A stretch of DNA of 64,000 nt, from contig CP054189.1 of the NCBI GenBank assembly GCA_015709495.1, positions 682,001 to 746,000 of the forward strand, read 5' to 3'. Shown here one piece after another: positions 1 to 64,000 of the stretch (position 1 is the first letter of the stretch; the number at the start of each line of letters is the position of its first letter). Under the pieces are notes generated by a model. It worked only from the letters and a program-made list of their open reading frames with translations, ran no database searches and was not told the DNA's origin. Source of the stretch: Chthonomonadaceae bacterium (lineage in GTDB: Bacteria > Armatimonadota > Fimbriimonadia > Fimbriimonadales > Fimbriimonadaceae). The translations under genes and the position numbers were made by a program.

Positions 1-1
1 C

Positions 2-349
2 AGCGCGGAAACGCTGAGGCACACGGAGATCAGGGTTGAGGTGAAAACGGTTCGCAACGGTCCCAAGCTGCAAGTGGAGCTACAGAAGACCCGAGCCGCT
101 AAGGGCGATCCATCGAGCCGATACTACAACCGCGACCACTTCGATCTCGCCGCCGTCTGTATGGGAAGGGCCACGGGCGAATGGAGCGAGTTCAGGTACG
201 CGCTATGCATGGAGCTTCCTTCCCACAAGCTCCACGGGGACAAGCTTCAGGTTATGCATCCGATCACGCTCGAGGAAGGTTTACCCGTCCGTTGGTTTGG
301 GAGATTACAGGACGCAATCGACGCCTATGAAAGACTTGCTGGTCTATAA
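2..349 (+). CDS. PD-(D/E)XK nuclease-like protein, C-terminal part (5' end outside window)
   Basis: The frame is open from the window edge, so the real start lies upstream; the GTG at 41 is only an internal candidate. About 115 residues are visible. Near the left end is an E-I-R-V-E-V-K-T stretch followed by V-E-L-Q-K-T-R and then D-H-F-D-L-A-A-V. This is the beta-strand/ExK/strand/(D)xFD arrangement seen in PD-(D/E)XK nucleases such as restriction enzymes and intron-linked endonucleases. The gene overlaps the start of a DNA methyltransferase by 23 bases, so a restriction endonuclease paired with that methylase is the favoured reading. The N-terminal catalytic Asp is not visible and no specificity can be given. 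Confidence 0.55.
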
Positions 350-1247
350 GACGGAACTCGGAGAGATGCACTGCGCGGACAGCTTGGCTTTCATGCGCGG
401 GCTCAAAGAGGCGTCGGTGGACCTCGTGATGACATCGCCGCCGTACGCCCTGCACTTCAAGAAGGAATATGGCAACGCGGATCAGCACGAATACATCGCT
501 TGGATGCTTCCGTTCGCCGCCGAGATCAAGCGAATCCTCAAGCCCGAGGGCAGCTTCGTTCTGAACATTGGTGGAGCCTGGACGCCGGGAAAGCCCGTTC
601 GGTCGCTTTACCACTTCCGCCTGCTTCTGGCACTGTGCGACAAGGTGGGCTTCCATCTCGCGCAGGAAATGTTCTGGTACAACCCGGCGAAGATGCCCGC
701 GCCCGCCGAGTGGGTCAACGTTCAGCGAATCCGGGTCAAGGATTCGGTCGAATACCTGTTCTGGCTCTCGAAAACAGCCCGACCAAAGGCCAACAACAAC
801 AACGTGCTTCTCCCGTATAGCCGCGATATGCAGCGGCTTGTCGCCAGGGGAGTGAAGCAGACCGTGCGACCGTCGGGCCACGTAATCAAGAGCTCGTTTA
901 CGTCCGAAAACGCCGGGTCGATCCCCAGCAATCTGATCCAATGCGGAAACAACGAGAGCAATAGCAATTACATTCGGGGGTCCAAGGAGAAAGGAACCCA
1001 GATTCACCCCGCCCGGATTCCGGCCGAGCTGCCCAGGTTCTTCATTCGTTTCCTCACCGACCCTGGCGACCTTGTGCTGGACCCGTTTGCGGGTAGCAAT
1101 ACGACTGGAGCAGTCGCCGAGACTCTTGGTCGGCGTTGGCTGGGCGTGGAAATCAACGAGTCGTATGCCCGAGATTCGGAGCTAAGGTTTTCAGACCCTG
1201 ATCTGCTTCGCAACGGTCAGGTCAAGCTCCAAGAGTCGTTGCTTTGA
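327..1247 (+). CDS. DNA methyltransferase, beta class, probably N4-cytosine specific
   Basis: About 306 residues from the ATG at 327; a TTG at 297 would add ten residues. The catalytic motif IV, T-S-P-P-Y, is near residue 36, and the AdoMet-binding motif D-P-F-A-G-S-N-T-T is near residue 260, preceded by a motif X-like segment (P-A-R-I-P-A-E-L-P). The order IV, target-recognition region, then X and I defines the beta class. SPPY rather than DPPY favours transfer to the N4 of cytosine, as in type II modification enzymes. The middle region (about residues 100-220) would recognise the target. The overlap with the upstream nuclease-like gene supports a restriction-modification pair. The base specificity is inferred. 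Confidence 0.88.
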
Positions 1248-1367
1248 CCAATCCGACCTTCAATATGGACATTGAAACGCTGATCTCTGTTGGGGAAGCG
1301 GACATTTGTGTCGGACGCTGTCGTCCAGAAAAGGAAGTTTTCGAGATTGCCGATTGAAGCCCACTCC

Positions 1368-1907
1368 GTGATCATTTCCACCTCACGCCTCACCATCCGC
1401 CCGTGGACCTTCGACGACCTCGAAGCGTTCTTTGCCGTCTATGGCGATCCCAAGGTTATGGAACCGCTCCTCGCCACCGCCATTGGGTCACTTGAAGAAG
1501 CAGAGGAACGGATGGCCAAGAACTTTCAAACCGCAGAGTCTTATCCACCTGGTTTGGGGTTCTGGGCTATTGAACGGACCGAAGATGCGCGGGTTGTCGG
1601 TTCGCTCATTCTGAAGCCGCTCCCCCAAGACACGCGGGTCGAGGTCGGGTGGCACTTAGGAAGCGCCTATTGGGGCAACGGGTACGCCACCGAAGCCGGG
1701 GGAGCTGCCCTCAGATATGGATTTGAAACGAGGGGCCTTGAGGAGATATTCGCCATTGTGAGGGCCGAAAACGATAAATCCCTCGCCGTTTGCGACCGGA
1801 TTGGCCTAAAGTTCCTCGAACTGACCGATCGTTACCATGACCTGACGCTCAGGCTCTACGGCCTCACCCGGGACGAATGGAACATTTCTTGCAGTCAGAG
1901 TGCCTAG
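1368..1907 (+). CDS. GNAT family N-acetyltransferase (RimJ/RimL-like)
   Basis: This GNAT-fold enzyme would move an acetyl group from acetyl-CoA to an amine, with an unknown substrate. The protein opens with S-T-S-R-L-T-I-R-P, the usual start of the RimJ/RimL subgroup. It has the acetyl-CoA-binding motif A around E-V-G-W-H-L and Y-W-G-N-G-Y-A-T-E-A, then the late N-D-K-S-L-A-V-C-D-R-I-G-L-K motif B region. I chose the GTG at 1368 because the family normally begins just before the LxxRP strand; a TTG at 1290 would add 26 residues without similarity. It stands alone between the methyltransferase and a tautomerase-like gene. Confidence 0.82.
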   Translation: MIISTSRLTIRPWTFDDLEAFFAVYGDPKVMEPLLATAIGSLEEAEERMAKNFQTAESYPPGLGFWAIERTEDARVVGSLILKPLPQDTRVEVGWHLGSAYWGNGYATEAGGAALRYGFETRGLEEIFAIVRAENDKSLAVCDRIGLKFLELTDRYHDLTLRLYGLTRDEWNISCSQSA

Positions 1908-1934
1908 TTGGCTCGTAGCTAACTTGGGGAATCC

Positions 1935-2312
1935 ATGCCACACATTCATCTGATCACCAGCGCCGACCTCGTTGAAAACGTGGACATCCCCGACATCCTC
2001 GGAAAGCTTGTGCGTGAGCTCGGGGCCTTCGAATCGGTGCGTCCCCGCCGCATCAAGGCTTATCACACGCTCCACAACAACTGGTCGATGGGAGAGGGCG
2101 CCCCTCCAGGGTTCGTCCACTGCCAGGTGCTGATTAAGGCCGGCCGGACCCCGGAACTGATCGAATCGATCCGCGAGGTGCTCTTTGCTACGCTGGTCGA
2201 GTGCTTTGGCAAGTCGTACGGCGAAAAGGAGGCCGCGATCTCGCTGGAGGTACGCGAGCTTTCGGAGAACGGGTACGTCTCCGTCCTGCCTATCGGACTC
2301 GACGGCGATTAG
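1935..2312 (+). CDS. 5-carboxymethyl-2-hydroxymuconate isomerase-like tautomerase
   Basis: The protein is 125 residues and begins M-P-H-I-H-L-I-T-S-A-D-L, the start expected of the CHMI (HpaF) branch of the tautomerase superfamily, in which the exposed Pro after Met removal is the catalytic base. The length also matches CHMI. No other homoprotocatechuate degradation genes are nearby, so the physiological substrate cannot be deduced. A short purine-rich stretch (TTGGGGAA) lies just before the start. Its stop overlaps the stop of the convergent deiodinase-like gene by four bases. Confidence 0.7.
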   Translation: MPHIHLITSADLVENVDIPDILGKLVRELGAFESVRPRRIKAYHTLHNNWSMGEGAPPGFVHCQVLIKAGRTPELIESIREVLFATLVECFGKSYGEKEAAISLEVRELSENGYVSVLPIGLDGD

Positions 2313-2917
2313 CCTTTCAGCAGGTTGCGCAACGCTAGCTCGGCTTCAGCGGGCTTAAATCCCGCGGGCCCTGGCGCGCTCCGATACCAAACGTTCCCCT
2401 TTAGGTCGACGATATAGATGCGGTCGGGCCACCCCTGATAGGCTCTCTCGACCGCATCGTCCATGCCGTCGACGATCATCGGCAGCGAGACTTCGAGTCC
2501 GACTGAACAGGCTTGGGCGGCCTCCTTGCGGTCTTCTTCGCTCTTGGCGGTCTTCACGATCACGCCGTCGCGCCTGTTGGCTTGCACCTGCCGTCCGTCC
2601 TCGGGGTGGGCCTCCCGGATGTAGACAATGTAGAAGTCCGCTTGCGTCTTTGTCGCCTGATACCACTTTTCGATCGCACCCGCCTGGGCGCGGAAGGGCG
2701 GTCACGTATAGCTGCCGAAGATCAGCACGGTCGGCTTCTTACCGTAGTTCGAACTCAGTTTAAAGGTGGACTTGCCATCCAGCGATTTGAGCTCGAAGTC
2801 CTTGGCGGCCTGTCCGACCTGGATTCCGCCGCGATCGGCGCGTTGGAGGTTCGGGCGTTGAGTTCCGTCAACAGGGGTCGCCATGAGTAAGGCCAGTGCG
2901 AGCGTCGTCACTACCAT
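2309..2917 (-). CDS. Deiodinase-like thioredoxin-fold selenoprotein (in-frame UGA read as selenocysteine)
   Basis: Read as one frame of 203 codons with one internal TGA at 2704-2702, this gives a 202-residue protein. It has a short hydrophobic N-terminus (residues 1-15, possible signal peptide) and then a redoxin domain. The sequence around the TGA reads F-G-S-Y-T-U-P-P-F-R and continues with Y-I-R-E-A-H-P-E-D-G. This is the active-site block and following strand of the bacterial iodothyronine-deiodinase-like family, where the U position is Cys or Sec. Coding similarity continues in the same frame on both sides, ending with R-I-Y-I-V-D-L-K-G-N-V. A SECIS-like hairpin follows the TGA. A peroxidase or thiol-redox role is likely; iodothyronine is an unlikely substrate. 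Automatic callers would split it into two pieces. A nonsense mutation is the alternative, but the exact position argues against it. Confidence 0.82.
2675..2692 (-). promoter_or_regulatory. Candidate bacterial SECIS hairpin
   Basis: On the minus strand, nine bases after the TGA at 2704-2702, the sequence CGCGCCC-AGGC-GGGTGCG forms a 7-bp stem (one G-U pair) with a four-base loop. The loop starts 16 nt after the UGA and has G at its second position. Bacterial SECIS elements, as known from E. coli fdhF and later surveys, place a small apical loop with a G in its first two positions about 16-37 nt after the UGA, so the fit is good. It lies inside the coding sequence, as in bacteria. SelB binding is inferred; no sel genes are in the window. 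Confidence 0.65.
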
Positions 2918-2966
2918 GTGGGGTTACGACGTCCTGCGCCGGTGATTGTTCTGTGGGCCGACTCGT

Positions 2967-3593
2967 TCAACCTAACACGTTGTTCGTGGTCTTGAAATGC
3001 AGCTTCGCGACCTTGTCGAGGGCCTCGCGGCCGTACTGCTCAACGAATCGTTTTCCTGCGGCGACGACCGCCGGAGACGCTCCCTTGGGGAGATCGACGC
3101 CGAACTCCTTCGAAAGCGCCTCCAAGCGCCATAGGAACTCCGCACGGGCGAGGATCGAGGCTGCGGCGACGGCGATGTCTTGCTCGCCCCGGACCATCGA
3201 GATAAGCTCGATCCGTTTGCCCTTTTCGAATAGCCTGCGCTTCAGAACCTCGGGGTCCGCGAACTGGTCGCTGATCACCTGAGAACAGGGCTGGAGTTCC
3301 AACACCTCTTCGATCGCCCTCGCGTGGCCCCAGGCCAGGAGTCGGTTGAGGTTGCCGATCTGGCGATAGAGTTCGTTGTATTTATGGGGAAGAATCGTCA
3401 GGACCTTGTGCGGACATGTCCGCTTGATCGTCGCGGCCAGCTTCTTCGCAACGCCATCGGCCAGCTTTTTCGAGTCCCGGACGCCGTCCAGTTCGGCAAG
3501 GTGCTCCGGGCCGACGTAGCAAGCGGCAACGACCAGCGGACCGAAAAAGTCCCCCTTCCCGCTTTCGTCGACTCCGATGTGTCCTTCGCGCAC
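2967..3593 (-). CDS. rnhC: Ribonuclease HIII-like (short form)
   Basis: It would cut the RNA strand of RNA-DNA hybrids. The start reads G-V-D-E-S-G-K-G-D-F-F-G-P-L-V, the HIII-type version of the type 2 RNase H motif, with the acidic pair at D9-E10. A third acidic site is in V-I-S-D-Q-F-A-D and a fourth in the E-Q-D-I-A-V-A-A-A-S-I-L-A-R segment. At 208 residues it is about 90 shorter than typical RNase HIII and has no room for the N-terminal TBP-like substrate-binding domain. It is divergent from tgt, with only about 40 bases between the two starts. Confidence 0.85.
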   Translation of the reverse strand: MREGHIGVDESGKGDFFGPLVVAACYVGPEHLAELDGVRDSKKLADGVAKKLAATIKRTCPHKVLTILPHKYNELYRQIGNLNRLLAWGHARAIEEVLELQPCSQVISDQFADPEVLKRRLFEKGKRIELISMVRGEQDIAVAAASILARAEFLWRLEALSKEFGVDLPKGASPAVVAAGKRFVEQYGREALDKVAKLHFKTTNNVLG

Positions 3594-3633
3594 AGTGGGC
3601 GAGCATACCTACGGCGCATCCATAATCGAGTCT

Positions 3634-4752
3634 GTGGACGGTCGCGTCGCGTTCGAAGTCGTCGCCGAGTGCCCTCGGACTGGGGCGCGCCGGGGGCTCT
3701 TACGCACGCCGGGAGGGGTGGTCGAGACGCCTGCCTTTATGCCGGTCGGAACCCAAGGGGCGGTGAAGACCGTCGGCAGCGAAGACTTGGAATCTCTGGG
3801 ATACCGGCTGATCCTTACAAACACCTATCACCTCGCCCTCCGCCCCGGGGCTGAGGTCGTCCGCGAGTTGGGCGGAATTCACAAGTTCATGGGCTGGTGC
3901 GGCGCCGTTCTTTCGGACTCAGGCGGGTACCAGGTGATGAGCCTGTCGTCGCGCAGGTCTCTCACCGACGAGGGGGTTCGCTTTCGCTCCCATCTCGACG
4001 GCAGTGAGTTGTTCCTAAGCCCTGAGGAATCGGTCCGAATCCAATCGGAATTGGGGGTCGATATTGCGATGTCGCTCGACGTGTGCCCGCCCTACCCATG
4101 TACGCGCGAGGAGGCCGCAGAGGCGATGCGGCTGACGCATTTGTGGGCGCCAAGGAACCTGGAATCCCGACTCTCGCTCCCCGAATCCCGAAGGCCGGCG
4201 CTTTTTGGAATCGTCCAAGGCGGGGTCCACGAAGACCTGCGCCGAGAGGCCGCTGAATTCCTTTCCAGCGCGCCGTTCGATGGGTTTGCGATCGGCGGCG
4301 TGAGCGTCGGCGAGCCCACCGAGTTGCAGCGGCCTGTGGTGCGCCAGGTCGCCCCTCTGCTCCCCCAGGAGAAGCCGCGCTACCTGATGGGAGTGGGGCA
4401 CCCCCAGGACATCCTTCACGCTGTGTCTTGCGGCATCGATCTCTTCGATTGCGTCTTGCCGACCCGGATGGCCCGCCACCATTGCCTCTACACGTTGCAG
4501 GGCCGCGTCAACATTCTCAACGAGCGGTGGTCCAAGCACAAGGGGCCGTTCGATCCGGCGAGCGTCTTTGCCCCGACCCAGCGCTACAGCGCGGCCTACG
4601 TCCGGCACCTATTCAAAGCGGGCGAACCACTCGGCCCCCGGTTAGCCACGCTGCACAATTTGGCGTTCTATAGCCGGCTGATGGAAGAGATTCGGCAAGC
4701 GATCTCCACGGGAACTTGGGACGATCTGCTGACCCGGTACGAAAGGGCCTGA
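3634..4752 (+). CDS. tgt: Queuine/preQ1 tRNA-ribosyltransferase lacking zinc-ligand cysteines
   Basis: It would exchange guanine 34 for preQ1 in GUN-anticodon tRNAs. The catalytic features are intact: the S-D-S-G-G-Y-Q motif with base-binding D95, A-I-G-G-V-S-V-G-E-P, and nucleophile D272 in F-D-C-V-L-P-T-R. The zinc site is not. The CxCxxC that follows the barrel is replaced by S310, F312 and T315 (A-S-V-F-A-P-T), while the fourth ligand, H341 in T-L-H-N-L, remains at the expected 31-residue distance. I chose GTG 3634 because the longer frame from 3577 runs into divergent rnhC and shows no similarity there. Length (372 residues) is normal. Confidence 0.92.
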   Translation: MDGRVAFEVVAECPRTGARRGLLRTPGGVVETPAFMPVGTQGAVKTVGSEDLESLGYRLILTNTYHLALRPGAEVVRELGGIHKFMGWCGAVLSDSGGYQVMSLSSRRSLTDEGVRFRSHLDGSELFLSPEESVRIQSELGVDIAMSLDVCPPYPCTREEAAEAMRLTHLWAPRNLESRLSLPESRRPALFGIVQGGVHEDLRREAAEFLSSAPFDGFAIGGVSVGEPTELQRPVVRQVAPLLPQEKPRYLMGVGHPQDILHAVSCGIDLFDCVLPTRMARHHCLYTLQGRVNILNERWSKHKGPFDPASVFAPTQRYSAAYVRHLFKAGEPLGPRLATLHNLAFYSRLMEEIRQAISTGTWDDLLTRYERA

Positions 4753-4766
4753 CCTCCGTGCCCGCG

Positions 4767-5498
4767 TCAGGGCTCCTTTCTGGGAGACTTCCCCATTGCG
4801 TAGATCATCCAGCCTGCGGGTTCGCCCAGCTTCACCTTGGGGTGGCACGCGAGACACGACTCATCAAAGTAGTCCATCCGCCTTGCGACCCAAATCGCCG
4901 TATCGCTCTCACTATCCAGGGTGGTTTGGGAGCCAGACAGGGCCTTCTTCGCGACGGCGACGAACTCGCCAGGCTTGATTTCGCTAGGAACCCCGTCGGG
5001 CGCGTCGACGAAGTTCGGCCGGGGGTTCGGCCGAGCGAGTTGTTCGAGCGCGAAGAACTGCCACACGACGGATCGCTTGGAATCCTCGATCCAAATCCTG
5101 AGACGAGCGGCCTCGGGGTCGATCGTCTCAATCAGCCCCGACTTCGCGCCCAGTACATGCGGCTGGAAGGTGTTGAACGCCGGGGACATCATAGGAAACC
5201 TGTATCCAAGGTTGGAGTACGTGTGAATGATCGAGAGCGGATTGACCTCGCGGGGCTTGCCCGTCTTCGGATCGATGGGCGGATCTTCCTTCTGCTGCCG
5301 GTAGAGTTCAGCGAGAGCTTTCGAGTTGATCCTTAGGGAGTCGGCCTGAAGCTCAAACCACCGTTCGGTGAACGCCAAGAACGTCTGGGGCGTCGGCTCC
5401 TGCGGCTGGGAAGCGCGTGGCTCCGAAGACCACTCTCCGCAACCGATAACCCCCCAACCTGCCGAAAGACCGCACAAGGCTGCGACAAGGCGTTTCAT
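4767..5498 (-). CDS. Predicted heme c lipoprotein (DUF3365/Tll0287-like)
   Basis: The chosen start gives M-K-R-L-V-A-A-L-C-G and a lipobox-like V-I-G-C near residue 19, so the mature protein is probably a lipid-anchored envelope protein of about 225 residues. Near the C-terminus is a single C-L-A-C-H heme c attachment motif followed by G-W-M-I-Y-A-M. The arrangement (long N-terminal region with I-H-T-Y-S-N-L-G-Y-R-F-P, then one CxxCH) resembles the DUF3365 family of heme-binding sensor-like domains. A role in redox sensing or electron transfer is inferred. It is convergent with tgt (14 bases apart). Confidence 0.6.
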   Translation of the reverse strand: MKRLVAALCGLSAGWGVIGCGEWSSEPRASQPQEPTPQTFLAFTERWFELQADSLRINSKALAELYRQQKEDPPIDPKTGKPREVNPLSIIHTYSNLGYRFPMMSPAFNTFQPHVLGAKSGLIETIDPEAARLRIWIEDSKRSVVWQFFALEQLARPNPRPNFVDAPDGVPSEIKPGEFVAVAKKALSGSQTTLDSESDTAIWVARRMDYFDESCLACHPKVKLGEPAGWMIYAMGKSPRKEP

Positions 5499-5584
5499 GC
5501 AACGTCCCCCCGCAGGGTTAGACTCCGAGACCTTTCTCCGGGTTACTCCGTTTCCGAGCCAAGCGGCCATGCCACAATACCGCC

Positions 5585-7303
5585 ATGCCGTTCGGGCGCT
5601 TCCTCCTTTGCCTCCACTCCCACATGCCGTACGTGCTCTCGCACGGCAAATCGCCCCACGGCACCGACTGGCTGATGGAGTCGGCGGCCGAGTGCTATCT
5701 GCCGATTCTCGACGTGCTCGACCGCCTGCATCGGCAGGGAATCCGGCCGCGCTGGACGATCAACCTGACCCCGATCCTGTGCGAGCAACTCGCGGACCCA
5801 AGCTTCGGCGATGAGTTCGAGGGGTATTGCCAATCGAAGATCGACTTCGCTATCGAAGATCAGAAGCGCTTCCACGGCGAGGGGCCGCTTTGGATGGAGG
5901 GCTTGGCGGGGTTCTGGCAACGCTACTACACCCGGGCGCTGGTCCAGTTCAAGCATGTCTGGGGGCGTCACATCCTCGAGGGGTTTCGGTTTTTTCAGGA
6001 GCAGGAGTCCATCGAGATCATCACCTGCGCTGCCACGCACGGGTACTTGCCCCTATTGGGTACGGACGAATCGTGCCAAGCCCAAGTGAAGCTCGCCGTC
6101 GACACCCACAAGGGGCACTTCGGCAAGCCTCCCCGCGGCATTTGGCTTCCGGAGTGCGCCTATCGGCCGTCCTACGAATGGCGGTCACCGCTCTCGCGCG
6201 AAGAGGTGGCTTGGCCTCGCAAGGGCGTCGAGGAGTACCTGGCGGAAAACGGGATCGAGTACTTCTTTGTGGATTCGCACATGATCCGGGGCGGGGCGCC
6301 GCTGGGGACCTATCACTTCCAATTCCTTCAGCTCGCCGAGTTGTTCGCTCAAAGCAGCCGGTTCTTTACGCCGCCGCCCGAAGCGCGGAGCGAATACGAG
6401 CATTACGCCCTTCCGAACGGGAGCGTTTGTTTTGCGCGCGATCCGCAGACGACCATCAAGGTGTGGTCGGGTGAGCACGGCTATCCGGGCGATCCTTACT
6501 ACCTTGAGTTCCATAAGCAGCTCTATCCGGGCCGACTGAGGTACTGGCGGATCAGCGAAGACAAGCGAAACCTCGGCGCCAAGCAGCCCTACGACCCGTG
6601 GCAGGCGTTCGAGCGGTTGGGCGGCCACGCCGAAGACCTCGTGGCTACGCTCAAGTCGCAGTTGGCGCTCTACCGAGGTGAGGCGGGCCGATCGGGGACG
6701 CTCGTCGCTATGTACGACACCGAGCTCTTCGGCCATTGGTGGTTCGAAGGCCCCGAGTTCCTCTACGAGCTCGCGCTACGGCTCCACAACGACCCGGACG
6801 TTCAATGCGCCACTGGATCGGAAGTCCTCGACGAAGAGCCTGCGCGGCACGCCCTGACCTTGCCGGAGGGCTCCTGGGGAGAAGGGGGGTACCACTACGT
6901 CTGGCTCAACAACGACAACTTCTGGACGTGGAAGGAGCTCTATCCGGCTGAGCGAGAGCTTCGGCGGATGGCTCGGGACTATGGCGACGGCCCCGCTCGC
7001 GGCATCGTCGAACAGGCCGCCCGCGAACTGCTGCTTGCCGAAGCCAGCGACTGGCAGTTCCTCATCTCCACGTTTTCGGCTCGGGACTATGCCGAGGTGC
7101 GGTTCGCCGATCATATCGAGAGGTTCAAGCGACTGGCGGGCATGGCGGAGAAGGTCCACGCGGGCGGAGCGTTGAGTCCATCCGAGGAGGAGTACTTCCA
7201 AGAATGCAGGCAAAAAGATGCCGCCTTCCAGCAGCTTAATCTCGGCCACTGGGCCAAGTTAGAACGCCCCGCCGGGGGAACTTCTGAAGCCGCCAAGAGG
7301 TAA
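5585..7303 (+). CDS. Glycoside hydrolase family 57, 1,4-alpha-glucan branching enzyme-like
   Basis: It likely makes alpha-1,6 branches in glycogen or another alpha-glucan in the cytoplasm; there is no signal peptide. The 572-residue protein has the GH57 N-terminal strand with H-S-H-M-P-Y, the nucleophile Glu at about residue 190 in G-I-W-L-P-E-C-A-Y-R-P, and the acid/base Asp at about residue 378 in M-Y-D-T-E-L-F-G-H-W-W-F-E-G-P. Both are conserved in characterised branching enzymes such as TK1436. A C-terminal helical domain follows (about residues 430-560). A seven-base gap separates it from a downstream lipoprotein gene. No other glycogen genes are in the window, and amylase activity cannot be excluded. 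Confidence 0.85.
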   Translation: MPFGRFLLCLHSHMPYVLSHGKSPHGTDWLMESAAECYLPILDVLDRLHRQGIRPRWTINLTPILCEQLADPSFGDEFEGYCQSKIDFAIEDQKRFHGEGPLWMEGLAGFWQRYYTRALVQFKHVWGRHILEGFRFFQEQESIEIITCAATHGYLPLLGTDESCQAQVKLAVDTHKGHFGKPPRGIWLPECAYRPSYEWRSPLSREEVAWPRKGVEEYLAENGIEYFFVDSHMIRGGAPLGTYHFQFLQLAELFAQSSRFFTPPPEARSEYEHYALPNGSVCFARDPQTTIKVWSGEHGYPGDPYYLEFHKQLYPGRLRYWRISEDKRNLGAKQPYDPWQAFERLGGHAEDLVATLKSQLALYRGEAGRSGTLVAMYDTELFGHWWFEGPEFLYELALRLHNDPDVQCATGSEVLDEEPARHALTLPEGSWGEGGYHYVWLNNDNFWTWKELYPAERELRRMARDYGDGPARGIVEQAARELLLAEASDWQFLISTFSARDYAEVRFADHIERFKRLAGMAEKVHAGGALSPSEEEYFQECRQKDAAFQQLNLGHWAKLERPAGGTSEAAKR

Positions 7304-7309
7304 AACGAA

Positions 7310-8209
7310 GTGGTGAATAGCCGGTCCATCACGATTCTTTGTGTCGGAGCGTTGGTGCTGGCAGGTTGCTCCAGCAAGAAGCCCGATGACACGAAGCCCA
7401 ACGCAGTGGGGTCCAACTCCCCCAAGCCCGGCGTCGACTCGCCGATCCCCGAAGGGCTTCTGCCCAGCCCCCCTGAATTCGCCGAGCCTTCGGAGCCTCC
7501 CCCCAAAGGCAGCAAAGGCTGGACGAAAACCGAGCTTGCCGCCGCTCAACTCGCCGACGAAGTTGCGGGCGCGATGGCGAATCTGAATGGGGTCTATGGA
7601 GAGGCCCGGACTCTCATCCTGACCGCCGCAGGAAAGGGCCAGCACAAGAGCGTGATTCGGATCGCCGACGCCAAACATTTCCATGTGGATTACTTCGTCG
7701 GCAAGGAAGCGCCGAGTTCGGCGAGCCTCAAGAGCGACGGCACGACGAAGGCATCGTTCAGCGGCAAGGGCGTAACCGATCAGACTCCGGTCGGAACAGC
7801 GAGCGCGGACGCTAACCTGACGGATACGGAACTGGTCGAAAAGTGGCCCTACGAGTTTTCGCGGCTCATGTTCCGGGGCCTCGTGGACGGCAAGGACGCC
7901 TGGAAGCCGGTTCTGATGGGTCTGGCGCGAGGCGAAGGCGGATTCGAGACCACGGTCGAGGAACGGGAAAGAAAGGTCGGCGACAAGATCGTGCGCAATT
8001 TCCGAGTCCTTGCGGTTCGGAAGGCGAGTTCGGCCAAGAAGCTCGGCGAGTGCACCATCGAGATGGTGTTCGACGCAGACCGAAAGCTTCCCGTCACAAT
8101 CCGCGTCGACCGGAAGGACGCCAAAGGGAGCCCGTACCGGCTCCACTGGTCCGCCGGATGGAACTTCAATCAGAAGTTCGACGCGAAGGTGTTTCAGTTC
8201 GCTAGCTGA
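7310..8209 (+). CDS. Lipoprotein with possible LolA-like fold, function unknown
   Basis: The N-terminus has a positively charged start, a hydrophobic stretch and the lipobox L-A-G-C, so it is a predicted lipoprotein of 299 residues. A Pro- and Lys-rich linker (about residues 22-70) leads to a globular domain with alternating strands and a long helix. This is loosely reminiscent of LolA/DUF1571-type lipoprotein-handling domains, but no diagnostic motif is visible. It starts with GTG (a second GTG follows directly) seven bases after the GH57 gene and is probably cotranscribed with it. Confidence 0.55.
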   Translation: MVNSRSITILCVGALVLAGCSSKKPDDTKPNAVGSNSPKPGVDSPIPEGLLPSPPEFAEPSEPPPKGSKGWTKTELAAAQLADEVAGAMANLNGVYGEARTLILTAAGKGQHKSVIRIADAKHFHVDYFVGKEAPSSASLKSDGTTKASFSGKGVTDQTPVGTASADANLTDTELVEKWPYEFSRLMFRGLVDGKDAWKPVLMGLARGEGGFETTVEERERKVGDKIVRNFRVLAVRKASSAKKLGECTIEMVFDADRKLPVTIRVDRKDAKGSPYRLHWSAGWNFNQKFDAKVFQFAS

Positions 8210-8231
8210 GAGGGTTTTGGGGGCTTCGTCC

Positions 8232-9350
8232 TTAGCCGATTCGGACCGGCTGGCCCGATTCGAGCGATCGCACGACAGCCACGAGAACCGCGACCGTGCC
8301 GATCCCTTCTGCGAGGTCGGGGCTGTTGGGTTCGCCGGACAGGAGCTTGGAGGCGAAATAGTCCGCGTAATTGCAGAACTCGCCGTAGTGCATCCCCTTC
8401 AATTCGTGCCGGAAGTAGTAGCCGGACATCGCGTGTTCGAAGTTCTCTTCACGCTCGATTCCATCCCTTTCGAGGGCATAGGTGAGCCTCAAGTCCGGAT
8501 ACCTCGCCACCGACGACCCTTCTGAGCCCATCAGCCAGCACTCGATCAGCGACCGCCCTTGGGGGTGCTCCGAAACTCCGTAATGCCCGAACACCCGCGC
8601 GACACGGCCGTCGGCGGCGCGAAGGTTGACGCACAGAATATCCGGCGAGGGCATCCCGTAGGTCCGAGCCAACCTCGATATGGAGCCGAGCGCATGAACC
8701 TCATCGATCTCCCCCAAGTACCACCTTGCCAAATCGATGGGGTGGCTCAGTCCGAGAAAGGCCCAGTGCGTCGAGCCTTGCGTCCAGGGGCTCTTTTCGT
8801 ACCACCAGTCCATCCGGTGGACGTAGTGGGCGTCTAGGACCTCGACCTCGCCCATCGCCCCGGATTCGAACAGTTCTCGTTGGCGCTGGAACGGCTCAAA
8901 GAACCTCGTGGACTGCCCGACTTGCAGCCGAACCCCCGAATCCTGGGCTAGCGCCAGCAACTCCTCTGCCCGTTCGAGCGACGTGAGGAGCGGTTTGGTG
9001 CAAATCACGTGCTTGCCTGCGCGGAAGGCCTGGCCGATATGGTCCGCGTGCATCGGATCGGGGGTGTAAAGGGCGACGATCCTGACCTCAGGGTCGGCGA
9101 GCATGTCCTCGTAGCGCTCGTAGACGTGCAGGTCTGGGCAGGCGAGTCGTGCCGCCGCGCGCTTCTCTTCGGCAAGGTCACACCCTGCGACCGCCCGGCA
9201 AAGCCCGGAAGCGCGCAAGGCGACGAGCAGCGTGTGTCCTTCGTGGAGTCCGAGAATCCCCACCCCCAGCCTCTTGTCGAGCGGGAGTTCTCCGTACCCC
9301 CGGCGTCGGCCTACGACGGGTTTTCCGGTCGGGAGAAAATCTGGGTGCAT
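8232..9350 (-). CDS. Gfo/Idh/MocA family NAD(P)-dependent oxidoreductase
   Basis: A 372-residue protein with an N-terminal Rossmann fold (V-G-I-L-G-L-H-E-G-H, about residues 29-38). It has the family's central C-T-K-P-L (the EKP-type catalytic/cofactor segment) and a C-terminal alpha/beta substrate domain containing G-L-S-H-P-I-D-L-A-R-W-Y. Members oxidise or reduce sugars and cyclitols; the substrate cannot be named. The first 28 residues precede the fold, and the true start may be a little downstream. It is followed 16 bases later, on the other side of its start, by the HIT gene on the same strand, suggesting a unit of mtaB, HIT and this gene. Confidence 0.85.
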   Translation of the reverse strand: MHPDFLPTGKPVVGRRRGYGELPLDKRLGVGILGLHEGHTLLVALRASGLCRAVAGCDLAEEKRAAARLACPDLHVYERYEDMLADPEVRIVALYTPDPMHADHIGQAFRAGKHVICTKPLLTSLERAEELLALAQDSGVRLQVGQSTRFFEPFQRQRELFESGAMGEVEVLDAHYVHRMDWWYEKSPWTQGSTHWAFLGLSHPIDLARWYLGEIDEVHALGSISRLARTYGMPSPDILCVNLRAADGRVARVFGHYGVSEHPQGRSLIECWLMGSEGSSVARYPDLRLTYALERDGIEREENFEHAMSGYYFRHELKGMHYGEFCNYADYFASKLLSGEPNSPDLAEGIGTVAVLVAVVRSLESGQPVRIG

Positions 9351-9365
9351 CAGGCGGCCAAGTCC

Positions 9366-9698
9366 TTAGCCTGGAGGCCACGAAAACGGCCTACCCGCCA
9401 ACAGGTGGACGTGCAGGTGATCGACCGTTTGCCCTGCGTCCATGCCTTGGTTGATCACAAGCCGAAATCCAGAGTCCAATCCCATCTGCTCGGCGATCTT
9501 CCTTGCCGCGTTCAGGAGGAACTGATGATCGCCTGAATCGGGCGCCTCGGCAACGCCCGCGATCTCCTCGCGCGGCACGATCAAGACGTGAACGGGCGCT
9601 TGAGGGTTGATGTCCTCGAACGCAAAGCAGTGCTCGTCCTGGTAGACGATCTTAGCCGGGATCTCCCCCTGCAAAATCCGCGTAAACAGCGTGGGCAT
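9366..9698 (-). CDS. HIT family nucleotide hydrolase (HinT-like)
   Basis: This small cytosolic protein (110 residues) would hydrolyse nucleotide phosphoramidates or related adenylates. It has the HinT start (F-T-R-I-L-Q-G-E-I-P-A-K-I-V-Y), the P-H-like segment V-H-V-L-I-V-P-R-E, and the catalytic histidine triad H-L-H-V-H-L-L at about residues 94-100. Length is normal for the family. It lies between mtaB upstream and the oxidoreductase downstream on the minus strand with short gaps. Confidence 0.9.
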   Translation of the reverse strand: MPTLFTRILQGEIPAKIVYQDEHCFAFEDINPQAPVHVLIVPREEIAGVAEAPDSGDHQFLLNAARKIAEQMGLDSGFRLVINQGMDAGQTVDHLHVHLLAGRPFSWPPG

Positions 9699-9751
9699 TT
9701 GGCTCCTCGCCTCAAGATTCGCCTTGGCGTGGCGAGAACCCTTCCAGAAAT

Positions 9752-11080
9752 CTATCGAGCCGCAGAAAGCGGCAGCTCAGAGGTGCGGGAGGCCGTCACG
9801 CGCTCGCCCAAAAGCGCTCCGTTCGACAACTCGTCGAGACGGACATCGACGCACCTTCCCACCCATTCCTTCGGGCCGCTCAACTTCACTTCGAGGTAAT
9901 TGTCCGTGAGCCCGGAGAGCAGGCCCGACCCCGCCGACCGGCCCTCGATCAGTACGCGCATCGTCCGCCCGAGAAATTTCCGCTTGTGAGCTTCGCCGGT
10001 TCTTGTGGCAATCCCCATCAAGACCTTGCTTCGGATTTGCTTTTCGGCGGGGTCGATGGGGTCGCCCCACTGGTCCGCCGGAGTCCCATATCTCGGGCTG
10101 AACCGGAACACGTGGGCCTTCAGGTAAGCGGCCCGCTCGCACACTTCTGCGGTCGAGGCGAACGCTTCGGGAGTCTCGGTGGGAAACCCCACCATGATGT
10201 CGGTCGTGAGCGAGATGTCGGCGACCTCCCGGTAGAGGCGGTCGCAAAGCGCCAAGTAGTCGGACTTGCGATAGCGACGGTTCATGTCAGCCAGCACCTC
10301 GTCGTCGCCACTCTGGAGCGGGATGTGGAGGTGCGGCACGACCTTGCCGGCCCGCATCAAGTCGATCAGACGGTCCGAAACTTGGTGCATTTCGATGCTG
10401 CTGATTCGAACCCGCTCGACGCCTTCGACTTGGGCGATGCTCCCGACGATGTCCTCGAAGCCCGGCCCCCCACTACCGCTTTCGGGCCCGTACGCGCCGA
10501 TAAGAACGCCGGTGAGAACCACCTCGCGATATCCTAATTCCGCCAGCCTCCGAACCTCCGCCAAGACCTCACCGGCCTCGCGCGAGACCATTCCGGGCCG
10601 CGTAAAGGGAATCGAGCAGTAGGCGCAATGGATGTTGCAGCCGTCTTGCAGCTTCACCGTCGCGCGGGTCCGGCCCAGGGTGGCGCTTGGCGTGATCGCC
10701 GAACCGCTCTCACGGGACGCGCGCTCGAGGTCAGGAGCGAACTCGAAGAGGTATTTGAGCGCGTCGAGCTTTTCAGGGTTCGGAACTACGACGTGCGCGC
10801 CCTCGATCGCCTCGTTCTTGTTCAAAGCCATTTGCGCGGCGCATCCGGTCACGACGACCTTGGCCAGCGGGTTCGTCCGGGCGGCCCTTCGGATCGTGTA
10901 GCGGCTCTTGCCCTCGGCAACGGAAGTTACGCTGCACGAGTTGATCACGTAAACGTCCGCGACAGCATCGAACGGCACAATCTCGAATCCCGCTCCGGCA
11001 AAGCTTTCGAGAATGCGCTGGGTTTCGTACTGATTGACCTTGCAGCCCAAGGTGGTAAACGCTGCCTTCGGCACTCCCAA
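9752..11080 (-). CDS. mtaB: tRNA (t6A37)-C2 methylthiotransferase
   Basis: A radical-SAM enzyme that adds a methylthio group to t6A37 of tRNA, making ms2t6A. The N-terminal UPF0004 domain opens with T-L-G-C-K-V-N-Q-Y-E-T and has further cysteines at I-N-S-C-S-V-T and V-T-G-C-A-A-Q for the auxiliary cluster. The radical-SAM motif C-N-I-H-C-A-Y-C is near residue 145, and a TRAM-like tail carries the ending. TLGCKVNQYE is typical of MtaB rather than MiaB (which has GCQMN). Length of 442 residues is normal. Confidence 0.92.
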   Translation of the reverse strand: MGVPKAAFTTLGCKVNQYETQRILESFAGAGFEIVPFDAVADVYVINSCSVTSVAEGKSRYTIRRAARTNPLAKVVVTGCAAQMALNKNEAIEGAHVVVPNPEKLDALKYLFEFAPDLERASRESGSAITPSATLGRTRATVKLQDGCNIHCAYCSIPFTRPGMVSREAGEVLAEVRRLAELGYREVVLTGVLIGAYGPESGSGGPGFEDIVGSIAQVEGVERVRISSIEMHQVSDRLIDLMRAGKVVPHLHIPLQSGDDEVLADMNRRYRKSDYLALCDRLYREVADISLTTDIMVGFPTETPEAFASTAEVCERAAYLKAHVFRFSPRYGTPADQWGDPIDPAEKQIRSKVLMGIATRTGEAHKRKFLGRTMRVLIEGRSAGSGLLSGLTDNYLEVKLSGPKEWVGRCVDVRLDELSNGALLGERVTASRTSELPLSAAR

Positions 11081-11112
11081 AGTGTACTTCGACGCCCTGC
11101 CATAATGGCCCC

Positions 11113-12096
11113 ATGCGGGCGCAGGACGTTTGGTACGGTTCCGGCCTCGCAGCCCGTGCCTTGCGGGCCCTGCTGACCCCTGTCTCGTGGCTTTACGCCG
11201 CGGGCTGGAAGTCGTATGAGGCGATGTATGCCTTGGGGCTGAAGCGGGCCTACCGCCCTTCCGTAGTGAGCCTGTGCGTTGGCAACCTCACCGCCGGCGG
11301 CAGCGGCAAGACCCCAGTGACGATCCACTTAGTGAATGCTCTTCGGCGGCTCGGGGCGACTGTGGTGGTGTCTTGTTCGGGGTATCGCGGCGCGTCTGAA
11401 TCGGGGGCATCGCTTGCGCCGGAGGGTCCCCTTTCTGCGGGGCAGTGGGGAGATGAAGCCGCTCTCCTGCGAGACCTGCTCCCGGAAACGCCCCTTATCG
11501 TGGGACGGGACAGGGTGCATGCCGCCCAGATCGCCGAGCGAGAGTTCCCCGATGCCTTGCTGGTCCTCGACGATGGGTTTCAGCATCTCCGACTGCATGC
11601 GAGCAAGTATCTGGTCTTGCACGACCCTGCCGGAAAGAACTCAAGGTGCCTGCCCGCAGGCCCGTTCCGCGAGCCCCGCAGCGGACTGAAACGCGCGGAC
11701 TTGGTCCTGCCGGGAAAGTTCCGGGTCTCCGAGGAGCCCCTTCGGTACGTAATGGGTTCGACAGGGACTCCCCTCACGCCGAAAAGCGGCCAGAGGGTCG
11801 CCGTGCTGTGCGCGATCGGTTCCCCTGAGAGGTTCGTCGCGGCACTCGAGGCCGCCGGGATTGAGATCGCCCAGAAGCGGTTGCTGCCCGACCATGACCC
11901 CTTGGACGGAGGTAACCTCTTGCGGTCGTTCGACCCAGGATTGGCGATTGTCGTCACCGCCAAGGACTGGGTGAAACTCAAGTCAAGGCCCGATGTCCAA
12001 CAGCACCAGTTCTGGGTCGCGCAGCAATCCGTCGCCATCGAGCCAGCAGGTTCGTTCGCCGAGTGGCTCCGGTCTGCCCTTGCGTCAGGCATTTAG
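11113..12096 (+). CDS. lpxK: Tetraacyldisaccharide 4'-kinase
   Basis: The inner-membrane kinase that phosphorylates the 4' position of the lipid A precursor. Residues 1-35 form a hydrophobic N-terminal helix. The P-loop N-L-T-A-G-G-S-G-K-T-P-V-T is near residue 60, and D-D-G-F-Q-H is the Walker-B-like motif typical of LpxK. Length of 327 residues is normal. Its 3' end overlaps the following acyltransferase, and it heads a five-gene envelope cluster. It shows that this organism makes lipid A and so has an LPS-bearing outer membrane. Confidence 0.93.
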   Translation: MRAQDVWYGSGLAARALRALLTPVSWLYAAGWKSYEAMYALGLKRAYRPSVVSLCVGNLTAGGSGKTPVTIHLVNALRRLGATVVVSCSGYRGASESGASLAPEGPLSAGQWGDEAALLRDLLPETPLIVGRDRVHAAQIAEREFPDALLVLDDGFQHLRLHASKYLVLHDPAGKNSRCLPAGPFREPRSGLKRADLVLPGKFRVSEEPLRYVMGSTGTPLTPKSGQRVAVLCAIGSPERFVAALEAAGIEIAQKRLLPDHDPLDGGNLLRSFDPGLAIVVTAKDWVKLKSRPDVQQHQFWVAQQSVAIEPAGSFAEWLRSALASGI

Positions 12097-12979
12097 GCGT
12101 CGTTTGGCCGGGAAGGCAGGGGCCGTGCTCTTTCGAGGGCTGCGCGCGCTGCTGAAGGGCCGCAGCCAACGAACGAAAGCGAAGCTCGGAGCAAGGCTGG
12201 GGCGGGCATTCCGCGCCGTTTCCAGGAAGTACCGAGTGCGGTGCAGGGCCAACCTCGAACTCGCGTTCCCCGAACTCGACTCCGCCCGAGTCGAAAGGAT
12301 GGCGGTTCGGGTGTTCGAGCACTTCGGAACGATTTCGCTCCGGTTTGCCGTCGGCGACATGGACCTGGACCGCGCGGCGTCCGCGGAGATCGACCTCGCC
12401 GGCACGGAACACATCGTGGCGGCCTACGAGAAGGGAGATGGGGTGCTCTTGATGACGGCTCACTTCGGCGAGTGGGAGCTGTTGCCCTACGTCCTCTCCA
12501 CGTTGGGCATCCCTTGCTCGGCGGTCACGCGGAGGATCGACGAACCCTCGCTTGAGCGGGAGATTCAGAAGCGGCGCGAATCGCAGGGCGTCGAGGTCTT
12601 TTCGAGGGGCAACGCAGCGGCGTCGATGTTGCGGGCCCTCCGAGCTGGAAAAGTCGTGGTCGTGCTCGCGGATCAAAACTCGAGCGAGTCCTTCTTGCCG
12701 TTCTTCGGCCACCCTACCGGGACCGTAATTGGTCCTGCTGTCCTCAGCCTCAGAACCGGATCGCCGATGGTGCCCGCGTTCAGCGCCAAGGATCCGAACG
12801 GCAGGCATAGCGTCTGGTTTCAGCCGCCCTTGCAGCCTTGCGGGGATTGGGAAAAGGAATCCGAAGGTCTGATGACGGCCTACAATCAGGCCGTCGAAGC
12901 CGCAGTTCGCAAGTACCCAGATCAGTACCTATGGTTCCACGACCGATGGCGCTCAGCAAGGCAAGCGGGACTCCTATGA
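12080..12979 (+). CDS. Lipid A biosynthesis lauroyl/myristoyl acyltransferase (HtrB/LpxL family)
   Basis: This membrane-associated acyltransferase would add a secondary acyl chain to lipid A. The catalytic H-F-G-E-W-E (HX4E) motif is present, with later family motifs L-A-D-Q-N-S and V-P-A-F-S. The C-terminus has Y-L-W-F-H-D-R-W, close to the expected family ending (usually QYxWxHRRF). The start is uncertain: TTG 12080 overlaps lpxK by 17 bases, and GTG 12123, preceded by a purine-rich stretch, is a good alternative. The long frame from 11993 is shadow. Its stop overlaps the next gene's ATG. Confidence 0.85.
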   Translation: MRQAFRRRLAGKAGAVLFRGLRALLKGRSQRTKAKLGARLGRAFRAVSRKYRVRCRANLELAFPELDSARVERMAVRVFEHFGTISLRFAVGDMDLDRAASAEIDLAGTEHIVAAYEKGDGVLLMTAHFGEWELLPYVLSTLGIPCSAVTRRIDEPSLEREIQKRRESQGVEVFSRGNAAASMLRALRAGKVVVVLADQNSSESFLPFFGHPTGTVIGPAVLSLRTGSPMVPAFSAKDPNGRHSVWFQPPLQPCGDWEKESEGLMTAYNQAVEAAVRKYPDQYLWFHDRWRSARQAGLL

Positions 12980-13944
12980 GCGGGCCGCGAGTTCTCATTG
13001 CCCGGTATTCCGCGATCGGCGATTGCGTGATGGCCGCGCCCGTGCCGTCCCGAATTCGGCGCAGCCACCCGAATTCGTTCCTCGTGTGGGCGATCGAAGA
13101 TCGGTGCGCCGACGTCGTGGACTCCGAAAGACTGATCGACGTCGTTGCCGTCGACGAGCGAACCAAGTGGAGGAGGCAGGGTCCCCGCTCTTGGGGACCG
13201 AAACTCAGGTTCTGGTTGTCGTTGCGAAAGCACAAGTTCGATCTCGGATTGGACCTGCAGGGCTACCCCAAGACCGCGCTCTGCCTCGCCTTCGCAAGAC
13301 CCAGAAGAACGGTCTCCGTAGGCGGTAAAGACGCCCTATCGCGGATGCTGGTACCTTCGATGAAGGGTTACGACCCCTCCATGCATATCGTGGAGAGGAA
13401 TCTCGCTGCCCTCGGCGAACTGGGCGACTTCCCGGGAGACGCGGCCCCGATCCTCCCCGAATACCGAGACATTCGAGATCGGCTTCGCCAGGATTGGCCC
13501 GCCGAAACTCCGTTGGCGAGTCTCAGCGTCGGCGCAGGTCACTCGAACAAGGCGTATCCGGCGGAGAAATGGGCCGAGGTGGCGCAAGGTTTGATCGCCC
13601 GTGGGTTTGCCGTAGCGTTGCTGGGCGGGCCGGAGGTGCAGGCTCCGCAGATTCCCGGCGCGATCGATTACGTCGGCCGCCTGCGTCTGCGCGAATCGAT
13701 GGCCGTCGTCGCTTCGAGCGCCCTTCACCTCGCCGCCGACACCGGCTCGGGACACATCGCTGCGGGTTATGGAGTGCCAGTCGTGTCGCTGTTTGGAGCT
13801 ACGCCTGCCGCGAGGTTTCGCCCCTATACGGACAACGGGGTCGTGCTTGAGGGCGAAGGCTCACCGGCGACGCTCGATCCGAGTCAGGTTCTTCAGGCAG
13901 CAACTGAGTTGTGGGAGAGGAATGCGCGTGCGATTTCTCATTAG
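12976..13944 (+). CDS. Glycosyltransferase family 9 (heptosyltransferase-like), first copy
   Basis: A GT9 enzyme probably building the LPS core from an ADP-heptose-type donor. It starts with R-V-L-I-A-R-Y-S-A-I-G-D, the GT9 N-terminal motif, and has D-L-Q-G-Y-P-K-T and the donor-site region H-L-A-A-D-T-G-S-G-H-I-A-A-G-Y-G-V-P-V-V-S-L-F-G. Length is 322 residues. The ATG overlaps the TGA of the acyltransferase (ATGA), so translation is probably coupled. The next gene starts inside its 3' end. Whether it is WaaC, WaaF or another member cannot be settled by eye. Confidence 0.86.
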   Translation: MSGPRVLIARYSAIGDCVMAAPVPSRIRRSHPNSFLVWAIEDRCADVVDSERLIDVVAVDERTKWRRQGPRSWGPKLRFWLSLRKHKFDLGLDLQGYPKTALCLAFARPRRTVSVGGKDALSRMLVPSMKGYDPSMHIVERNLAALGELGDFPGDAAPILPEYRDIRDRLRQDWPAETPLASLSVGAGHSNKAYPAEKWAEVAQGLIARGFAVALLGGPEVQAPQIPGAIDYVGRLRLRESMAVVASSALHLAADTGSGHIAAGYGVPVVSLFGATPAARFRPYTDNGVVLEGEGSPATLDPSQVLQAATELWERNARAISH

Positions 13945-14863
13945 CCGGCTCTCCGCCCTCGGCGATGTGGTTTGCTCGCTTCCTGTGGCCGGGGCGCTCA
14001 AGAGGGGCTTCCCCGATTGTGAGGTCGTTTGGTACGCCGACCCCAGGTTCTCCGCCCTCGTGGACCGCTGCGCGTTCGTCGACAAGGTCGTTTTGGCGTC
14101 GCCCAAGGTCTCGCCGACGACGTGGCCCAAGCCCGAAGGCGAGTTTGACGCGGCACTGGACGTCCAGGGCCTCTTCAAGAGCGCGATCATCGTCGGGCGG
14201 TCGCGTGCCAAGCGGAAGGTGGGGTTCCATTGGCAGCGCGAAGCCGCTGGCCTGTTTTCGTCGCCGGTGACTCCCGATCCCACGAGCGCGCACGTAGTCG
14301 ATCAGTACGTCGACGTCGCGCGGGCGGTGGGTGGCGTTGCCGCCCGAGCGGAGTTCGGATTGTCGGCGACTCAGGAGGACCGGCAGCATGCGCTCTCGTT
14401 GCTTGCTGAGTTCGGCATCGAAGGAGACTACGCGGTTCTCAACCCCACTTCGGCACACGCCGCCAAGCGCTGGCCGCCGTCTTCCTTCGCTGAACTTGCA
14501 GCCAAGCTCCACGCGGAGGGCCTCCGCTGCGTCGTGATTGGCGGCAAGGCTCCGGCCGACCTCGAAGCTGCCGAAGCGGCCGTTCGCGCAGGCGGGCAGG
14601 CCATCGTGTCGCTTGCGGGGAAAACAAACTTGGGCGCGCTTGTCGCATTGATCGAAGGGTGCAAGTTCCATGTGGGTGGCGACACGGGTTCGACTCACAT
14701 TGCCGCCGCGCTGAACCGGCCCGCCATCGGACTCTATTCCGCAACCGATCCCCAGCGAACGTGCCCCTACGGCCAGATCGGGAACTGCCTCTACGAACCC
14801 ACAGGCATGGCGCAGATCTCCGTCGAAGCCGTGCGAGAGAGGATTTCGAGGGCTCTGCGATGA
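13922..14863 (+). CDS. Glycosyltransferase family 9 (heptosyltransferase-like), second copy
   Basis: A second GT9 enzyme of about 313 residues, with F-L-I-S-R-L-S-A-L-G-D-V-V at the start, A-L-D-V-Q-G-L-F-K-S-A, and the donor-site block H-V-G-G-D-T-G-S-T-H-I-A-A-A-L. The segment N-P-T-S-A-H-A-A-K-R-W matches the phosphate-binding loop of WaaC-type enzymes (usually 'TSRxxKxWP'), so this one looks closer to heptosyltransferase I. The start at 13922 lies 23 bases before the stop of the first copy, with a GGGAGAGGA Shine-Dalgarno region just upstream. Confidence 0.86.
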   Translation: MRVRFLISRLSALGDVVCSLPVAGALKRGFPDCEVVWYADPRFSALVDRCAFVDKVVLASPKVSPTTWPKPEGEFDAALDVQGLFKSAIIVGRSRAKRKVGFHWQREAAGLFSSPVTPDPTSAHVVDQYVDVARAVGGVAARAEFGLSATQEDRQHALSLLAEFGIEGDYAVLNPTSAHAAKRWPPSSFAELAAKLHAEGLRCVVIGGKAPADLEAAEAAVRAGGQAIVSLAGKTNLGALVALIEGCKFHVGGDTGSTHIAAALNRPAIGLYSATDPQRTCPYGQIGNCLYEPTGMAQISVEAVRERISRALR

Positions 14864-15615
14864 TCCGACCTGCGTTCGATCCAGACCCCGATCAAAGCTG
14901 GGCGTTTGTGTTCGCGCACCCTGACGACGAGCTTTCGATCGCGGCTTGGATTCGGCGGCTCACCCGGGCCGGGGCGCGCGTCGATCTGATCTTCACTCAC
15001 GGGACGCCCGAGCGGTTCGCCGAGGCGGGCGACTGCGGTCGGCTCCTGGGCCTGGACGACGCAAAATTGGCCACTCTCAACTTCCCGGATCGGTACCTTG
15101 CCGAGAACCTGTCCCTCATGAGGAACGCCCTGAGCGAGGTCCTCGAAGAGTTGCGTCCCGACCGAGTGGTCACCTGCGCGTTCGAGCAGGGGCACCTCGA
15201 CCATGACGCCACCCACGTCGCGGTCGTCCGGTCGTTTTCGGGACCGGTCTTTGAAGTACCTCTCTACCACACCTACGCTCAGCCAGTGCAGGTCATCAAT
15301 GAGTTCAGCGTGCCCGACCGGCGCGAGGTCTTGGAGTTGAGCGAGGAGGAGACCGAACTGAAGCGCCGTTTGCTGGCCTGCTACCCGAGTCAGCACCTTC
15401 GGACCCTGCTCGTCTGGTATTCGTTGCTTCAGAAACTCTCTCCGGGCCGTCCTCCGTTGGCGCAAAGGGAGGTCATGAGGCCCGCGAAATGGACCGACTT
15501 CCGGCGTCCTTCGCATCCCGAACCGCTCGCAGCCCGGGTCGTGCGATCGAGCCGATGGGCCCGCTGGCTGGCCGCGCTCGAACGGTTTGAGGCTTCTGAG
15601 GGACTCTCGGGGTAA
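14860..15615 (+). CDS. PIG-L family N-deacetylase
   Basis: A zinc-dependent deacetylase of the PIG-L/LmbE family, acting on an N-acetyl sugar or similar conjugate. The zinc-binding A-H-P-D-D-E motif is at about residues 21-26, and the third ligand lies in G-H-L-D-H-D-A-T-H. The first base of its ATG overlaps the TGA of the second GT9 gene (ATGA), making it the fifth gene of the coupled envelope cluster, so the substrate may be a sugar of the LPS core or a related glycan. Substrate assignment is inference from position. Confidence 0.87.
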   Translation: MIRPAFDPDPDQSWAFVFAHPDDELSIAAWIRRLTRAGARVDLIFTHGTPERFAEAGDCGRLLGLDDAKLATLNFPDRYLAENLSLMRNALSEVLEELRPDRVVTCAFEQGHLDHDATHVAVVRSFSGPVFEVPLYHTYAQPVQVINEFSVPDRREVLELSEEETELKRRLLACYPSQHLRTLLVWYSLLQKLSPGRPPLAQREVMRPAKWTDFRRPSHPEPLAARVVRSSRWARWLAALERFEASEGLSG

Positions 15616-15625
15616 AACCGGGCCT

Positions 15626-16720
15626 ATGAGTCAGCCCTACAACCGGGTCTATAACTTCTCTGCCGGCCCCTGCACGCTGCCCGTCGAAGTCCTCGAGCAG
15701 GTTCGCGACGAGTTGCTCAACTGGAACGGCTCCGGAATGAGCGTCATGGAACTCAGCCACCGAAGCAAGCATTTCGGCAGCATCATCGAAGAGACGGAAG
15801 CCGACTTCCGTTCTCTGCTGGGAATCCCTGAGTCGTACCACGTACTTTTCTTGCAGGGCGGCGCTTCGCTCCAAAACACGATGATCCCCATGAGCCTTCT
15901 CCCTGAAGGTGGGAGCGCGGACTACGTGGTAACCGGTTCGTGGGGTCAGAAGTCGGCGGAAGCGGCGCACAGGGTGGGCCAGATTCAGGTTCTTTGGGAC
16001 GGGAAGGCCCACAATTACGACCGCACGCCCGAGCCTGCAGCGCTCCAGACGACCCCAGAAGCGGCGTACGTCCACTACACCAGCAACGAGACCATCCAAG
16101 GCGTTCAGTTCTTCGAGGACCTCGCGTTCAGCGTGCCCGCAGTTTGCGATATGTCGTCGGACATCCTTTCTCGCCCGATCGACATCTCGCGCTATAACCT
16201 GATCTATGCCGGAGCGCAGAAGAACATGGGCCCGGCGGGAGCTACGGTCGTCGTGATCAGCCAAGACCTCCTCGACCGCTGCCCAAAGGACCATCACCCG
16301 ATGCTGGATTACCGGCTCCACACGGCGAACGCCTCCCTCTATAACACACCGCCTTGCTTCGCGATCTACGTGTGCGGACTGGTTTACAAATGGGTCGTGC
16401 GTCAGGGCGGCGTGGCAACGATGCAAGAACAAGCACAAGCCAAATCCCAGCTTTTGTACGATGCGATCGACTCATCGGGAGGCTTCTATAGCGGTCATTC
16501 ACAAAAGCACTGCAGGTCTGTAATGAATGTTACATTCACCCTGCCGAACGAAGAACTCACCAACGCGTTTGTGAGGGAGTCGGAAGCCTTGGGGCTGGAC
16601 GGGCTCAAGGGTCACCGGTCGGTCGGCGGAATCCGCGCCAGCATCTACAACGCCTTCCCCAAGGAAGGATGCGAAGCGCTTGCGGACTTCATGGGAGCCT
16701 TCGCTCGAAGAAACGGATAG
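15626..16720 (+). CDS. serC: Phosphoserine aminotransferase
   Basis: A PLP enzyme converting 3-phosphohydroxypyruvate to phosphoserine in serine synthesis. It begins V-Y-N-F-S-A-G-P-C-T-L-P, contains G-M-S-V-M-E-L-S-H-R, F-L-Q-G-G-A-S and the PLP lysine in Y-A-G-A-Q-K-N-M-G-P-A-G, and ends with G-G-I-R-A-S-I-Y-N-A. Length of 364 residues is normal. The ATG at 15626 follows the PIG-L gene by 10 bases. The stop TAG overlaps the GTG start of the DUF554 gene. Confidence 0.96.
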   Translation: MSQPYNRVYNFSAGPCTLPVEVLEQVRDELLNWNGSGMSVMELSHRSKHFGSIIEETEADFRSLLGIPESYHVLFLQGGASLQNTMIPMSLLPEGGSADYVVTGSWGQKSAEAAHRVGQIQVLWDGKAHNYDRTPEPAALQTTPEAAYVHYTSNETIQGVQFFEDLAFSVPAVCDMSSDILSRPIDISRYNLIYAGAQKNMGPAGATVVVISQDLLDRCPKDHHPMLDYRLHTANASLYNTPPCFAIYVCGLVYKWVVRQGGVATMQEQAQAKSQLLYDAIDSSGGFYSGHSQKHCRSVMNVTFTLPNEELTNAFVRESEALGLDGLKGHRSVGGIRASIYNAFPKEGCEALADFMGAFARRNG

Positions 16721-17505
16721 TGACCCCATACCTCGTCGGCAAGGGAACCGCGCTCAACACGGCCACGGTCGTCGTGGGTTCGGTCGTGGGCTTGGCTGCG
16801 GGCGCGGCAGTTCCTCCTGAATACAAGGTCGTCGCCACGGCGGGGATCGGGCTGGCGACACTGGGGCTTGGCGTCAAGATGTTCTTAGAAACCAGGAGCG
16901 TCTTGATCGTAGTTGCGGCCATCGTCTTAGGAGGGGTTCTGGGCCTCCTCTTGCGTCTCGACGAGGGACTCCGCGCCTTTGCGGAGTTCGCCAAGTCGAC
17001 TCTGGGCGCAGCCGAGGACGGCCGCTTCGAGGAGGGTTTGATCACCGCGAGCGTGCTCTTTTGCGTCGGCCCGATGACGCTCTTGGGGTGCCTGCAGGAC
17101 GGGCTCGAAGGCAAGATTGAGTTGCTCGCGATCAAGTCGACGCTTGATGGCTTCGCGGCGCTGTTTCTTTCTGCTACGCTCGGAGCGGGAGTCTTGGTCT
17201 CGGCGCTGGTCGTATTGGTATTTCAGGGAGCCTTAACGAACGGCGCCACCCGGCTCAAGTTCTTGGCGCGCCACAACGACCGCTTGGCAGAGACCACAGC
17301 AGTCGGAGGGTTGCTGCTTGTCGCGATCGGGTTAGGGCTGCTAGAGGTCAAGAGCCTTGCCGCCGCGACCTATCTGCCCGCGCTCGTAGTGGCCCCGATT
17401 CTGGTTGGGCTGCAAGGGGGAGTGATTCGACGTTGGCGAAGCAAGGGACGCGAAGGGGAGCAGGGCTCGGCTGCCGGAGGTTCGGATAGGGCCGGTTTCG
17501 AGTGA
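16720..17505 (+). CDS. DUF554 family membrane protein
   Basis: A 261-residue membrane protein with about seven hydrophobic segments. Family features are the opening G-K-G-T-A-L-N-T-A-T-V-V-V-G-S, the central F-C-V-G-P-M-T-L-L-G-C-L-Q-D-G and the I-K-S-T-L-D-G-F-A-A-L region. DUF554 proteins (such as YdfK) are putative transporters of unknown substrate. I chose GTG 16720, whose first base is the last base of the serC stop, because the similarity starts there; the longer frame is a shadow of serC. The gap to the following peptidase is 13 bases. Confidence 0.85.
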   Translation: MTPYLVGKGTALNTATVVVGSVVGLAAGAAVPPEYKVVATAGIGLATLGLGVKMFLETRSVLIVVAAIVLGGVLGLLLRLDEGLRAFAEFAKSTLGAAEDGRFEEGLITASVLFCVGPMTLLGCLQDGLEGKIELLAIKSTLDGFAALFLSATLGAGVLVSALVVLVFQGALTNGATRLKFLARHNDRLAETTAVGGLLLVAIGLGLLEVKSLAAATYLPALVVAPILVGLQGGVIRRWRSKGREGEQGSAAGGSDRAGFE

Positions 17506-17518
17506 GGAGACAACGAAA

Positions 17519-21816
<4,298 letters not shown>

Positions 21817-21852
21817 CGAATGCCCAAGGGCGCTCGCTCGTCGGATAGGCAA

Positions 21853-22545
21853 ATGGGAACGATACTGGCCCTCGCGCTAACGGGAGTTCTCGGTTGGGAT
21901 TCTCTCCCGCAAGAAGCGCCGCGCCTCGCAATTGGGCTCGCGCCGATCGTCAACACGTGCGATCCCAAGTTCCCCCATGCGGACAAGGAGTTCGTCCGGG
22001 CCGAGATGGACGGATGGATCGAGAAGCTCCTTGCAAGGTCCGCCGAATCCTCAGGCTACCGGCTGGTCGGCCGAGAGAAGACGGGACCAGCGGCCAAGGA
22101 CCTGGGGATCGACTTTGCCAACGGCCGACAACGGAACCTCGCCCAACTCACCAGTCTCGGCACACAGGTCGAGGCCCAGTTCGTGATTCTGATCCTGGTC
22201 GGCAGGGATAGCCAGAAGAACGCCGAGGTCTCGTCGATCCTCAGCAACCCGGGACGGCCCCTTAGTGAATCGAAGGTCGAGGTGCGGACTTGGGTGAGCT
22301 CCGTACCCGATGCCAAGTGGCTCGCGGACGGGTCGAAGCGCGCGATACCCGGTCTCGCGCAGGGCCCCTACTTCGGGACGACCCGCAGCGGGGAGATCAC
22401 GGGCAACCCCGACGACATCGCCCAAATGATCTTGCTGGAATCCAAGCGACGCGCGGAATGGCTCGGGCGGGCGGCGTTCTCGGGAGCGATGCAAGTTCTT
22501 TCGAATACATTGGGCTTCAAGCAGCCCGAACCGCCCTCTCGCTAA
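21853..22545 (+). CDS. Predicted secreted protein, function unknown
   Basis: From the ATG at 21853 the protein has 230 residues, starting with a short hydrophobic segment (M-G-T-I-L-A-L-A-L-T-G-V-L) that looks like a signal peptide. The body has alternating helices and strands, with V-E-A-Q-F-V-I-L-I-L-V-G as a clear core strand, and no recognisable motif. The overall design (N-terminal strand L-A-I-G-L-A-P-I, then a repeated sensing of a supplied name or state) does not identify a family. It follows gyrB by 37 bases and may be cotranscribed. Its stop overlaps the end of convergent priA. Confidence 0.6.
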   Translation: MGTILALALTGVLGWDSLPQEAPRLAIGLAPIVNTCDPKFPHADKEFVRAEMDGWIEKLLARSAESSGYRLVGREKTGPAAKDLGIDFANGRQRNLAQLTSLGTQVEAQFVILILVGRDSQKNAEVSSILSNPGRPLSESKVEVRTWVSSVPDAKWLADGSKRAIPGLAQGPYFGTTRSGEITGNPDDIAQMILLESKRRAEWLGRAAFSGAMQVLSNTLGFKQPEPPSR

Positions 22546-24974
22546 ACGAGCGAGTTGGGATCCACGTCGATCACCACCTGGACGCCGTGCGGCTCGAAAC
22601 CGGCAAGCGCCTGGCCCACCCAGTTCAGCGGTTCCTGCGGGTTCAGCTTCAACAGCAGGTGCCTCCGCCACCGGTTGTTGAGCCGTTCGATGGCGCAGTC
22701 GGTCGGCCCTAAGAGGGTTGCCTCAGCGTTCGCCCTGCGGATTCGCTGGGCGGCCTCGGAGGAAGCGGACTCCACGTCCTTCCTCGATTCGCCGCTTAGG
22801 ACCACATTGACTAGTCTCACGAAAGGCGGATAACGAACGGCGGCGCGTTCGGCCCTCTCTGCTTCGAAGAGCCCAAGGTAGTCGTGTTCGACGACCCTTT
22901 GCAGCGCCGGGTGGTCGGGATTCATCGTTTGGATCACCACGTAACCCGGGGACTGTCCGCGTCCCGCCCTTCCCGCGACCTGGGCGAGAAGTTGAAACGT
23001 GCGCTCGGTCGCTCGGAAGTCAGGCACGTTGAGGGAGATGTCGGCGGCGACCACCCCGACCATCGTCACATGAGGGAAGTTGAGGCCCTTGGCGACCATC
23101 TGAGTGCCGACCAAGATGTCGATCTCGCGGGCAGCGAATCCAGCGAGGACCTGCTCCAAGGCGCCGCGCTTTTGCGCCACGTCCCGGTCGAGTCGCGCCA
23201 CCCTCGCGTCGGGGAATAGCTCCCGGATCGAATCCTCCACTCGCTCCGTCCCCACCCCAAAAACGCGAATCCTCGATCCCTCACAACTCGGGCAAATCTC
23301 CGGCGCGGAGGTTTGATAGAGACAGTGATGGCACCGCAGCCGGTGCGTTCGCTTGCTATAGGAAAGCGACACCGCGCAATTGGGGCACTTGAATTGGAAT
23401 CCGCAATCGCGGCACACAAGAAACGGTGCGTAGGCTCGGCGGTTGAGGAACAGGATCGCCTGCTCCCCGCGATCAAGCGTTTCCCGGAGTCGCTCGACGA
23501 ATCTCGGCGCGAACAGCGAGGGCTGGCCGGTTCGAAACCCCTCTCGGAGGTCGACGATTTCGACAGTTGGCAACTGCGCCTTAGCCGCCCGCTCCGGGAG
23601 CGAAAGCAGCGTGATTTTGTCTTCGTCGGCCTCGTGGAACGTCTCGACGCTGGGCGTGGCGGAACCAAACACGATCGGGCAGGAGTGGATTCGACTCAGA
23701 GCCTCCCCAAGCGATCTGGCGTGGTACCTTGGGGCGGCCTCTTGTTTGTAGCTACCCTCATGCTCCTCGTCCATAACGATGAGCCCCAGGTTCGAGAGGG
23801 GCGCAAACGCCGCGCTCCGAGCCCCAATCACCACCGGAGCCTCGCCTGACCGGACCGACATCCAACTCTCGATGCGCTGCGAGGCAGTAAGGTCGCTGTG
23901 CAGAAGGGCGACGCGGCCCCCAAAACGTTCGCGCAGCAGCGAGACCGCTTGGCTTGCCAGTGCGATCTCCGGAACGAGGAACAGGACCTGGCGGCCCATT
24001 TTGAGCGCTGATTGGGCGGCCCGAAGATAGACTTCGGTCTTGCCGCTGCCCGTCACCCCGAAGAGCAAGAACCTCTGCGAAATCCGCGACTCCACGGCCG
24101 CAATAAGGGCGTCGATGGCGATCACTTGATGGCGGTTGGGCGTGTGCGCTGGGGTCGCTACGCTGGCGTCTTGCTGCAAGGGAGTGAGCAGGCCCGCGTC
24201 AGTCAGCGCTCGGATCGTGGTTTCGGTGACCCCGCAGAGGGCGCGGATGTCGCTGGCCGCAAGAGCCGGGTGATCGATTTCTTGCAGCCTGACGAGCGTG
24301 AGCGCTTGAGCGGGTCGCTTGCGGGTGTTCGCCTTGAGAAACCGCTCGATCTTATCGGCGTCGTCCGTGAGTTTGAGTAAAACCCCTGCTCTTCGTGATT
24401 CCGTCGGAACGTCCGCAACGATCGAGTCTTCGACGAAGCCCTGATTCCTGAGAGATTTCAGCGCTCGCAAGAGCCCAAGGTCGAGCTTCTTCGTTCGAGG
24501 CTCGACGAGGGGCTTCCCCAGGTCCTTGAGCATGGCAAGGACCTCTCGCTCGTGGACGGCGAGCGTCGATTCGCCCCCCCGATCCGCATCGGCGCGCAGA
24601 CTCCAGGCGCGGGTGATCATCCCATGCGCGCCCGGAGGAAGAGCGGCGGTGATCGCCACCGGAAGCGGGCACAAATACTCCTCGGTGACGTGCCTGACGA
24701 GCTGAATCACCTCTTGAGGGAGAGCAAACCCCGAAATCGTCGACTGGGCCCCTTTCAGTTGAGAAGCCGGGAATCCGAGCTCCTCTTGCGAGACCTCGCG
24801 CAGGCCCACGACGAACCCCAACGCGGTGCGCGGGCCGACCGGAACCGCGACGGCGTCACCGACTTTCATCTGCAGGGTTGCGGCATACGTAAAAACCGAG
24901 TGCAGCCCGCCAGTCTTTGCATCGAGAGCCACGTCGGCGACCTTCAGGGTTCGATCGTCGCGCTTTGTAGCCAC
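22542..24974 (-). CDS. priA: Primosomal replication restart helicase N'
   Basis: The 3'-5' helicase that reloads replisomes at stalled forks. The N-terminal 3' DNA-binding domain occupies about residues 1-110. The helicase has Walker A G-V-T-G-S-G-K-T-E and Walker B V-M-D-E-E-H. Eight zinc-binding cysteines follow in C-R-D-C, C-P-N-C, C-H-H-C and C-P-S-C pairs, inserted as usual between the helicase lobes. The motif G-T-Q-M-V-A-K-G-L-N-F-P and the A-G-R-A-G-R-G motif VI are also present. Length of 810 residues is normal. It is divergent from the flagellar genes. Confidence 0.96.
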   Translation of the reverse strand: MATKRDDRTLKVADVALDAKTGGLHSVFTYAATLQMKVGDAVAVPVGPRTALGFVVGLREVSQEELGFPASQLKGAQSTISGFALPQEVIQLVRHVTEEYLCPLPVAITAALPPGAHGMITRAWSLRADADRGGESTLAVHEREVLAMLKDLGKPLVEPRTKKLDLGLLRALKSLRNQGFVEDSIVADVPTESRRAGVLLKLTDDADKIERFLKANTRKRPAQALTLVRLQEIDHPALAASDIRALCGVTETTIRALTDAGLLTPLQQDASVATPAHTPNRHQVIAIDALIAAVESRISQRFLLFGVTGSGKTEVYLRAAQSALKMGRQVLFLVPEIALASQAVSLLRERFGGRVALLHSDLTASQRIESWMSVRSGEAPVVIGARSAAFAPLSNLGLIVMDEEHEGSYKQEAAPRYHARSLGEALSRIHSCPIVFGSATPSVETFHEADEDKITLLSLPERAAKAQLPTVEIVDLREGFRTGQPSLFAPRFVERLRETLDRGEQAILFLNRRAYAPFLVCRDCGFQFKCPNCAVSLSYSKRTHRLRCHHCLYQTSAPEICPSCEGSRIRVFGVGTERVEDSIRELFPDARVARLDRDVAQKRGALEQVLAGFAAREIDILVGTQMVAKGLNFPHVTMVGVVAADISLNVPDFRATERTFQLLAQVAGRAGRGQSPGYVVIQTMNPDHPALQRVVEHDYLGLFEAERAERAAVRYPPFVRLVNVVLSGESRKDVESASSEAAQRIRRANAEATLLGPTDCAIERLNNRWRRHLLLKLNPQEPLNWVGQALAGFEPHGVQVVIDVDPNSLV

Positions 24975-25112
24975 ATGAAATAGCGTACACGATCAGGGGC
25001 CTATAGGGGGCCCGGACGATTGGGGATGGGCGAGAATCTCCAAAACCTGAAGTCGATTGCGAAGTTTGAACCCTAATCCCCGCAAAGTTGCGTGCCGACT
25101 TCTGATTTGGGG

Positions 25113-25835
25113 ATGAACCGCGGAATTGAAACGACTGCCATAGGGATGCTTGCGAGCCAGCGAGCGATGGACCTGATCGCCAACAACCTCGCCAACGCCT
25201 CGACAAGGGGCTACAAGCGCGACGGCCTGGCGTTCGGGGAGACGCTCTCGCGGCAGATGGGGGTTCCCAACGGCAACGATCCGATCGATAAGCCTCTGCC
25301 AGGCGTCGGGGTCGCAGCCTCCTTTACGGTCTTCGAGCAAGGCGCTTTGGAGACCACGGGGCGGCCGTTCGACGTCGCGCTGGCCTCGAATCGCGGGATG
25401 TTTGCCGTTCAGACCGAGGCAGGCGTCCGCTACACGCGGGACGGAGCGTTTACGCTCAACTCCGACGGAATGCTCTCGACCGTGCGGGGCGAGCCCGTCT
25501 TGGACGACGGAGGACTTCCGATTCAGATTCCCCAGGGCGAGATTGCGACCTCCGAAGACGGAAGCATTTCGGCCGACGGAGTCGTCGTCGCCCGGTTGGG
25601 CGTTTTTGACGGCACGTTCGCTAAGGACGGAGCGGGACGGTTCCAGTCTCAAGACGCCGAGCCCGACCCTGAGCTTCGGGTTCAGTGGCGGGCGCTCGAA
25701 TCCTCTAACGTGAACCCCATCCAATCGATGATCCAACTGATCGAAGTCGGGAGAGCGTTCGAACTCGCCCAGAGGTCGATTCAGCAACAAGACGAACTGA
25801 CACAGAAACTCATCCAGAGCCTTCACAACTCCTAA
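25113..25835 (+). CDS. flgF: Flagellar rod protein (proximal rod, FlgF)
   Basis: A rod component between the MS ring and the hook. It begins M-N-R-G-I-E-T-T-A-I-G-M, as FlgF does, followed by the flagellar rod/hook motif N-N-L-A-N-A-S-T-R-G-Y-K-R. The C-terminus has the coiled E-S-S-N-V-N-P-I-Q-S-M-I-Q-L-I-E-V-G-R-A-F-E, split from the same superfamily. The ATG at 25113 is preceded by TTGGGG. A GTG at 25092 would add seven residues. It starts the flagellar run and is 140 bases from divergent priA. Confidence 0.88.
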   Translation: MNRGIETTAIGMLASQRAMDLIANNLANASTRGYKRDGLAFGETLSRQMGVPNGNDPIDKPLPGVGVAASFTVFEQGALETTGRPFDVALASNRGMFAVQTEAGVRYTRDGAFTLNSDGMLSTVRGEPVLDDGGLPIQIPQGEIATSEDGSISADGVVVARLGVFDGTFAKDGAGRFQSQDAEPDPELRVQWRALESSNVNPIQSMIQLIEVGRAFELAQRSIQQQDELTQKLIQSLHNS

Positions 25836-25957
25836 TCAGCCGGACCTTGGCCAGGAAGGCCAGGAGGCGGGTCAGGCGAGCCGATGAACTCGCCGCGAAG
25901 GATCGAAGAAGGCCGCGACACCGGCGTCGGGAGACGCAAGGAGAATACGGCACAGTC

Positions 25958-26746
25958 ATGATGCGATCTTTGACAACCGCGGGCACCGGCATGGTCGCCC
26001 AGCAAATGAATCTGGACACGATTGCGAACAACCTCGCAAACGTCAACACCACAGCCTTCAAGCAGCAGCGAGCCGAGTTCCAGGACCTGATGTACCAAAT
26101 CTACAAGGTTTCAGGGACCAGCACAGGAGCGGGCGCCCAACAGCCGATTACGCTCAACGTGGGACTCGGATCGAAGTTCTCGGCCAACGCCACTTCATTC
26201 AACTCAGGTCCCCTTCTGGCGACCGGCAACCCGCTCGATCTCGCGATTTCTGGCGAAGGGTTCTTCGAAATCGAACTCCCGAACGGAACCCTTGCCTACA
26301 CCCGTGATGGGTCGTTCAAGGTCGATGCAAACGGGATTCTCGTAACGAGCGACGGTTATCCGCTCTCGCCCAGCATTACGATCCCCACCGGAGTCACGGC
26401 GGTCTCGGTCAGCGAATCGGGCGTCATCAGCGCGCTGCTGCCGGACACGAACGAACCCCAAGAACTGGGACAACTGACCGTGGCGATTTTCCCGAACCCT
26501 TCGGGTCTGATCCGGCTGGGTCAGAACCTCTACGAAGCGGGCGGGGCAAGCGGCACTCCCACCACGGTCAACCCTGGCGAGGATGGCTCCGGCCGGATTC
26601 AAGCGGGGTTCCTCGAGGGGTCCAACGTTCAGATCGTCGAGGAGATGGTGCGGATGATCCTCGCCCAGAGGGCCTACGAAATCAACTCCAAGGCGATCCA
26701 GACCGCCGACGACATGCTCGGGATGCTCAACAACCTCAAGAGGTAA
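25958..26746 (+). CDS. flgG: Flagellar distal rod protein
   Basis: Forms the distal rod that passes through the P and L rings. The start is M-M-R-S-L-T-T-A-G-T-G-M, followed by N-N-L-A-N-V-N-T-T-A-F-K. The central region has A-I-S-G-E-G-F-F-E-I and Y-T-R-D-G-S-F-K-V-D, and the end has L-E-G-S-N-V-Q-I-V-E-E-M-V-R-M-I. Two adjacent ATGs (25958 and 25961) are possible starts. AAGGAGA lies about 13 bases before the first. The upstream 120-base gap contains a 6-bp inverted repeat (GGCGAG at 25875, CTCGCC at 25889). Confidence 0.95.
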   Translation: MMRSLTTAGTGMVAQQMNLDTIANNLANVNTTAFKQQRAEFQDLMYQIYKVSGTSTGAGAQQPITLNVGLGSKFSANATSFNSGPLLATGNPLDLAISGEGFFEIELPNGTLAYTRDGSFKVDANGILVTSDGYPLSPSITIPTGVTAVSVSESGVISALLPDTNEPQELGQLTVAIFPNPSGLIRLGQNLYEAGGASGTPTTVNPGEDGSGRIQAGFLEGSNVQIVEEMVRMILAQRAYEINSKAIQTADDMLGMLNNLKR

Positions 26747-26752
26747 TTCGAA

Positions 26753-27913
26753 ATGACGACCCTCGCAGCCCTCACCCTTGCTACCGGCGTCTGGCTCTCG
26801 GTCGACGTTTCGATCGACGGGCCCGGATACCTGAGGTTCGCTCTCGAAGGAAGGATCGTTTACGCCAAGAGCGCAACGCTTCAGGTGCAGGGCGGAAGGC
26901 TCACTCACCCGACAGGAGCGCCCCTGGTTCCCACGGTTCCCGCGCCAGCGGCGCTGGAATCGCTCTCGATCACCGAAGACGGGTGGGTCGAGGGACGTTC
27001 TCAGTCGAGCGAGTCGCGATTGGGGCGGATCGTTCTCGCGCAAGTTGCGGGCAGCCCGACGCTTCTGGAGGCGGGGCTCATGGCCTTCAGCCAGCGCCCT
27101 CGCGTGGGTTTCCCAGCAAGCGAAGGCTGGGGCAAGGTGGTTTCCGGGAAGGTGGGCGTTTCCCTCCGAACGGAGCCGGCAGTAGACCCGACGATAAGCC
27201 CTCTCCTCCCCCCGGGCAGCTTGATTCTGCGAGCCCCGGAGCGAGTCGAGGTCGACCCTGGACCGGTTCGACTTCTCGACCTCCTACAACTGGAAGGCCG
27301 GACGGAGTGGCATCGCTTGCTGGAATCGATCGAGATCGCGCAAGCGCCCCCGGTCGGCGTTTCGCAGAAGATTTCCAAAGCCCGTGTCGTAGCCCGGGTT
27401 CAAACCGCAGGAATCGCGCCCTCCCAAATCGTCGACGAACTCCCGCCCCTCATCGAAGTCGTCACGCGGTCCCAGGCAGTCCCCGCTGCTCAGTTGGTGA
27501 CTGCCGCGCGTGAGGCTGCAAAGCGCGAGCTGGGCGACCTCCCGTTTTCAAGCGAAGCCGACGAGCGAGACTTCATCGCGCCGGTCGGGGTGGTCGAGCT
27601 GCGCGCCGAATCGGTGCGAACTGCCAACAGTTCGGTTTCGGTCGTGCTGGCCGTCTATATCGGCGGATCGAAGTTCAATTCTCGGACGATCCGCCTGTCC
27701 GTCGATTCGGCCGAGGCGGGCGTCAAGGCCGGCTCGACGGTGAAAGTCCTTGTCCGATCGGGCGGCGTCGTAGCTGAACTCTCCGGACGGGCAAAGTCCA
27801 ACGCATTCGTGGGCCAAGCGGTCGAAGTGAGCCTCTCCCTCGGCCAGCCCCCCACCCAAACAACCCACCTCGGCGTCGTGAAAGCGCCGGGCATCGTGGA
27901 GGTGAAACTATGA
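26753..27913 (+). CDS. flgA: FlgA-type P-ring chaperone with N-terminal FlgG-like domain
   Basis: FlgA helps assemble the periplasmic P ring, and the gene sits between flgG and flgH. At 386 residues it is about 150 longer than ordinary FlgA. Residues about 15-120 follow the pattern of the FlgG central domain: D-V-S-I-D-G-P-G-Y-L-R-F against FlgG A-I-S-G-E-G-F-F-E-I, then R-L-T-H-P-T-G-A-P-L-V-P against I-L-V-T-S-D-G-Y-P-L-S-P, and S-I-T-E-D-G-W-V-E-G against S-V-S-E-S-G-V-I-S-A. From about residue 155, the FlgA part ends with the SAF-type barrel (K-A-G-S-T-V-K-V-L-V-R-S-G-G-V-V). A signal peptide is weak. Its stop overlaps flgH. Confidence 0.8.
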   Translation: MTTLAALTLATGVWLSVDVSIDGPGYLRFALEGRIVYAKSATLQVQGGRLTHPTGAPLVPTVPAPAALESLSITEDGWVEGRSQSSESRLGRIVLAQVAGSPTLLEAGLMAFSQRPRVGFPASEGWGKVVSGKVGVSLRTEPAVDPTISPLLPPGSLILRAPERVEVDPGPVRLLDLLQLEGRTEWHRLLESIEIAQAPPVGVSQKISKARVVARVQTAGIAPSQIVDELPPLIEVVTRSQAVPAAQLVTAAREAAKRELGDLPFSSEADERDFIAPVGVVELRAESVRTANSSVSVVLAVYIGGSKFNSRTIRLSVDSAEAGVKAGSTVKVLVRSGGVVAELSGRAKSNAFVGQAVEVSLSLGQPPTQTTHLGVVKAPGIVEVKL

Positions 27914-28506
27914 AAGCCTTGTCCTCATGTGTGGCGACGTTGCTGCTCGCTGGAGTCGCGGGCGCGCAAGCCGTCGATCCCAACAACCCTGGCTCACTAT
28001 GGCCGGCCCATTACATCAACCCGATGATGGATCGGACCGCTCGGGCCGAGGGCGACGTGGTGACGATTCTCATCAGCGAATCGACCATCGCTTCGTTTGC
28101 CGCTAGCACCAAGGCGTCCAAGTCGGACGACAATGCGATCACGCGAGCTGTCGGCCCTCTCATCGACAAACTCATTCCCGCTCTCTCGACGGCCGCATCT
28201 TCCACCGTGGACGGAAAGGGCAACACGAGTCAATCGGGCCGGTTGGTGGCCCGGATGACAGGAATTGTGAAGCAGGTCCTTCCGAACGGCCAGCTCGTGC
28301 TCGAAGGCACGCGCTCGGTGCAAGTCAACAAGCAAGTTCAGACGTTTCGCCTCACTGGAGTCGTGCGCCGCGACGACATTCGTAGCGACAACACGGTGCT
28401 CAGCGAGCACATCGCCGAGGCGAGCATCACCGTCGACGGCAAGGGAATGATCAGCGACCGACAGCAGCGGGGCATCATTACGCGGATCCTCGACTGGCTG
28501 TTTTAG
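27910..28506 (+). CDS. flgH: Flagellar L-ring protein
   Basis: Forms the outer-membrane bushing around the rod, so it implies an outer membrane. Recognisable segments are S-L-W-P near the mature start, G-D-V-V-T-I-L-I-S-E-S-T, the central G-I-V-K-Q-V-L-P-N-G-Q-L-V-L-E-G, and V-V-R-R-D-D-I near the C-terminus. The N-terminal signal (about residues 1-20) ends G-A-Q-A without a Cys, so the usual FlgH lipobox is absent. The start ATG overlaps the TGA of flgA. Confidence 0.93.
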   Translation: MKALSSCVATLLLAGVAGAQAVDPNNPGSLWPAHYINPMMDRTARAEGDVVTILISESTIASFAASTKASKSDDNAITRAVGPLIDKLIPALSTAASSTVDGKGNTSQSGRLVARMTGIVKQVLPNGQLVLEGTRSVQVNKQVQTFRLTGVVRRDDIRSDNTVLSEHIAEASITVDGKGMISDRQQRGIITRILDWLF

Positions 28507-28515
28507 GAGCGAAAC

Positions 28516-29718
28516 ATGAGATTCTTACTTGCCTTCGCAATCGTTTTCGCCACTAGCCCGTTGGGGGCTCAGTCGGACCCCGGCCAGGGTGGCGACCAGT
28601 CCGGTGCGGTCGTTTCGCAAGAGGCCCTGCAACGCGCGGCCAAGAGACTGGAAAGCATCATCGACGCTGAAAAGAACGGCATCGAAGTGCGAATCAAGGA
28701 CATCGCCAGGTTCCGCGGCGTCAGGAGCAACCAGCTACTCGGCTACGGGCTGGTCGTGGGCCTGGAAGGGACTGGCGACACCAAGAACACCCCGTTTACG
28801 CAAACTCTCCTTGCGAACGCCATGAAGTTCGCAGGTACGGCGGTCGACCCGAACTTCCTCAAGGTGAAGAATGTGGCGGTTGTAGCCATCACCGCCGAGC
28901 TTCCCCCCTTCTCGACGCCGGGCAACCGGATCGACGTGACCGTTCAGTCGATTGGGGACGCGAAGAGCCTTCAGGGCGGGACGCTGTTGCAGGCGCCCCT
29001 GTACGCTGCCAACAGCAAGGACGTTGTCTACGCCGCCGCGCAGGGTTCGGTCAGCATCGGTGGGTTCAACGTTGGCTCCGGCGGCAACTCGGTGCAGAAG
29101 AACCACTCGACGGTCGGACGAATCCCCTCGGGCGCGTTCGTCGAAACGGCCGTGTCCACGCAGACCGTCTTCGACGGAAAGCTGTTCTTGGAACTCGACG
29201 AGGCGGACCTTACGACCTCGAAGCGGGTCGCCGAGAAGATCGCATCCGTGTGGCCGGAGTACCTCCCAAGGGCGCTGACCGCGGGCACCATCGAACTCAA
29301 CCTCCCCCCCGACCGACTGCCCATCGAATCGATGAGCGAGATCGAACTCCTGACCGTCCGCGCGGACACCGCCGCCCTGGTGGTGATCAACGAACGAACG
29401 GGAACGATCGTAGTCGGGGGTAACGTCCGGCTCGGACCCGCGGTCGTGGCGAAGGGCAGCCTCAATGTCAGGATCGAAACCGATCTGCTTGTGAGTCAGC
29501 CCGCGCCTTTCTCCAAAGGGGAGACCGCCGTCGTGCCCCAAACCCGAGTCGACGCACGAGAGGACCAAGCGCAAGTAGCGCTGATCGCCCCGACCGCGAC
29601 CGTCGCCGACCTCGCCAAGCTCTTTCAGGCGCTGAGAGTCAGTCCGACCGACATCATCGCCATCCTGCAAGCGCTTCAGGAACAAGGCTCGCTGAAGGCA
29701 AGGATCAAGGTGCAGTAG
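28516..29718 (+). CDS. flgI: Flagellar P-ring protein
   Basis: The periplasmic P-ring subunit. A signal peptide of about 19 residues ends G-A-Q, followed by a 40-residue linker. The conserved region begins V-R-I-K-D-I-A-R-F-R-G-V-R-S-N-Q-L-L-G-Y-G and continues L-V-V-G-L-E-G-T-G-D. Length (400 residues) is slightly above the usual 365 because of the linker. A GGAGCGAAAC stretch precedes the ATG, and flgJ starts two bases after its stop. Confidence 0.96.
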   Translation: MRFLLAFAIVFATSPLGAQSDPGQGGDQSGAVVSQEALQRAAKRLESIIDAEKNGIEVRIKDIARFRGVRSNQLLGYGLVVGLEGTGDTKNTPFTQTLLANAMKFAGTAVDPNFLKVKNVAVVAITAELPPFSTPGNRIDVTVQSIGDAKSLQGGTLLQAPLYAANSKDVVYAAAQGSVSIGGFNVGSGGNSVQKNHSTVGRIPSGAFVETAVSTQTVFDGKLFLELDEADLTTSKRVAEKIASVWPEYLPRALTAGTIELNLPPDRLPIESMSEIELLTVRADTAALVVINERTGTIVVGGNVRLGPAVVAKGSLNVRIETDLLVSQPAPFSKGETAVVPQTRVDAREDQAQVALIAPTATVADLAKLFQALRVSPTDIIAILQALQEQGSLKARIKVQ

Positions 29719-29720
29719 CC

Positions 29721-30095
29721 ATGATGAATCCGCTCACTGACAACTTGGGCCTTGCTCTTCAGGCCGCCCCGACCGTCGCGAAGCTCAAGAAAACGACCTC
29801 CGACCTCGAAGGGGTGTTCGTCAAGGACCTCATCTCGGTCATGCGGAGGTCGATCCCGAAAACCGGCTTCGGGCAAGGGTACGGGACCGAAATCTACGAC
29901 GACCTCTTCAATCAGGCGATCGCCGACTCGGTCGCGAAGCGCGGGACCTTCGGCTTCGGTTCGATGCTCTTCCGGCAGCTTGCGCCGTCGGCATTCGCCC
30001 AGGAAGTTCAGCGACTCGCTCAAGAGGCAACCGCTTCGAAAACGAGCCCGTCGACTTCAGACCCCCTCAACCTCACTCTCAAGGACAACTCATGA
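29721..30095 (+). CDS. flgJ: Flagellar rod-binding protein (FlgJ N-terminal type)
   Basis: At 124 residues it corresponds only to the rod-capping N-terminal half of FlgJ; there is no muramidase domain, as in many non-enteric bacteria. The diagnostic segment is L-E-G-V-F-V-K-D-L-I-S-V-M-R-R-S-I-P, followed by Y-D-D-L-F-N-Q-A-I-A-D-S-V-A. Another enzyme must open the peptidoglycan for the rod. It starts two bases after flgI and overlaps flgN by four bases. Confidence 0.88.
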   Translation: MMNPLTDNLGLALQAAPTVAKLKKTTSDLEGVFVKDLISVMRRSIPKTGFGQGYGTEIYDDLFNQAIADSVAKRGTFGFGSMLFRQLAPSAFAQEVQRLAQEATASKTSPSTSDPLNLTLKDNS

Positions 30096-30574
30096 AAACA
30101 CGTGAACTGCAAACCCATTGGTGGGAATGGCTCGGCGCATCGGAGCGATTGCTCCGGACGCTGCACGAGCAGACCGCCGCACTTACCCTCCGCGACGTCG
30201 GAAGGATCGAGAGGCTCCAGCCTGACCTCGATTCCCTGCTCGACCAACTGCGACGAATTGATGACCGCGCTGCGGCTTGCGCCCAATCGCTGGCCGAAAG
30301 TCTGGGCACGGAGCCCAACCTTCGAAGCTTAGTGCAAGTTCTGGAAAAGACCGAAGCGCAGCAGGTCCAGTCCGTCGCCAATCGAGTCATGGTAGCCGCG
30401 AGGAACATCGCGCAAATCCTCAATCGCAACCGCGCGCTTATCGAGAGCGAGATGACGTACGTCAACGGCACGCTGACGCTCATCGCCCAAGCCGCTGAGG
30501 GGCAACCGGAGACTCAGACGAAGTATCGGAGGCCCTCTCCCACCGCCGCAGTCCTGATGGACCAGGCCGCATAA
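30092..30574 (+). CDS. flgN: FlgN-like flagellar chaperone
   Basis: A largely helical 160-residue protein with a pattern of heptad-like hydrophobics (W-L-G-A-S-E-R-L-L-R-T-L-H-E-Q-T at the start, then a long second helix). Its position just before flgK and flgL is where the export chaperone FlgN for these hook-associated proteins normally lies. Sequence conservation in the family is low, so the call rests on helical layout, length and position. The ATG overlaps flgJ's stop (ATGA), and flgK follows by nine bases. Confidence 0.75.
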   Translation: MKTRELQTHWWEWLGASERLLRTLHEQTAALTLRDVGRIERLQPDLDSLLDQLRRIDDRAAACAQSLAESLGTEPNLRSLVQVLEKTEAQQVQSVANRVMVAARNIAQILNRNRALIESEMTYVNGTLTLIAQAAEGQPETQTKYRRPSPTAAVLMDQAA

Positions 30575-30583
30575 GGAGGCCCC

Positions 30584-31966
30584 ATGCCCAGTCCATTCAA
30601 CAGCATCAATATCGCGAGCAAGGCGCTAAGCGCGTTCCAGCGGGGACTCGACGTTGTCGGACACAACATCGCCAACGTCGGCACGAAGGGTTACAACCGC
30701 CAGATCGTCTCGTACGGCGCGACGAATCCCAGCCAGTTCTGGTCGATGAGAGCGCTTTCGCTGGGCACGGGCGTCGCGATCTCCTCGATCGCCCGCGCTC
30801 ACGACGGGTTCGTTCAGAAGCGGTTCCAGGGCGTTCAAGCCGAACTCGGACGCTTCAGCACCCTTTCGACGGCCCTATCTCAAGTGGAGGCCATCTACAA
30901 CGAACCGGGCGCAAACGGCATTGCCGCTGCGCTCGATCGGTTCTTCAACTCGTGGTCGAGCCTTTCGGCTAACCCCGGTACGCCGGCGGCCCAACTCGAG
31001 GTGCAGCAGTCGGGCATCGAACTCGCGCGAAGAATTCGTAGAGCCTTTGAAGAGGTGGTCGCAACCGAGAAAGCCCTCGAGGGCCAGATCACGGCCACGA
31101 TGGGAGAGATCGACAAGATCACGACACGCATCGACAAACTGAATAAGGAGATCACCGCCGCGTCGGCGACAGGCGCGATTCCGAACGATCTGCTCGACCA
31201 GCGCGACCTCGCCATCGAAGAACTGAGCCGAATCACCGACATTCAAACCTACAGCCAGCCCGACGGCTCCATCTCGGTGTACGCGGGCGCGCTGACTCTG
31301 GTCGACCGAGGAGGCGCGAGGCCGTATCCGCAGACCTTCGACGCAGCAACGTATACGGTGAGCGATGGGCTCAACTCTTACGCCGTGCCTACCGGGACGC
31401 TTTTCGGGTCGATGGAGGCTCTCAACCGCATGGCCGCGAACCGGGCAAGCCTGGATAGCCTCGCCGACGGCCTTCGAGACGGGGTCAACGCGCTTTATCG
31501 CACGGCCACCAACTCCTATGGCGAGACGGACCTGCCCTTCTTCAACGAAACCGCTATCCCACCGACCACCGGGGCGGGAGATTTCGATCTTGCGGCAAAC
31601 CTCAAGTCAGATGCGAGTCGGATCGGCCACGGAACTTCGGGCGCGCCGGGCGATGGCGCGCTGGCTCAAGCCATTGCCGCTCTGCGCGAGCAGCCCATGA
31701 CGGGGCTCGGAGGGAGCACGTACCATGGCTTCTACTCCGGAGTTCTGGTCGATTTGGCCCGGTCGATCGAGTCCGCAAACACCTCCAGAGGCACCCAGGA
31801 GGCACTGGCGATTCAGATCGATCAGCAGAGGCAGGCGATCAGCGGCGTATCGCTCGACGAGGAGATGGCCGAAATGCTGCGGCTGCAACGAAGCTACCAA
31901 GCCGCCGCAAAAGCCCTTTCGATCTTCGATCAAGTGACCGAAGATTTACTAACGATGCTTCGATAG
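30584..31966 (+). CDS. flgK: Flagellar hook-associated protein 1
   Basis: HAP1, the first hook-filament junction protein. It has the N-terminal motif A-F-Q-R-G-L-D-V-V-G-H-N-I-A-N-V-G-T-K-G-Y-N, a helical D1 domain including F-F-N-S-W-S-S-L-S-A-N-P, and the C-terminal S-L-D-E-E-M-A-E-M-L-R-L-Q-R-S-Y-Q coiled segment. Length of 460 residues is on the short side because the variable middle domain is small. An AAGGAGG Shine-Dalgarno sequence precedes the ATG. Confidence 0.95.
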   Translation: MPSPFNSINIASKALSAFQRGLDVVGHNIANVGTKGYNRQIVSYGATNPSQFWSMRALSLGTGVAISSIARAHDGFVQKRFQGVQAELGRFSTLSTALSQVEAIYNEPGANGIAAALDRFFNSWSSLSANPGTPAAQLEVQQSGIELARRIRRAFEEVVATEKALEGQITATMGEIDKITTRIDKLNKEITAASATGAIPNDLLDQRDLAIEELSRITDIQTYSQPDGSISVYAGALTLVDRGGARPYPQTFDAATYTVSDGLNSYAVPTGTLFGSMEALNRMAANRASLDSLADGLRDGVNALYRTATNSYGETDLPFFNETAIPPTTGAGDFDLAANLKSDASRIGHGTSGAPGDGALAQAIAALREQPMTGLGGSTYHGFYSGVLVDLARSIESANTSRGTQEALAIQIDQQRQAISGVSLDEEMAEMLRLQRSYQAAAKALSIFDQVTEDLLTMLR

Positions 31967-31988
31967 CCCGTAAGTTTGCCAGGCGCGC

Positions 31989-32873
31989 ATGAGGATCAGC
32001 TCGAACTTCCAATATGAATCCTACAAGGCACAGGTGGCCGGCGCGCTCGAGCGCTACACCGAGGCGCAATTGCAGGTTTCCTCGGGCAAGCGGCTCAACA
32101 AGCCCAGCGACGATCCTCTCGGCTCGGGCATTCTTCTGAGCTACTCCAAGTTGCGAGCCTCGATCGAGCAGTACGGCAAAAACGTAAGCGCGGCGGAGGG
32201 CTACCTTGGGTTTACGGAAACGGCGCTGGGGGAACTCACGACGCTGACCCGTCGAGCCTATGAATTCGCGGTGCGCGGCGCCAACGGCGCAACCGACCAG
32301 GCGGGCCGCCAAGGCATGGTCACGGAAGTCGAGGAAATCCAGCGACGACTGATCGACCTCGGAAACTCCAGGGGCCCGCAGAACCAGTTCATCTTTGCAG
32401 GGCACTCGACGAAGACTCAGCCGTTCGCGCTCGGCCCGTCGGGGATCACATTCTCAGGCGACAACAACGCGTACACGGTGGAGGTCGGCCCCAACCAACT
32501 CCTCACGGCCAACCTCCCCGGCGAAGACCTGTTTACTGGGCTCTACAATGCGCTTGAGAGCCTGAAGACCAATTTGCAGGGCGGGAATCTGGGAGCGCTC
32601 AGCGGCCAAGACATTCCCGAACTGCAGAATCAACTCGATTCCATCGCTCAGTTGCGAGGCGTGGTGGGCTCAAGGCTCAACACGATCTCGAATCTGAAGG
32701 TGGAACACACACGAAGGATCGACGAACTCACCGCACGTTCAGCGGACATCGAAGAGGTGGACATGACGGATGCGGTGGTGAAACTCAGGGTCGCGGAGAC
32801 GGCATATCATGCCGCCCTCGCCACCGTCAGCCAGGGATTTGGGCTGAGTCTCATTGACTTCATCCAAGGTTAG
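31989..32873 (+). CDS. flgL: Flagellar hook-associated protein 3
   Basis: HAP3, the second junction protein. It belongs to the flagellin superfamily: the N-terminal helix has L-Q-V-S-S-G-K-R-L-N-K-P-S-D-D-P, and the C-terminal helix ends R-V-A-E-T-A-Y-H-A-A-L-A-T-V-S-Q. The typical central F-I-F-A-G-H-S-T segment is also present. Length of 294 residues is normal. It follows flgK by 22 bases and precedes fliW by seven bases. Confidence 0.93.
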   Translation: MRISSNFQYESYKAQVAGALERYTEAQLQVSSGKRLNKPSDDPLGSGILLSYSKLRASIEQYGKNVSAAEGYLGFTETALGELTTLTRRAYEFAVRGANGATDQAGRQGMVTEVEEIQRRLIDLGNSRGPQNQFIFAGHSTKTQPFALGPSGITFSGDNNAYTVEVGPNQLLTANLPGEDLFTGLYNALESLKTNLQGGNLGALSGQDIPELQNQLDSIAQLRGVVGSRLNTISNLKVEHTRRIDELTARSADIEEVDMTDAVVKLRVAETAYHAALATVSQGFGLSLIDFIQG

Positions 32874-32880
32874 AACAACT

Positions 32881-33339
32881 ATGCCCTTACTCCCAGGTAC
32901 CCGGTTCGGCGAGATCGAATTCGCCGATGCAGACGTGATCCAGTTCGAGCAAGGCCTGATCGGCTTCGACGCCCTCAAGCGCTTTCTCTTGATCCCCTCA
33001 AAGGAGGGTTCGGCGTTCGCATGGCTCCAGTCGGTCGACGAGCCCACTCTTTCGTTCCTCGTCACCGATCCGGCGCTTTTCGTCGATGAATACGAGCCGA
33101 TCCTAAGCGAGAGCCTCCGGGTTGAGATGAGGCTTCTCGATTCCACACCCCGGCTCCTCCTGACGACGGTTTCGATCCCGCACGGAAGACCTGAGCAGAC
33201 CTCGCTCAATCTTGCGGGCCCGATCCTCATCAACGTACAAGAACGGATCGGAAGACAGTTCGTTGTGGAGAACGAAGCGTATACTATCAAATATCGCGTG
33301 TTCTCCGACCGCGAGATCGAAGAACGCCCCGCAGCGTAG
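32881..33339 (+). CDS. fliW: Flagellar assembly factor FliW
   Basis: FliW binds flagellin and the CsrA protein, linking filament supply to CsrA control. Typical segments are [17 protein letters not shown], and F-L-V-T-D-P at about residue 58, with [14 protein letters not shown] near the end. The ATG at 32881 is chosen; the longer frame from 32854 adds non-conserved residues overlapping flgL. It is directly followed by csrA, the usual partner arrangement. Confidence 0.93.
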
Positions 33340-33394
33340 GCTGGGGCTTTCGATCAGCGCTGAGACTCGCGAATGCCATGGAGGGCGACAACGA

Positions 33395-33601
33395 ATGCTC
33401 GTACTTACCCGCAAGGTGCACCAAAGCATAGTCATCGGCGACGACATCGAGGTCGTCGTGTTGGAGGTCCGTGGAGAACAAGTTCGGCTGGGAATCCGCG
33501 CTCCTCGAAACGTCACCGTCCATAGGAAGGAGATCTACGAGCAGATTCACCAAGAGAACGTGGAAGCGAGCGAAGTTCGCGCCGAGGACGTACCCGAGTA
33601 G
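33395..33601 (+). CDS. csrA: Carbon storage regulator, RNA-binding protein CsrA
   Basis: A 68-residue post-transcriptional regulator that binds GGA motifs in mRNA leaders, here expected to repress flagellin and be titrated by FliW. The sequence opens [15 protein letters not shown], and the RNA-contact segment [15 protein letters not shown] is intact. The ATG at 33395 has a GGAGGG Shine-Dalgarno sequence, which itself contains a GGA and could allow self-control. The frame starting at 33212 is a shadow. Confidence 0.95.
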
Positions 33602-33675
33602 GCCTGCGAATCCGCTGGCTCTTCCGGCCTACCCAGACCGTCCAAACTGAGTTCACAAGATATACTTTCAACCTG

Positions 33676-34113
33676 ATGGCTCGCGTATTGATCATCGACG
33701 ACGAAGAGGACGTTCTTCTGGCCGTTTCCCGTAGACTCAAGCGGGAAGGCTACGATGTCACTCCGGCGTCGAACTCCGAGCAGGGCATGGGCAAGATCCT
33801 GCAAGCCGATCTCCCCTACGACGTCATCGTCACCGATATGAGCATGGAGGACCCCGCGTCCGGGCTCGCCGTGCTTCAAACGGCATTCTCACGTGACCTC
33901 TTTGCCGAAGTCATCGTCATGACCGCCTATGGCAACGTCGCCAACGCAGTCGAGTGCATGAAGCGGGGCGCCTTCGACTACGTGGAGAAGAACCAGCCGG
34001 GCGTCGACACTTACGAGGTTCTCACCGAAAAGGTACGCGCCGCGCTCGATCGCCGGTTGCGGGACATCAGGACCGTCGAGCTTTGGGAGCGGGCCGCTCA
34101 CGCTCAGGTCTAG
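33676..34113 (+). CDS. Single-domain response regulator (receiver)
   Basis: A 145-residue receiver protein with no output domain. The N-terminal acidic cluster is I-I-D-D-E-E-D, the phosphoacceptor Asp is in V-I-V-T-D-M-S-M, the conserved Thr is in V-M-T-A-Y-G, and the Lys is in Y-V-E-K-N. An amphipathic tail (about residues 120-145) could mediate contacts. It follows csrA by 74 bases; a TATACT hexamer at 33661 may be part of its own promoter. The neighbourhood suggests a link to flagella, but no histidine kinase is adjacent. Its stop overlaps the convergent gene. Confidence 0.87.
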   Translation: MARVLIIDDEEDVLLAVSRRLKREGYDVTPASNSEQGMGKILQADLPYDVIVTDMSMEDPASGLAVLQTAFSRDLFAEVIVMTAYGNVANAVECMKRGAFDYVEKNQPGVDTYEVLTEKVRAALDRRLRDIRTVELWERAAHAQV

Positions 34114-36353
34114 TCCCTACCCAGCCATTCCTCGACGAGATAAAGCGCCATGACGATGTTGGAGTAGTCGTCGGTCCAAGCTCGGCCCCAAGGCAAAGGA
34201 TCCAGTGGGAGCCATCGCGCATCCTTGTTCAACTCGCCGAAATCGGCCTCGTCCCGCGCCAAGGCCACCCATGTCGAGCGATCCTTGCCCTCTTGTGCCT
34301 CTTCGCCTTCGACGTCGAGGTCGGCGCGCACCAAGGCCCTGAGACCCAATTCCCGGGCGGAATGGGCGAGAGGCTGTTGAAGGTCGATGTAGCGGTTGGA
34401 GATGTGAATCGCGATCAGACCCCCCGGCTGGAGCTTGGCCAAGTACAGGGCGAGCGCCTCACGAGTGATCACATGGATCGGGATGGAATCCGAGCTGAAG
34501 GCGTCGAGCACGATCAGGTCGAACGAGGAATCGGGTTCATGCCGGATCGTAAGCCGAGCGTCGCCTTCGACGATCCGCACTTCGGCCTGAGTGTCTCTCA
34601 AGAACGTAAACAGCTTCGGATCGTTTGCGATGGAGATGACGATGGGGTCGATTTCGAAATAAGCGTACGCGTCCCCCGGTCTGCCGTAAGCGGCCAAAGA
34701 ACCCACGCCCAGACCCACCAATCCGACGTTGCTGAACCTCCTGGTCCCTCCCATCAGTTGTCCGATCGGGCCGGTCGGGTGGTAGTAGGCGAGCGGGGTC
34801 GCGGCATTGGCGGGATCGAGATTTTGCTTCCCGTGGGCGGTGTTGCCGTGGAACAATGAGTGGAACTTCCCTTCGACCGAAATCACCCGATGCACTCCAA
34901 AGAAGCTGCGGTGGGAGAGAATCACGTTACCGGGCGAGTTGATCTCGGTCAAGTGGGCCGCAAGGAACACCGCGCCGAGCGAGAGAGCGTAGCGAATCGG
35001 CCGATCGACGGCGAGAAACCCGAGAATCAGCGGCAAGCCGATCGTAATCCCGGTCCGTATCGGCCCCGGAAGGACTCCGAGGCTCTGCACAAGGACCATG
35101 GTGGAAAGGCTCAGCAGCAGAAGCGCGCCAGCGAACGCGAAGTCGAAGAGCCTCTTCCCCTCGGCTGAAGCCTCAGGAAGTCGCAAGGCCGCAAGCGCCA
35201 CCAGCGCGATCGGGTACTCGGCAAGGGTCGCAAACACGCTGGGCGCCAGCAAGGCGTTGAATATCCCGCCAACGACGCCCCCCACCGCGATCCACAAGTA
35301 GAACTCGGTCAGATGGGTGACCTCAGGGCGGTCGTCGGCAAGCCGTTGGTGACAGTACAGGGCTCCCACGGTGAACACGGCCAGGTGAAGGAGCGCCAGC
35401 GCCCAGATCGGCTCGGTCGCTTCCAGGATCACCACCAGCGACATCGGAACCAGCAACAAGGCGGCGAATCGACCCAAGGCCACGGTAGGAAGCAGTCGCT
35501 TGCGGCTGAAGGCGACGATGTAAGTGAGTAGGTACAGAGCCAGGGGAATGACCCACAGCAACGGCGCGGCGGCGAGGTTGGTCGTGAGATAAGTGGTGAC
35601 TCCTAGGAGGAGGCTCGAAGGAACGGCAGCAAGGACCACCCAAGTGAGTCTGCGGCGCGACGTAACCACGGCCGCGGAAGCGGCTGCTGCGGTGGGCTGT
35701 TGCGGCGAACCGACACTTCCGCGTGAGCGAATCGCAGGAACCCCCACGAGCGCGAGCAGCCCCACCAATCCCCAATATCCCCATCGCCAGAAGCTCGCCT
35801 GCTCGTTGAGGGTGAGGAGGGGTTCGACGACGAGCGGATAGGCCAAGAGAGCCAAGAGGCTTCCTACGTTGCTGGCGGCATAGAGAAAGTACGGATCGGA
35901 GGCGTCCCGCGCCGAGGTGGACCCGTACCACTTTTGCACCAGCGGCGCACCAGCGGATACGATAGCAAATGGCGCGCCCACGACCGTCGCCAGTAACAGA
36001 ATCACGCCCCATGAGGAACTGCCGCCCCTTGCGGCGGGATCAAAGCTCAGCGAAATCCCAAACGGAAGGAGCAGGGCCGCGCCGAGAAGGAGCGCAAGGT
36101 GGACCGCGACCTGTATCCCCGTCGGCAGGAGCCGCGAAGTCAGGTGCGCGTAGCCATAGCCCACGAGCAACGCTCCCTGAAAGAAAACCATTGCGGCGTT
36201 CCAAACCATCGGCGTCCCACCGTAGAAAGGGAGGATCATTTTCGCGATCATCGGTTGCACGACGAAGATCAGCGCAGAACCGAGAAACACCGCCAGAACG
36301 AATGCCAGCCGCAAGGTCCTCCCAGTATCCCGCTTCAGCGCGGACTGAGGCAA
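34110..36353 (-). CDS. Fused membrane transporter-like / spermidine synthase-like protein
   Basis: About 747 residues. Residues 1-500 have a dozen or more hydrophobic segments, starting with A-F-V-L-A-V-F-L-G-S-A-L-I-F-V-V-Q-P. The C-terminal 240 residues have a spermidine-synthase Rossmann fold, with V-G-L-V-G-L-G-V-G-S-L-A-A-Y, E-I-D-P-I-V-I-S-I-A and D-L-I-V-L-D-A-F-S-S-D. This layout is a known family of membrane-anchored spermidine-synthase-like proteins, whose products are mostly unproven. The TTG at 36353 is chosen because it follows directly on the rhamnosidase stop; the longer frame from 36497 runs through that gene. Confidence 0.82.
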   Translation of the reverse strand: MPQSALKRDTGRTLRLAFVLAVFLGSALIFVVQPMIAKMILPFYGGTPMVWNAAMVFFQGALLVGYGYAHLTSRLLPTGIQVAVHLALLLGAALLLPFGISLSFDPAARGGSSSWGVILLLATVVGAPFAIVSAGAPLVQKWYGSTSARDASDPYFLYAASNVGSLLALLAYPLVVEPLLTLNEQASFWRWGYWGLVGLLALVGVPAIRSRGSVGSPQQPTAAAASAAVVTSRRRLTWVVLAAVPSSLLLGVTTYLTTNLAAAPLLWVIPLALYLLTYIVAFSRKRLLPTVALGRFAALLLVPMSLVVILEATEPIWALALLHLAVFTVGALYCHQRLADDRPEVTHLTEFYLWIAVGGVVGGIFNALLAPSVFATLAEYPIALVALAALRLPEASAEGKRLFDFAFAGALLLLSLSTMVLVQSLGVLPGPIRTGITIGLPLILGFLAVDRPIRYALSLGAVFLAAHLTEINSPGNVILSHRSFFGVHRVISVEGKFHSLFHGNTAHGKQNLDPANAATPLAYYHPTGPIGQLMGGTRRFSNVGLVGLGVGSLAAYGRPGDAYAYFEIDPIVISIANDPKLFTFLRDTQAEVRIVEGDARLTIRHEPDSSFDLIVLDAFSSDSIPIHVITREALALYLAKLQPGGLIAIHISNRYIDLQQPLAHSARELGLRALVRADLDVEGEEAQEGKDRSTWVALARDEADFGELNKDARWLPLDPLPWGRAWTDDYSNIVMALYLVEEWLGRD

Positions 36354-36354
36354 C

Positions 36355-39300
36355 TCAAAGCGGCATTTGTGTCGGCCCGCCTTCGCTGCACGACTCGGTC
36401 GACTTCCATCGGTAGGTTCCCGAACCCACTTCAATCTCGGAATAGCCTGCTCCTGCCTTTCCGGCGACCGCCTTCCATCCCGACTCGGACTCCTCAAGAA
36501 CGCTCGAAGGGTGGGAGGAAGGAACTCGGACGACCGCCCGGACCCCCGGTGGGATTTCTACGGTCAACTCGAATTGGCGACCCTCGAGGCTCCATTCGAC
36601 TCGGATGGGTCCGTAAGGCGAATGGTGGGAGGCACGCACGGAGGTCAAAGTCCCTCCGGGCTTGGGGTGAATGAGGATTTGCGCGAAACCTGGCGACCGT
36701 GGGGCAATCCCGGCGACGTGCTCCATCATCCACTCTCCCACCGCGCCAAACGCGTAGTGGGCAAACGAGTTCATGCCGGGATCGGCAAACCCCTCCTCTG
36801 GCGTCCAGCCGTTCCACCGCTCCCAGATCGAGGTCGCTCCGTGCTCGATGGTGAATCCCCACGAAGGAAACTCCTTGCTCTGAAGCAGCCGATAGGCCAG
36901 ATCGAAGCGGCCGACCTTGGCGAGAGAGCGCATGAGAGGCTTCGTCCCGACAAAGCCCGTCGAAAGGCGGACGCCTCGCTCCTCAAGCTTGCGGACGAGG
37001 TGTTGGGCGGCTCGTGCCTCACCCGCTTGCGGCAACAAACTGAAGTCGATCGCGAGCGCGTAGGCGGTCTGCGAATCCCCAGCGATCCGGCCGTCCGAGT
37101 CGACGTAGTTCTTCTGGAAGCTTGTCCGGGCGGCGGCGGCAATGTCGCGGAGTCGCCGCGAGTTGTCTGCCTTCCCTAAGACGTCGGCAGCCTCGGCCGC
37201 AAAGTCGGCGCTTCGAACCAAGTACGCCAAGAAGAGCACCTCGTTGGGCGTGGGGTCGTCGATGTTGAGCCAGTCGCCAAAGCAATGAAACTCCTTGGGG
37301 GGCAGCGTGCCCTCCCCGCACCTTGCGAAGCTGAACTCAACGAACCTTAGCATCGACGGGAACTGCCGACGCAAGAGGCTCACGTTGCCGGTCATGCGAT
37401 AGAGCTCCCACGGGACGATCACGCCTGCGTCCGCCCAAGCCGGGCCCCCATCGGGTCCAGCGACCTTGAGGGGAGCGACCATCGGGAACTGGCCGTCGGC
37501 GCGCTGGGCGTCCGTGAGGTCGATCAACCACTTGTCGAAGAAAGCCTCGACATCAGCGAAGTAGGCAGCGGTGGTCGCGTACACCTGGGCGTCGCCGGTC
37601 CATCCGAGCCGCTCGTCGCGTTGGGGGCAGTCCGTCGGGACCTCGAGGAAGTTCATCCTCTGCGTCCAGTAAATGTTCTTCGCTAGTCGATTGAGCATCG
37701 GGTCGGAACATTCGAAATAGCCCGTAATCGGGGTATCGCTGGCTATCGCGAGCCCGACGACTTCCCCCCGTCGAGGGGCGCGCCCCAGCCCAGACACCTC
37801 GATAAATTGGAACCCGTGAAACGTGAATCTGGGGCTCCACCTTTCGATGCCCTCACCCCTACAAACGTACTTATCGACCGCCCGCGCGCCGCGAAGGTTG
37901 GTGGTGTAGAGCTTGCCCTCGGCATCGAGCCGCTCGGCGTAGCGCAGAGTGATCTCGCGCCCCCTCTCGGCGGTGAGTTCGAGTTGGGCAAAGCCTGCGA
38001 TGTTTTGCCCGAGATCGAGAACGTAGGCGTCGGGCCCGACTTGGCTTACGGACAGGGGTTCGAACCGCGCGATCACGGCTACGGGCTGATGTTTTGCGGG
38101 TTCGAGGAGGGGCTGAATCGCCGACCCGATTTCGACGGGCTGCCAGTCCTTTTCTTCGAATCCCCTCGCGTCCCAACCCCAGGGTTCGGCGGACGAATCG
38201 AAAGTCTCACCCATTAGGAAGTCGGCTTCTCGCAGCCCTCCCGTGCTCGCCCTCCAATCGGGTCCGGTCGCAACTGTCTTCTTCGTTCCGTCTTCGTATT
38301 CGATCTCAAGCTGGCCGAGGAACCTCAAGGCGTCGCCGTAGTGGTTTCGCTGCCCCCCATATCCCACGTACCCCGCAAACCACCCGTCGGCCAGCAGAAC
38401 GCTCCAGACGTTCTCTCCCTGCTGCAGCAGGCCGGTGACGTCGAACGAATGGGTGGGAATGCGGAGGTTGTAGTCGGTCCAGCCCGGGAGAAACAGCGCC
38501 TCGGCTACTCGCCTACCGTTGATTCGCGCCTCGTAGATTCCGAACGCGGTCGCATGGAGCGTCGCGTGCGAAATAGGCTTTTCGATCTGGAACCCTCGCC
38601 GTAGGTATCGCGGCGGCGGGAGGAACATCCCTCGCGGAGGGACCCTTCCCCAAGGGGAATCGCCGTACTCGCCTAGGGTCTTCGCCTGGGGCCAAGCGGA
38701 ATCGTCGAGCGAAGGGTCCGCCCAACGATCGTCCCAACCGTCGGCGCACTTCCAATCCGGCCCGGTCGTCGATTCGAGCTTCGAGCCGTCCTTCCGAGCC
38801 AGCAGGAGCTTCCCCAAGAGCCCAGCCCAACCGGAGAGAGTGTTTCGAATCCGGACGGCGATCACGTTGCGTCCGGGCCGGAGGAGCGGGGTGACATCGA
38901 CCGTTTCAGGGCGAGTCCAAGAGTGCGGCCGCTGGTCGCTCTTAGCCACCAGCCGCCCGTTCAGATAGGCGTCAAACTCATCGTCGCCCGTTACGAGAAG
39001 CCAAGCCTGACTGACTTCGCTCGGATTCAATGAGAGTTCGTGCCGGAAGGCCCGTGTCGCCATGGGCTGCTCGCCCTTGACTTCCGATTCGTGGCCGATC
39101 CAGAGCGCGCCTTCGAAGTCGGGCATCTCCCTGGATTCGGCGATCGGCGCATCGTGGCCGATCCACTCAGCTTGCCAATCGCTTTTTTCGAGAAGTCCCA
39201 CGCTGAAGGATGCGTCGGCGCTCCAGGGCTGCTCGACGCCGTCCTGGTCCCAAATCCTCACCTTCCAGAAAGCTCGTTGGCGGCTTGGGAGAGGCTGTCC

Positions 39301-39591
39301 GCCCCAGCGCACGTACCTTGAGTCGGCTGAATCGACCTTTCCCGAGTCCCACAGATCGCCCCGCCCCATATCGAGAAGCTCCCGCTCCGAAGCGACCAGG
39401 ACCCGGTATGCCGTGGGAAACTGGTTGCGTGCGTTCGGGTTGCTCGAGACGATCTGCCACGAAAGCAAGGGCTCGCGCGCGCCGATCCCCTTGGGGTCGA
39501 TCTGGTATTCGCAGGTCAGGTGAGTTGGAATGAGCGCGTAGGGAGGGGCGATGGGATCGTCGATCATGGCGAGGAAAACCCAGGGCATCAT
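36355..39591 (-). CDS. Alpha-L-rhamnosidase (GH78)
   Basis: A large (1078 residues) hydrolase releasing terminal L-rhamnose from plant or bacterial glycans. From the N-terminus come an Ig-like strand domain (about 10-140), a carbohydrate-binding beta domain (150-330), a further beta domain and an (alpha/alpha)6 catalytic barrel from about 600. The catalytic region reads D-E-R-L-G-W-T-G-D-A-Q-V-Y with a later acidic residue in F-G-A-V-G-E-W-M-M-E. No signal peptide is evident, suggesting cytoplasmic action on imported oligosaccharides. An internal ATG at 39564 is an alternative start. It may be cotranscribed with the downstream transporter/spermidine synthase-like gene. Confidence 0.9.
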   Translation of the reverse strand: MMPWVFLAMIDDPIAPPYALIPTHLTCEYQIDPKGIGAREPLLSWQIVSSNPNARNQFPTAYRVLVASERELLDMGRGDLWDSGKVDSADSRYVRWGGQPLPSRQRAFWKVRIWDQDGVEQPWSADASFSVGLLEKSDWQAEWIGHDAPIAESREMPDFEGALWIGHESEVKGEQPMATRAFRHELSLNPSEVSQAWLLVTGDDEFDAYLNGRLVAKSDQRPHSWTRPETVDVTPLLRPGRNVIAVRIRNTLSGWAGLLGKLLLARKDGSKLESTTGPDWKCADGWDDRWADPSLDDSAWPQAKTLGEYGDSPWGRVPPRGMFLPPPRYLRRGFQIEKPISHATLHATAFGIYEARINGRRVAEALFLPGWTDYNLRIPTHSFDVTGLLQQGENVWSVLLADGWFAGYVGYGGQRNHYGDALRFLGQLEIEYEDGTKKTVATGPDWRASTGGLREADFLMGETFDSSAEPWGWDARGFEEKDWQPVEIGSAIQPLLEPAKHQPVAVIARFEPLSVSQVGPDAYVLDLGQNIAGFAQLELTAERGREITLRYAERLDAEGKLYTTNLRGARAVDKYVCRGEGIERWSPRFTFHGFQFIEVSGLGRAPRRGEVVGLAIASDTPITGYFECSDPMLNRLAKNIYWTQRMNFLEVPTDCPQRDERLGWTGDAQVYATTAAYFADVEAFFDKWLIDLTDAQRADGQFPMVAPLKVAGPDGGPAWADAGVIVPWELYRMTGNVSLLRRQFPSMLRFVEFSFARCGEGTLPPKEFHCFGDWLNIDDPTPNEVLFLAYLVRSADFAAEAADVLGKADNSRRLRDIAAAARTSFQKNYVDSDGRIAGDSQTAYALAIDFSLLPQAGEARAAQHLVRKLEERGVRLSTGFVGTKPLMRSLAKVGRFDLAYRLLQSKEFPSWGFTIEHGATSIWERWNGWTPEEGFADPGMNSFAHYAFGAVGEWMMEHVAGIAPRSPGFAQILIHPKPGGTLTSVRASHHSPYGPIRVEWSLEGRQFELTVEIPPGVRAVVRVPSSHPSSVLEESESGWKAVAGKAGAGYSEIEVGSGTYRWKSTESCSEGGPTQMPL

Positions 39592-39640
39592 CGAAAGCTA
39601 ATACGCCTTCGAGCTTCGAACTCCTTCCGAAGGACCTCTC

Positions 39641-39678
39641 AAAAAGCAAGAGCGGCCCAGGGGTCGCCTCGGCCGCTC
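39641..39678 (-). terminator. Rho-independent terminator of the PEP-CTERM gene
   Basis: On the minus strand, GAGCGGCC (39678-39671) pairs perfectly with GGCCGCTC (39657-39650). A small inner AGG/CCT pairing sits in the loop. A TTGCTTTTTG stretch follows immediately. It lies about 23 bases after the PEP-CTERM stop and before the rhamnosidase start, so it separates two minus-strand genes. Confidence 0.75.
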
Positions 39679-39700
39679 GCTCGCTTCGACGGTGGTTGCC

Positions 39701-40240
39701 TCAGGATGACTTTCGTCGGCGGCCGAAGATCGCCGCGACGCCCGCGCCCAACGCAAGCAAAGTCGCAGGCTCGGGGACCACGCTCACGGTCAGCGCATAG
39801 TCGCCCTCTTCCGAGTGCGTTCCCACGAAGGAACGATCGCCGTAGCCGGTGACGCCGATGTAGTACGTTCCCGATGAAGTGATCGCGTACCGGATCGCAG
39901 AACCGTACTGCCCAGACGGACCGCCACCGTCGTCGTTGAACACCAATTCCGAAAAGCCGGAATCTAGAAGGTGCATCATCGTGTCGGGCACCGTGAAGGT
40001 GACTTCGAGCGGCGTCGTAATGGCCGTGATCACCTCGCCGGCAAACAACGTGATGCTGAAGTAGTCGACGTCTCCGCCGCCATCCGCAAGGCTCATCACG
40101 CCCACATCCGCCCAAGGAGCAGCCCCTCGACTAATCGCATTCGCCGTCAACGGGGTGTTGTTCGGCTCGGACTCGATAATGATCGCTTGGGAAATTGCAG
40201 CAGACGCAAGCGCCAAGACACCAAATACCACCTTCTTCAT
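39701..40240 (-). CDS. PEP-CTERM sorted exoprotein with PPC-like domain
   Basis: A 179-residue exported protein. Residues 1-19 form a signal peptide. The middle has E-S-E-P-N-N-T-P-L-T-A-N, D-V-D-Y-F-S-I-T and G-T-Y-Y-I-G-V-T-G-Y, a beta-sandwich pattern typical of bacterial pre-peptidase C-terminal (PPC) domains. The C-terminus has V-P-E-P-A-T, a hydrophobic helix and the R-R-R tail, the sorting signal processed by exosortase in Gram-negative exopolysaccharide producers. No exosortase is in the window. It is flanked by its own promoter and terminator and is likely monocistronic. Confidence 0.87.
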   Translation of the reverse strand: MKKVVFGVLALASAAISQAIIIESEPNNTPLTANAISRGAAPWADVGVMSLADGGGDVDYFSITLFAGEVITAITTPLEVTFTVPDTMMHLLDSGFSELVFNDDGGGPSGQYGSAIRYAITSSGTYYIGVTGYGDRSFVGTHSEEGDYALTVSVVPEPATLLALGAGVAAIFGRRRKSS

Positions 40241-40302
40241 TCCAAATACTCCTCAGCGCCCCAACGACGGGGCACGGTCCCCCAACGGGGTACCTGCCGA
40301 CC

Positions 40303-40308
40303 ATTATA
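40303..40308 (-). promoter_or_regulatory. Candidate -10 element for the PEP-CTERM gene
   Basis: On the minus strand a perfect TATAAT lies 62 bases before the ATG of the PEP-CTERM gene. No good -35 is visible at 16-18 bases upstream. The region 40241-40446 otherwise holds the divergent leader of sdhB and shows no gene. Confidence 0.4.
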
Positions 40309-40446
40309 CGGCAGCTTTTCTGAAGTTCCCCGAGCAAATGCCCAGTATTCCTGCCAGTTCTTAGACCTGGCGTCGTCCCTGGGCTTCACCCGCCCCTCGT
40401 TAGGTTCGAAAGAAGGAATCTCTCCCACGAGCGAGAAACCTGTCCT

Positions 40447-41196
40447 GTGGCTCAAGCGACGTTTCGGATTTGGCGCGGCTCGAGATCGAGCGGGGAGTTT
40501 GCTGACTATACGATCGAAATCGGCGAGGGGATGGTCGTTCTCGACGCGGTCCATCGGATTCAGGCGGAGCTTGCGCCCGACCTCGCTGTGAGGTGGAACT
40601 GCAAGGCGGGAAAATGCGGCTCGTGTTCGGCCGAGGTGAACGGCATGCCCCGGCTCATGTGCATGACCCGACTGGGGGACCTCGAAACCTCCAAGCCCAT
40701 CACCATCGAGCCCATGAAGGCGTTTCCCCTCATCAAGGACCTCGTCACCGATGTAAGCTGGAATTTTGAAGTCAAGAAACGCATCAAGCCGTTTCGACCT
40801 CGGCAGCCAGACGCGCCCGACGGGACTTGGAGAATGTTCCAAGACGACATCGACCGGCCCCAGGAGTTCCGCAAGTGCATCGAGTGTTTTCTTTGCCAGA
40901 ACGTCTGCCACGTTTTGCGCGAGCACGAGAAGTTCGAGGGATTCATCGGTCCGCGCTTCTTCGTGTATGCCGCCGCGCTGGAAATGCATCCACTCGATAC
41001 GGAAGACCGTTTGGAAGAGCTCCGGCGCACCGATGGCATCGGCTACTGCAACATCACGAAGTGCTGCACGGTCGTCTGTCCGGAACACATCAAGATCACG
41101 GACAACGCGATCATCCCTCTCAAAGAACGCGTCGCCGACGTCTATTACGACCCCGTGGCCAAGCTGCTTAGGGTTCTGACAGGAACGAAGAAATGA
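40447..41196 (+). CDS. sdhB: Succinate dehydrogenase/fumarate reductase iron-sulfur subunit
   Basis: Carries electrons from the flavoprotein to the quinone site. The N-terminal [2Fe-2S] domain has C-K-A-G-K-C-G-S-C and a later C. The C-terminal ferredoxin-like domain has C-I-E-C-F-L-C-Q-N-V-C and C-N-I-T-K-C-C-T-V-V-C-P-E for [4Fe-4S] and [3Fe-4S] centres. Length of 249 residues is normal. The start is GTG 40447. The flavoprotein and membrane subunits are not adjacent, which is unusual. Its TGA overlaps the following ATG. Confidence 0.93.
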   Translation: MAQATFRIWRGSRSSGEFADYTIEIGEGMVVLDAVHRIQAELAPDLAVRWNCKAGKCGSCSAEVNGMPRLMCMTRLGDLETSKPITIEPMKAFPLIKDLVTDVSWNFEVKKRIKPFRPRQPDAPDGTWRMFQDDIDRPQEFRKCIECFLCQNVCHVLREHEKFEGFIGPRFFVYAAALEMHPLDTEDRLEELRRTDGIGYCNITKCCTVVCPEHIKITDNAIIPLKERVADVYYDPVAKLLRVLTGTKK

Positions 41197-41672
41197 TGGA
41201 ACTCAAGAAGATTTCGACCGACTCGATCAAGGCCGCCCTCGACCTCGCCGAAAGGTACCGGCTGCTCAATGAACCTGAGCAGGCTGTGAGCATCTGCCGC
41301 GACGTTCTAATCGCCGAACCCGGAAACGAGCGAGCGATGAAGGCGCTTCTCTTGGCGATGACCGACCAATTCGGCCAAAAGCGCGCCCCCAGCCTCGACG
41401 AAGCACGAGAACTCGCCGCTTCGCTGATGACCGACTACGATCGGGCGTACTACGGCGGCATCGTTCTCGAACGCTGGGGCAGAGCCATGCTGCAAGACGA
41501 GACGAAAGCCACGCTCGCGACGAACTGGCTGCTCTCCGCGATGGAGTCCTACGAAAAAGCGGAGGAGTATCGGCCGCCCGGAAACGACTCGGCGATTTTG
41601 CGATGGAACGCTTGCGCGAGGATGCTGAGCCAACTCCCCCAACGCGCAGCCAGCCTCGAATTCGGCGACTGA
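41193..41672 (+). CDS. TPR-like protein, function unknown
   Basis: A 159-residue helical protein. The first 60 residues form one or two tetratricopeptide-like helix pairs (A-L-D-L-A-E-R-Y-R-L-L-N-E-P-E-Q-A-V-S-I-C-R and A-E-P-G-N-E-R-A). The remainder is also helical. Its ATG overlaps the stop of sdhB (ATGATG), so translation is coupled and a partnership with SdhB, for example in assembly, is conceivable. It has no signal peptide. Confidence 0.7.
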   Translation: MMELKKISTDSIKAALDLAERYRLLNEPEQAVSICRDVLIAEPGNERAMKALLLAMTDQFGQKRAPSLDEARELAASLMTDYDRAYYGGIVLERWGRAMLQDETKATLATNWLLSAMESYEKAEEYRPPGNDSAILRWNACARMLSQLPQRAASLEFGD

Positions 41673-41679
41673 GGGCGAT

Positions 41680-42966
41680 CTATCCTTTCGGGAGAGAGCC
41701 GCGGCCCGAAAGCAAGCGCCTGCCCCCTGCCAACACGACGCCCGCATAGACAACGCCAGATCCCACCTGCCCCAGCGCCACGCCCCAGAAGCCTCCCTGC
41801 AAAAACCCGAGCACTCCGAGAGCGATCGCCGCCGCAAGCCCAGCGGTCGTCGCCCAGGCGTTGAACTTATGAAGGCCGTTCGAGAGGAGCGCCGCGCCGA
41901 TGAGGCTCACCGAACTGACCGCGATGAACCTTCCGAGCAGGATGCCGGTATAGAGAAGGGTGGGGCGATAGGAGGGACCGTAAACGGCCTCGATCAGTCC
42001 CCACGCGAGGGCGACGGTAAGGGCGGCCAGGGCAACGCTGCCGAGAGCCAGCTTAAGTTGGTGGCGAAAGAGCGTGGGTCTGAGCCACTCCAAGTCGCCC
42101 GCGCGTTCGCTGAAGTACGGCGTCGCGATCGTCATGGCGGTCGAACTCACCTGCCCCGCGGCAAGCGCAAATAGCGCGCCGAGAGAATACAGCCCGATCT
42201 CCGACCGGTCGGCGTTGAACCTGTCGAGAATGAACAGGTCCGCATACATCATGGCGACGCTCGCGGCGTTGGCCCATAGGGTCACCCATGTGAGCCGGTC
42301 GAATCCGGGAAGCCGAAGGGGGCGAGCGCGCCACCCAGATACCAACTCGCGGCCCAAAGGAACCAGAGCAAGGAAGGACCCCGCAAGGACGCCCCAAACG
42401 AACCCGCGGAAGCCGAAAACGAGCGTGAGCGCGACGATCAAGACGAAGGACTGCGCCCTCACCCAGGCCAACATCCGCGCGCCGCGATGCACCCGCTTCT
42501 GGGATTGCAGATAATAAAGCGTGAGATCGGCAAGGGCGAGCAGCGGGATCGAAAAGGCGTAGGCCAAGACCCACTGCCGAACTCCTGGCGAGGCCGTGAG
42601 CCACCCCACCTCCCGCAACAAGAAGATAAGTCCGAGGGTCAGCAGAGACGTTAGCGCAAGCCGCCGCAAAGCGTAGGCGAAGATGCCTTCTCGCTCGTCC
42701 GCGCCCCGGTTCTCGCTGCAGTACTTGAGCACGGCGGTGTTCGCGCCAAACATCGCCAGCGCTCCTCCAAGCCAACCGATCGATTGCAGAAGCCGCGCGT
42801 CGCCGAGCTCGGCCTTGGAGAGGGTCTTCGCGACGACCAAGAGGGCCGTGAAACTAAGGAACTGGCCCAGGAAGTTGCCTGTCAGCAGGGCGAAGAACCC
42901 CTTGGAGCGGAGGTAGGCGAACATCTCGCGCGCCGAAGACAACCCTCCCTTTCCGCCCCTTGTCAT
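41680..42966 (-). CDS. Polysaccharide flippase-like membrane protein (MOP superfamily)
   Basis: A 428-residue membrane protein with 12 or more hydrophobic segments, starting F-A-L-L-T-G-N-F-L-G-Q-F-L-S-F. The pattern G-G-A-L-A-M-F-G-A-N-T-A-V-L-K-Y resembles oligosaccharide flippases of the Wzx/MATE-like MOP superfamily, which move lipid-linked glycans across the inner membrane. No adjacent glycosyltransferases define the substrate. It is convergent with the TPR-like gene (seven bases between stops). Confidence 0.75.
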   Translation of the reverse strand: MTRGGKGGLSSAREMFAYLRSKGFFALLTGNFLGQFLSFTALLVVAKTLSKAELGDARLLQSIGWLGGALAMFGANTAVLKYCSENRGADEREGIFAYALRRLALTSLLTLGLIFLLREVGWLTASPGVRQWVLAYAFSIPLLALADLTLYYLQSQKRVHRGARMLAWVRAQSFVLIVALTLVFGFRGFVWGVLAGSFLALVPLGRELVSGWRARPLRLPGFDRLTWVTLWANAASVAMMYADLFILDRFNADRSEIGLYSLGALFALAAGQVSSTAMTIATPYFSERAGDLEWLRPTLFRHQLKLALGSVALAALTVALAWGLIEAVYGPSYRPTLLYTGILLGRFIAVSSVSLIGAALLSNGLHKFNAWATTAGLAAAIALGVLGFLQGGFWGVALGQVGSGVVYAGVVLAGGRRLLSGRGSLPKG

Positions 42967-43014
42967 GAGAGCGCCCAGCCGCAGAATCGTCGCGCCGATC
43001 GGGGCATCCGTCGA

Positions 43015-43761
43015 TTACTCCGCCACGCCTCGGGAGCGGAAGAACTCCACGCATCGACGGACAGCATCGAGCGGGTCTCCGGGCGGGTGGTCCATTTCAA
43101 CCACTCCGAACTCGACGCGAGCCTCTGCGCACGCGGCCAGAATCGAATTCCAATCGAGAGCGCCTTGCCCGGCGATGGCGTCCTGCGGTTCGCTCCCCAT
43201 CAAACCGTCCTTCAGATGAACGGTCGGAATCCTCCCGGCAAGGTCGCGGATGTAGGTTGCGGGGTCCTGTCCTCCCCACTGGACCCAATAGCAGTCGATT
43301 TGCGCTTGAAGGGACTCGGGGCTCGTCGACTCGAAAAGAACATCGAGTCCCGGCTTCGCGCCTTCGAACTCCATCTCGAAAGCGTGGTTGTGGTAGCAGA
43401 AAACCAGCCCTTCCGAGGCAAGCCTTTCGCCGATCGATTCCAGTTCCGGGGCGCAGGAGGCCCAACCGCCTCCGAAGAAGTCCGCCGGGACCCAAGGAAG
43501 TACCACGTGGCGGTTGTGGAGCAGTTTGCTCTCTGCGATCACTTCGTCGAGCCCTTCCCGAAGCCGTTCGAGGGAGACGTGGCATCCCGAGGGCTCCAGC
43601 CCCAGCCTTTCGAGAAATGAGCGGACGTGCAGAGGGGAGTGGTCGTGAAGCCCAGCGAATTCGACGTACCTTAGCCCCATCGCCCGGATGGCTTCGAGCG
43701 TCCCTTCCAGGTCATCCGCGCAGCTCGAGCGTAGGGTGAAAAGCTGGACCGAGAGCTTCAT
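43015..43761 (-). CDS. Sugar phosphate isomerase/epimerase family (TIM barrel)
   Basis: A 248-residue xylose-isomerase-like TIM barrel. It opens M-K-L-S-V-Q-L-F-T-L-R, has G-L-R-Y-V-E-F-A-G, the metal-site strand F-C-Y-H-N-H-A-F-E, and V-H-L-K-D-G and V-V-E-M-D-H with further metal ligands. Members include inosose dehydratases, epimerases and endonuclease IV-like proteins; the substrate is not known. The ATG at 43761 is chosen over 43797 because the family start falls there. Confidence 0.85.
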   Translation of the reverse strand: MKLSVQLFTLRSSCADDLEGTLEAIRAMGLRYVEFAGLHDHSPLHVRSFLERLGLEPSGCHVSLERLREGLDEVIAESKLLHNRHVVLPWVPADFFGGGWASCAPELESIGERLASEGLVFCYHNHAFEMEFEGAKPGLDVLFESTSPESLQAQIDCYWVQWGGQDPATYIRDLAGRIPTVHLKDGLMGSEPQDAIAGQGALDWNSILAACAEARVEFGVVEMDHPPGDPLDAVRRCVEFFRSRGVAE

Positions 43762-43803
43762 GAGCCCATTGTGCGCTACCGTTCGGAGAGTTGGCAACGA
43801 GAC

Positions 43804-44880
43804 TCAGTCGCCGGGCTGTTCGCCGCCCCGGTCGGCGGGCCGAGTCTCTGAATCGGTGGGAGAGAGCGCAGGCGCGTTCGGCGTCCACTCCCTACTCAGC
43901 ACGGCGTCGGCGAACGCGCCGGGCACCTTGGAGTAATTCGCCTGCCAATCCGTTTGAGCCGTCAAAGCGACCGATTCCCGCGTGACGTCGGCGATGAAGA
44001 CCACCTGCGAATGCCGGATTGCCCGCAGGACGACGGACTGACATTCAGGCATCTGTTCGAGAACGGAACTGGCAATGCTGGCTCCAAGAACTCGCGGGTC
44101 GTCTTCATCCCCGGCGGAATAGGTCACGAACGCAAACTGGCCCCTAGGGAAGTAGTCGATGTCCAGCACGGCGCTGCCACTCGGGTTCCGCTGGGCGACG
44201 GCTTCGATGAGCGCGCGGTCCGTGTCCGTATTCGCGAGCGGCGCAGCGGCCCTCGTTGAAGGCTGCGCCTGGGGCGGAGCTTCTGGCTCAGTCGAGGAAC
44301 GGCGCGTCGCGCCCAGCTCCAACGGCTGTTCGACGACGTTGATCGACTCGGGAACGGGCCAGTTGCGGCCCAAATAGAACGCCGCCGCGCCGGTTCCCAA
44401 CAGAAACGCGAGCACGCCAAAAACGTACAAGCCGATCTTGGGCCGGGTTGTAGGGAGGCCGAGTTGTTTGGCCGTGTTGGCGGTATCGCGTTCGGCCATC
44501 CGCTCCTTGACCACGGTGAACTTCTGCCGGATCGGCACCGAGTCAGGGGTCAAATCGAGGGCGAGGTCATACCACTCCGCAGCCTGTTCGAGGTCGCCCC
44601 TCTCCTGGCTGATGTCCCCTAAGAGCGCGTTTGCCGTGGCGTTGTTGGGATACCGCCGCAAAATCGCGAGGCAAATCTCCTCCGCTTGGCGATAGTCGCC
44701 GCGCATTCGAAAGAGGTTCGCGCGGGCGAGCTGGGGGTAGATCGTGCCGTCGCTACCTTCCGCCGATGCCGCGTCGGGTACAGGCGCGCCGCATTCGACA
44801 CAGAACTCGGCGTCCGGCGCCAATGAGGCAAAACAGCGATCGCAGACCCTGGGGGTCGGGTTATCTTCCGGTGCTCCCAA
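43804..44880 (-). CDS. Zinc-ribbon, TPR and transmembrane protein, function unknown
   Basis: A 358-residue protein with an N-terminal zinc ribbon (C-D-R-C at about residues 13-16 and C-V-E-C at 27-30), followed by TPR helices (about residues 50-120: [16 protein letters not shown] and [16 protein letters not shown]). One membrane segment (about 150-170) follows, then a Pro- and Ala-rich linker and a C-terminal domain of about 130 residues with no known motif, likely outside the cytoplasm. Its start overlaps the 3' end of dut by 20 bases. Confidence 0.72.
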
Positions 44881-45337
44881 AGCCGCCTTCTCCTCGATCG
44901 GTTTCGCTCAATTCGGCCACGATCCTCACTTCTGCCCGAGCCACCGGGCAAACCACCAATTGGGCGATGCGCTCGCCGTGTTCGAGTTTGACGACTTCCG
45001 ATCCCAAATTGATCAGAATGATCGCGATTTCGCCACGGTAATCCGAGTCGATCGTGCCGGGCGAGTTCACCATCGAGAGCCCAAGCCGGAGGGCGAGCCC
45101 CGATCGGGGTCGGACCTGGGCTTCGAATCCCGGAGGAACGGCGATGCGGACCCCCGTTCGGACGAGCTTCCTCTGGAGGGGTTCGAGCACAACGTCCTCG
45201 ATCGAGTGAAGGTCCATCCCGGCAGCGCCCGAAGTCTGATACGCCGGAGGCACCGCTCCAGGCTCCAAGGTGACGGGCAACTCCAGCGTCCGGGAGCCTT
45301 CGTTGGGTCGTTGCAGGAGGTCGTTTGCCGCTTCCAT
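44861..45337 (-). CDS. dut: dUTP diphosphatase (trimeric dUTPase)
   Basis: Hydrolyses dUTP to dUMP, keeping uracil out of DNA and feeding thymidylate synthesis. All five family motifs are visible: [28 protein letters not shown] and [10 protein letters not shown]. The C-terminal glycine-rich motif 5 closes the active site of the neighbour subunit. The ATG at 45337 sits three bases after the aldo/keto reductase stop; the frame from 45361 overlaps that gene. Confidence 0.96.
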
Positions 45338-45339
45338 AG

Positions 45340-46266
45340 CTATCCTGTCTTCTTCCACCAAAGAGTCGAGTCGTTGGCGTGTTGCCTCATTTCCTTCTCG
45401 AAGGCGAAGCGCTCGTCCTTCTCCATCGGCTGGAAGTTCTGCACGATGCGAAGGTTCTCGTCGACTTCAGACTCACGACGCAAGCCGATGGTTAGGGTGG
45501 AAAGCCGCAGGGAGAGCGCATAGCGGAGGAAGCGCCCGGGTTCGAACCGCCCACCGGTGGCTCGCTCGATTCCCTTCAGGGCCTTCATCCCCACTAGGGC
45601 GATCCCCAGTTTCTCGGCTTGAGGGATCACCCCTTCCGCAAAGTCCCCAAGGTGTACGTCGAGCGGGCTCACGGGGATGAGGATGGAATCGAAGGGGTAG
45701 CGATTCAGAGCGCTCGAAATTACCTCAGGCCGCGTGTGCCCCGTAATCCCGACGAACCGAATCTTGCCTTCCCGCCGCGCTCGTTCGAGGCCCTCGACCG
45801 CCCCGCCCTTCCGCAAGACCTGGTCGAGCGTCCCCGAATCGTTGACCGCGTGAACCTGCAAAAGGTCGATCCGGTCGGTCTGCAGACGTTCGAGGCTCGC
45901 CAGGACCTCTCGGTAAGCGCCCTCGGCGTCGCGGGCGAGGGTTTTCGTCGCGAGGAATACCTTCTCTCGCCGGTTTCGGAGGACCGCGCCGATCACCTTT
46001 TCACTACGCGCGCTCTGATAGCTGGGAGCGGTGTCCAGGTAGTTGACGCCTGCGTCGACGAGTCGGCTGATCGCCCGATTCGCCTCGGCATCCGCGGGAA
46101 TCTCGGCCGAACCCAGCGCGTAAATGGTGGCGTTCCAACCGGTCTTGCCGAGTTTCCTCTTGGCGATCTCAGGTTGCGCCGTGCCGTTGGGCAAAATCCG
46201 CCCCCTCATCAAGCCCGCAGTCGCCGCGCCGGCAGCGACGCAAAACGACCTTCGCGAAAGGTCCAT
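45340..46266 (-). CDS. Aldo/keto reductase, probably Tat-exported
   Basis: A 308-residue NADPH-dependent reductase-type barrel. The N-terminus [15 protein letters not shown] is a twin-arginine signal. The barrel has Y-L-D-T-A-P-S-Y, with D and Y of the catalytic tetrad; F-L-A-T-K-T-L, with the Lys; and L-L-Q-V-H, with the His. An exported NADPH enzyme is unusual, so it may use a bound cofactor or have an uncleaved twin-arginine anchor. Such predicted Tat-exported reductases are common in some phyla. It is upstream of dut on the same strand. Confidence 0.85.
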
Positions 46267-46328
46267 GTTTCATCCTAACACAATCGGCAGGGCCTCGGGG
46301 CTCACGGGTAGCCTTTCCCCTGGAACAA

Positions 46329-46964
46329 ATGAGGACCGAGCGCATTGGGGAACGGCTGATCGTGATCGAAGACTGCGGCGAACGAGCCGTACGACTTCGG
46401 GACGCGATTGAGGCCGCTGCGATCCCCGGAGTCGAGGAAGTTGTGCCCTGCTATGAGTCGGTGGGGCTGATTGTCGATCCCGAACGGTTTGAGGAGCCTT
46501 CTCTGGAAGCCCTCCTTCGCGCACCCCTTCCGGTGAGCCGCTCCGAGCCGAAGCGCGTCGAGGTGCCCGTATGCTATGAACTTGGCGAGGACCTGGCGGA
46601 AGTCTGCGGCATCCTCGGCCTATCCAGCGAGGAGTTCATCAGCCGCCACTCGAACGCCGAGTACCGGTGCTTTGCGGTGGGATTCGCGCCAGGATTCCCG
46701 TACTTGGGGTACGTCGATCCCTCCCTTGCGAGGGTGCCGCGCCTGAGCTCGCCCCGAGTCCGGGTCCCCAAGGGTTCGGTGGGAATTGCGGGGCGGCAGA
46801 CCGGCATCTATCCCGACGAGTTACCGGGTGGGTGGAGGCTGATCGGGCGAACGCCCCTCGAGATTGTGAACCTGGAACGGCCCTCGTTTCTGATCGCTCC
46901 GGGGGACTCGGTCGTGTTCGTGCCGATTCCTCTCGGCCGCTTCGAGGAGATCGCCGGAGCATGA
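46329..46964 (+). CDS. pxpB: 5-oxoprolinase subunit B
   Basis: One of three subunits of the ATP-dependent 5-oxoprolinase that opens 5-oxoproline to glutamate. The C-terminal half has the KipI/PxpB pattern F-A-V-G-F-A-P-G-F-P-Y-L-G, R-V-P-K-G-S-V-G-I-A-G-R-Q-T-G-I-Y and G-G-W-R-L-I-G-R-T-P. Length of 211 residues is normal. The ATG at 46329 starts a three-gene unit (B-A-C) with overlapping starts and stops. Confidence 0.93.
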   Translation: MRTERIGERLIVIEDCGERAVRLRDAIEAAAIPGVEEVVPCYESVGLIVDPERFEEPSLEALLRAPLPVSRSEPKRVEVPVCYELGEDLAEVCGILGLSSEEFISRHSNAEYRCFAVGFAPGFPYLGYVDPSLARVPRLSSPRVRVPKGSVGIAGRQTGIYPDELPGGWRLIGRTPLEIVNLERPSFLIAPGDSVVFVPIPLGRFEEIAGA

Positions 46965-47629
46965 AGGCCGTCGACCTTAACGTCGATATCGGCGAGGGGA
47001 TGCCGTACGACGGCGAGCTGCTAATCTATGCTAGCTCGGCGAACGTTTGCTGCGGGGTCCATACGGGGAGTTGGGAACTGGTAGAGGAAACCGTCGGGCT
47101 GTGCCTTAAGAACGGCGTTCGGATCGGGATGCACCCGGGCTACCCCGATCGCGCGAGCATGGGCCGCGCTCCGATGCCGCCTGACCAGTTGGGGGCCTAT
47201 AAGGAGTCCGTTCTTCGCCAAGCGGAGCGTTTCTACTACTTCGTCCCGCCCGCTTATGTGAAGCCCCACGGCGCTTTCTATAACGAATCCACTTTCGAGG
47301 GCAACGCCGCGCATGGGATTCTCCTCGACCTCCTCGCCGAATTCGCCTTGCCACTCATGGGTCTGAAGGGAACCGCCCACGAGCACGCAGCCCAGGTGTT
47401 TTTCGCCGAAGGATTTGCCGACAGGGGGCTCTTGCCCGATGGCCGACTCATTCCGCGAGGGAAGCCGGGAGCGCTTCTCGTGGACCCCAAAGAGGTCGCC
47501 CGGCAGGCCATGTTGCTTGCGCCTAACGTGGATTCGCTGTGCTTTCATGGAGACCATCCGCTCTGTGTCGAGAACATCCGGGCGGCGACGGAAGCGCTTC
47601 TTTCAGCCGGATACAGGATCGGCGCATGA
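46961..47629 (+). CDS. pxpA: 5-oxoprolinase subunit A (LamB/YcsF family)
   Basis: The catalytic-type TIM-barrel subunit. It opens V-D-L-N-V-D-I-G-E-G, and has S-S-A-N-V-C-C-G-V-H-T-G, H-P-G-Y-P-D and the K-P-H-G-A-F-Y-N segment, all typical of YcsF proteins. The 222-residue length is a little short of the usual 245-255. The ATG overlaps the pxpB stop (ATGA). Confidence 0.94.
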   Translation: MKAVDLNVDIGEGMPYDGELLIYASSANVCCGVHTGSWELVEETVGLCLKNGVRIGMHPGYPDRASMGRAPMPPDQLGAYKESVLRQAERFYYFVPPAYVKPHGAFYNESTFEGNAAHGILLDLLAEFALPLMGLKGTAHEHAAQVFFAEGFADRGLLPDGRLIPRGKPGALLVDPKEVARQAMLLAPNVDSLCFHGDHPLCVENIRAATEALLSAGYRIGA

Positions 47630-48531
47630 GCTTAGAAGTTCTCGCCATCGGTGGGGCGTCGACGCTGCAGGATGGGGGGCGGTACGGTTGGCGACACTAC
47701 GGCGTACCGAGAGGCGGCGCTTTCGACCGCCATTCGATGGGCTTGGCCAACGCGCTTTGCGGCAACGATTCCTCGGCCACTGCGCTCGAAATGCTCGGCT
47801 TGGGGGGTCGGTTCCGGGCTCAATCAAGGGTCCAGGTCGCGTGGGCGGGTTGCATCGCCAGGGTCAGCGCCGCCGGCCGCGATTTCGAGAACGGGGGATC
47901 AGCCACGCTGGAGCCCGGCGACCTGCTCGAGGTCGGCCCGTTTCGGCACGGGAACGCCCTCTACCTCGCGACCCCAGGCGGTTGGATCGGGCGGGAAGTC
48001 CTCGGCAGTGCGAGCGGGTTGCGGGTCGCCCGGGGCCAAACGCTGGGCCCCGAAGTCGAGACCCCCGAATCCAGGGGCCGCACGATCTCCCTCGATGAGC
48101 CGAGCGAAAGCCTTGCGTGTGGTCCCATCCGGTGCCTACCCACTCCCGAGGCACTGCTCTCTCAGATCGATGCCCTCTGCCAGGGTAGCTTTACCGTACG
48201 TTCGGACTCGGACCGGCGCGGCATACGACTTCGCGGGCCGACAGTGCCGGGGTTCGCCGAGAGGTCGAGCACCCCTGTGTGCGAGGGGTGCGTCCAACTG
48301 ACGGCCTCCGGCGAGCTCCTGATGATCGGTCCCGACGGCCCTACCCTCGGCGGATACCCCCGCGTCGCCGTCGTTTGTGGGGCGGACCTCGATCGGATCG
48401 GGCAGTCGGCCCCAGGTTCCGAGGTCGAGTTCGAGTTCATCGACCTCGACGCTGCCATTTCGCTTCGGGAGGAGTTGGAGGCGGCAAGGTCGGCGCGGTT
48501 GCGCCTCGCTGGACTGGCTTCTTCATTCTGA
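47626..48531 (+). CDS. pxpC: 5-oxoprolinase subunit C (KipA-like)
   Basis: The third subunit, about 301 residues. It has G-A-S-T-L-Q-D-G-G-R-Y-G-W-R-H-Y-G-V-P near the start, the family's central S-D-R-R-G-I-R-L-R-G and the ending with M-I-G-P-D-G-P-T-L-G-G-Y. The ATG at 47626 overlaps the pxpA stop (ATGA). The gap to the following gene, 136 bases, shows no obvious element. Confidence 0.93.
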   Translation: MSLEVLAIGGASTLQDGGRYGWRHYGVPRGGAFDRHSMGLANALCGNDSSATALEMLGLGGRFRAQSRVQVAWAGCIARVSAAGRDFENGGSATLEPGDLLEVGPFRHGNALYLATPGGWIGREVLGSASGLRVARGQTLGPEVETPESRGRTISLDEPSESLACGPIRCLPTPEALLSQIDALCQGSFTVRSDSDRRGIRLRGPTVPGFAERSSTPVCEGCVQLTASGELLMIGPDGPTLGGYPRVAVVCGADLDRIGQSAPGSEVEFEFIDLDAAISLREELEAARSARLRLAGLASSF

Positions 48532-48667
48532 CGTTTTGGGCGCGCAAGTTCGCAGCAACTCCCGCTACGCCCTCCCTACGCCTACGTTTCGTTCCCTCAA
48601 ATGCCGATATATGACTTGAAGTCTTGGCGGACAGGGCTTTCGGGGCTGCGCGTCAGGTCGCACATCA

Positions 48668-51367
48668 ATGGCACATCGCATCGACTGGGTACGGGGAACG
48701 GTCCTCTTGATCTTGCTGATCTTGGGCGCGGCGTCCGCTGCCCTCACCCAACATTGGCTCCCCCCAGCAGCGCTGGCGGTCCTCGCGTGCGCATTCATGA
48801 TGCTGCGACACCTGAGGAGCAAGGCCCCGCGATCACTTGAACTCATAGATTGCGACGAGATCATTGGGCATCCACAGACCACGTTGGAGCGTGTTGCCGA
48901 ACTCGAACGACGATCTGAAATCTACTGGCAAGCCGCCAGACGCTTCGAGGAGCTTTTCAGCGGCCTCCCGATCGCCTGCTTCACCACCGACGCCAAAGGC
49001 ACGATCTACGAATGGAATCGCGAGTCCGAAAAGCTCTGGGGATACCCCGCGAGCGAAGTGTTCGAACAATCCATGTTCGATCTCCTTTGGCCGGAAGCGG
49101 TCTCCAAGTCGGTCCGCGCGCGCCTTGCAAGGGTGTTCGCGGGCCGCAAGTCCGATCCTTTCGAGGTCGAGCTCAAGTCGAGTCGGCAGAACCGGTCATG
49201 GGTGCTGAGCAGCATTTTCCCGCTGCGCGACCCCAACGGCAATGTGGTCGCCGCTCTCTGCGCCAACGTTGACATCACCGACCGAAAGAAATGGGAAGAG
49301 AGGCTCCGAAACAGCGAGTCCAAGTTCCGGTGCCTGATCGAGCGCGGGCGCGACGTGATTCTGACCCTCGAACTGGACGGCAAGATCACCTACGCCAGCC
49401 CCTCCGTGAAGAGCGTGCTCGATTGGGAGCCCTCCGACCTGGAAGGAAAGAACGTCCACGACTACCTTCGAAAGTCGGCTGACGCGGACATCGAAACGCT
49501 CTTTCAGAACGCACGGATCGACGCGACCAACCTTCCGCCGACCCGGCTCGCGTTCCTCCACCAGGACGGTCTTTACAGGTACCTCGAATGTATGCCCTCG
49601 CTGCATCGCAACGAACTGGGCGAGATGGTGCTCATTCTGAACGCCCGAGACGTCTCGGACCGGCTCCGAATGGAGCGGGCCCTCAGGGCCAGCGAAGAGC
49701 GGACGCGGAACATCATCGACAGCGCGCTCGACGCCGTCATCACCCTCGACGAGAACGGCCAGATTATCGGCTGGAACTCGGCGGCGCACGAGATCTTCGG
49801 TTACACGCGAGAGGAGACGCTGAGCAGGAAGTTGCTGCACCTGGTCGTTCCTGCCGAAGAGCGCTCGGGGCATCCATTGGACGTAGAGGCGCTGTTCGAG
49901 TCCCAACCCGATTTTGACCGCGTCCGCACGGAGATCGAAGTCTTGCGAAAGGACGGCGAACGGTTCTTGATCGAACTCTCGCTTTCGCAAAGCGTTTACG
50001 GCGATGCGAAATTCTGCTCGGCGTTCATCCGGGACGTGACGGAGCGAAGGAACGCTAGGGTCGCGATCGAGCAGCTCGCGCGATTCCCGAACGAAAACCC
50101 CAGCCCGACCCTCAGATTCTCCACCGACGGCAAGGTGCTTTATGCCAACTCGGCGAGTTCTCCCCTCCTCGACACGTGGCAGGTGAGTCTTGGCGACCCG
50201 TTGCCGGAGTCCTTCCGGTCCGAAATCCAGTCCTGCTTTGTCGAGCATAAGATGTCGCAAATGGAGTTCGAGGCTCAGGGGAGGGTTTATCTGCTCGATA
50301 TCGTTCCCGTCGAGGGGGCCGGGTACGCGAACGTGTACGGCAGCGAGATCACCGAGCGAAAACGCGCGGAAACGGAACTGAGGATCGCAGCATCGGAGAT
50401 TCGGCAGACGAAGGAGAATCTACAGCGCACCCTGGAGAGCATTACGGACGGATTCTTCGCTGTCGATAAGAAGTGGAGGATCACCTACATCAACCGCGAG
50501 GCCCGGCGCTTGCTCGACATTGCGGAGGACGTCCAGGCAGGAGACAGCATTCAGGAGTCGGTCGCCTACCTTCGGGACACTCCCCTCATGCGCCAACTCA
50601 AGCTAGCCTTCAACAGCGGCGAGACCGTTCGATTCGAAACTTACTTTGAGGAATCCGACAGTTGGCTCGACGTCAAGGCATATCCTTCCGGCGAGGGGCT
50701 CTCCGTTTACTTCCACGATGTCTCCGACCGAAAGCACTCGGAGCAGATGCAAGCGGCGCAGCTTCAGCAGATTCGAGAGTACAGCGATCAGCTAGAAAAG
50801 CAGCGGCATGAGCTTCGTCAAGCGAACGCCAAGCTCGAAGAGGCCAACTCCCGACTGGAGGCATTGGCGACGCGAGACGGCCTGACCGGGATTTTCAACC
50901 ACCGCGCGTTCCAAGACCATCTCGAACGGGCCGCCACTTCGTGCGCTCGCTCCAACCGGCCGCTGTCGCTCTTGATGATCGACGTCGACGAGTTCAAGAA
51001 GTACAACGACGCTTTCGGACATCCTATGGGAGACGAGGTTCTCATCGGCGTGGCGAAGATTCTCACCGAACACGCCCGCGAGGTGGATATCGTGGCGCGA
51101 TACGGTGGTGAGGAGTTCGCGGTGCTCCTACCGGACGCCGACGAAGTGGCAGCACTAACCGTGGCCGAGAGGATTCGAAGCGCGATCGAAGATAGAGAAT
51201 GGCCGCTTCGTCCCGTCACGATCAGTTTGGGCGCGGCGACAACCTGCGGGACGTGCGCGAACGCCAAAGACCTCATCAGTGAGGCTGACAAAGCGCTTTA
51301 TGCCTCGAAGGCCAATGGGCGCAACCGCACCTCGCACTTCCGAACGATTCAAAAGGAAGCCGCCTGA
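48668..51367 (+). CDS. Multi-PAS diguanylate cyclase
   Basis: An 899-residue sensor enzyme making c-di-GMP. The N-terminus has two hydrophobic segments (about residues 10-45). Several PAS domains follow (about 85-210, 215-340, 345-470, 480-575, 590-710), with typical F-G-Y-T-R-E-E and R-D-V-T-E-R-R boundaries. A coiled segment (about 715-760) leads to the GGDEF domain with the active loop A-R-Y-G-G-E-E-F. An R-E-V-D motif five residues before it is the inhibitory I site, implying product feedback. No EAL domain is present. Signal and target are unknown; motility control is conceivable. Confidence 0.9.
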   Translation: MAHRIDWVRGTVLLILLILGAASAALTQHWLPPAALAVLACAFMMLRHLRSKAPRSLELIDCDEIIGHPQTTLERVAELERRSEIYWQAARRFEELFSGLPIACFTTDAKGTIYEWNRESEKLWGYPASEVFEQSMFDLLWPEAVSKSVRARLARVFAGRKSDPFEVELKSSRQNRSWVLSSIFPLRDPNGNVVAALCANVDITDRKKWEERLRNSESKFRCLIERGRDVILTLELDGKITYASPSVKSVLDWEPSDLEGKNVHDYLRKSADADIETLFQNARIDATNLPPTRLAFLHQDGLYRYLECMPSLHRNELGEMVLILNARDVSDRLRMERALRASEERTRNIIDSALDAVITLDENGQIIGWNSAAHEIFGYTREETLSRKLLHLVVPAEERSGHPLDVEALFESQPDFDRVRTEIEVLRKDGERFLIELSLSQSVYGDAKFCSAFIRDVTERRNARVAIEQLARFPNENPSPTLRFSTDGKVLYANSASSPLLDTWQVSLGDPLPESFRSEIQSCFVEHKMSQMEFEAQGRVYLLDIVPVEGAGYANVYGSEITERKRAETELRIAASEIRQTKENLQRTLESITDGFFAVDKKWRITYINREARRLLDIAEDVQAGDSIQESVAYLRDTPLMRQLKLAFNSGETVRFETYFEESDSWLDVKAYPSGEGLSVYFHDVSDRKHSEQMQAAQLQQIREYSDQLEKQRHELRQANAKLEEANSRLEALATRDGLTGIFNHRAFQDHLERAATSCARSNRPLSLLMIDVDEFKKYNDAFGHPMGDEVLIGVAKILTEHAREVDIVARYGGEEFAVLLPDADEVAALTVAERIRSAIEDREWPLRPVTISLGAATTCGTCANAKDLISEADKALYASKANGRNRTSHFRTIQKEAA

Positions 51368-51376
51368 TGTCCCGGC

Positions 51377-52531
51377 TCAGTTGAACTTAAGCTGGATGCC
51401 GCGGCGCTGAATCTGCTCGACGAACCTCCCGCCCGACATTGCGGTCTCGTACCGCAACGCTCCCGTGGGCATCTCTCCGGCGGCTATGGCCTCCGCATAA
51501 ATGGCCGCTGAAAACCCCGTGAGCCGCTCCATCGAAGTGAACCCAGTCGCCTCGTCTTCCCGGTCGAAAATGTCGATTTGGATACGCTTGGGCTGACCGT
51601 CTTTCGTTCCCAAGCCGACGGCACGGACGGCGCACATATCGAGGTCTTCATATTGGGCGAGCTTGTCGCCAAAGACCTTGTAGAACAACTCGACCGGCTT
51701 CACTTCGCAGTCGCCAATCTCAAGCCTCTCGTGACTCCAGAACCCGAAGTCCTTAAAGATTCGCATCCGCTCGCAATGCCCTGGGAACCGGATCGTCTTG
51801 TACTCGTAGTTCTTGACCTTCCCTTCGAAGGTGTACGGAGCGGTGCTCGTACCTCCTGAAGTCGTGAACGCCTCCATGTTGCCGAGTTCCTCGATGTGAA
51901 GCGACTCCAGTTCATCGAGCGTGTCGACCTTTTCGATCTTGCCGTCGCGCAACACGACCGCTTCGTAGTCGTATTCCGTCACGAGACCCTCGACGTTGAA
52001 CGTGAGCTTGTAGTTGAAGGGAGGCTCGGGATGCTGGGGAAGCACGCCACAATAGAGCTTGACCGACTCCACCTCGTCCAATTGCTCGATGCAGTAACAG
52101 CCCAGGTTGTTCACGAGGCCCGGAGCGAGGCCGCAGTCGGGGACAAGCGTGACTTGGGACTCCTGCGCTGCGGCATTCATCGCAAGGGTCTTCAAGGTGA
52201 TCTCGGTGTTGCCTCCGAGATCTACCATGCTCGTTTTTGCGGCAATGGCTGCCGCGGCGATCTGCGGGTGCATCCAATATGGGACGCAACTGGCAAGGAC
52301 GTCGACCTCCTTCAGAAACACGACCATCTCTGCCTCATCTAGGGCATCCACCTGTGCGGAAGTGCAAACGTCACTCTCCGCCAATCGGTTCACTCGCTCT
52401 GCGGCGGCCGCCGCTTGGTCGCCGCAGACGTCAGCCAAGATGACCCTTTCGGGACTGGCATGCTTCGCCAGGTCGTAAGCGAGGGCCGTGCCCTGCATTC
52501 CAGCACCGAGAACCGCGAAAACTTTGCTCAT
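51377..52531 (-). CDS. Saccharopine dehydrogenase-family enzyme, probably lysine 6-dehydrogenase
   Basis: A 384-residue protein with an N-terminal Rossmann motif (V-L-G-A-G-M-Q-G-T-A), the central V-P-D-C-G-L-A-P-G-L-V-N-N segment, C-G-V-L-P-Q-H-P-E-P-P-F-N-Y-K and T-S-G-G-T-S-T. These match LYSDH-type enzymes, which oxidise the epsilon-amino group of lysine with NAD to give piperideine-6-carboxylate. The exact substrate is inferred. ATG 52531 is chosen; the extended frame from 52618 runs back through a terminator hairpin. This leader structure suggests attenuation control. Confidence 0.85.
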   Translation of the reverse strand: MSKVFAVLGAGMQGTALAYDLAKHASPERVILADVCGDQAAAAAERVNRLAESDVCTSAQVDALDEAEMVVFLKEVDVLASCVPYWMHPQIAAAAIAAKTSMVDLGGNTEITLKTLAMNAAAQESQVTLVPDCGLAPGLVNNLGCYCIEQLDEVESVKLYCGVLPQHPEPPFNYKLTFNVEGLVTEYDYEAVVLRDGKIEKVDTLDELESLHIEELGNMEAFTTSGGTSTAPYTFEGKVKNYEYKTIRFPGHCERMRIFKDFGFWSHERLEIGDCEVKPVELFYKVFGDKLAQYEDLDMCAVRAVGLGTKDGQPKRIQIDIFDREDEATGFTSMERLTGFSAAIYAEAIAAGEMPTGALRYETAMSGGRFVEQIQRRGIQLKFN

Positions 52532-52543
52532 GATAGGAAACCC

Positions 52544-52598
52544 AAAAAAAGCGCCCTTGGTCGGGCGCGGAGTGAGGAGAGAGTACCCGATGCGCCCC
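52544..52598 (-). promoter_or_regulatory. Candidate transcription attenuator of the lysine 6-dehydrogenase-like gene
   Basis: On the minus strand, GCGCCC (52568-52563), a six-base loop GACCAA and GGGCGC (52556-52551) form a perfect 6-bp stem followed by seven T (52550-52544), an intrinsic terminator. It ends only 12 bases before the ATG of the gene it precedes, and no minus-strand gene lies upstream. A second GGGGCGC (52598-52592) upstream could pair with the same GCGCCC and exclude the terminator. Mutually exclusive hairpins of this kind characterise attenuators. The effector is unknown. Confidence 0.5.
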
Positions 52599-52601
52599 TT
52601 C

Positions 52602-52628
52602 GATGTGTAAGCCGACATCCCTTACATC
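52602..52628. repeat. Inverted repeat between divergent genes
   Basis: TGTAAG (52606-52611) is repeated inverted as CTTACA (52621-52626), extended by GAT/ATC on the outside with one extra base. It sits between the lysine dehydrogenase-like gene and the divergent ctaA-ctaB gene. It could be an operator for a dimeric repressor or an upstream hairpin of the leader. Confidence 0.4.
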
Positions 52629-52677
52629 AAGGTATCCTTTGACCGCTCGCGCTGTGGGGGCGTCGGGCGCAAAAGAG

Positions 52678-54549
52678 ATGTCCTCAGTGAGCCTGTCAGG
52701 GGGGAATTCGACCCCCAACCCGGTCGACCCCGGACCCAAACGCTTCGCCCGGCTGGCGTGGGCTAGCGTTCTTTACACCATCGCTGTTATCGTGTTCGGC
52801 GCGTTCGTTCGGGCCACCCACTCCGGGGATGGTTGCGGCGCCCACTGGCCGAAGTGCGACGGGGTCTTTGTTCCGCTCAACCCCTCGGCCGAGATGCTGA
52901 TCGAGTTCACACACCGCGTCACGAGTGGGATCGCGGGGCTGCTCTCGATCGGTTTGGTCTTCCTTGCCTTTCGATGCCTTCCTCGAAGGCACCCTTCCCG
53001 TCTGGGAGCGATCCTGACGTTTGTCTTCATGATGATCGAGGCGGGGATCGGGGCGGTCCTCGTCAAGCAAGGGTTGGTGGGCGACAACGACTCGGTTCAC
53101 CGGGCCGTCTATATGGCGGTTCACCTCTGCAACACGTTCTTGCTGCTGGCGGCAATGGTGGCGACCGCTTTTTGGGCGAAGACGGGCGCGACGCCGAAGT
53201 TCCGGGGGCAGGGAGCGGCCGGGTTCGGAGTTTTTTTGGGGGCCGCCGCCATCCTTTTGCTTGGAGTTAGCGGGGCGGTGACGGCTTTGGGGGACACCCT
53301 TTTCCCCGCTCAAACGCTCACCGAGGGACTCACGGCCGATTTCTCTTCCACCGCCCACTTCCTCGTGAGGCTGAGGCTGCTCCACCCGCTGATTGCGGTT
53401 TCGGTAGGGGTGCTGGTGGTCTTGGTCTCGGTCGCGTTGAGCCATTCGCGCCCGAGGTACGGAGCCCCCAGGTACGCGAGCGCGCTGGTGGGCCTTTTCG
53501 TTACCCAACTCTTCGTCGGTATGATGAACGTTATCCTGCTGGCGCCGGTTTGGATGCAGTTGGTCCACCTGGCGATCGCCGACGCACTGTGGGTGGCCTT
53601 CGTGCTGTTGGGACTGACCTCATTGACCTCAGAACCTGCTGACCTCGATAGCGGCGAGCGTGAACGCCCTGGAGCAAAGAACCTCGGGGAGTTGGCGCGC
53701 GCCTACGTGGCACTTACGAAGCCGCGCGTCATCAGCCTTCTTCTCTTCACGACATTAATGGCTGCGCTGATGGCGAACGGCGGCTGGCCCGGCTGGCCCT
53801 TGTTCCTCTCGGTCGCCATCGGAGGCTACTTGGCCGCTGGCGCAGCGAACGCGATCAATATGTTCGTCGACCGCGACATCGACCGCGAGATGGCCCGCAC
53901 TGCGACCCGGCCCACAGTGACCGAGGTGATTCCGCCAATCCACGCCTTGTACTTCGGTTTCTTTGCGGCAGTCGCTTCTTTCTTGATTCTTTGGTCGGGC
54001 GCAAACCTGCTGGCGGCCAGCCTAGCCATGGCCGGACTCTTGTTTTACGTGTTCATCTACACGCTGATGCTCAAGCGGCGCACGTGGCACAACATCGTGA
54101 TCGGGGGCGCAGCAGGTTCGTTTCCGCCGCTCGTGGGTTGGGCGGCCGTGACGGGTGACCTCAACTTTTTCGCTTGGGTGCTGTTCGCGCTGATCTTCGT
54201 GTGGACGCCGGTTCATTTTTGGGCGCTGGCGATTCTGATCAAGGACGACTACGCGGCTGCGGGCGTGCCGATGCTGCCGGTCGTCCGAGGGGATCGCGCC
54301 ACGATCCTTCAGATTGCCTTGTACGCCGTTCTTACGACCCTTGTGAGCGCACTGCCGCTCCTCGACCCAAGGGTCGGCCCCAGCTACCTTCCTGCAGCGC
54401 TGATCCTGAACGCCGTACTCCTTTGGCTCTGCGCCAGGCTCTATCGCCGGCCCGTCAGGAGAGAGGCATTGTTTCTTTTTAAGTATTCAATGGTGTACCT
54501 GGCGCTGCTGTTCGCAACGTTAGCGATCGATCGAACATGGGTTGGCTGA
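52678..54549 (+). CDS. ctaA-ctaB: Heme A synthase (CtaA) fused to heme O synthase (CtaB)
   Basis: A 623-residue membrane protein making heme A for cytochrome oxidase. The N-terminal half (about residues 20-310) is COX15/CtaA-like, with F-G-A-F-V-R-A-T-H-S-G-D-G-C, E-F-T-H-R-V-T-S-G and later paired His sites (V-H-R-A-V-Y-M, H-P-L-I-A-V, L-V-H-L-A-I-A-D). The C-terminal half is a UbiA-type prenyltransferase with N-M-F-V-D-R-D-I-D-R and V-W-T-P-V-H-F-W-A-L-A-I. The ATG at 52678 follows AAAAGAG. It precedes the complex III and oxidase genes that need its product. Confidence 0.92.
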   Translation: MSSVSLSGGNSTPNPVDPGPKRFARLAWASVLYTIAVIVFGAFVRATHSGDGCGAHWPKCDGVFVPLNPSAEMLIEFTHRVTSGIAGLLSIGLVFLAFRCLPRRHPSRLGAILTFVFMMIEAGIGAVLVKQGLVGDNDSVHRAVYMAVHLCNTFLLLAAMVATAFWAKTGATPKFRGQGAAGFGVFLGAAAILLLGVSGAVTALGDTLFPAQTLTEGLTADFSSTAHFLVRLRLLHPLIAVSVGVLVVLVSVALSHSRPRYGAPRYASALVGLFVTQLFVGMMNVILLAPVWMQLVHLAIADALWVAFVLLGLTSLTSEPADLDSGERERPGAKNLGELARAYVALTKPRVISLLLFTTLMAALMANGGWPGWPLFLSVAIGGYLAAGAANAINMFVDRDIDREMARTATRPTVTEVIPPIHALYFGFFAAVASFLILWSGANLLAASLAMAGLLFYVFIYTLMLKRRTWHNIVIGGAAGSFPPLVGWAAVTGDLNFFAWVLFALIFVWTPVHFWALAILIKDDYAAAGVPMLPVVRGDRATILQIALYAVLTTLVSALPLLDPRVGPSYLPAALILNAVLLWLCARLYRRPVRREALFLFKYSMVYLALLFATLAIDRTWVG

Positions 54550-54605
54550 ACATACTGGACAGTTGCGTATACGCTGAACCCTGTGCCATAGTTCTTTGCC
54601 GTGAA

Positions 54606-54650
54606 CTCCGCTGAATTCGCGGGCGTCGTTTCGGACGCCCCGGAGCGGAG
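54606..54650 (+). other. Two-tier hairpin in the leader of the act operon
   Basis: CTCCGCT (54606-54612) pairs with AGCGGAG (54644-54650), and inside it GGGCGTC (54621-54627) pairs with GACGCCC (54634-54640) around a six-base loop. Both stems are perfect 7-bp pairings. The structure ends 18 bases before the ATG of actA and has no T run, so it is not an intrinsic terminator; an mRNA-stabilising or translational role is possible. Confidence 0.45.
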
Positions 54651-54667
54651 TCGGGAGATCCGGGTCG

Positions 54668-55417
54668 ATGCCGCAGGTTTTTAGTTCGGGTGCCAACACC
54701 CTTGCCAAGCTGAGCCTTATAACCGCTGCCATCTTGCCCTTCGGGGTGCTTTACGCGGGCAGCACGTTCACGAGGTCGTCCGCTAACACGAATGTCGGGG
54801 TCGCCGTCGATCAGCCGGTCTTTTTCAGCCACAAACACCACGCCTTCGAACTCGGGATCGACTGCCGATACTGTCACACGTCCGTCGAGAAAAGCCCCGT
54901 GGCGGGGGTGCCCCCCACAGAGACATGTATGTCCTGTCACTCACAGATTTGGCTGAACAGCCCGCTGCTCGAGCCGCTGCGCCAAAGCTACGAGACCGGG
55001 GAGTCGCTCGTCTGGAACAAGGTCAATAAGGTCCCCGAGTTCGTCTACTTCAACCACAGCATCCACATCGCCCGAGGGGTGAGTTGCAACGAGTGCCACG
55101 GGGCCGTTACGAAGATGCAGATGACCGCCAAGGGCCGTGACCTGTCGATGTCGTGGTGCTTGGAGTGCCATCGCAACCCCGAAAAGTATCTCTATGTCGA
55201 AGGAGAAGAGGGGCGGGGCGCTTCTCCCGCGGAGCGCGTGTTCGAACTTTACGACAAGCAGCGAAGGGGCGAGCAACTCTCCACGAGGGAGTTCAACCTA
55301 CTCAACGACAAGACCACGGTTCCGACCGCCGAGCAAGTCCGAAACGGAGAGCAGCAGGTGGAGCGCCTGGGCGTGAAGAAACAGCAACTCATGGACTGTT
55401 GGATTTGCCACAGGTAA
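54668..55417 (+). CDS. actA: Alternative complex III pentaheme cytochrome subunit
   Basis: A 249-residue membrane-anchored cytochrome c passing electrons out of the quinol-oxidising complex. A hydrophobic segment (about residues 12-32) anchors it. Five heme c motifs are visible: C-R-Y-C-H, C-M-S-C-H, C-N-E-C-H, C-L-E-C-H and C-W-I-C-H, the number expected for ActA. It opens the act operon, with a GGGAG stretch upstream of the ATG and the two-tier leader hairpin before it. Confidence 0.93.
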   Translation: MPQVFSSGANTLAKLSLITAAILPFGVLYAGSTFTRSSANTNVGVAVDQPVFFSHKHHAFELGIDCRYCHTSVEKSPVAGVPPTETCMSCHSQIWLNSPLLEPLRQSYETGESLVWNKVNKVPEFVYFNHSIHIARGVSCNECHGAVTKMQMTAKGRDLSMSWCLECHRNPEKYLYVEGEEGRGASPAERVFELYDKQRRGEQLSTREFNLLNDKTTVPTAEQVRNGEQQVERLGVKKQQLMDCWICHR

Positions 55418-55431
55418 CGAGGACACCAGGG

Positions 55432-58400
55432 ATGGAGAACGGCGAGAGCAAGAGAATGTGGTTGCAGAAGGCTCGAAAGCTGCTGAAGAGCGGCCAGGTC
55501 GATGGCTTTTGGCGCAGCTTCGAGCAGGTGGCCAACTCGCCCGAATACGAGAAGTGGCTCGAAGACGAGTTTCCCGAGCGCTCCAGCCTTTTCGAACTCG
55601 ACCGTCGCAACTTCATGAAGTTCATGGGTGCGGCGACGCTCATGGCCAGCCTCGCGGGCTGCCGAAGGCTTCCCAAGGAACAGATCGTCCCGTTCGTCAA
55701 GCAGCCCGAGGACTCCGTGCCCGGCGTCCGCAAGCGATACGCGACCTCCTTCGTCTCCCAGGGGGCGGCGATGGGTCTCGTCGTCGAGAGCCGCGAGGGG
55801 CGGCCCATCAAGGTCGAGGGGAATCCGGAGCATTCCGGCAGCCTGGGCTCGTCCGACGTTTTCTGCCAGGCTTCGCTGTATGACCTTTATGACCCGGATC
55901 GGCTCAAGGCGGTTCAACGGGGCCGGTCGACCGCCTCGTGGGACCAGTTTTGGAAGGAGGCGAGGGCTCAACTTCAGGTCGCAAAGGAGAAAAACGGGCA
56001 AGGCGTGGTTTTGCTGACCGAGTCGGTCGTTTCGCCTTCGTATCACGCCCAGATTCAGAAGTTCTTGCAGGCATTCCCCGAAGCCAAATGGGTCGCTTAT
56101 GACCCGCTGGCCCCGATGAACGTGCTGTACGGGAACGACTTGCTGTTCGATCGCAAGCTTAACGCGGTCTACGATTTCCGCGGCGCGGACGTAATTCTCT
56201 CGGTCGATTCGGACTTCCTTTATCTTGGTCCGGGCGCCGTACGCTATGCCCGCGAGTTCAGTTCGAGGCGCGCGCCCCAGGGAACGGACGCGTCTAAGAT
56301 GAACCGCATGTTCGCAGTCCAGTGCGCGCCAAGCGTCACGAGCGCCGCAGCGGACGAAGTGCTGGCTTTGAAGCCCACCCTCGTGGAACCGTTCTTGCGC
56401 GCGCTGGCGGTTCGGCTGGGGATTCCTGCGGCGCCGGGCGACACTCCGCCGAAGTCGGGTGAATGGATCGAGAAGCTCGCCGCTCAGCTTCAGGCTACGC
56501 GCGGCCGGTGTGTCGTAGTGCCTGGGCTGCATCACCGCCCGATGGTCCACGCGCTCGCTCAGGCGATCAATGTTCATTTGGGCAACGTCGGGACCACGGT
56601 ACGGTACACCCAACCCCTCGATTTCGCGGAAGACGCGAGCGCCGATGGGGTGTCGGGCTTGCAGCGCGCGGCGAGGCAGAACCCGATTGACGCAGTTTTC
56701 ATTCTGGGAGGCAACCCCGCATACACGCTACCGGGAGGATCGAGCCTCGGGCGATTGCTCGAAGCGGCTCCTCTTACGGCGCACCTCACCTCTCACGCTA
56801 ACGAAACCTCGGAGCTTTGCAGGTGGGAGTTACCCCTTTCGCACTACCTCGAGTCCTGGGGAGATGGGCTCGGATACGACGGAAGCACGGTGTTGCAGCA
56901 GCCCTTGATTGCGCCGCTCTATCATTCATTTTCCGAAATCGAGTTCATCGAGGGGCTCCTCGGCAGCCACCGCACCGCGCGGGAGGTCGTCAAAGAGGTC
57001 CACGGTTTTGCGGGGGTTCAGGGCGAGGACCGGTTTCAATCGCTGCTGGAAAGGGGCGTGCTCCCTGGAAGCGTGTTCGGGTCCGAGCAGGTCGAACCAA
57101 ACTTCGAAGCCCTCGAACTTCCGCCTGCTCTGCCGTCCGGCTTCGAGTTGATCGTTTTGCCCGATCCCACCGTCCTGGACGGCAGGTTCGCCAACAACCC
57201 TTGGCTGCAAGAGCTCCCCAAGCCGATGTCGTCGCTGACGTGGGATAACGCGGTATACGTCGGTCCCGCGATGGCCGAACGGATCGGCGCTGGCACGGAG
57301 GACAAGGTCTCCATCAGTGTTCAAAATCGCAAGGAGGAGGCCGCGCTCTTCGTGATGCCGGGAATCCCGGACGAAACGGTCGTCGTCCACATGGGTTACG
57401 GCCGGAAGGCGGGCGGCATGTGGGTGACTTCAGACGGCCCGCGCGGATTCAACGCGTTCCCGCTGATGAACCCTGCTTCGCCGGGGGTAGGGACGCGGGT
57501 CGCCGTCGTCAAACTGGAGGGCAAGATGCCCCTCGCGTCGGTTCAAGTCCACCACTCGATGGAGGGGAAGGACATCATCCGCTCCGGCACCGTCGCCGAG
57601 TTTCAGGCGAAACCCTCGCTCGCGCCGGAGTACGTTCACGAGGGTCATTTCGATTCGCTGTACCCGGAGGGCGAGTTCAAGTACGACGGCCACAAGTGGG
57701 CGATGTCGATCGACCTCTCGCTTTGCATCGGCTGCAACGCCTGCACGATCGCCTGCCAAGCCGAAAACAACATCCCCAGCGTCGGGAAGACCCAGGTGCA
57801 GAGAGGGCGCGAGATGCATTGGATTCGCGTGGATCGGTACTACAAGGGCTCACCCGACGCTCCGGAACAGACGCTCTTTCAGCCCCTGCCTTGTATGCAC
57901 TGCGAAAACGCCCCTTGTGAGCCAGTTTGCCCAGTCGCCGCCACGACGCACAGCAAGGAGGGCCTCAACCAGATGGTCTACAACAGGTGCGTCGGGACAA
58001 GGTACTGCTCCAACAACTGCCCCTACAAAGTCAGAAGGTTCAACTACTTGAACTTCGCCGACAAGACCACCGACAAGCTTGGGCGAGACGCTCCGACCCT
58101 GCGGCTTCTCAACAACCCCGATGTGACGGTTCGAGGCCGAGGCGTCATGGAGAAGTGTACGTTTTGCGTCCAGCGAATCAACTCGGCGCGGATCGAATCG
58201 AAGCGCACCGGCGCCCCCCTCAAGGACGGCGACATCGTCACCGCGTGCCAGCAGGCTTGCCCCACCCAAGCGATCGTCTTTGGCGACCTCTCGGACCCCG
58301 CGAGCCGCGTCACGAAGCTCAGGGGCGATCCAAGAAGTTACGGTTTGCTTGCCGACCTGAACACCCGGCCGCGGACCACGTATCTCGCCAAAGTTACGAA

Positions 58401-58437
58401 CCCCTCGAACGCCCTGTCGGAGCGTGGAGCTAGCTGA
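55432..58437 (+). CDS. actB: Alternative complex III subunit B (molybdopterin-like plus iron-sulfur)
   Basis: The large 1001-residue periplasmic subunit. The N-terminal D-R-R-N-F-M-K-F-M-G is a Tat-type motif. The first 700 residues form a molybdopterin-oxidoreductase-like domain, which in this family carries no cofactor. The C-terminal ferredoxin-like domain has C-I-G-C-N-A-C-T-I-A-C, C-M-H-C-E-N-A-P-C-E-P-V-C-P, C-V-G-T-R-Y-C-S-N-N-C-P and C-T-F-C with C-Q-Q-A-C-P, enough for the expected four iron-sulfur clusters. The ATG at 55432 is chosen; the longer frame from 55153 overlaps actA. Confidence 0.94.
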   Translation: MENGESKRMWLQKARKLLKSGQVDGFWRSFEQVANSPEYEKWLEDEFPERSSLFELDRRNFMKFMGAATLMASLAGCRRLPKEQIVPFVKQPEDSVPGVRKRYATSFVSQGAAMGLVVESREGRPIKVEGNPEHSGSLGSSDVFCQASLYDLYDPDRLKAVQRGRSTASWDQFWKEARAQLQVAKEKNGQGVVLLTESVVSPSYHAQIQKFLQAFPEAKWVAYDPLAPMNVLYGNDLLFDRKLNAVYDFRGADVILSVDSDFLYLGPGAVRYAREFSSRRAPQGTDASKMNRMFAVQCAPSVTSAAADEVLALKPTLVEPFLRALAVRLGIPAAPGDTPPKSGEWIEKLAAQLQATRGRCVVVPGLHHRPMVHALAQAINVHLGNVGTTVRYTQPLDFAEDASADGVSGLQRAARQNPIDAVFILGGNPAYTLPGGSSLGRLLEAAPLTAHLTSHANETSELCRWELPLSHYLESWGDGLGYDGSTVLQQPLIAPLYHSFSEIEFIEGLLGSHRTAREVVKEVHGFAGVQGEDRFQSLLERGVLPGSVFGSEQVEPNFEALELPPALPSGFELIVLPDPTVLDGRFANNPWLQELPKPMSSLTWDNAVYVGPAMAERIGAGTEDKVSISVQNRKEEAALFVMPGIPDETVVVHMGYGRKAGGMWVTSDGPRGFNAFPLMNPASPGVGTRVAVVKLEGKMPLASVQVHHSMEGKDIIRSGTVAEFQAKPSLAPEYVHEGHFDSLYPEGEFKYDGHKWAMSIDLSLCIGCNACTIACQAENNIPSVGKTQVQRGREMHWIRVDRYYKGSPDAPEQTLFQPLPCMHCENAPCEPVCPVAATTHSKEGLNQMVYNRCVGTRYCSNNCPYKVRRFNYLNFADKTTDKLGRDAPTLRLLNNPDVTVRGRGVMEKCTFCVQRINSARIESKRTGAPLKDGDIVTACQQACPTQAIVFGDLSDPASRVTKLRGDPRSYGLLADLNTRPRTTYLAKVTNPSNALSERGAS

Positions 58438-59870
58438 TGGCCCTCAAGACGCCGCCTGAATCGGACTTCGAACAGCAGACGACGCAATTGATCGTCGGCG
58501 AGCAGACCTACCAGTCGATCGAAGACTCGATCGGGAACGTGGTGCTGGATCAGACCCGGCACGGGAAGGAGTGGCTGATCGTCGCCGGGATCGCGTTCTT
58601 GATGGTCAACATGCTGATGCTGACCGTCGCCTGGCTCCTCTACATGGGCATCGGGATTTGGGGCAACAACCAACCCGTTTCATGGGCGTTTCCGATCATC
58701 AACTTCGTGTGGTGGATCGGCATCGGCCATGCCGGAACGCTCATCTCCGCGATCCTGCTCCTCATGCGGCAGCAATGGAGGAACTCGATCAACCGGTTCG
58801 CCGAGGCGATGACGCTGTTCGCGGTCATGTGCGCGGGGATGTTCCCGTTGCTGCATACGGGACGCCCTTGGGTCGCGGCGTATTGGCTCTTCCCTTACCC
58901 GAACTGGCTGGCTCTCTGGCCGCAGTTCCGCAGCCCGCTCATTTGGGACGTGTTTGCGGTCTCGACCTACTTTACGGTCTCGTTGCTCTTCTGGTTCGTG
59001 GGTCTGATTCCCGACTTCGCGACGCTTCGGGACAAGGCGATGAAACCGATTGCGCAAAAGACCTTCGGGATGGTCGCGCTGGGATGGCGAGGCTCGTCGC
59101 GGCACTGGCAGAGATATGAGACCGCGTACCTGATCTTGGCGGGGCTCTCGACACCGCTCGTGCTTTCCGTTCACTCCATCGTGTCCCTCGACTTTGCGAT
59201 TTCGATCGTCCCCGGATGGAACGTCACGCTGTTCCCGCCGTACTTCGTCGCGGGCGCGGTGTTCGCCGGATTCGCGATGGTCATGATCCTGGCGATCCCC
59301 ATCCGGAAGCAGTATAAACTCGACCATATCGTCACGCTGAAGCACTTCGACTGGATGGCGAAGATCATGCTGGCGACCGGCATGATCGTGTGCTACGGCT
59401 ACCTGTGCGAGGTGTTTTACGCCTATTACAGCGGCAGCCCCGCCGAACTGCAACTGATGAATACCCGCTTGCGAGGCCCATACGCACCGCTCTACTTCGC
59501 CCTTTGGGCCTGCAACTTCGTTGCGATCCAACCGCTTTGGCACCCCAGAGTCCGCAAGAATCTCGGTGCGCTGATGGTGATCTCGATCATCGTCAGCATT
59601 GGAATGTGGCTCGAACGGTTCGTCATCATCCCGATGAGCCTGCACCGCGACTACTTGCCTTCGTCCTGGGGCCACTATACGCCGACGGTGTTCGACTTCA
59701 CGATGTTCTTCGGGACGGTCGGGTTCTTCTTCTTCATGATGTGGCTGTTCGTTCGGTTCTTGCCCGCGATCAACATTTTTGAGATGAAGGACCTCCTGCA
59801 CAGGCAGAAGCACGAGGCTCACGCCCGAAAGGAAGGCGCGGTCGCGGCTTCGGGAGGGCACCATGAGTAG
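58437..59870 (+). CDS. actC: Alternative complex III NrfD-like membrane subunit C
   Basis: A 477-residue polytopic membrane protein with about ten hydrophobic segments, of the NrfD/PsrC family that binds the quinol. Recognisable parts are F-V-W-W-I-G-I-G-H-A-G-T-L-I-S-A-I-L-L-L and the V-L-S-V-H-S-I-V-S-L-D-F-A-I helix. Its ATG shares one base with the actB stop, so translation is coupled. ActF is its paralogue. Confidence 0.94.
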   Translation: MALKTPPESDFEQQTTQLIVGEQTYQSIEDSIGNVVLDQTRHGKEWLIVAGIAFLMVNMLMLTVAWLLYMGIGIWGNNQPVSWAFPIINFVWWIGIGHAGTLISAILLLMRQQWRNSINRFAEAMTLFAVMCAGMFPLLHTGRPWVAAYWLFPYPNWLALWPQFRSPLIWDVFAVSTYFTVSLLFWFVGLIPDFATLRDKAMKPIAQKTFGMVALGWRGSSRHWQRYETAYLILAGLSTPLVLSVHSIVSLDFAISIVPGWNVTLFPPYFVAGAVFAGFAMVMILAIPIRKQYKLDHIVTLKHFDWMAKIMLATGMIVCYGYLCEVFYAYYSGSPAELQLMNTRLRGPYAPLYFALWACNFVAIQPLWHPRVRKNLGALMVISIIVSIGMWLERFVIIPMSLHRDYLPSSWGHYTPTVFDFTMFFGTVGFFFFMMWLFVRFLPAINIFEMKDLLHRQKHEAHARKEGAVAASGGHHE

Positions 59871-59897
59871 CCCAAAGACTCGAAGGAGGGCAAGACG

Positions 59898-60452
59898 ATG
59901 AGCCATCACGCCGAAGCCACAACTCCCAAGGCCTACGGACTCCTTGCCGAGTTCGAAACTCCCGAGCAGATCCTCGAAGCGGCCAAGAAAACGCGGGGCG
60001 AAGGCTACCGCGACTTCGAAGCCTACTCGCCGTTTCCCGTCCACGGGCTGGCCGACGCGGTTGACCGCGAGGATCACAGCGTGAAGTGGATCATCTTTCT
60101 CGCGGGCGTTGTAGGGGCGCTTTCGGGTTACGGCCTACAGTATTGGGTGTCGGTGATCGCCTACCCGCACAACGTCGGCGGCAAGCCCCTGCACTCTTGG
60201 CCCGCGTTCATCCCGGTAACCTTCGAGTGCATGGTGCTTTTCGCTTCGTTTGGCGCCGTGATCGGCATGCTGGGCCTCAACGGATTGCCGAGGCCTCATC
60301 ATCCGATCTTCAACGGCAAGCACTTCGATCGCGCGAGCCGGGATCGGTTCTTCCTCTGCATCGAGTCGACTGACTCAAAGTACGACCCCAAGGCGACCCG
60401 CGCTTTTCTGGAGGGCCTGGGCGCGGCGGAGGTTTCTGAGGTGAGCGAATGA
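59898..60452 (+). CDS. actD: Alternative complex III subunit D (DUF3341)
   Basis: A 184-residue protein with two membrane helices (about residues 64-90 and 105-130), the DUF3341 layout. Its N-terminus Y-G-L-L-A-E-F-E-T-P-E-Q-I-L-E-A-A and Y-S-P-F-P-V-H-G-L match the family. It has no cofactor motif and acts as a structural membrane subunit. The AAGGAGGGCAAG sequence before the ATG is a good ribosome-binding site. Confidence 0.92.
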   Translation: MSHHAEATTPKAYGLLAEFETPEQILEAAKKTRGEGYRDFEAYSPFPVHGLADAVDREDHSVKWIIFLAGVVGALSGYGLQYWVSVIAYPHNVGGKPLHSWPAFIPVTFECMVLFASFGAVIGMLGLNGLPRPHHPIFNGKHFDRASRDRFFLCIESTDSKYDPKATRAFLEGLGAAEVSEVSE

Positions 60453-61099
60453 ACCCAAGAAGGCTTGGTCTCGGCTGTCTCGTCCTGACCGCCGCCGCAT
60501 GGCTCGCTTCGGGTTGCCATACCGATATGTGGCGCCAGCCCAAGGCTTTGCCCCAGCAAGGAAGCGCGTTCTTTGCGGACGGTAGGAGCGACCGGCCACC
60601 CGTCGAGGGCACGGTCGCCGTCGGGGAGTATAAGCCCCGGGACCTCCGCAACACGGGGTATGAGGGCGGGAAGCTCGCAACAAGGCTGCCCGAGACCCTC
60701 AAGATCGAAGGCGAGGAGCTATCGACGAGCGACACGCGAAGCATGGCGCGGATTCTGCGACGCGGCCGAGACCGGTTTGAGGTTTTCTGCACTCCATGCC
60801 ACGGCCAACTAGGAGACGGCAAGGGCATGATCGCGCAACGTGGGCTCGAACTCCGGAGAAGCCCCGGCAATTACCACACGGATCGGCTTCGCGAAATGCC
60901 GATTGGACATTTCTTCGACGTGATCACAAACGGATACGGCGTCATGTACCCTTACGGCTACCGAATCGAAACCGACGACCGCTGGGCGATCGCCGCGTAC
61001 ATCCGCGCCCTTCAACTCAGCCAGCACGCCCAAGCATCGCAACTCGGCGATAGGGATCGGCGCGCGCTCGACAGGGCCGATTCAGGAGGGGGAAGTTGA
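60449..61099 (+). CDS. actE: Alternative complex III monoheme cytochrome c subunit E
   Basis: A 216-residue predicted lipoprotein: the signal ends W-L-A-S-G-C. One heme site, C-T-P-C-H-G, is followed by G-D-G-K-G-M and later M-Y-P-Y-G-Y (distal Met region) and I-A-A-Y-I-R-A-L-Q, the standard class I cytochrome ending. It would pass electrons from ActA toward the oxidase. Its ATG overlaps the stop of actD, and it overlaps actF by four bases. Confidence 0.93.
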   Translation: MNPRRLGLGCLVLTAAAWLASGCHTDMWRQPKALPQQGSAFFADGRSDRPPVEGTVAVGEYKPRDLRNTGYEGGKLATRLPETLKIEGEELSTSDTRSMARILRRGRDRFEVFCTPCHGQLGDGKGMIAQRGLELRRSPGNYHTDRLREMPIGHFFDVITNGYGVMYPYGYRIETDDRWAIAAYIRALQLSQHAQASQLGDRDRRALDRADSGGGS

Positions 61100-62280
61100 A
61101 CCTCTCGAACAACACGGCCCGCGCGTTGGGATTCGATAAGCTCGCGCCGGTTGCGCTTCTTGGCGTGGTCGGGCTAGGGGTGCTTTGCGGAGTCGCCTTC
61201 GCTTCCGATAAGACGATCTTCCTTCAGTCGTACTTGATGGGCTGGCTCTTCTGGATGCTGCTCGCCATCGGATGCCTTGGGTTCACGCTGCTTCACCACA
61301 CCATTCGCGCCGCGTGGAGCCTCAGCATTCTGCGGCTGCTCGAAGCTGGGTCCAGCCCCATGATGTTCGCAGCACTCGCAATCGCGTTCGTCCCCATCGC
61401 GGCCAACACCCACACGCTCTACGAATGGACTCACACGGCCTTCATGCAAAGCCACCCTGCGCTCCAATACAAGCTGTGGTTCCTCAACGAGACGGGCTGG
61501 TTTGTGCGAAGCGCCGTTTACTTCCTGATCTTCTTCGGAATGTCGGCGATCTTGCGGAAGTCGTCCCATGAGCAGGATAGGACCGGCGAGACCCGATTGG
61601 CTGAAGGGCGGACGACGCTGAGCGCTCCGGGCCTGGTCGTATTCGTTCTGACCGTGACGCTCGCTACGACGGATTGGGTGATGTCGCTCGACCCGCATTG
61701 GTTCTCGCACATCTTCGGTGCCTGGCTGATGGTCGGTGGCGCCTTGACGGCGATCGCGGTGATGAACTGGATCGTATGCCGCAACGCGCTCCGCGCGCCC
61801 TTTGCCGAGATCGTCAACAAGGGGCTCACCAAGGACCTCGGCAACATGATGTTCGTGTTCACGCTGCTTTGGGCCTACACCTCGCTGTCGCAGTTCCTCA
61901 TCATCTGGTCTGGGAACCTGCCCGAGTTCATCACGTACTACGTCAGCCGCACGAAGATGGGCTGGGACACGATGGGCCTGGTCCTCATCGCGGGCCAGTT
62001 CTTGGCGCCGTTCCTCTTGCTGATGGCCCCTCGAACGAAGGCAGTGCCACGATTGCTGATGCTGATGGCGAGCTGGATTCTCTTGATGAGAGTTGTCGAC
62101 GTGTTCTGGATCGTCGCGCCGTTCTTCCGCAAGAACGGGGTGGAAGTGGTCTGGACCGACTTTGCAGCGTTCGGCTTCATGGGATGCCTCTGGCTGTTCG
62201 TGTTCGCTCGCAGCGCCCTCCAAGGCTCCCTGATCCCCACGCACGACCCCCGCGTGAAGGAGGCTTATCACCATGCATGA
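61096..62280 (+). CDS. actF: Alternative complex III membrane subunit F
   Basis: A 394-residue NrfD-like paralogue of ActC with about ten hydrophobic segments (for example the segments around L-F-W-M-L-L-A-I-G-C and V-S-L-D-P-H-W-F). The start is TTG 61096, overlapping the actE stop, with GGAGGGGGA just upstream as a strong ribosome-binding site that supports it. The family segment W-V-M-S-L-D-P-H-W-F-S is present. It overlaps the next gene by eight bases. Confidence 0.92.
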   Translation: MNLSNNTARALGFDKLAPVALLGVVGLGVLCGVAFASDKTIFLQSYLMGWLFWMLLAIGCLGFTLLHHTIRAAWSLSILRLLEAGSSPMMFAALAIAFVPIAANTHTLYEWTHTAFMQSHPALQYKLWFLNETGWFVRSAVYFLIFFGMSAILRKSSHEQDRTGETRLAEGRTTLSAPGLVVFVLTVTLATTDWVMSLDPHWFSHIFGAWLMVGGALTAIAVMNWIVCRNALRAPFAEIVNKGLTKDLGNMMFVFTLLWAYTSLSQFLIIWSGNLPEFITYYVSRTKMGWDTMGLVLIAGQFLAPFLLLMAPRTKAVPRLLMLMASWILLMRVVDVFWIVAPFFRKNGVEVVWTDFAAFGFMGCLWLFVFARSALQGSLIPTHDPRVKEAYHHA

Positions 62281-62776
62281 GATGGACAACGAAGCCATCA
62301 ATGCGGGCACGCAGGCTGAGGACGGCTACGAAAAGCGCGACATCGAAATCGTGCCGCTGATCAAATGGACCGCGGGCTTCTTTCTTGGGACCACGCTCAC
62401 GATCCTCGCGGTCGTTTACATCTTCAAGGGCGTCGAAGTGTTCTCAGGTAGCGTGGTGGAAAGCCGATCTGTGGAGGTGGAACTCCCTCCCTACCCGAAC
62501 CCGATTCTGCAGTCCAACATCACGGCCAAGAAAGACATCATGCAGATGCTTCGCGAGCAGGACCATGCGCTGAACTCTTACGGTTGGGTGGACCCAGAGC
62601 GCGGCGTCGCCCATATCCCGATCCAACGCGCGATGCAGATTCTCGCCACCCAAGGTATGCCCGAAATCGGGCGGCCCATGACGCGCGAGGAGGCCCGCTC
62701 GGAAGAACAACCCGCCGGCGACCAGCCCCGGCCCGCGCGGCCCGCGGCCGGAGCAAGCTCAGGAACGACTCTATGA
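62273..62776 (+). CDS. Small membrane protein associated with the ACIII cluster
   Basis: A 167-residue protein with one membrane helix (about residues 35-55) and a C-terminal tail rich in Pro and Ala. The segment P-N-P-I-L-Q-S-N, L-N-S-Y-G-W-V-D and H-I-P-I-Q-R-A-M-Q-I-L resembles a pattern I recall in small proteins near alternative complex III and oxidase genes in other phyla; its role is not established. It overlaps actF at the start and the SCO gene at the stop, so it is clearly part of the operon. Confidence 0.72.
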   Translation: MHEMDNEAINAGTQAEDGYEKRDIEIVPLIKWTAGFFLGTTLTILAVVYIFKGVEVFSGSVVESRSVEVELPPYPNPILQSNITAKKDIMQMLREQDHALNSYGWVDPERGVAHIPIQRAMQILATQGMPEIGRPMTREEARSEEQPAGDQPRPARPAAGASSGTTL

Positions 62777-63636
62777 CGACACGAATCTCGCACTTCGGCT
62801 GGACGCACCTCGCAGGGATCGCCCTTGTTTGCGCGCTCCCAGGGGTGCTGCTGGCCCAACGCGGCAAGACCCCGATTACGGACAAGATCGGGCTCGACCA
62901 GAACCTCGGCGCGCAGGTGCCCCTCTCGGCTGAGTTCCTCGACGAGTCCGGCAAAAAGGTAGCGCTCGGCGACTACTTCAAAGAGAAACCGGTCGTTCTC
63001 GTGCCCCTTTTCTATGGCTGCAAGGGCTCCTGCCTCCTGATCCGCGACGGCGTCATCAAGATGCTGAACGCGCAGAAGAAGATCAAGCCGCGCGAGGACT
63101 TCGAGGTCGTGATTCTCAGCGTTCACCCGAAGGAGACGCCCCAAATGGCCGCCGATGCGAAGGCTTTTTGGATGGAGGTCTACAAGGAGGACGGTTTTGA
63201 GGATGGATTCCACTTCCTTTCGGGGCGTTGGGACGCAATCCAGTCGGTAACCAAGCCGGTCGGATTCCGATACGTCTACGACTTCGAAACCGACGAGCTC
63301 GCGCACCCTGCCGGAATCGTCGTTCTGACGCCGCAAGGACGCACCAGCCAGTACATTTTTGGCGTGACGTATCCGGCCAAAATCTTCATGGATTCCGTTT
63401 CGGCGGCCCAAAGCAACCAGATCGGGGAGCGAAGCGAAGAGCTTCTTTTCGGCTGCTGGAAGTACGACCCTAAGTCGGGCAAATACCGCATCGTCGTCGA
63501 GAACGTGCTCAAAGCGCTAGGCGCCGCGACGGTGTTGATCCTCGGAATCTCGATCGGGTTCCTTTCCTACAAGTACCGGACCGCCCCCGCCCAGAAGGCC
63601 GAAAACGCCGACGAAGGAGGAGAAACAGCCGAGTAG
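62773..63636 (+). CDS. SCO1/SenC-type copper chaperone with C-terminal anchor
   Basis: A 287-residue thioredoxin-fold protein delivering copper to the CuA site of cytochrome oxidase. A signal peptide (about residues 1-28) ends L-L-A-Q. The copper motif is C83-K-G-S-C87, and the His ligand is H178 in L-A-H-P-A-G. A second hydrophobic helix near residues 250-270 anchors it at the C-terminus, which is less common. The ATG at 62773 overlaps the preceding stop, and it stands directly before coxB, its client. Confidence 0.9.
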   Translation: MTTRISHFGWTHLAGIALVCALPGVLLAQRGKTPITDKIGLDQNLGAQVPLSAEFLDESGKKVALGDYFKEKPVVLVPLFYGCKGSCLLIRDGVIKMLNAQKKIKPREDFEVVILSVHPKETPQMAADAKAFWMEVYKEDGFEDGFHFLSGRWDAIQSVTKPVGFRYVYDFETDELAHPAGIVVLTPQGRTSQYIFGVTYPAKIFMDSVSAAQSNQIGERSEELLFGCWKYDPKSGKYRIVVENVLKALGAATVLILGISIGFLSYKYRTAPAQKAENADEGGETAE

Positions 63637-63652
63637 CCCTCGGGTCGCTGCC

Positions 63653-64000
63653 ATGTTTAACCTTCCCATCGCCCCGGAACAAGCGTCCGAATTCGCCAAG
63701 CAGTATGACCTGCTGTTTTGGGCGACCACGGCGCTCACGGTGTTTTTCACCACGGTCGTCCTCATCATGGTCCTGGGGTTTGCGATCCGCTACCGCAAGG
63801 GCGCCAAGGTCAACCGTAAGAACGCGCCGACGTCGCACATGCTGCTCGAAGCCACCTGGACGGTGATTCCGCTCGTGCTGGGCGTGATGATGTTCTTCTG
63901 GGCCGCAAAGCTGTTCGTCGACGCGCGCGTTCCGCCGAAGGACGCGATGGACATCTACGTGATCGGAAAGCAATGGATGTGGCACATCCAGCATCCGAAC
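63653..64000 (+). CDS. coxB: Cytochrome c oxidase subunit II, N-terminal part (cut by window edge)
   Basis: The first 116 residues of CoxB are visible. Two membrane helices (about residues 22-45 and 68-90) surround the family's loop, and the chain continues I-G-K-Q-W-M-W-H-I-Q-H-P, the start of the CuA domain. The aromatic W-M-W is the electron-entry motif. The CuA ligands lie beyond the window. The gene follows the SCO gene by 16 bases and continues the respiratory operon. Confidence 0.93.
   Translation, partial: MFNLPIAPEQASEFAKQYDLLFWATTALTVFFTTVVLIMVLGFAIRYRKGAKVNRKNAPTSHMLLEATWTVIPLVLGVMMFFWAAKLFVDARVPPKDAMDIYVIGKQWMWHIQHPN

Follow-up and report, generated by a model that had tools for sequence, protein, structure and literature searches.

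The only tgt gene found in a 2.90 Mb single-contig genome of the Armatimonadota very probably encodes a working tRNA-guanine transglycosylase (Tgt) that swaps guanine for preQ1 and holds a metal-free, rebuilt zinc knuckle, as sequence comparison and structure prediction jointly suggest. The zinc site usual in Tgt, made of CxCxxC and a downstream His, is absent from this protein, which carries S-F-T-H instead.

The tgt gene and its product

The gene lies in a 64-kb stretch of DNA, analysed as a whole and called the window here, with the following features (residues are numbered from the GTG at 3634 and, after the slash, from the ATG at 3577, which adds 19; zinc-less and zinc-type rows are those of the alignment of relatives described below):

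2967–3593, minus strand: RNase HII-family gene (PF01351), with 17 bases of overlap between its listed start and tgt as read from the ATG
3634–4752, plus strand: tgt, for a tRNA-guanine(34) transglycosylase of 372 aa from the likely GTG start (an alternative start is the ATG at 3577)
3916–3918, plus strand: catalytic Asp, 95/114 (Asp102 of Z. mobilis), Asp in 89/89 zinc-less and 70/70 zinc-type rows
4447–4449, plus strand: nucleophile Asp, 272/291 (Asp280 of Z. mobilis), Asp in 89/89 zinc-less and 70/70 zinc-type rows
4561–4578, plus strand: former CxCxxC zinc knuckle, now S-V-F-A-P-T, aligned with the Z. mobilis Tgt cysteines; clade-wide
4585–4608, plus strand: helix past the knuckle with dimer-interface Tyr337, Tyr341 and His344 (ATG count), by alignment to Z. 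mobilis Trp326, Tyr330 and His333
4654–4656, plus strand: retained fourth zinc ligand His, 341/360, His in 89/89 zinc-less rows
4767–5570, minus strand: 267-aa protein bearing, close to its end, a haem-c-like CxxCH motif (CLACH); convergent with tgt

The product matched PF01702 with 457 bits and the curated equivalog model TIGR00430 with 429.9 bits, and with a score so far above the equivalog cut-off (306.75) it is most likely a bacterial Tgt with predicted preQ1 insertion. The GTG start was preferred because the start of the RNase HII-family gene overlaps the ATG reading, and the matches to relatives mostly start at residues 14–25 of that longer reading. A second tgt, which an earlier note on this DNA had thought worth looking for, was not found in the window's genome. 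Matches above cut-off to QueF, QueA and QueG are present in the same genome, and QueA was matched in 59 of the 61 genomes searched, 56 of them over the cut-off, the window's own included. QueF makes preQ1. As QueA, which acts on preQ1-tRNA, is present, a preQ1-inserting Tgt is expected, and position 34 of GUN tRNAs would be the site where the enzyme puts preQ1 in place of guanine.

The translation reads ...PFDPASVFAPTQRYSAAYVRHL...ATLHNLAFY..., and phmmer alignment to Z. mobilis Tgt chains placed its Ser, Phe and Thr on the three cysteines and its His on the fourth ligand. The knuckle codons are those of Ser310 (4561–4563), Phe312 (4567–4569) and Thr315 (4576–4578), numbered 329, 331 and 334 in the ATG count that is used hereafter, and the His stands 31 residues past the first knuckle position. 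The earlier note had therefore read both the Ser/Phe/Thr replacement and the His at its kept spacing correctly, as it had the intact catalytic Asp95 and Asp272, whose numbers fit the GTG start.

The base-recognition and catalytic positions 114, 168, 170, 214, 244 and 291 are all as expected in the window's Tgt. Throughout the zinc-less rows, Asp114, Asp291, Gln214, Cys170 and Val244 are invariant (89/89), Cys170 and Val244 being bacterial-type base-recognition residues, and Asp168 is kept in 88/89 with His in the remaining row. The helix past the knuckle is conserved too, with Tyr341 and His344 in 89/89 and Tyr337 in 86/89 rows; its Z. mobilis counterparts Trp326, Tyr330 and His333 form, together with Phe92, an aromatic hot spot of the homodimer, according to PMC5395182.

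Distribution and single origin in Armatimonadota

The nearest named records belong to Fimbriimonadaceae and other Armatimonadota, the phylum that includes the order Fimbriimonadales. A first set of relatives comprised 208 loci with a Tgt match, which correspond to 167 distinct sequences; distinct sequences were counted because some loci drawn from two collections are the same records. After seven truncated or interrupted sequences were omitted, 160 were aligned with the query, and 88 of them were missing two or more of the cysteines, 70 had all three, and two had a shifted CxxxCC arrangement. The 89 zinc-less rows are the 88 sequences without the cysteines plus the query, which is counted beside its identical locus L001. 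The His was kept in 88 of the 88 distinct zinc-less sequences of the window's order. Most zinc-less Armatimonadota Tgt carry SxF..T where the three cysteines would be; in others the third of these residues is Leu, Val, Ala, Ser, Asn or Cys.

A search of 291 Armatimonadota genomes gave a Tgt match in 275, and in 121 of these the motif was read. None of the 82 readable genomes of the window's family (f1), three of which retain one cysteine, and none of the six genomes of a sister family (f5) had more than one of the three, while all cysteines were present in 12/12 readable genomes of the other families of the same order (f2, f3 and f4) and in the 19 genomes read from 12 further families. The two remaining families among those read, f27 and f28, with one genome each, had the shifted arrangement. 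Loci L125, L136–L139 and L186 stand outside this per-genome table, and L125, L137 and L138 show CCCH in a separate reading. Where the family is known, zinc-less Tgt in the first set thus belongs to the window's family and one sister family only. The alignment of relatives that the earlier note had proposed accordingly reveals a clade-wide loss in two families of the order.

In a first tree, built by a quick method with the motif columns removed, the zinc-less rows form one side of one branch (SH-aLRT 99), and shuffled labels need about 53 changes; this tree carried warnings on long branches, one of them joining the zinc-less L121 and L123. A second, wider tree again placed the zinc-less rows of the order in one clade (SH-aLRT 97), beside L124 of f3 with all cysteines. 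One loss explains the zinc-less Tgt of both families. In their common ancestor, the three cysteines would have given way mostly to Ser, Phe and Thr (or Leu or Val). The tgt of the zinc-less clade is under strong purifying selection, with dN/dS of 0.03–0.15 in the 15 pairs with dS ≤1.3 among the 30 closest pairs computed (one of the other 15 had dS 3.1 and 14 were saturated).

Zinc-less Tgt in other phyla and the question of zinc economy

Four further phyla, named after the record leading there, were surveyed with a profile built on the C-terminal part of zinc-less Tgt, which favours zinc-less sequences, so that the counts given here are no frequencies. Matches were obtained in 332 of 348 genomes of Bacillota (L070), 270 of 294 of Planctomycetota (L072), 92 of 96 of Kiritimatiellae and kin (L081), which we take to be Verrucomicrobiota by GTDB, and 94 of 95 of Myxococcota (L108). 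The motif was read in the 30 best matches per phylum and in 40 hand-picked, non-random matches of the L072 phylum, and a sequence was called zinc-less when no more than one of the three places was occupied by cysteine; rows in which two of the places had cysteine and a further one stood next to the third (three in the survey, two in the first set) were not scored as such. By this definition zinc-less Tgt made up 0/30 in the L070 phylum, 6/30 and 4/40 in the L072 phylum, 11/30 in the L081 phylum and 2/30 in the L108 phylum, 23/160 in total. They read C-S-S-H, C-S-L-H, T-S-S-H, L-N-A-H, L-E-A-H, T-gap-C-H (one), gap-V-V with the first place gapped (one), and G-P-T-Q or S-P-A-Q with the His changed to Gln, and the active-site positions D, D, Q and D were kept in all 23. 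The change of His to Gln marks one clade outside the window's order (10/11 rows). In ten Tgts of the L081 phylum, L317–L321, L323, L326, L331, L336 and L338, all four zinc ligands are gone, with Gln for the His, and HPHV(T/A) is conserved. Dimer residues are less constant in these other clades, Tyr341 being Ala in L331, L336 and L338 and Val in L273, and His344 being Tyr in L359.

The second tree (108 rows, 36 of them zinc-less, quick method, L273 left out) distributed the zinc-less rows over six separate clades, the window's included, each with cysteine-bearing rows as neighbours; counting the starred branches alone still required six changes. Tgt therefore appears to have lost its zinc ligands about six times in bacteria, or five times if a regain occurred near L289, since change counts cannot tell loss from regain and rows with all cysteines, such as L293, lie between L289 and the C-S-S-H clade. 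The zinc-free lineage of Tgt suggested by the earlier note is supported at the level of sequence, being clade-wide, under purifying selection and represented by the sole tgt of the genome, but it is not the only one, as there are five further zinc-less clades.

A second Tgt match is present in the genomes that gave the T-S-S-H and L-x-A-H clades, and in 5/5 two-copy genomes checked a zinc-type copy stood beside the zinc-less one; 15 other fetched copies were zinc-type too. The zinc-less/zinc-type pairs are L275/L375, L282/L378, L310/L379, L359/L376 and L365/L377. For the C-S-S-H, L289 and G-P-T-Q clades, each source genome had a single Tgt match. It is possible that the paired copies represent a zinc-responsive pair. 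The zinc may have been dropped by drift after compensation, or through zinc economy where two copies coexist. Adaptation to zinc scarcity, which concerns the cause of the loss and is compatible with a working metal-free Tgt, would accord with the paired copies in other phyla and with the link between zinc and queuosine synthesis, a second QueD being predicted to be Zur-controlled in some bacteria (PMC9508795). It is nevertheless a rather unlikely cause in the window's genome, where the zinc-less Tgt is the only copy and the two zinc proteins examined, ribosomal L36 (CxxC...CxxxxH) and S14 (CxxC...CxxC), retain full ligand sets; the same two proteins leave a genome-wide loss of zinc unsupported. 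A broader speculation, of rather low probability, treats the zinc in Tgt as a staple that can be exchanged and that bacteria have dropped about six times with different fillings; paired copies may then keep queuosine modification running in zinc scarcity, in the manner of the second QueD or of zinc-free copies of ribosomal proteins.

What may have replaced the zinc

Several residues around the former site differ between the zinc-less clade of the window's order and zinc-type rows. Phe331 is found in 88/89 zinc-less rows, with Ala in the clade member L122, and its place is held by Cys in 70/70 zinc-type rows; Leu359, directly before the retained His, is found in 88/89, with mostly Ile or Tyr in zinc-type rows; and Val330 stands in 71/89 in place of mostly Asp. 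An AlphaFold2 model of the window's Tgt, computed from the protein with 39 zinc-less and 8 of 40 zinc-type named loci, had a mean pLDDT of 92.3 and block means of 94–98 over residues 301–350 of the GTG reading, and a zinc-type control (L077 with 38 others) had block means of 94–97 over 301–340; pLDDT weighs little for a metal-free knuckle because AlphaFold2 ignores metals. Foldseek matched the predicted model to 1pud and 1efz (TM 0.95, rmsd 1.6 Å), in line with the TIM-barrel fold of Tgt. Plausibly, Phe331 and its hydrophobic neighbours occupy the place of the metal and hold the next helix, at the Tgt homodimer interface, and the former ligand His probably stays as a hydrogen-bonding or packing residue. 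The stabilisation by other contacts that the earlier note had offered is hence plausible from Phe331, Leu359, the hydrophobic changes and a fold confidence as in the control; the packing itself is inferred.

Some observations count against a metal-free, active Tgt. According to PMC9508795, TGT needs zinc to be active, for which it cites a paper on E. coli zinc-ligand mutants. Three genomes of the window's family have one cysteine left, L122 has Ala at the place of the Phe, and the dimer residues are less constant in the other zinc-less clades. The His invariant throughout the clade could mean that some metal binding survives, through this His and new ligands near the knuckle or through a new site made of clade-specific histidines. 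Candidates near the knuckle are Glu335 (58/89 zinc-less rows) and His321 (57/89), neither among the common letters of zinc-type rows, and elsewhere His275 (85/89 zinc-less against 0/72 other rows; codon 4399–4401), His301 (89/89 against 12/72) and His302 (74/89 against 2/72; codons 4477–4482 for both). However, Glu335 and His321 are missing in about one third of the clade, and the three histidines lie near catalytic and tRNA-binding residues in sequence, not at the old zinc site; in space, too, we take them to lie near those residues and away from the old site. The ligand His itself has become Gln in nearly all rows of the other clade mentioned above. A replacement metal site was accordingly judged unlikely, although Glu335 and His321 are new in much of the clade, and retention of a metal appears improbable overall.

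His275, His301 and His302 could reflect a changed tRNA or base handling, or drift; together with Met298, another clade-specific change near the active site in sequence, they lend some weight to the idea that the protein acts on another base or another nucleic acid, or is decaying. Against such a changed or lost function stand the kept catalytic and base-recognition positions, including Cys170 and Val244 (with the single row having His at 168), the purifying selection, the presence of QueF, QueA and QueG, and a score far over the Tgt equivalog cut-off, and we regard it as slightly less probable still than a surviving metal. A sequencing or assembly error can be practically dismissed, since the same state recurs in 88 distinct sequences from many assemblies, among them L140, from another genome of this species, with a Tgt at 98% identity. 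Relatives with all three cysteines, which the earlier note had named as grounds for doubt when joined to a local error, occur only in the other families of the order and beyond and not in f1 or f5, and the error is unsupported.

Relation to known systems

A working, metal-free Tgt would share with the usual bacterial enzyme (TIGR00430; Z. mobilis and other structures) the fold, the catalytic Asp pair, the base-recognition residues, the dimer Tyr/His and the pathway partners, and would differ from it by the replaced CxCxxC, by the His as the only ligand kept and by the histidines particular to the clade that lie near the active site in sequence. Cysteines of a structural zinc site are likewise lost in zinc-free paralogues of ribosomal proteins, bL31B among them. 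The logic is the same, and paired zinc-type and zinc-less copies also exist for Tgt in some other phyla; unlike these paralogues, the zinc-less copy here is the sole one in its genome. Glutamyl-tRNA synthetase (GluRS), another tRNA enzyme, lacks its structural zinc in many bacteria and yet retains fold and function; hydrogen bonds and packing hold the zinc-free domains together, and E. coli GluRS with the zinc-free domain of another species was as functional as the wild type (PMC4381286). GluRS differs from Tgt in protein family and fold, and its zinc-free form has been tested experimentally (PMC4381286). The eukaryotic homologues QTRT1 and QTRT2 have a zinc domain that is involved in dimer formation (PMC6165067, PMC4425180). 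Unlike the window's Tgt, both keep the zinc ligands, QTRT2 having altered catalytic residues instead. The zinc domain has been called a hallmark of the Tgt class (PMC6165067).

No paper on a zinc-less Tgt was found by title or abstract start in the open-access literature, among the matches listed, and the variant seems undescribed there. In an E. coli TGT cryo-EM paper (PMC13416341), the words zinc and cysteine are absent from the main text. A solved zinc-less Tgt was sought among the PDB matches, and the chains whose alignments were seen (Z. mobilis chains, 10fb and 2ash) all carry CxCxxC. We assume that 10fb is the Tgt of E. coli and 2ash that of T. maritima.

If true, a natural, single-copy and conserved zinc-less Tgt would mean that evolution can design a metal out more than once, and it would tie queuosine modification to zinc economy. 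Such enzymes would also be ready-made proteins with which to ask whether zinc serves dimer stability or tRNA binding, and studies of the dimer interface, which the knuckle supports, would gain natural knuckle variants.

Gene neighbourhood and minor observations

The RNase HII-like gene and the CxxCH protein, which has no Pfam match at 1e-5, were each found beside tgt in 3 of 208 loci, many of which have little flank. The three loci are L001 and L002 of the window's genome and L140 of the same species, so that the flanking genes, beside tgt in this species only among the loci searched, gave no help in naming an operon partner. Neither a tRNA nor an Rfam match reaching the gathering score was found in the 64-kb window, and none of the 19 stretches of viral contigs that matched a pattern encodes a relative. 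An 864-codon frame in genus g9 was considered as a fusion and discarded, its first part reading as another frame of the upstream DNA and showing no known domain by eye.

Locus L059 (JADZEW010000001.1) is titled Methanoregulaceae archaeon, and its Tgt motif and identity to the query are the same as those of L028 from the window's family; the archaeal title is probably a mislabel. Three fragmented genomes of that family, G126, G133 and G165, have two Tgt matches each, and the second may be either a gene fragment or a genuine additional copy. The shifted CxxxCC knuckle of L187 (f27) and L193 (f28) is likewise found instead of CxCxxC in L245, L272 and L274 from the Planctomycetota-like phylum of L072, and it may represent a stepping stone or an alternative zinc site.
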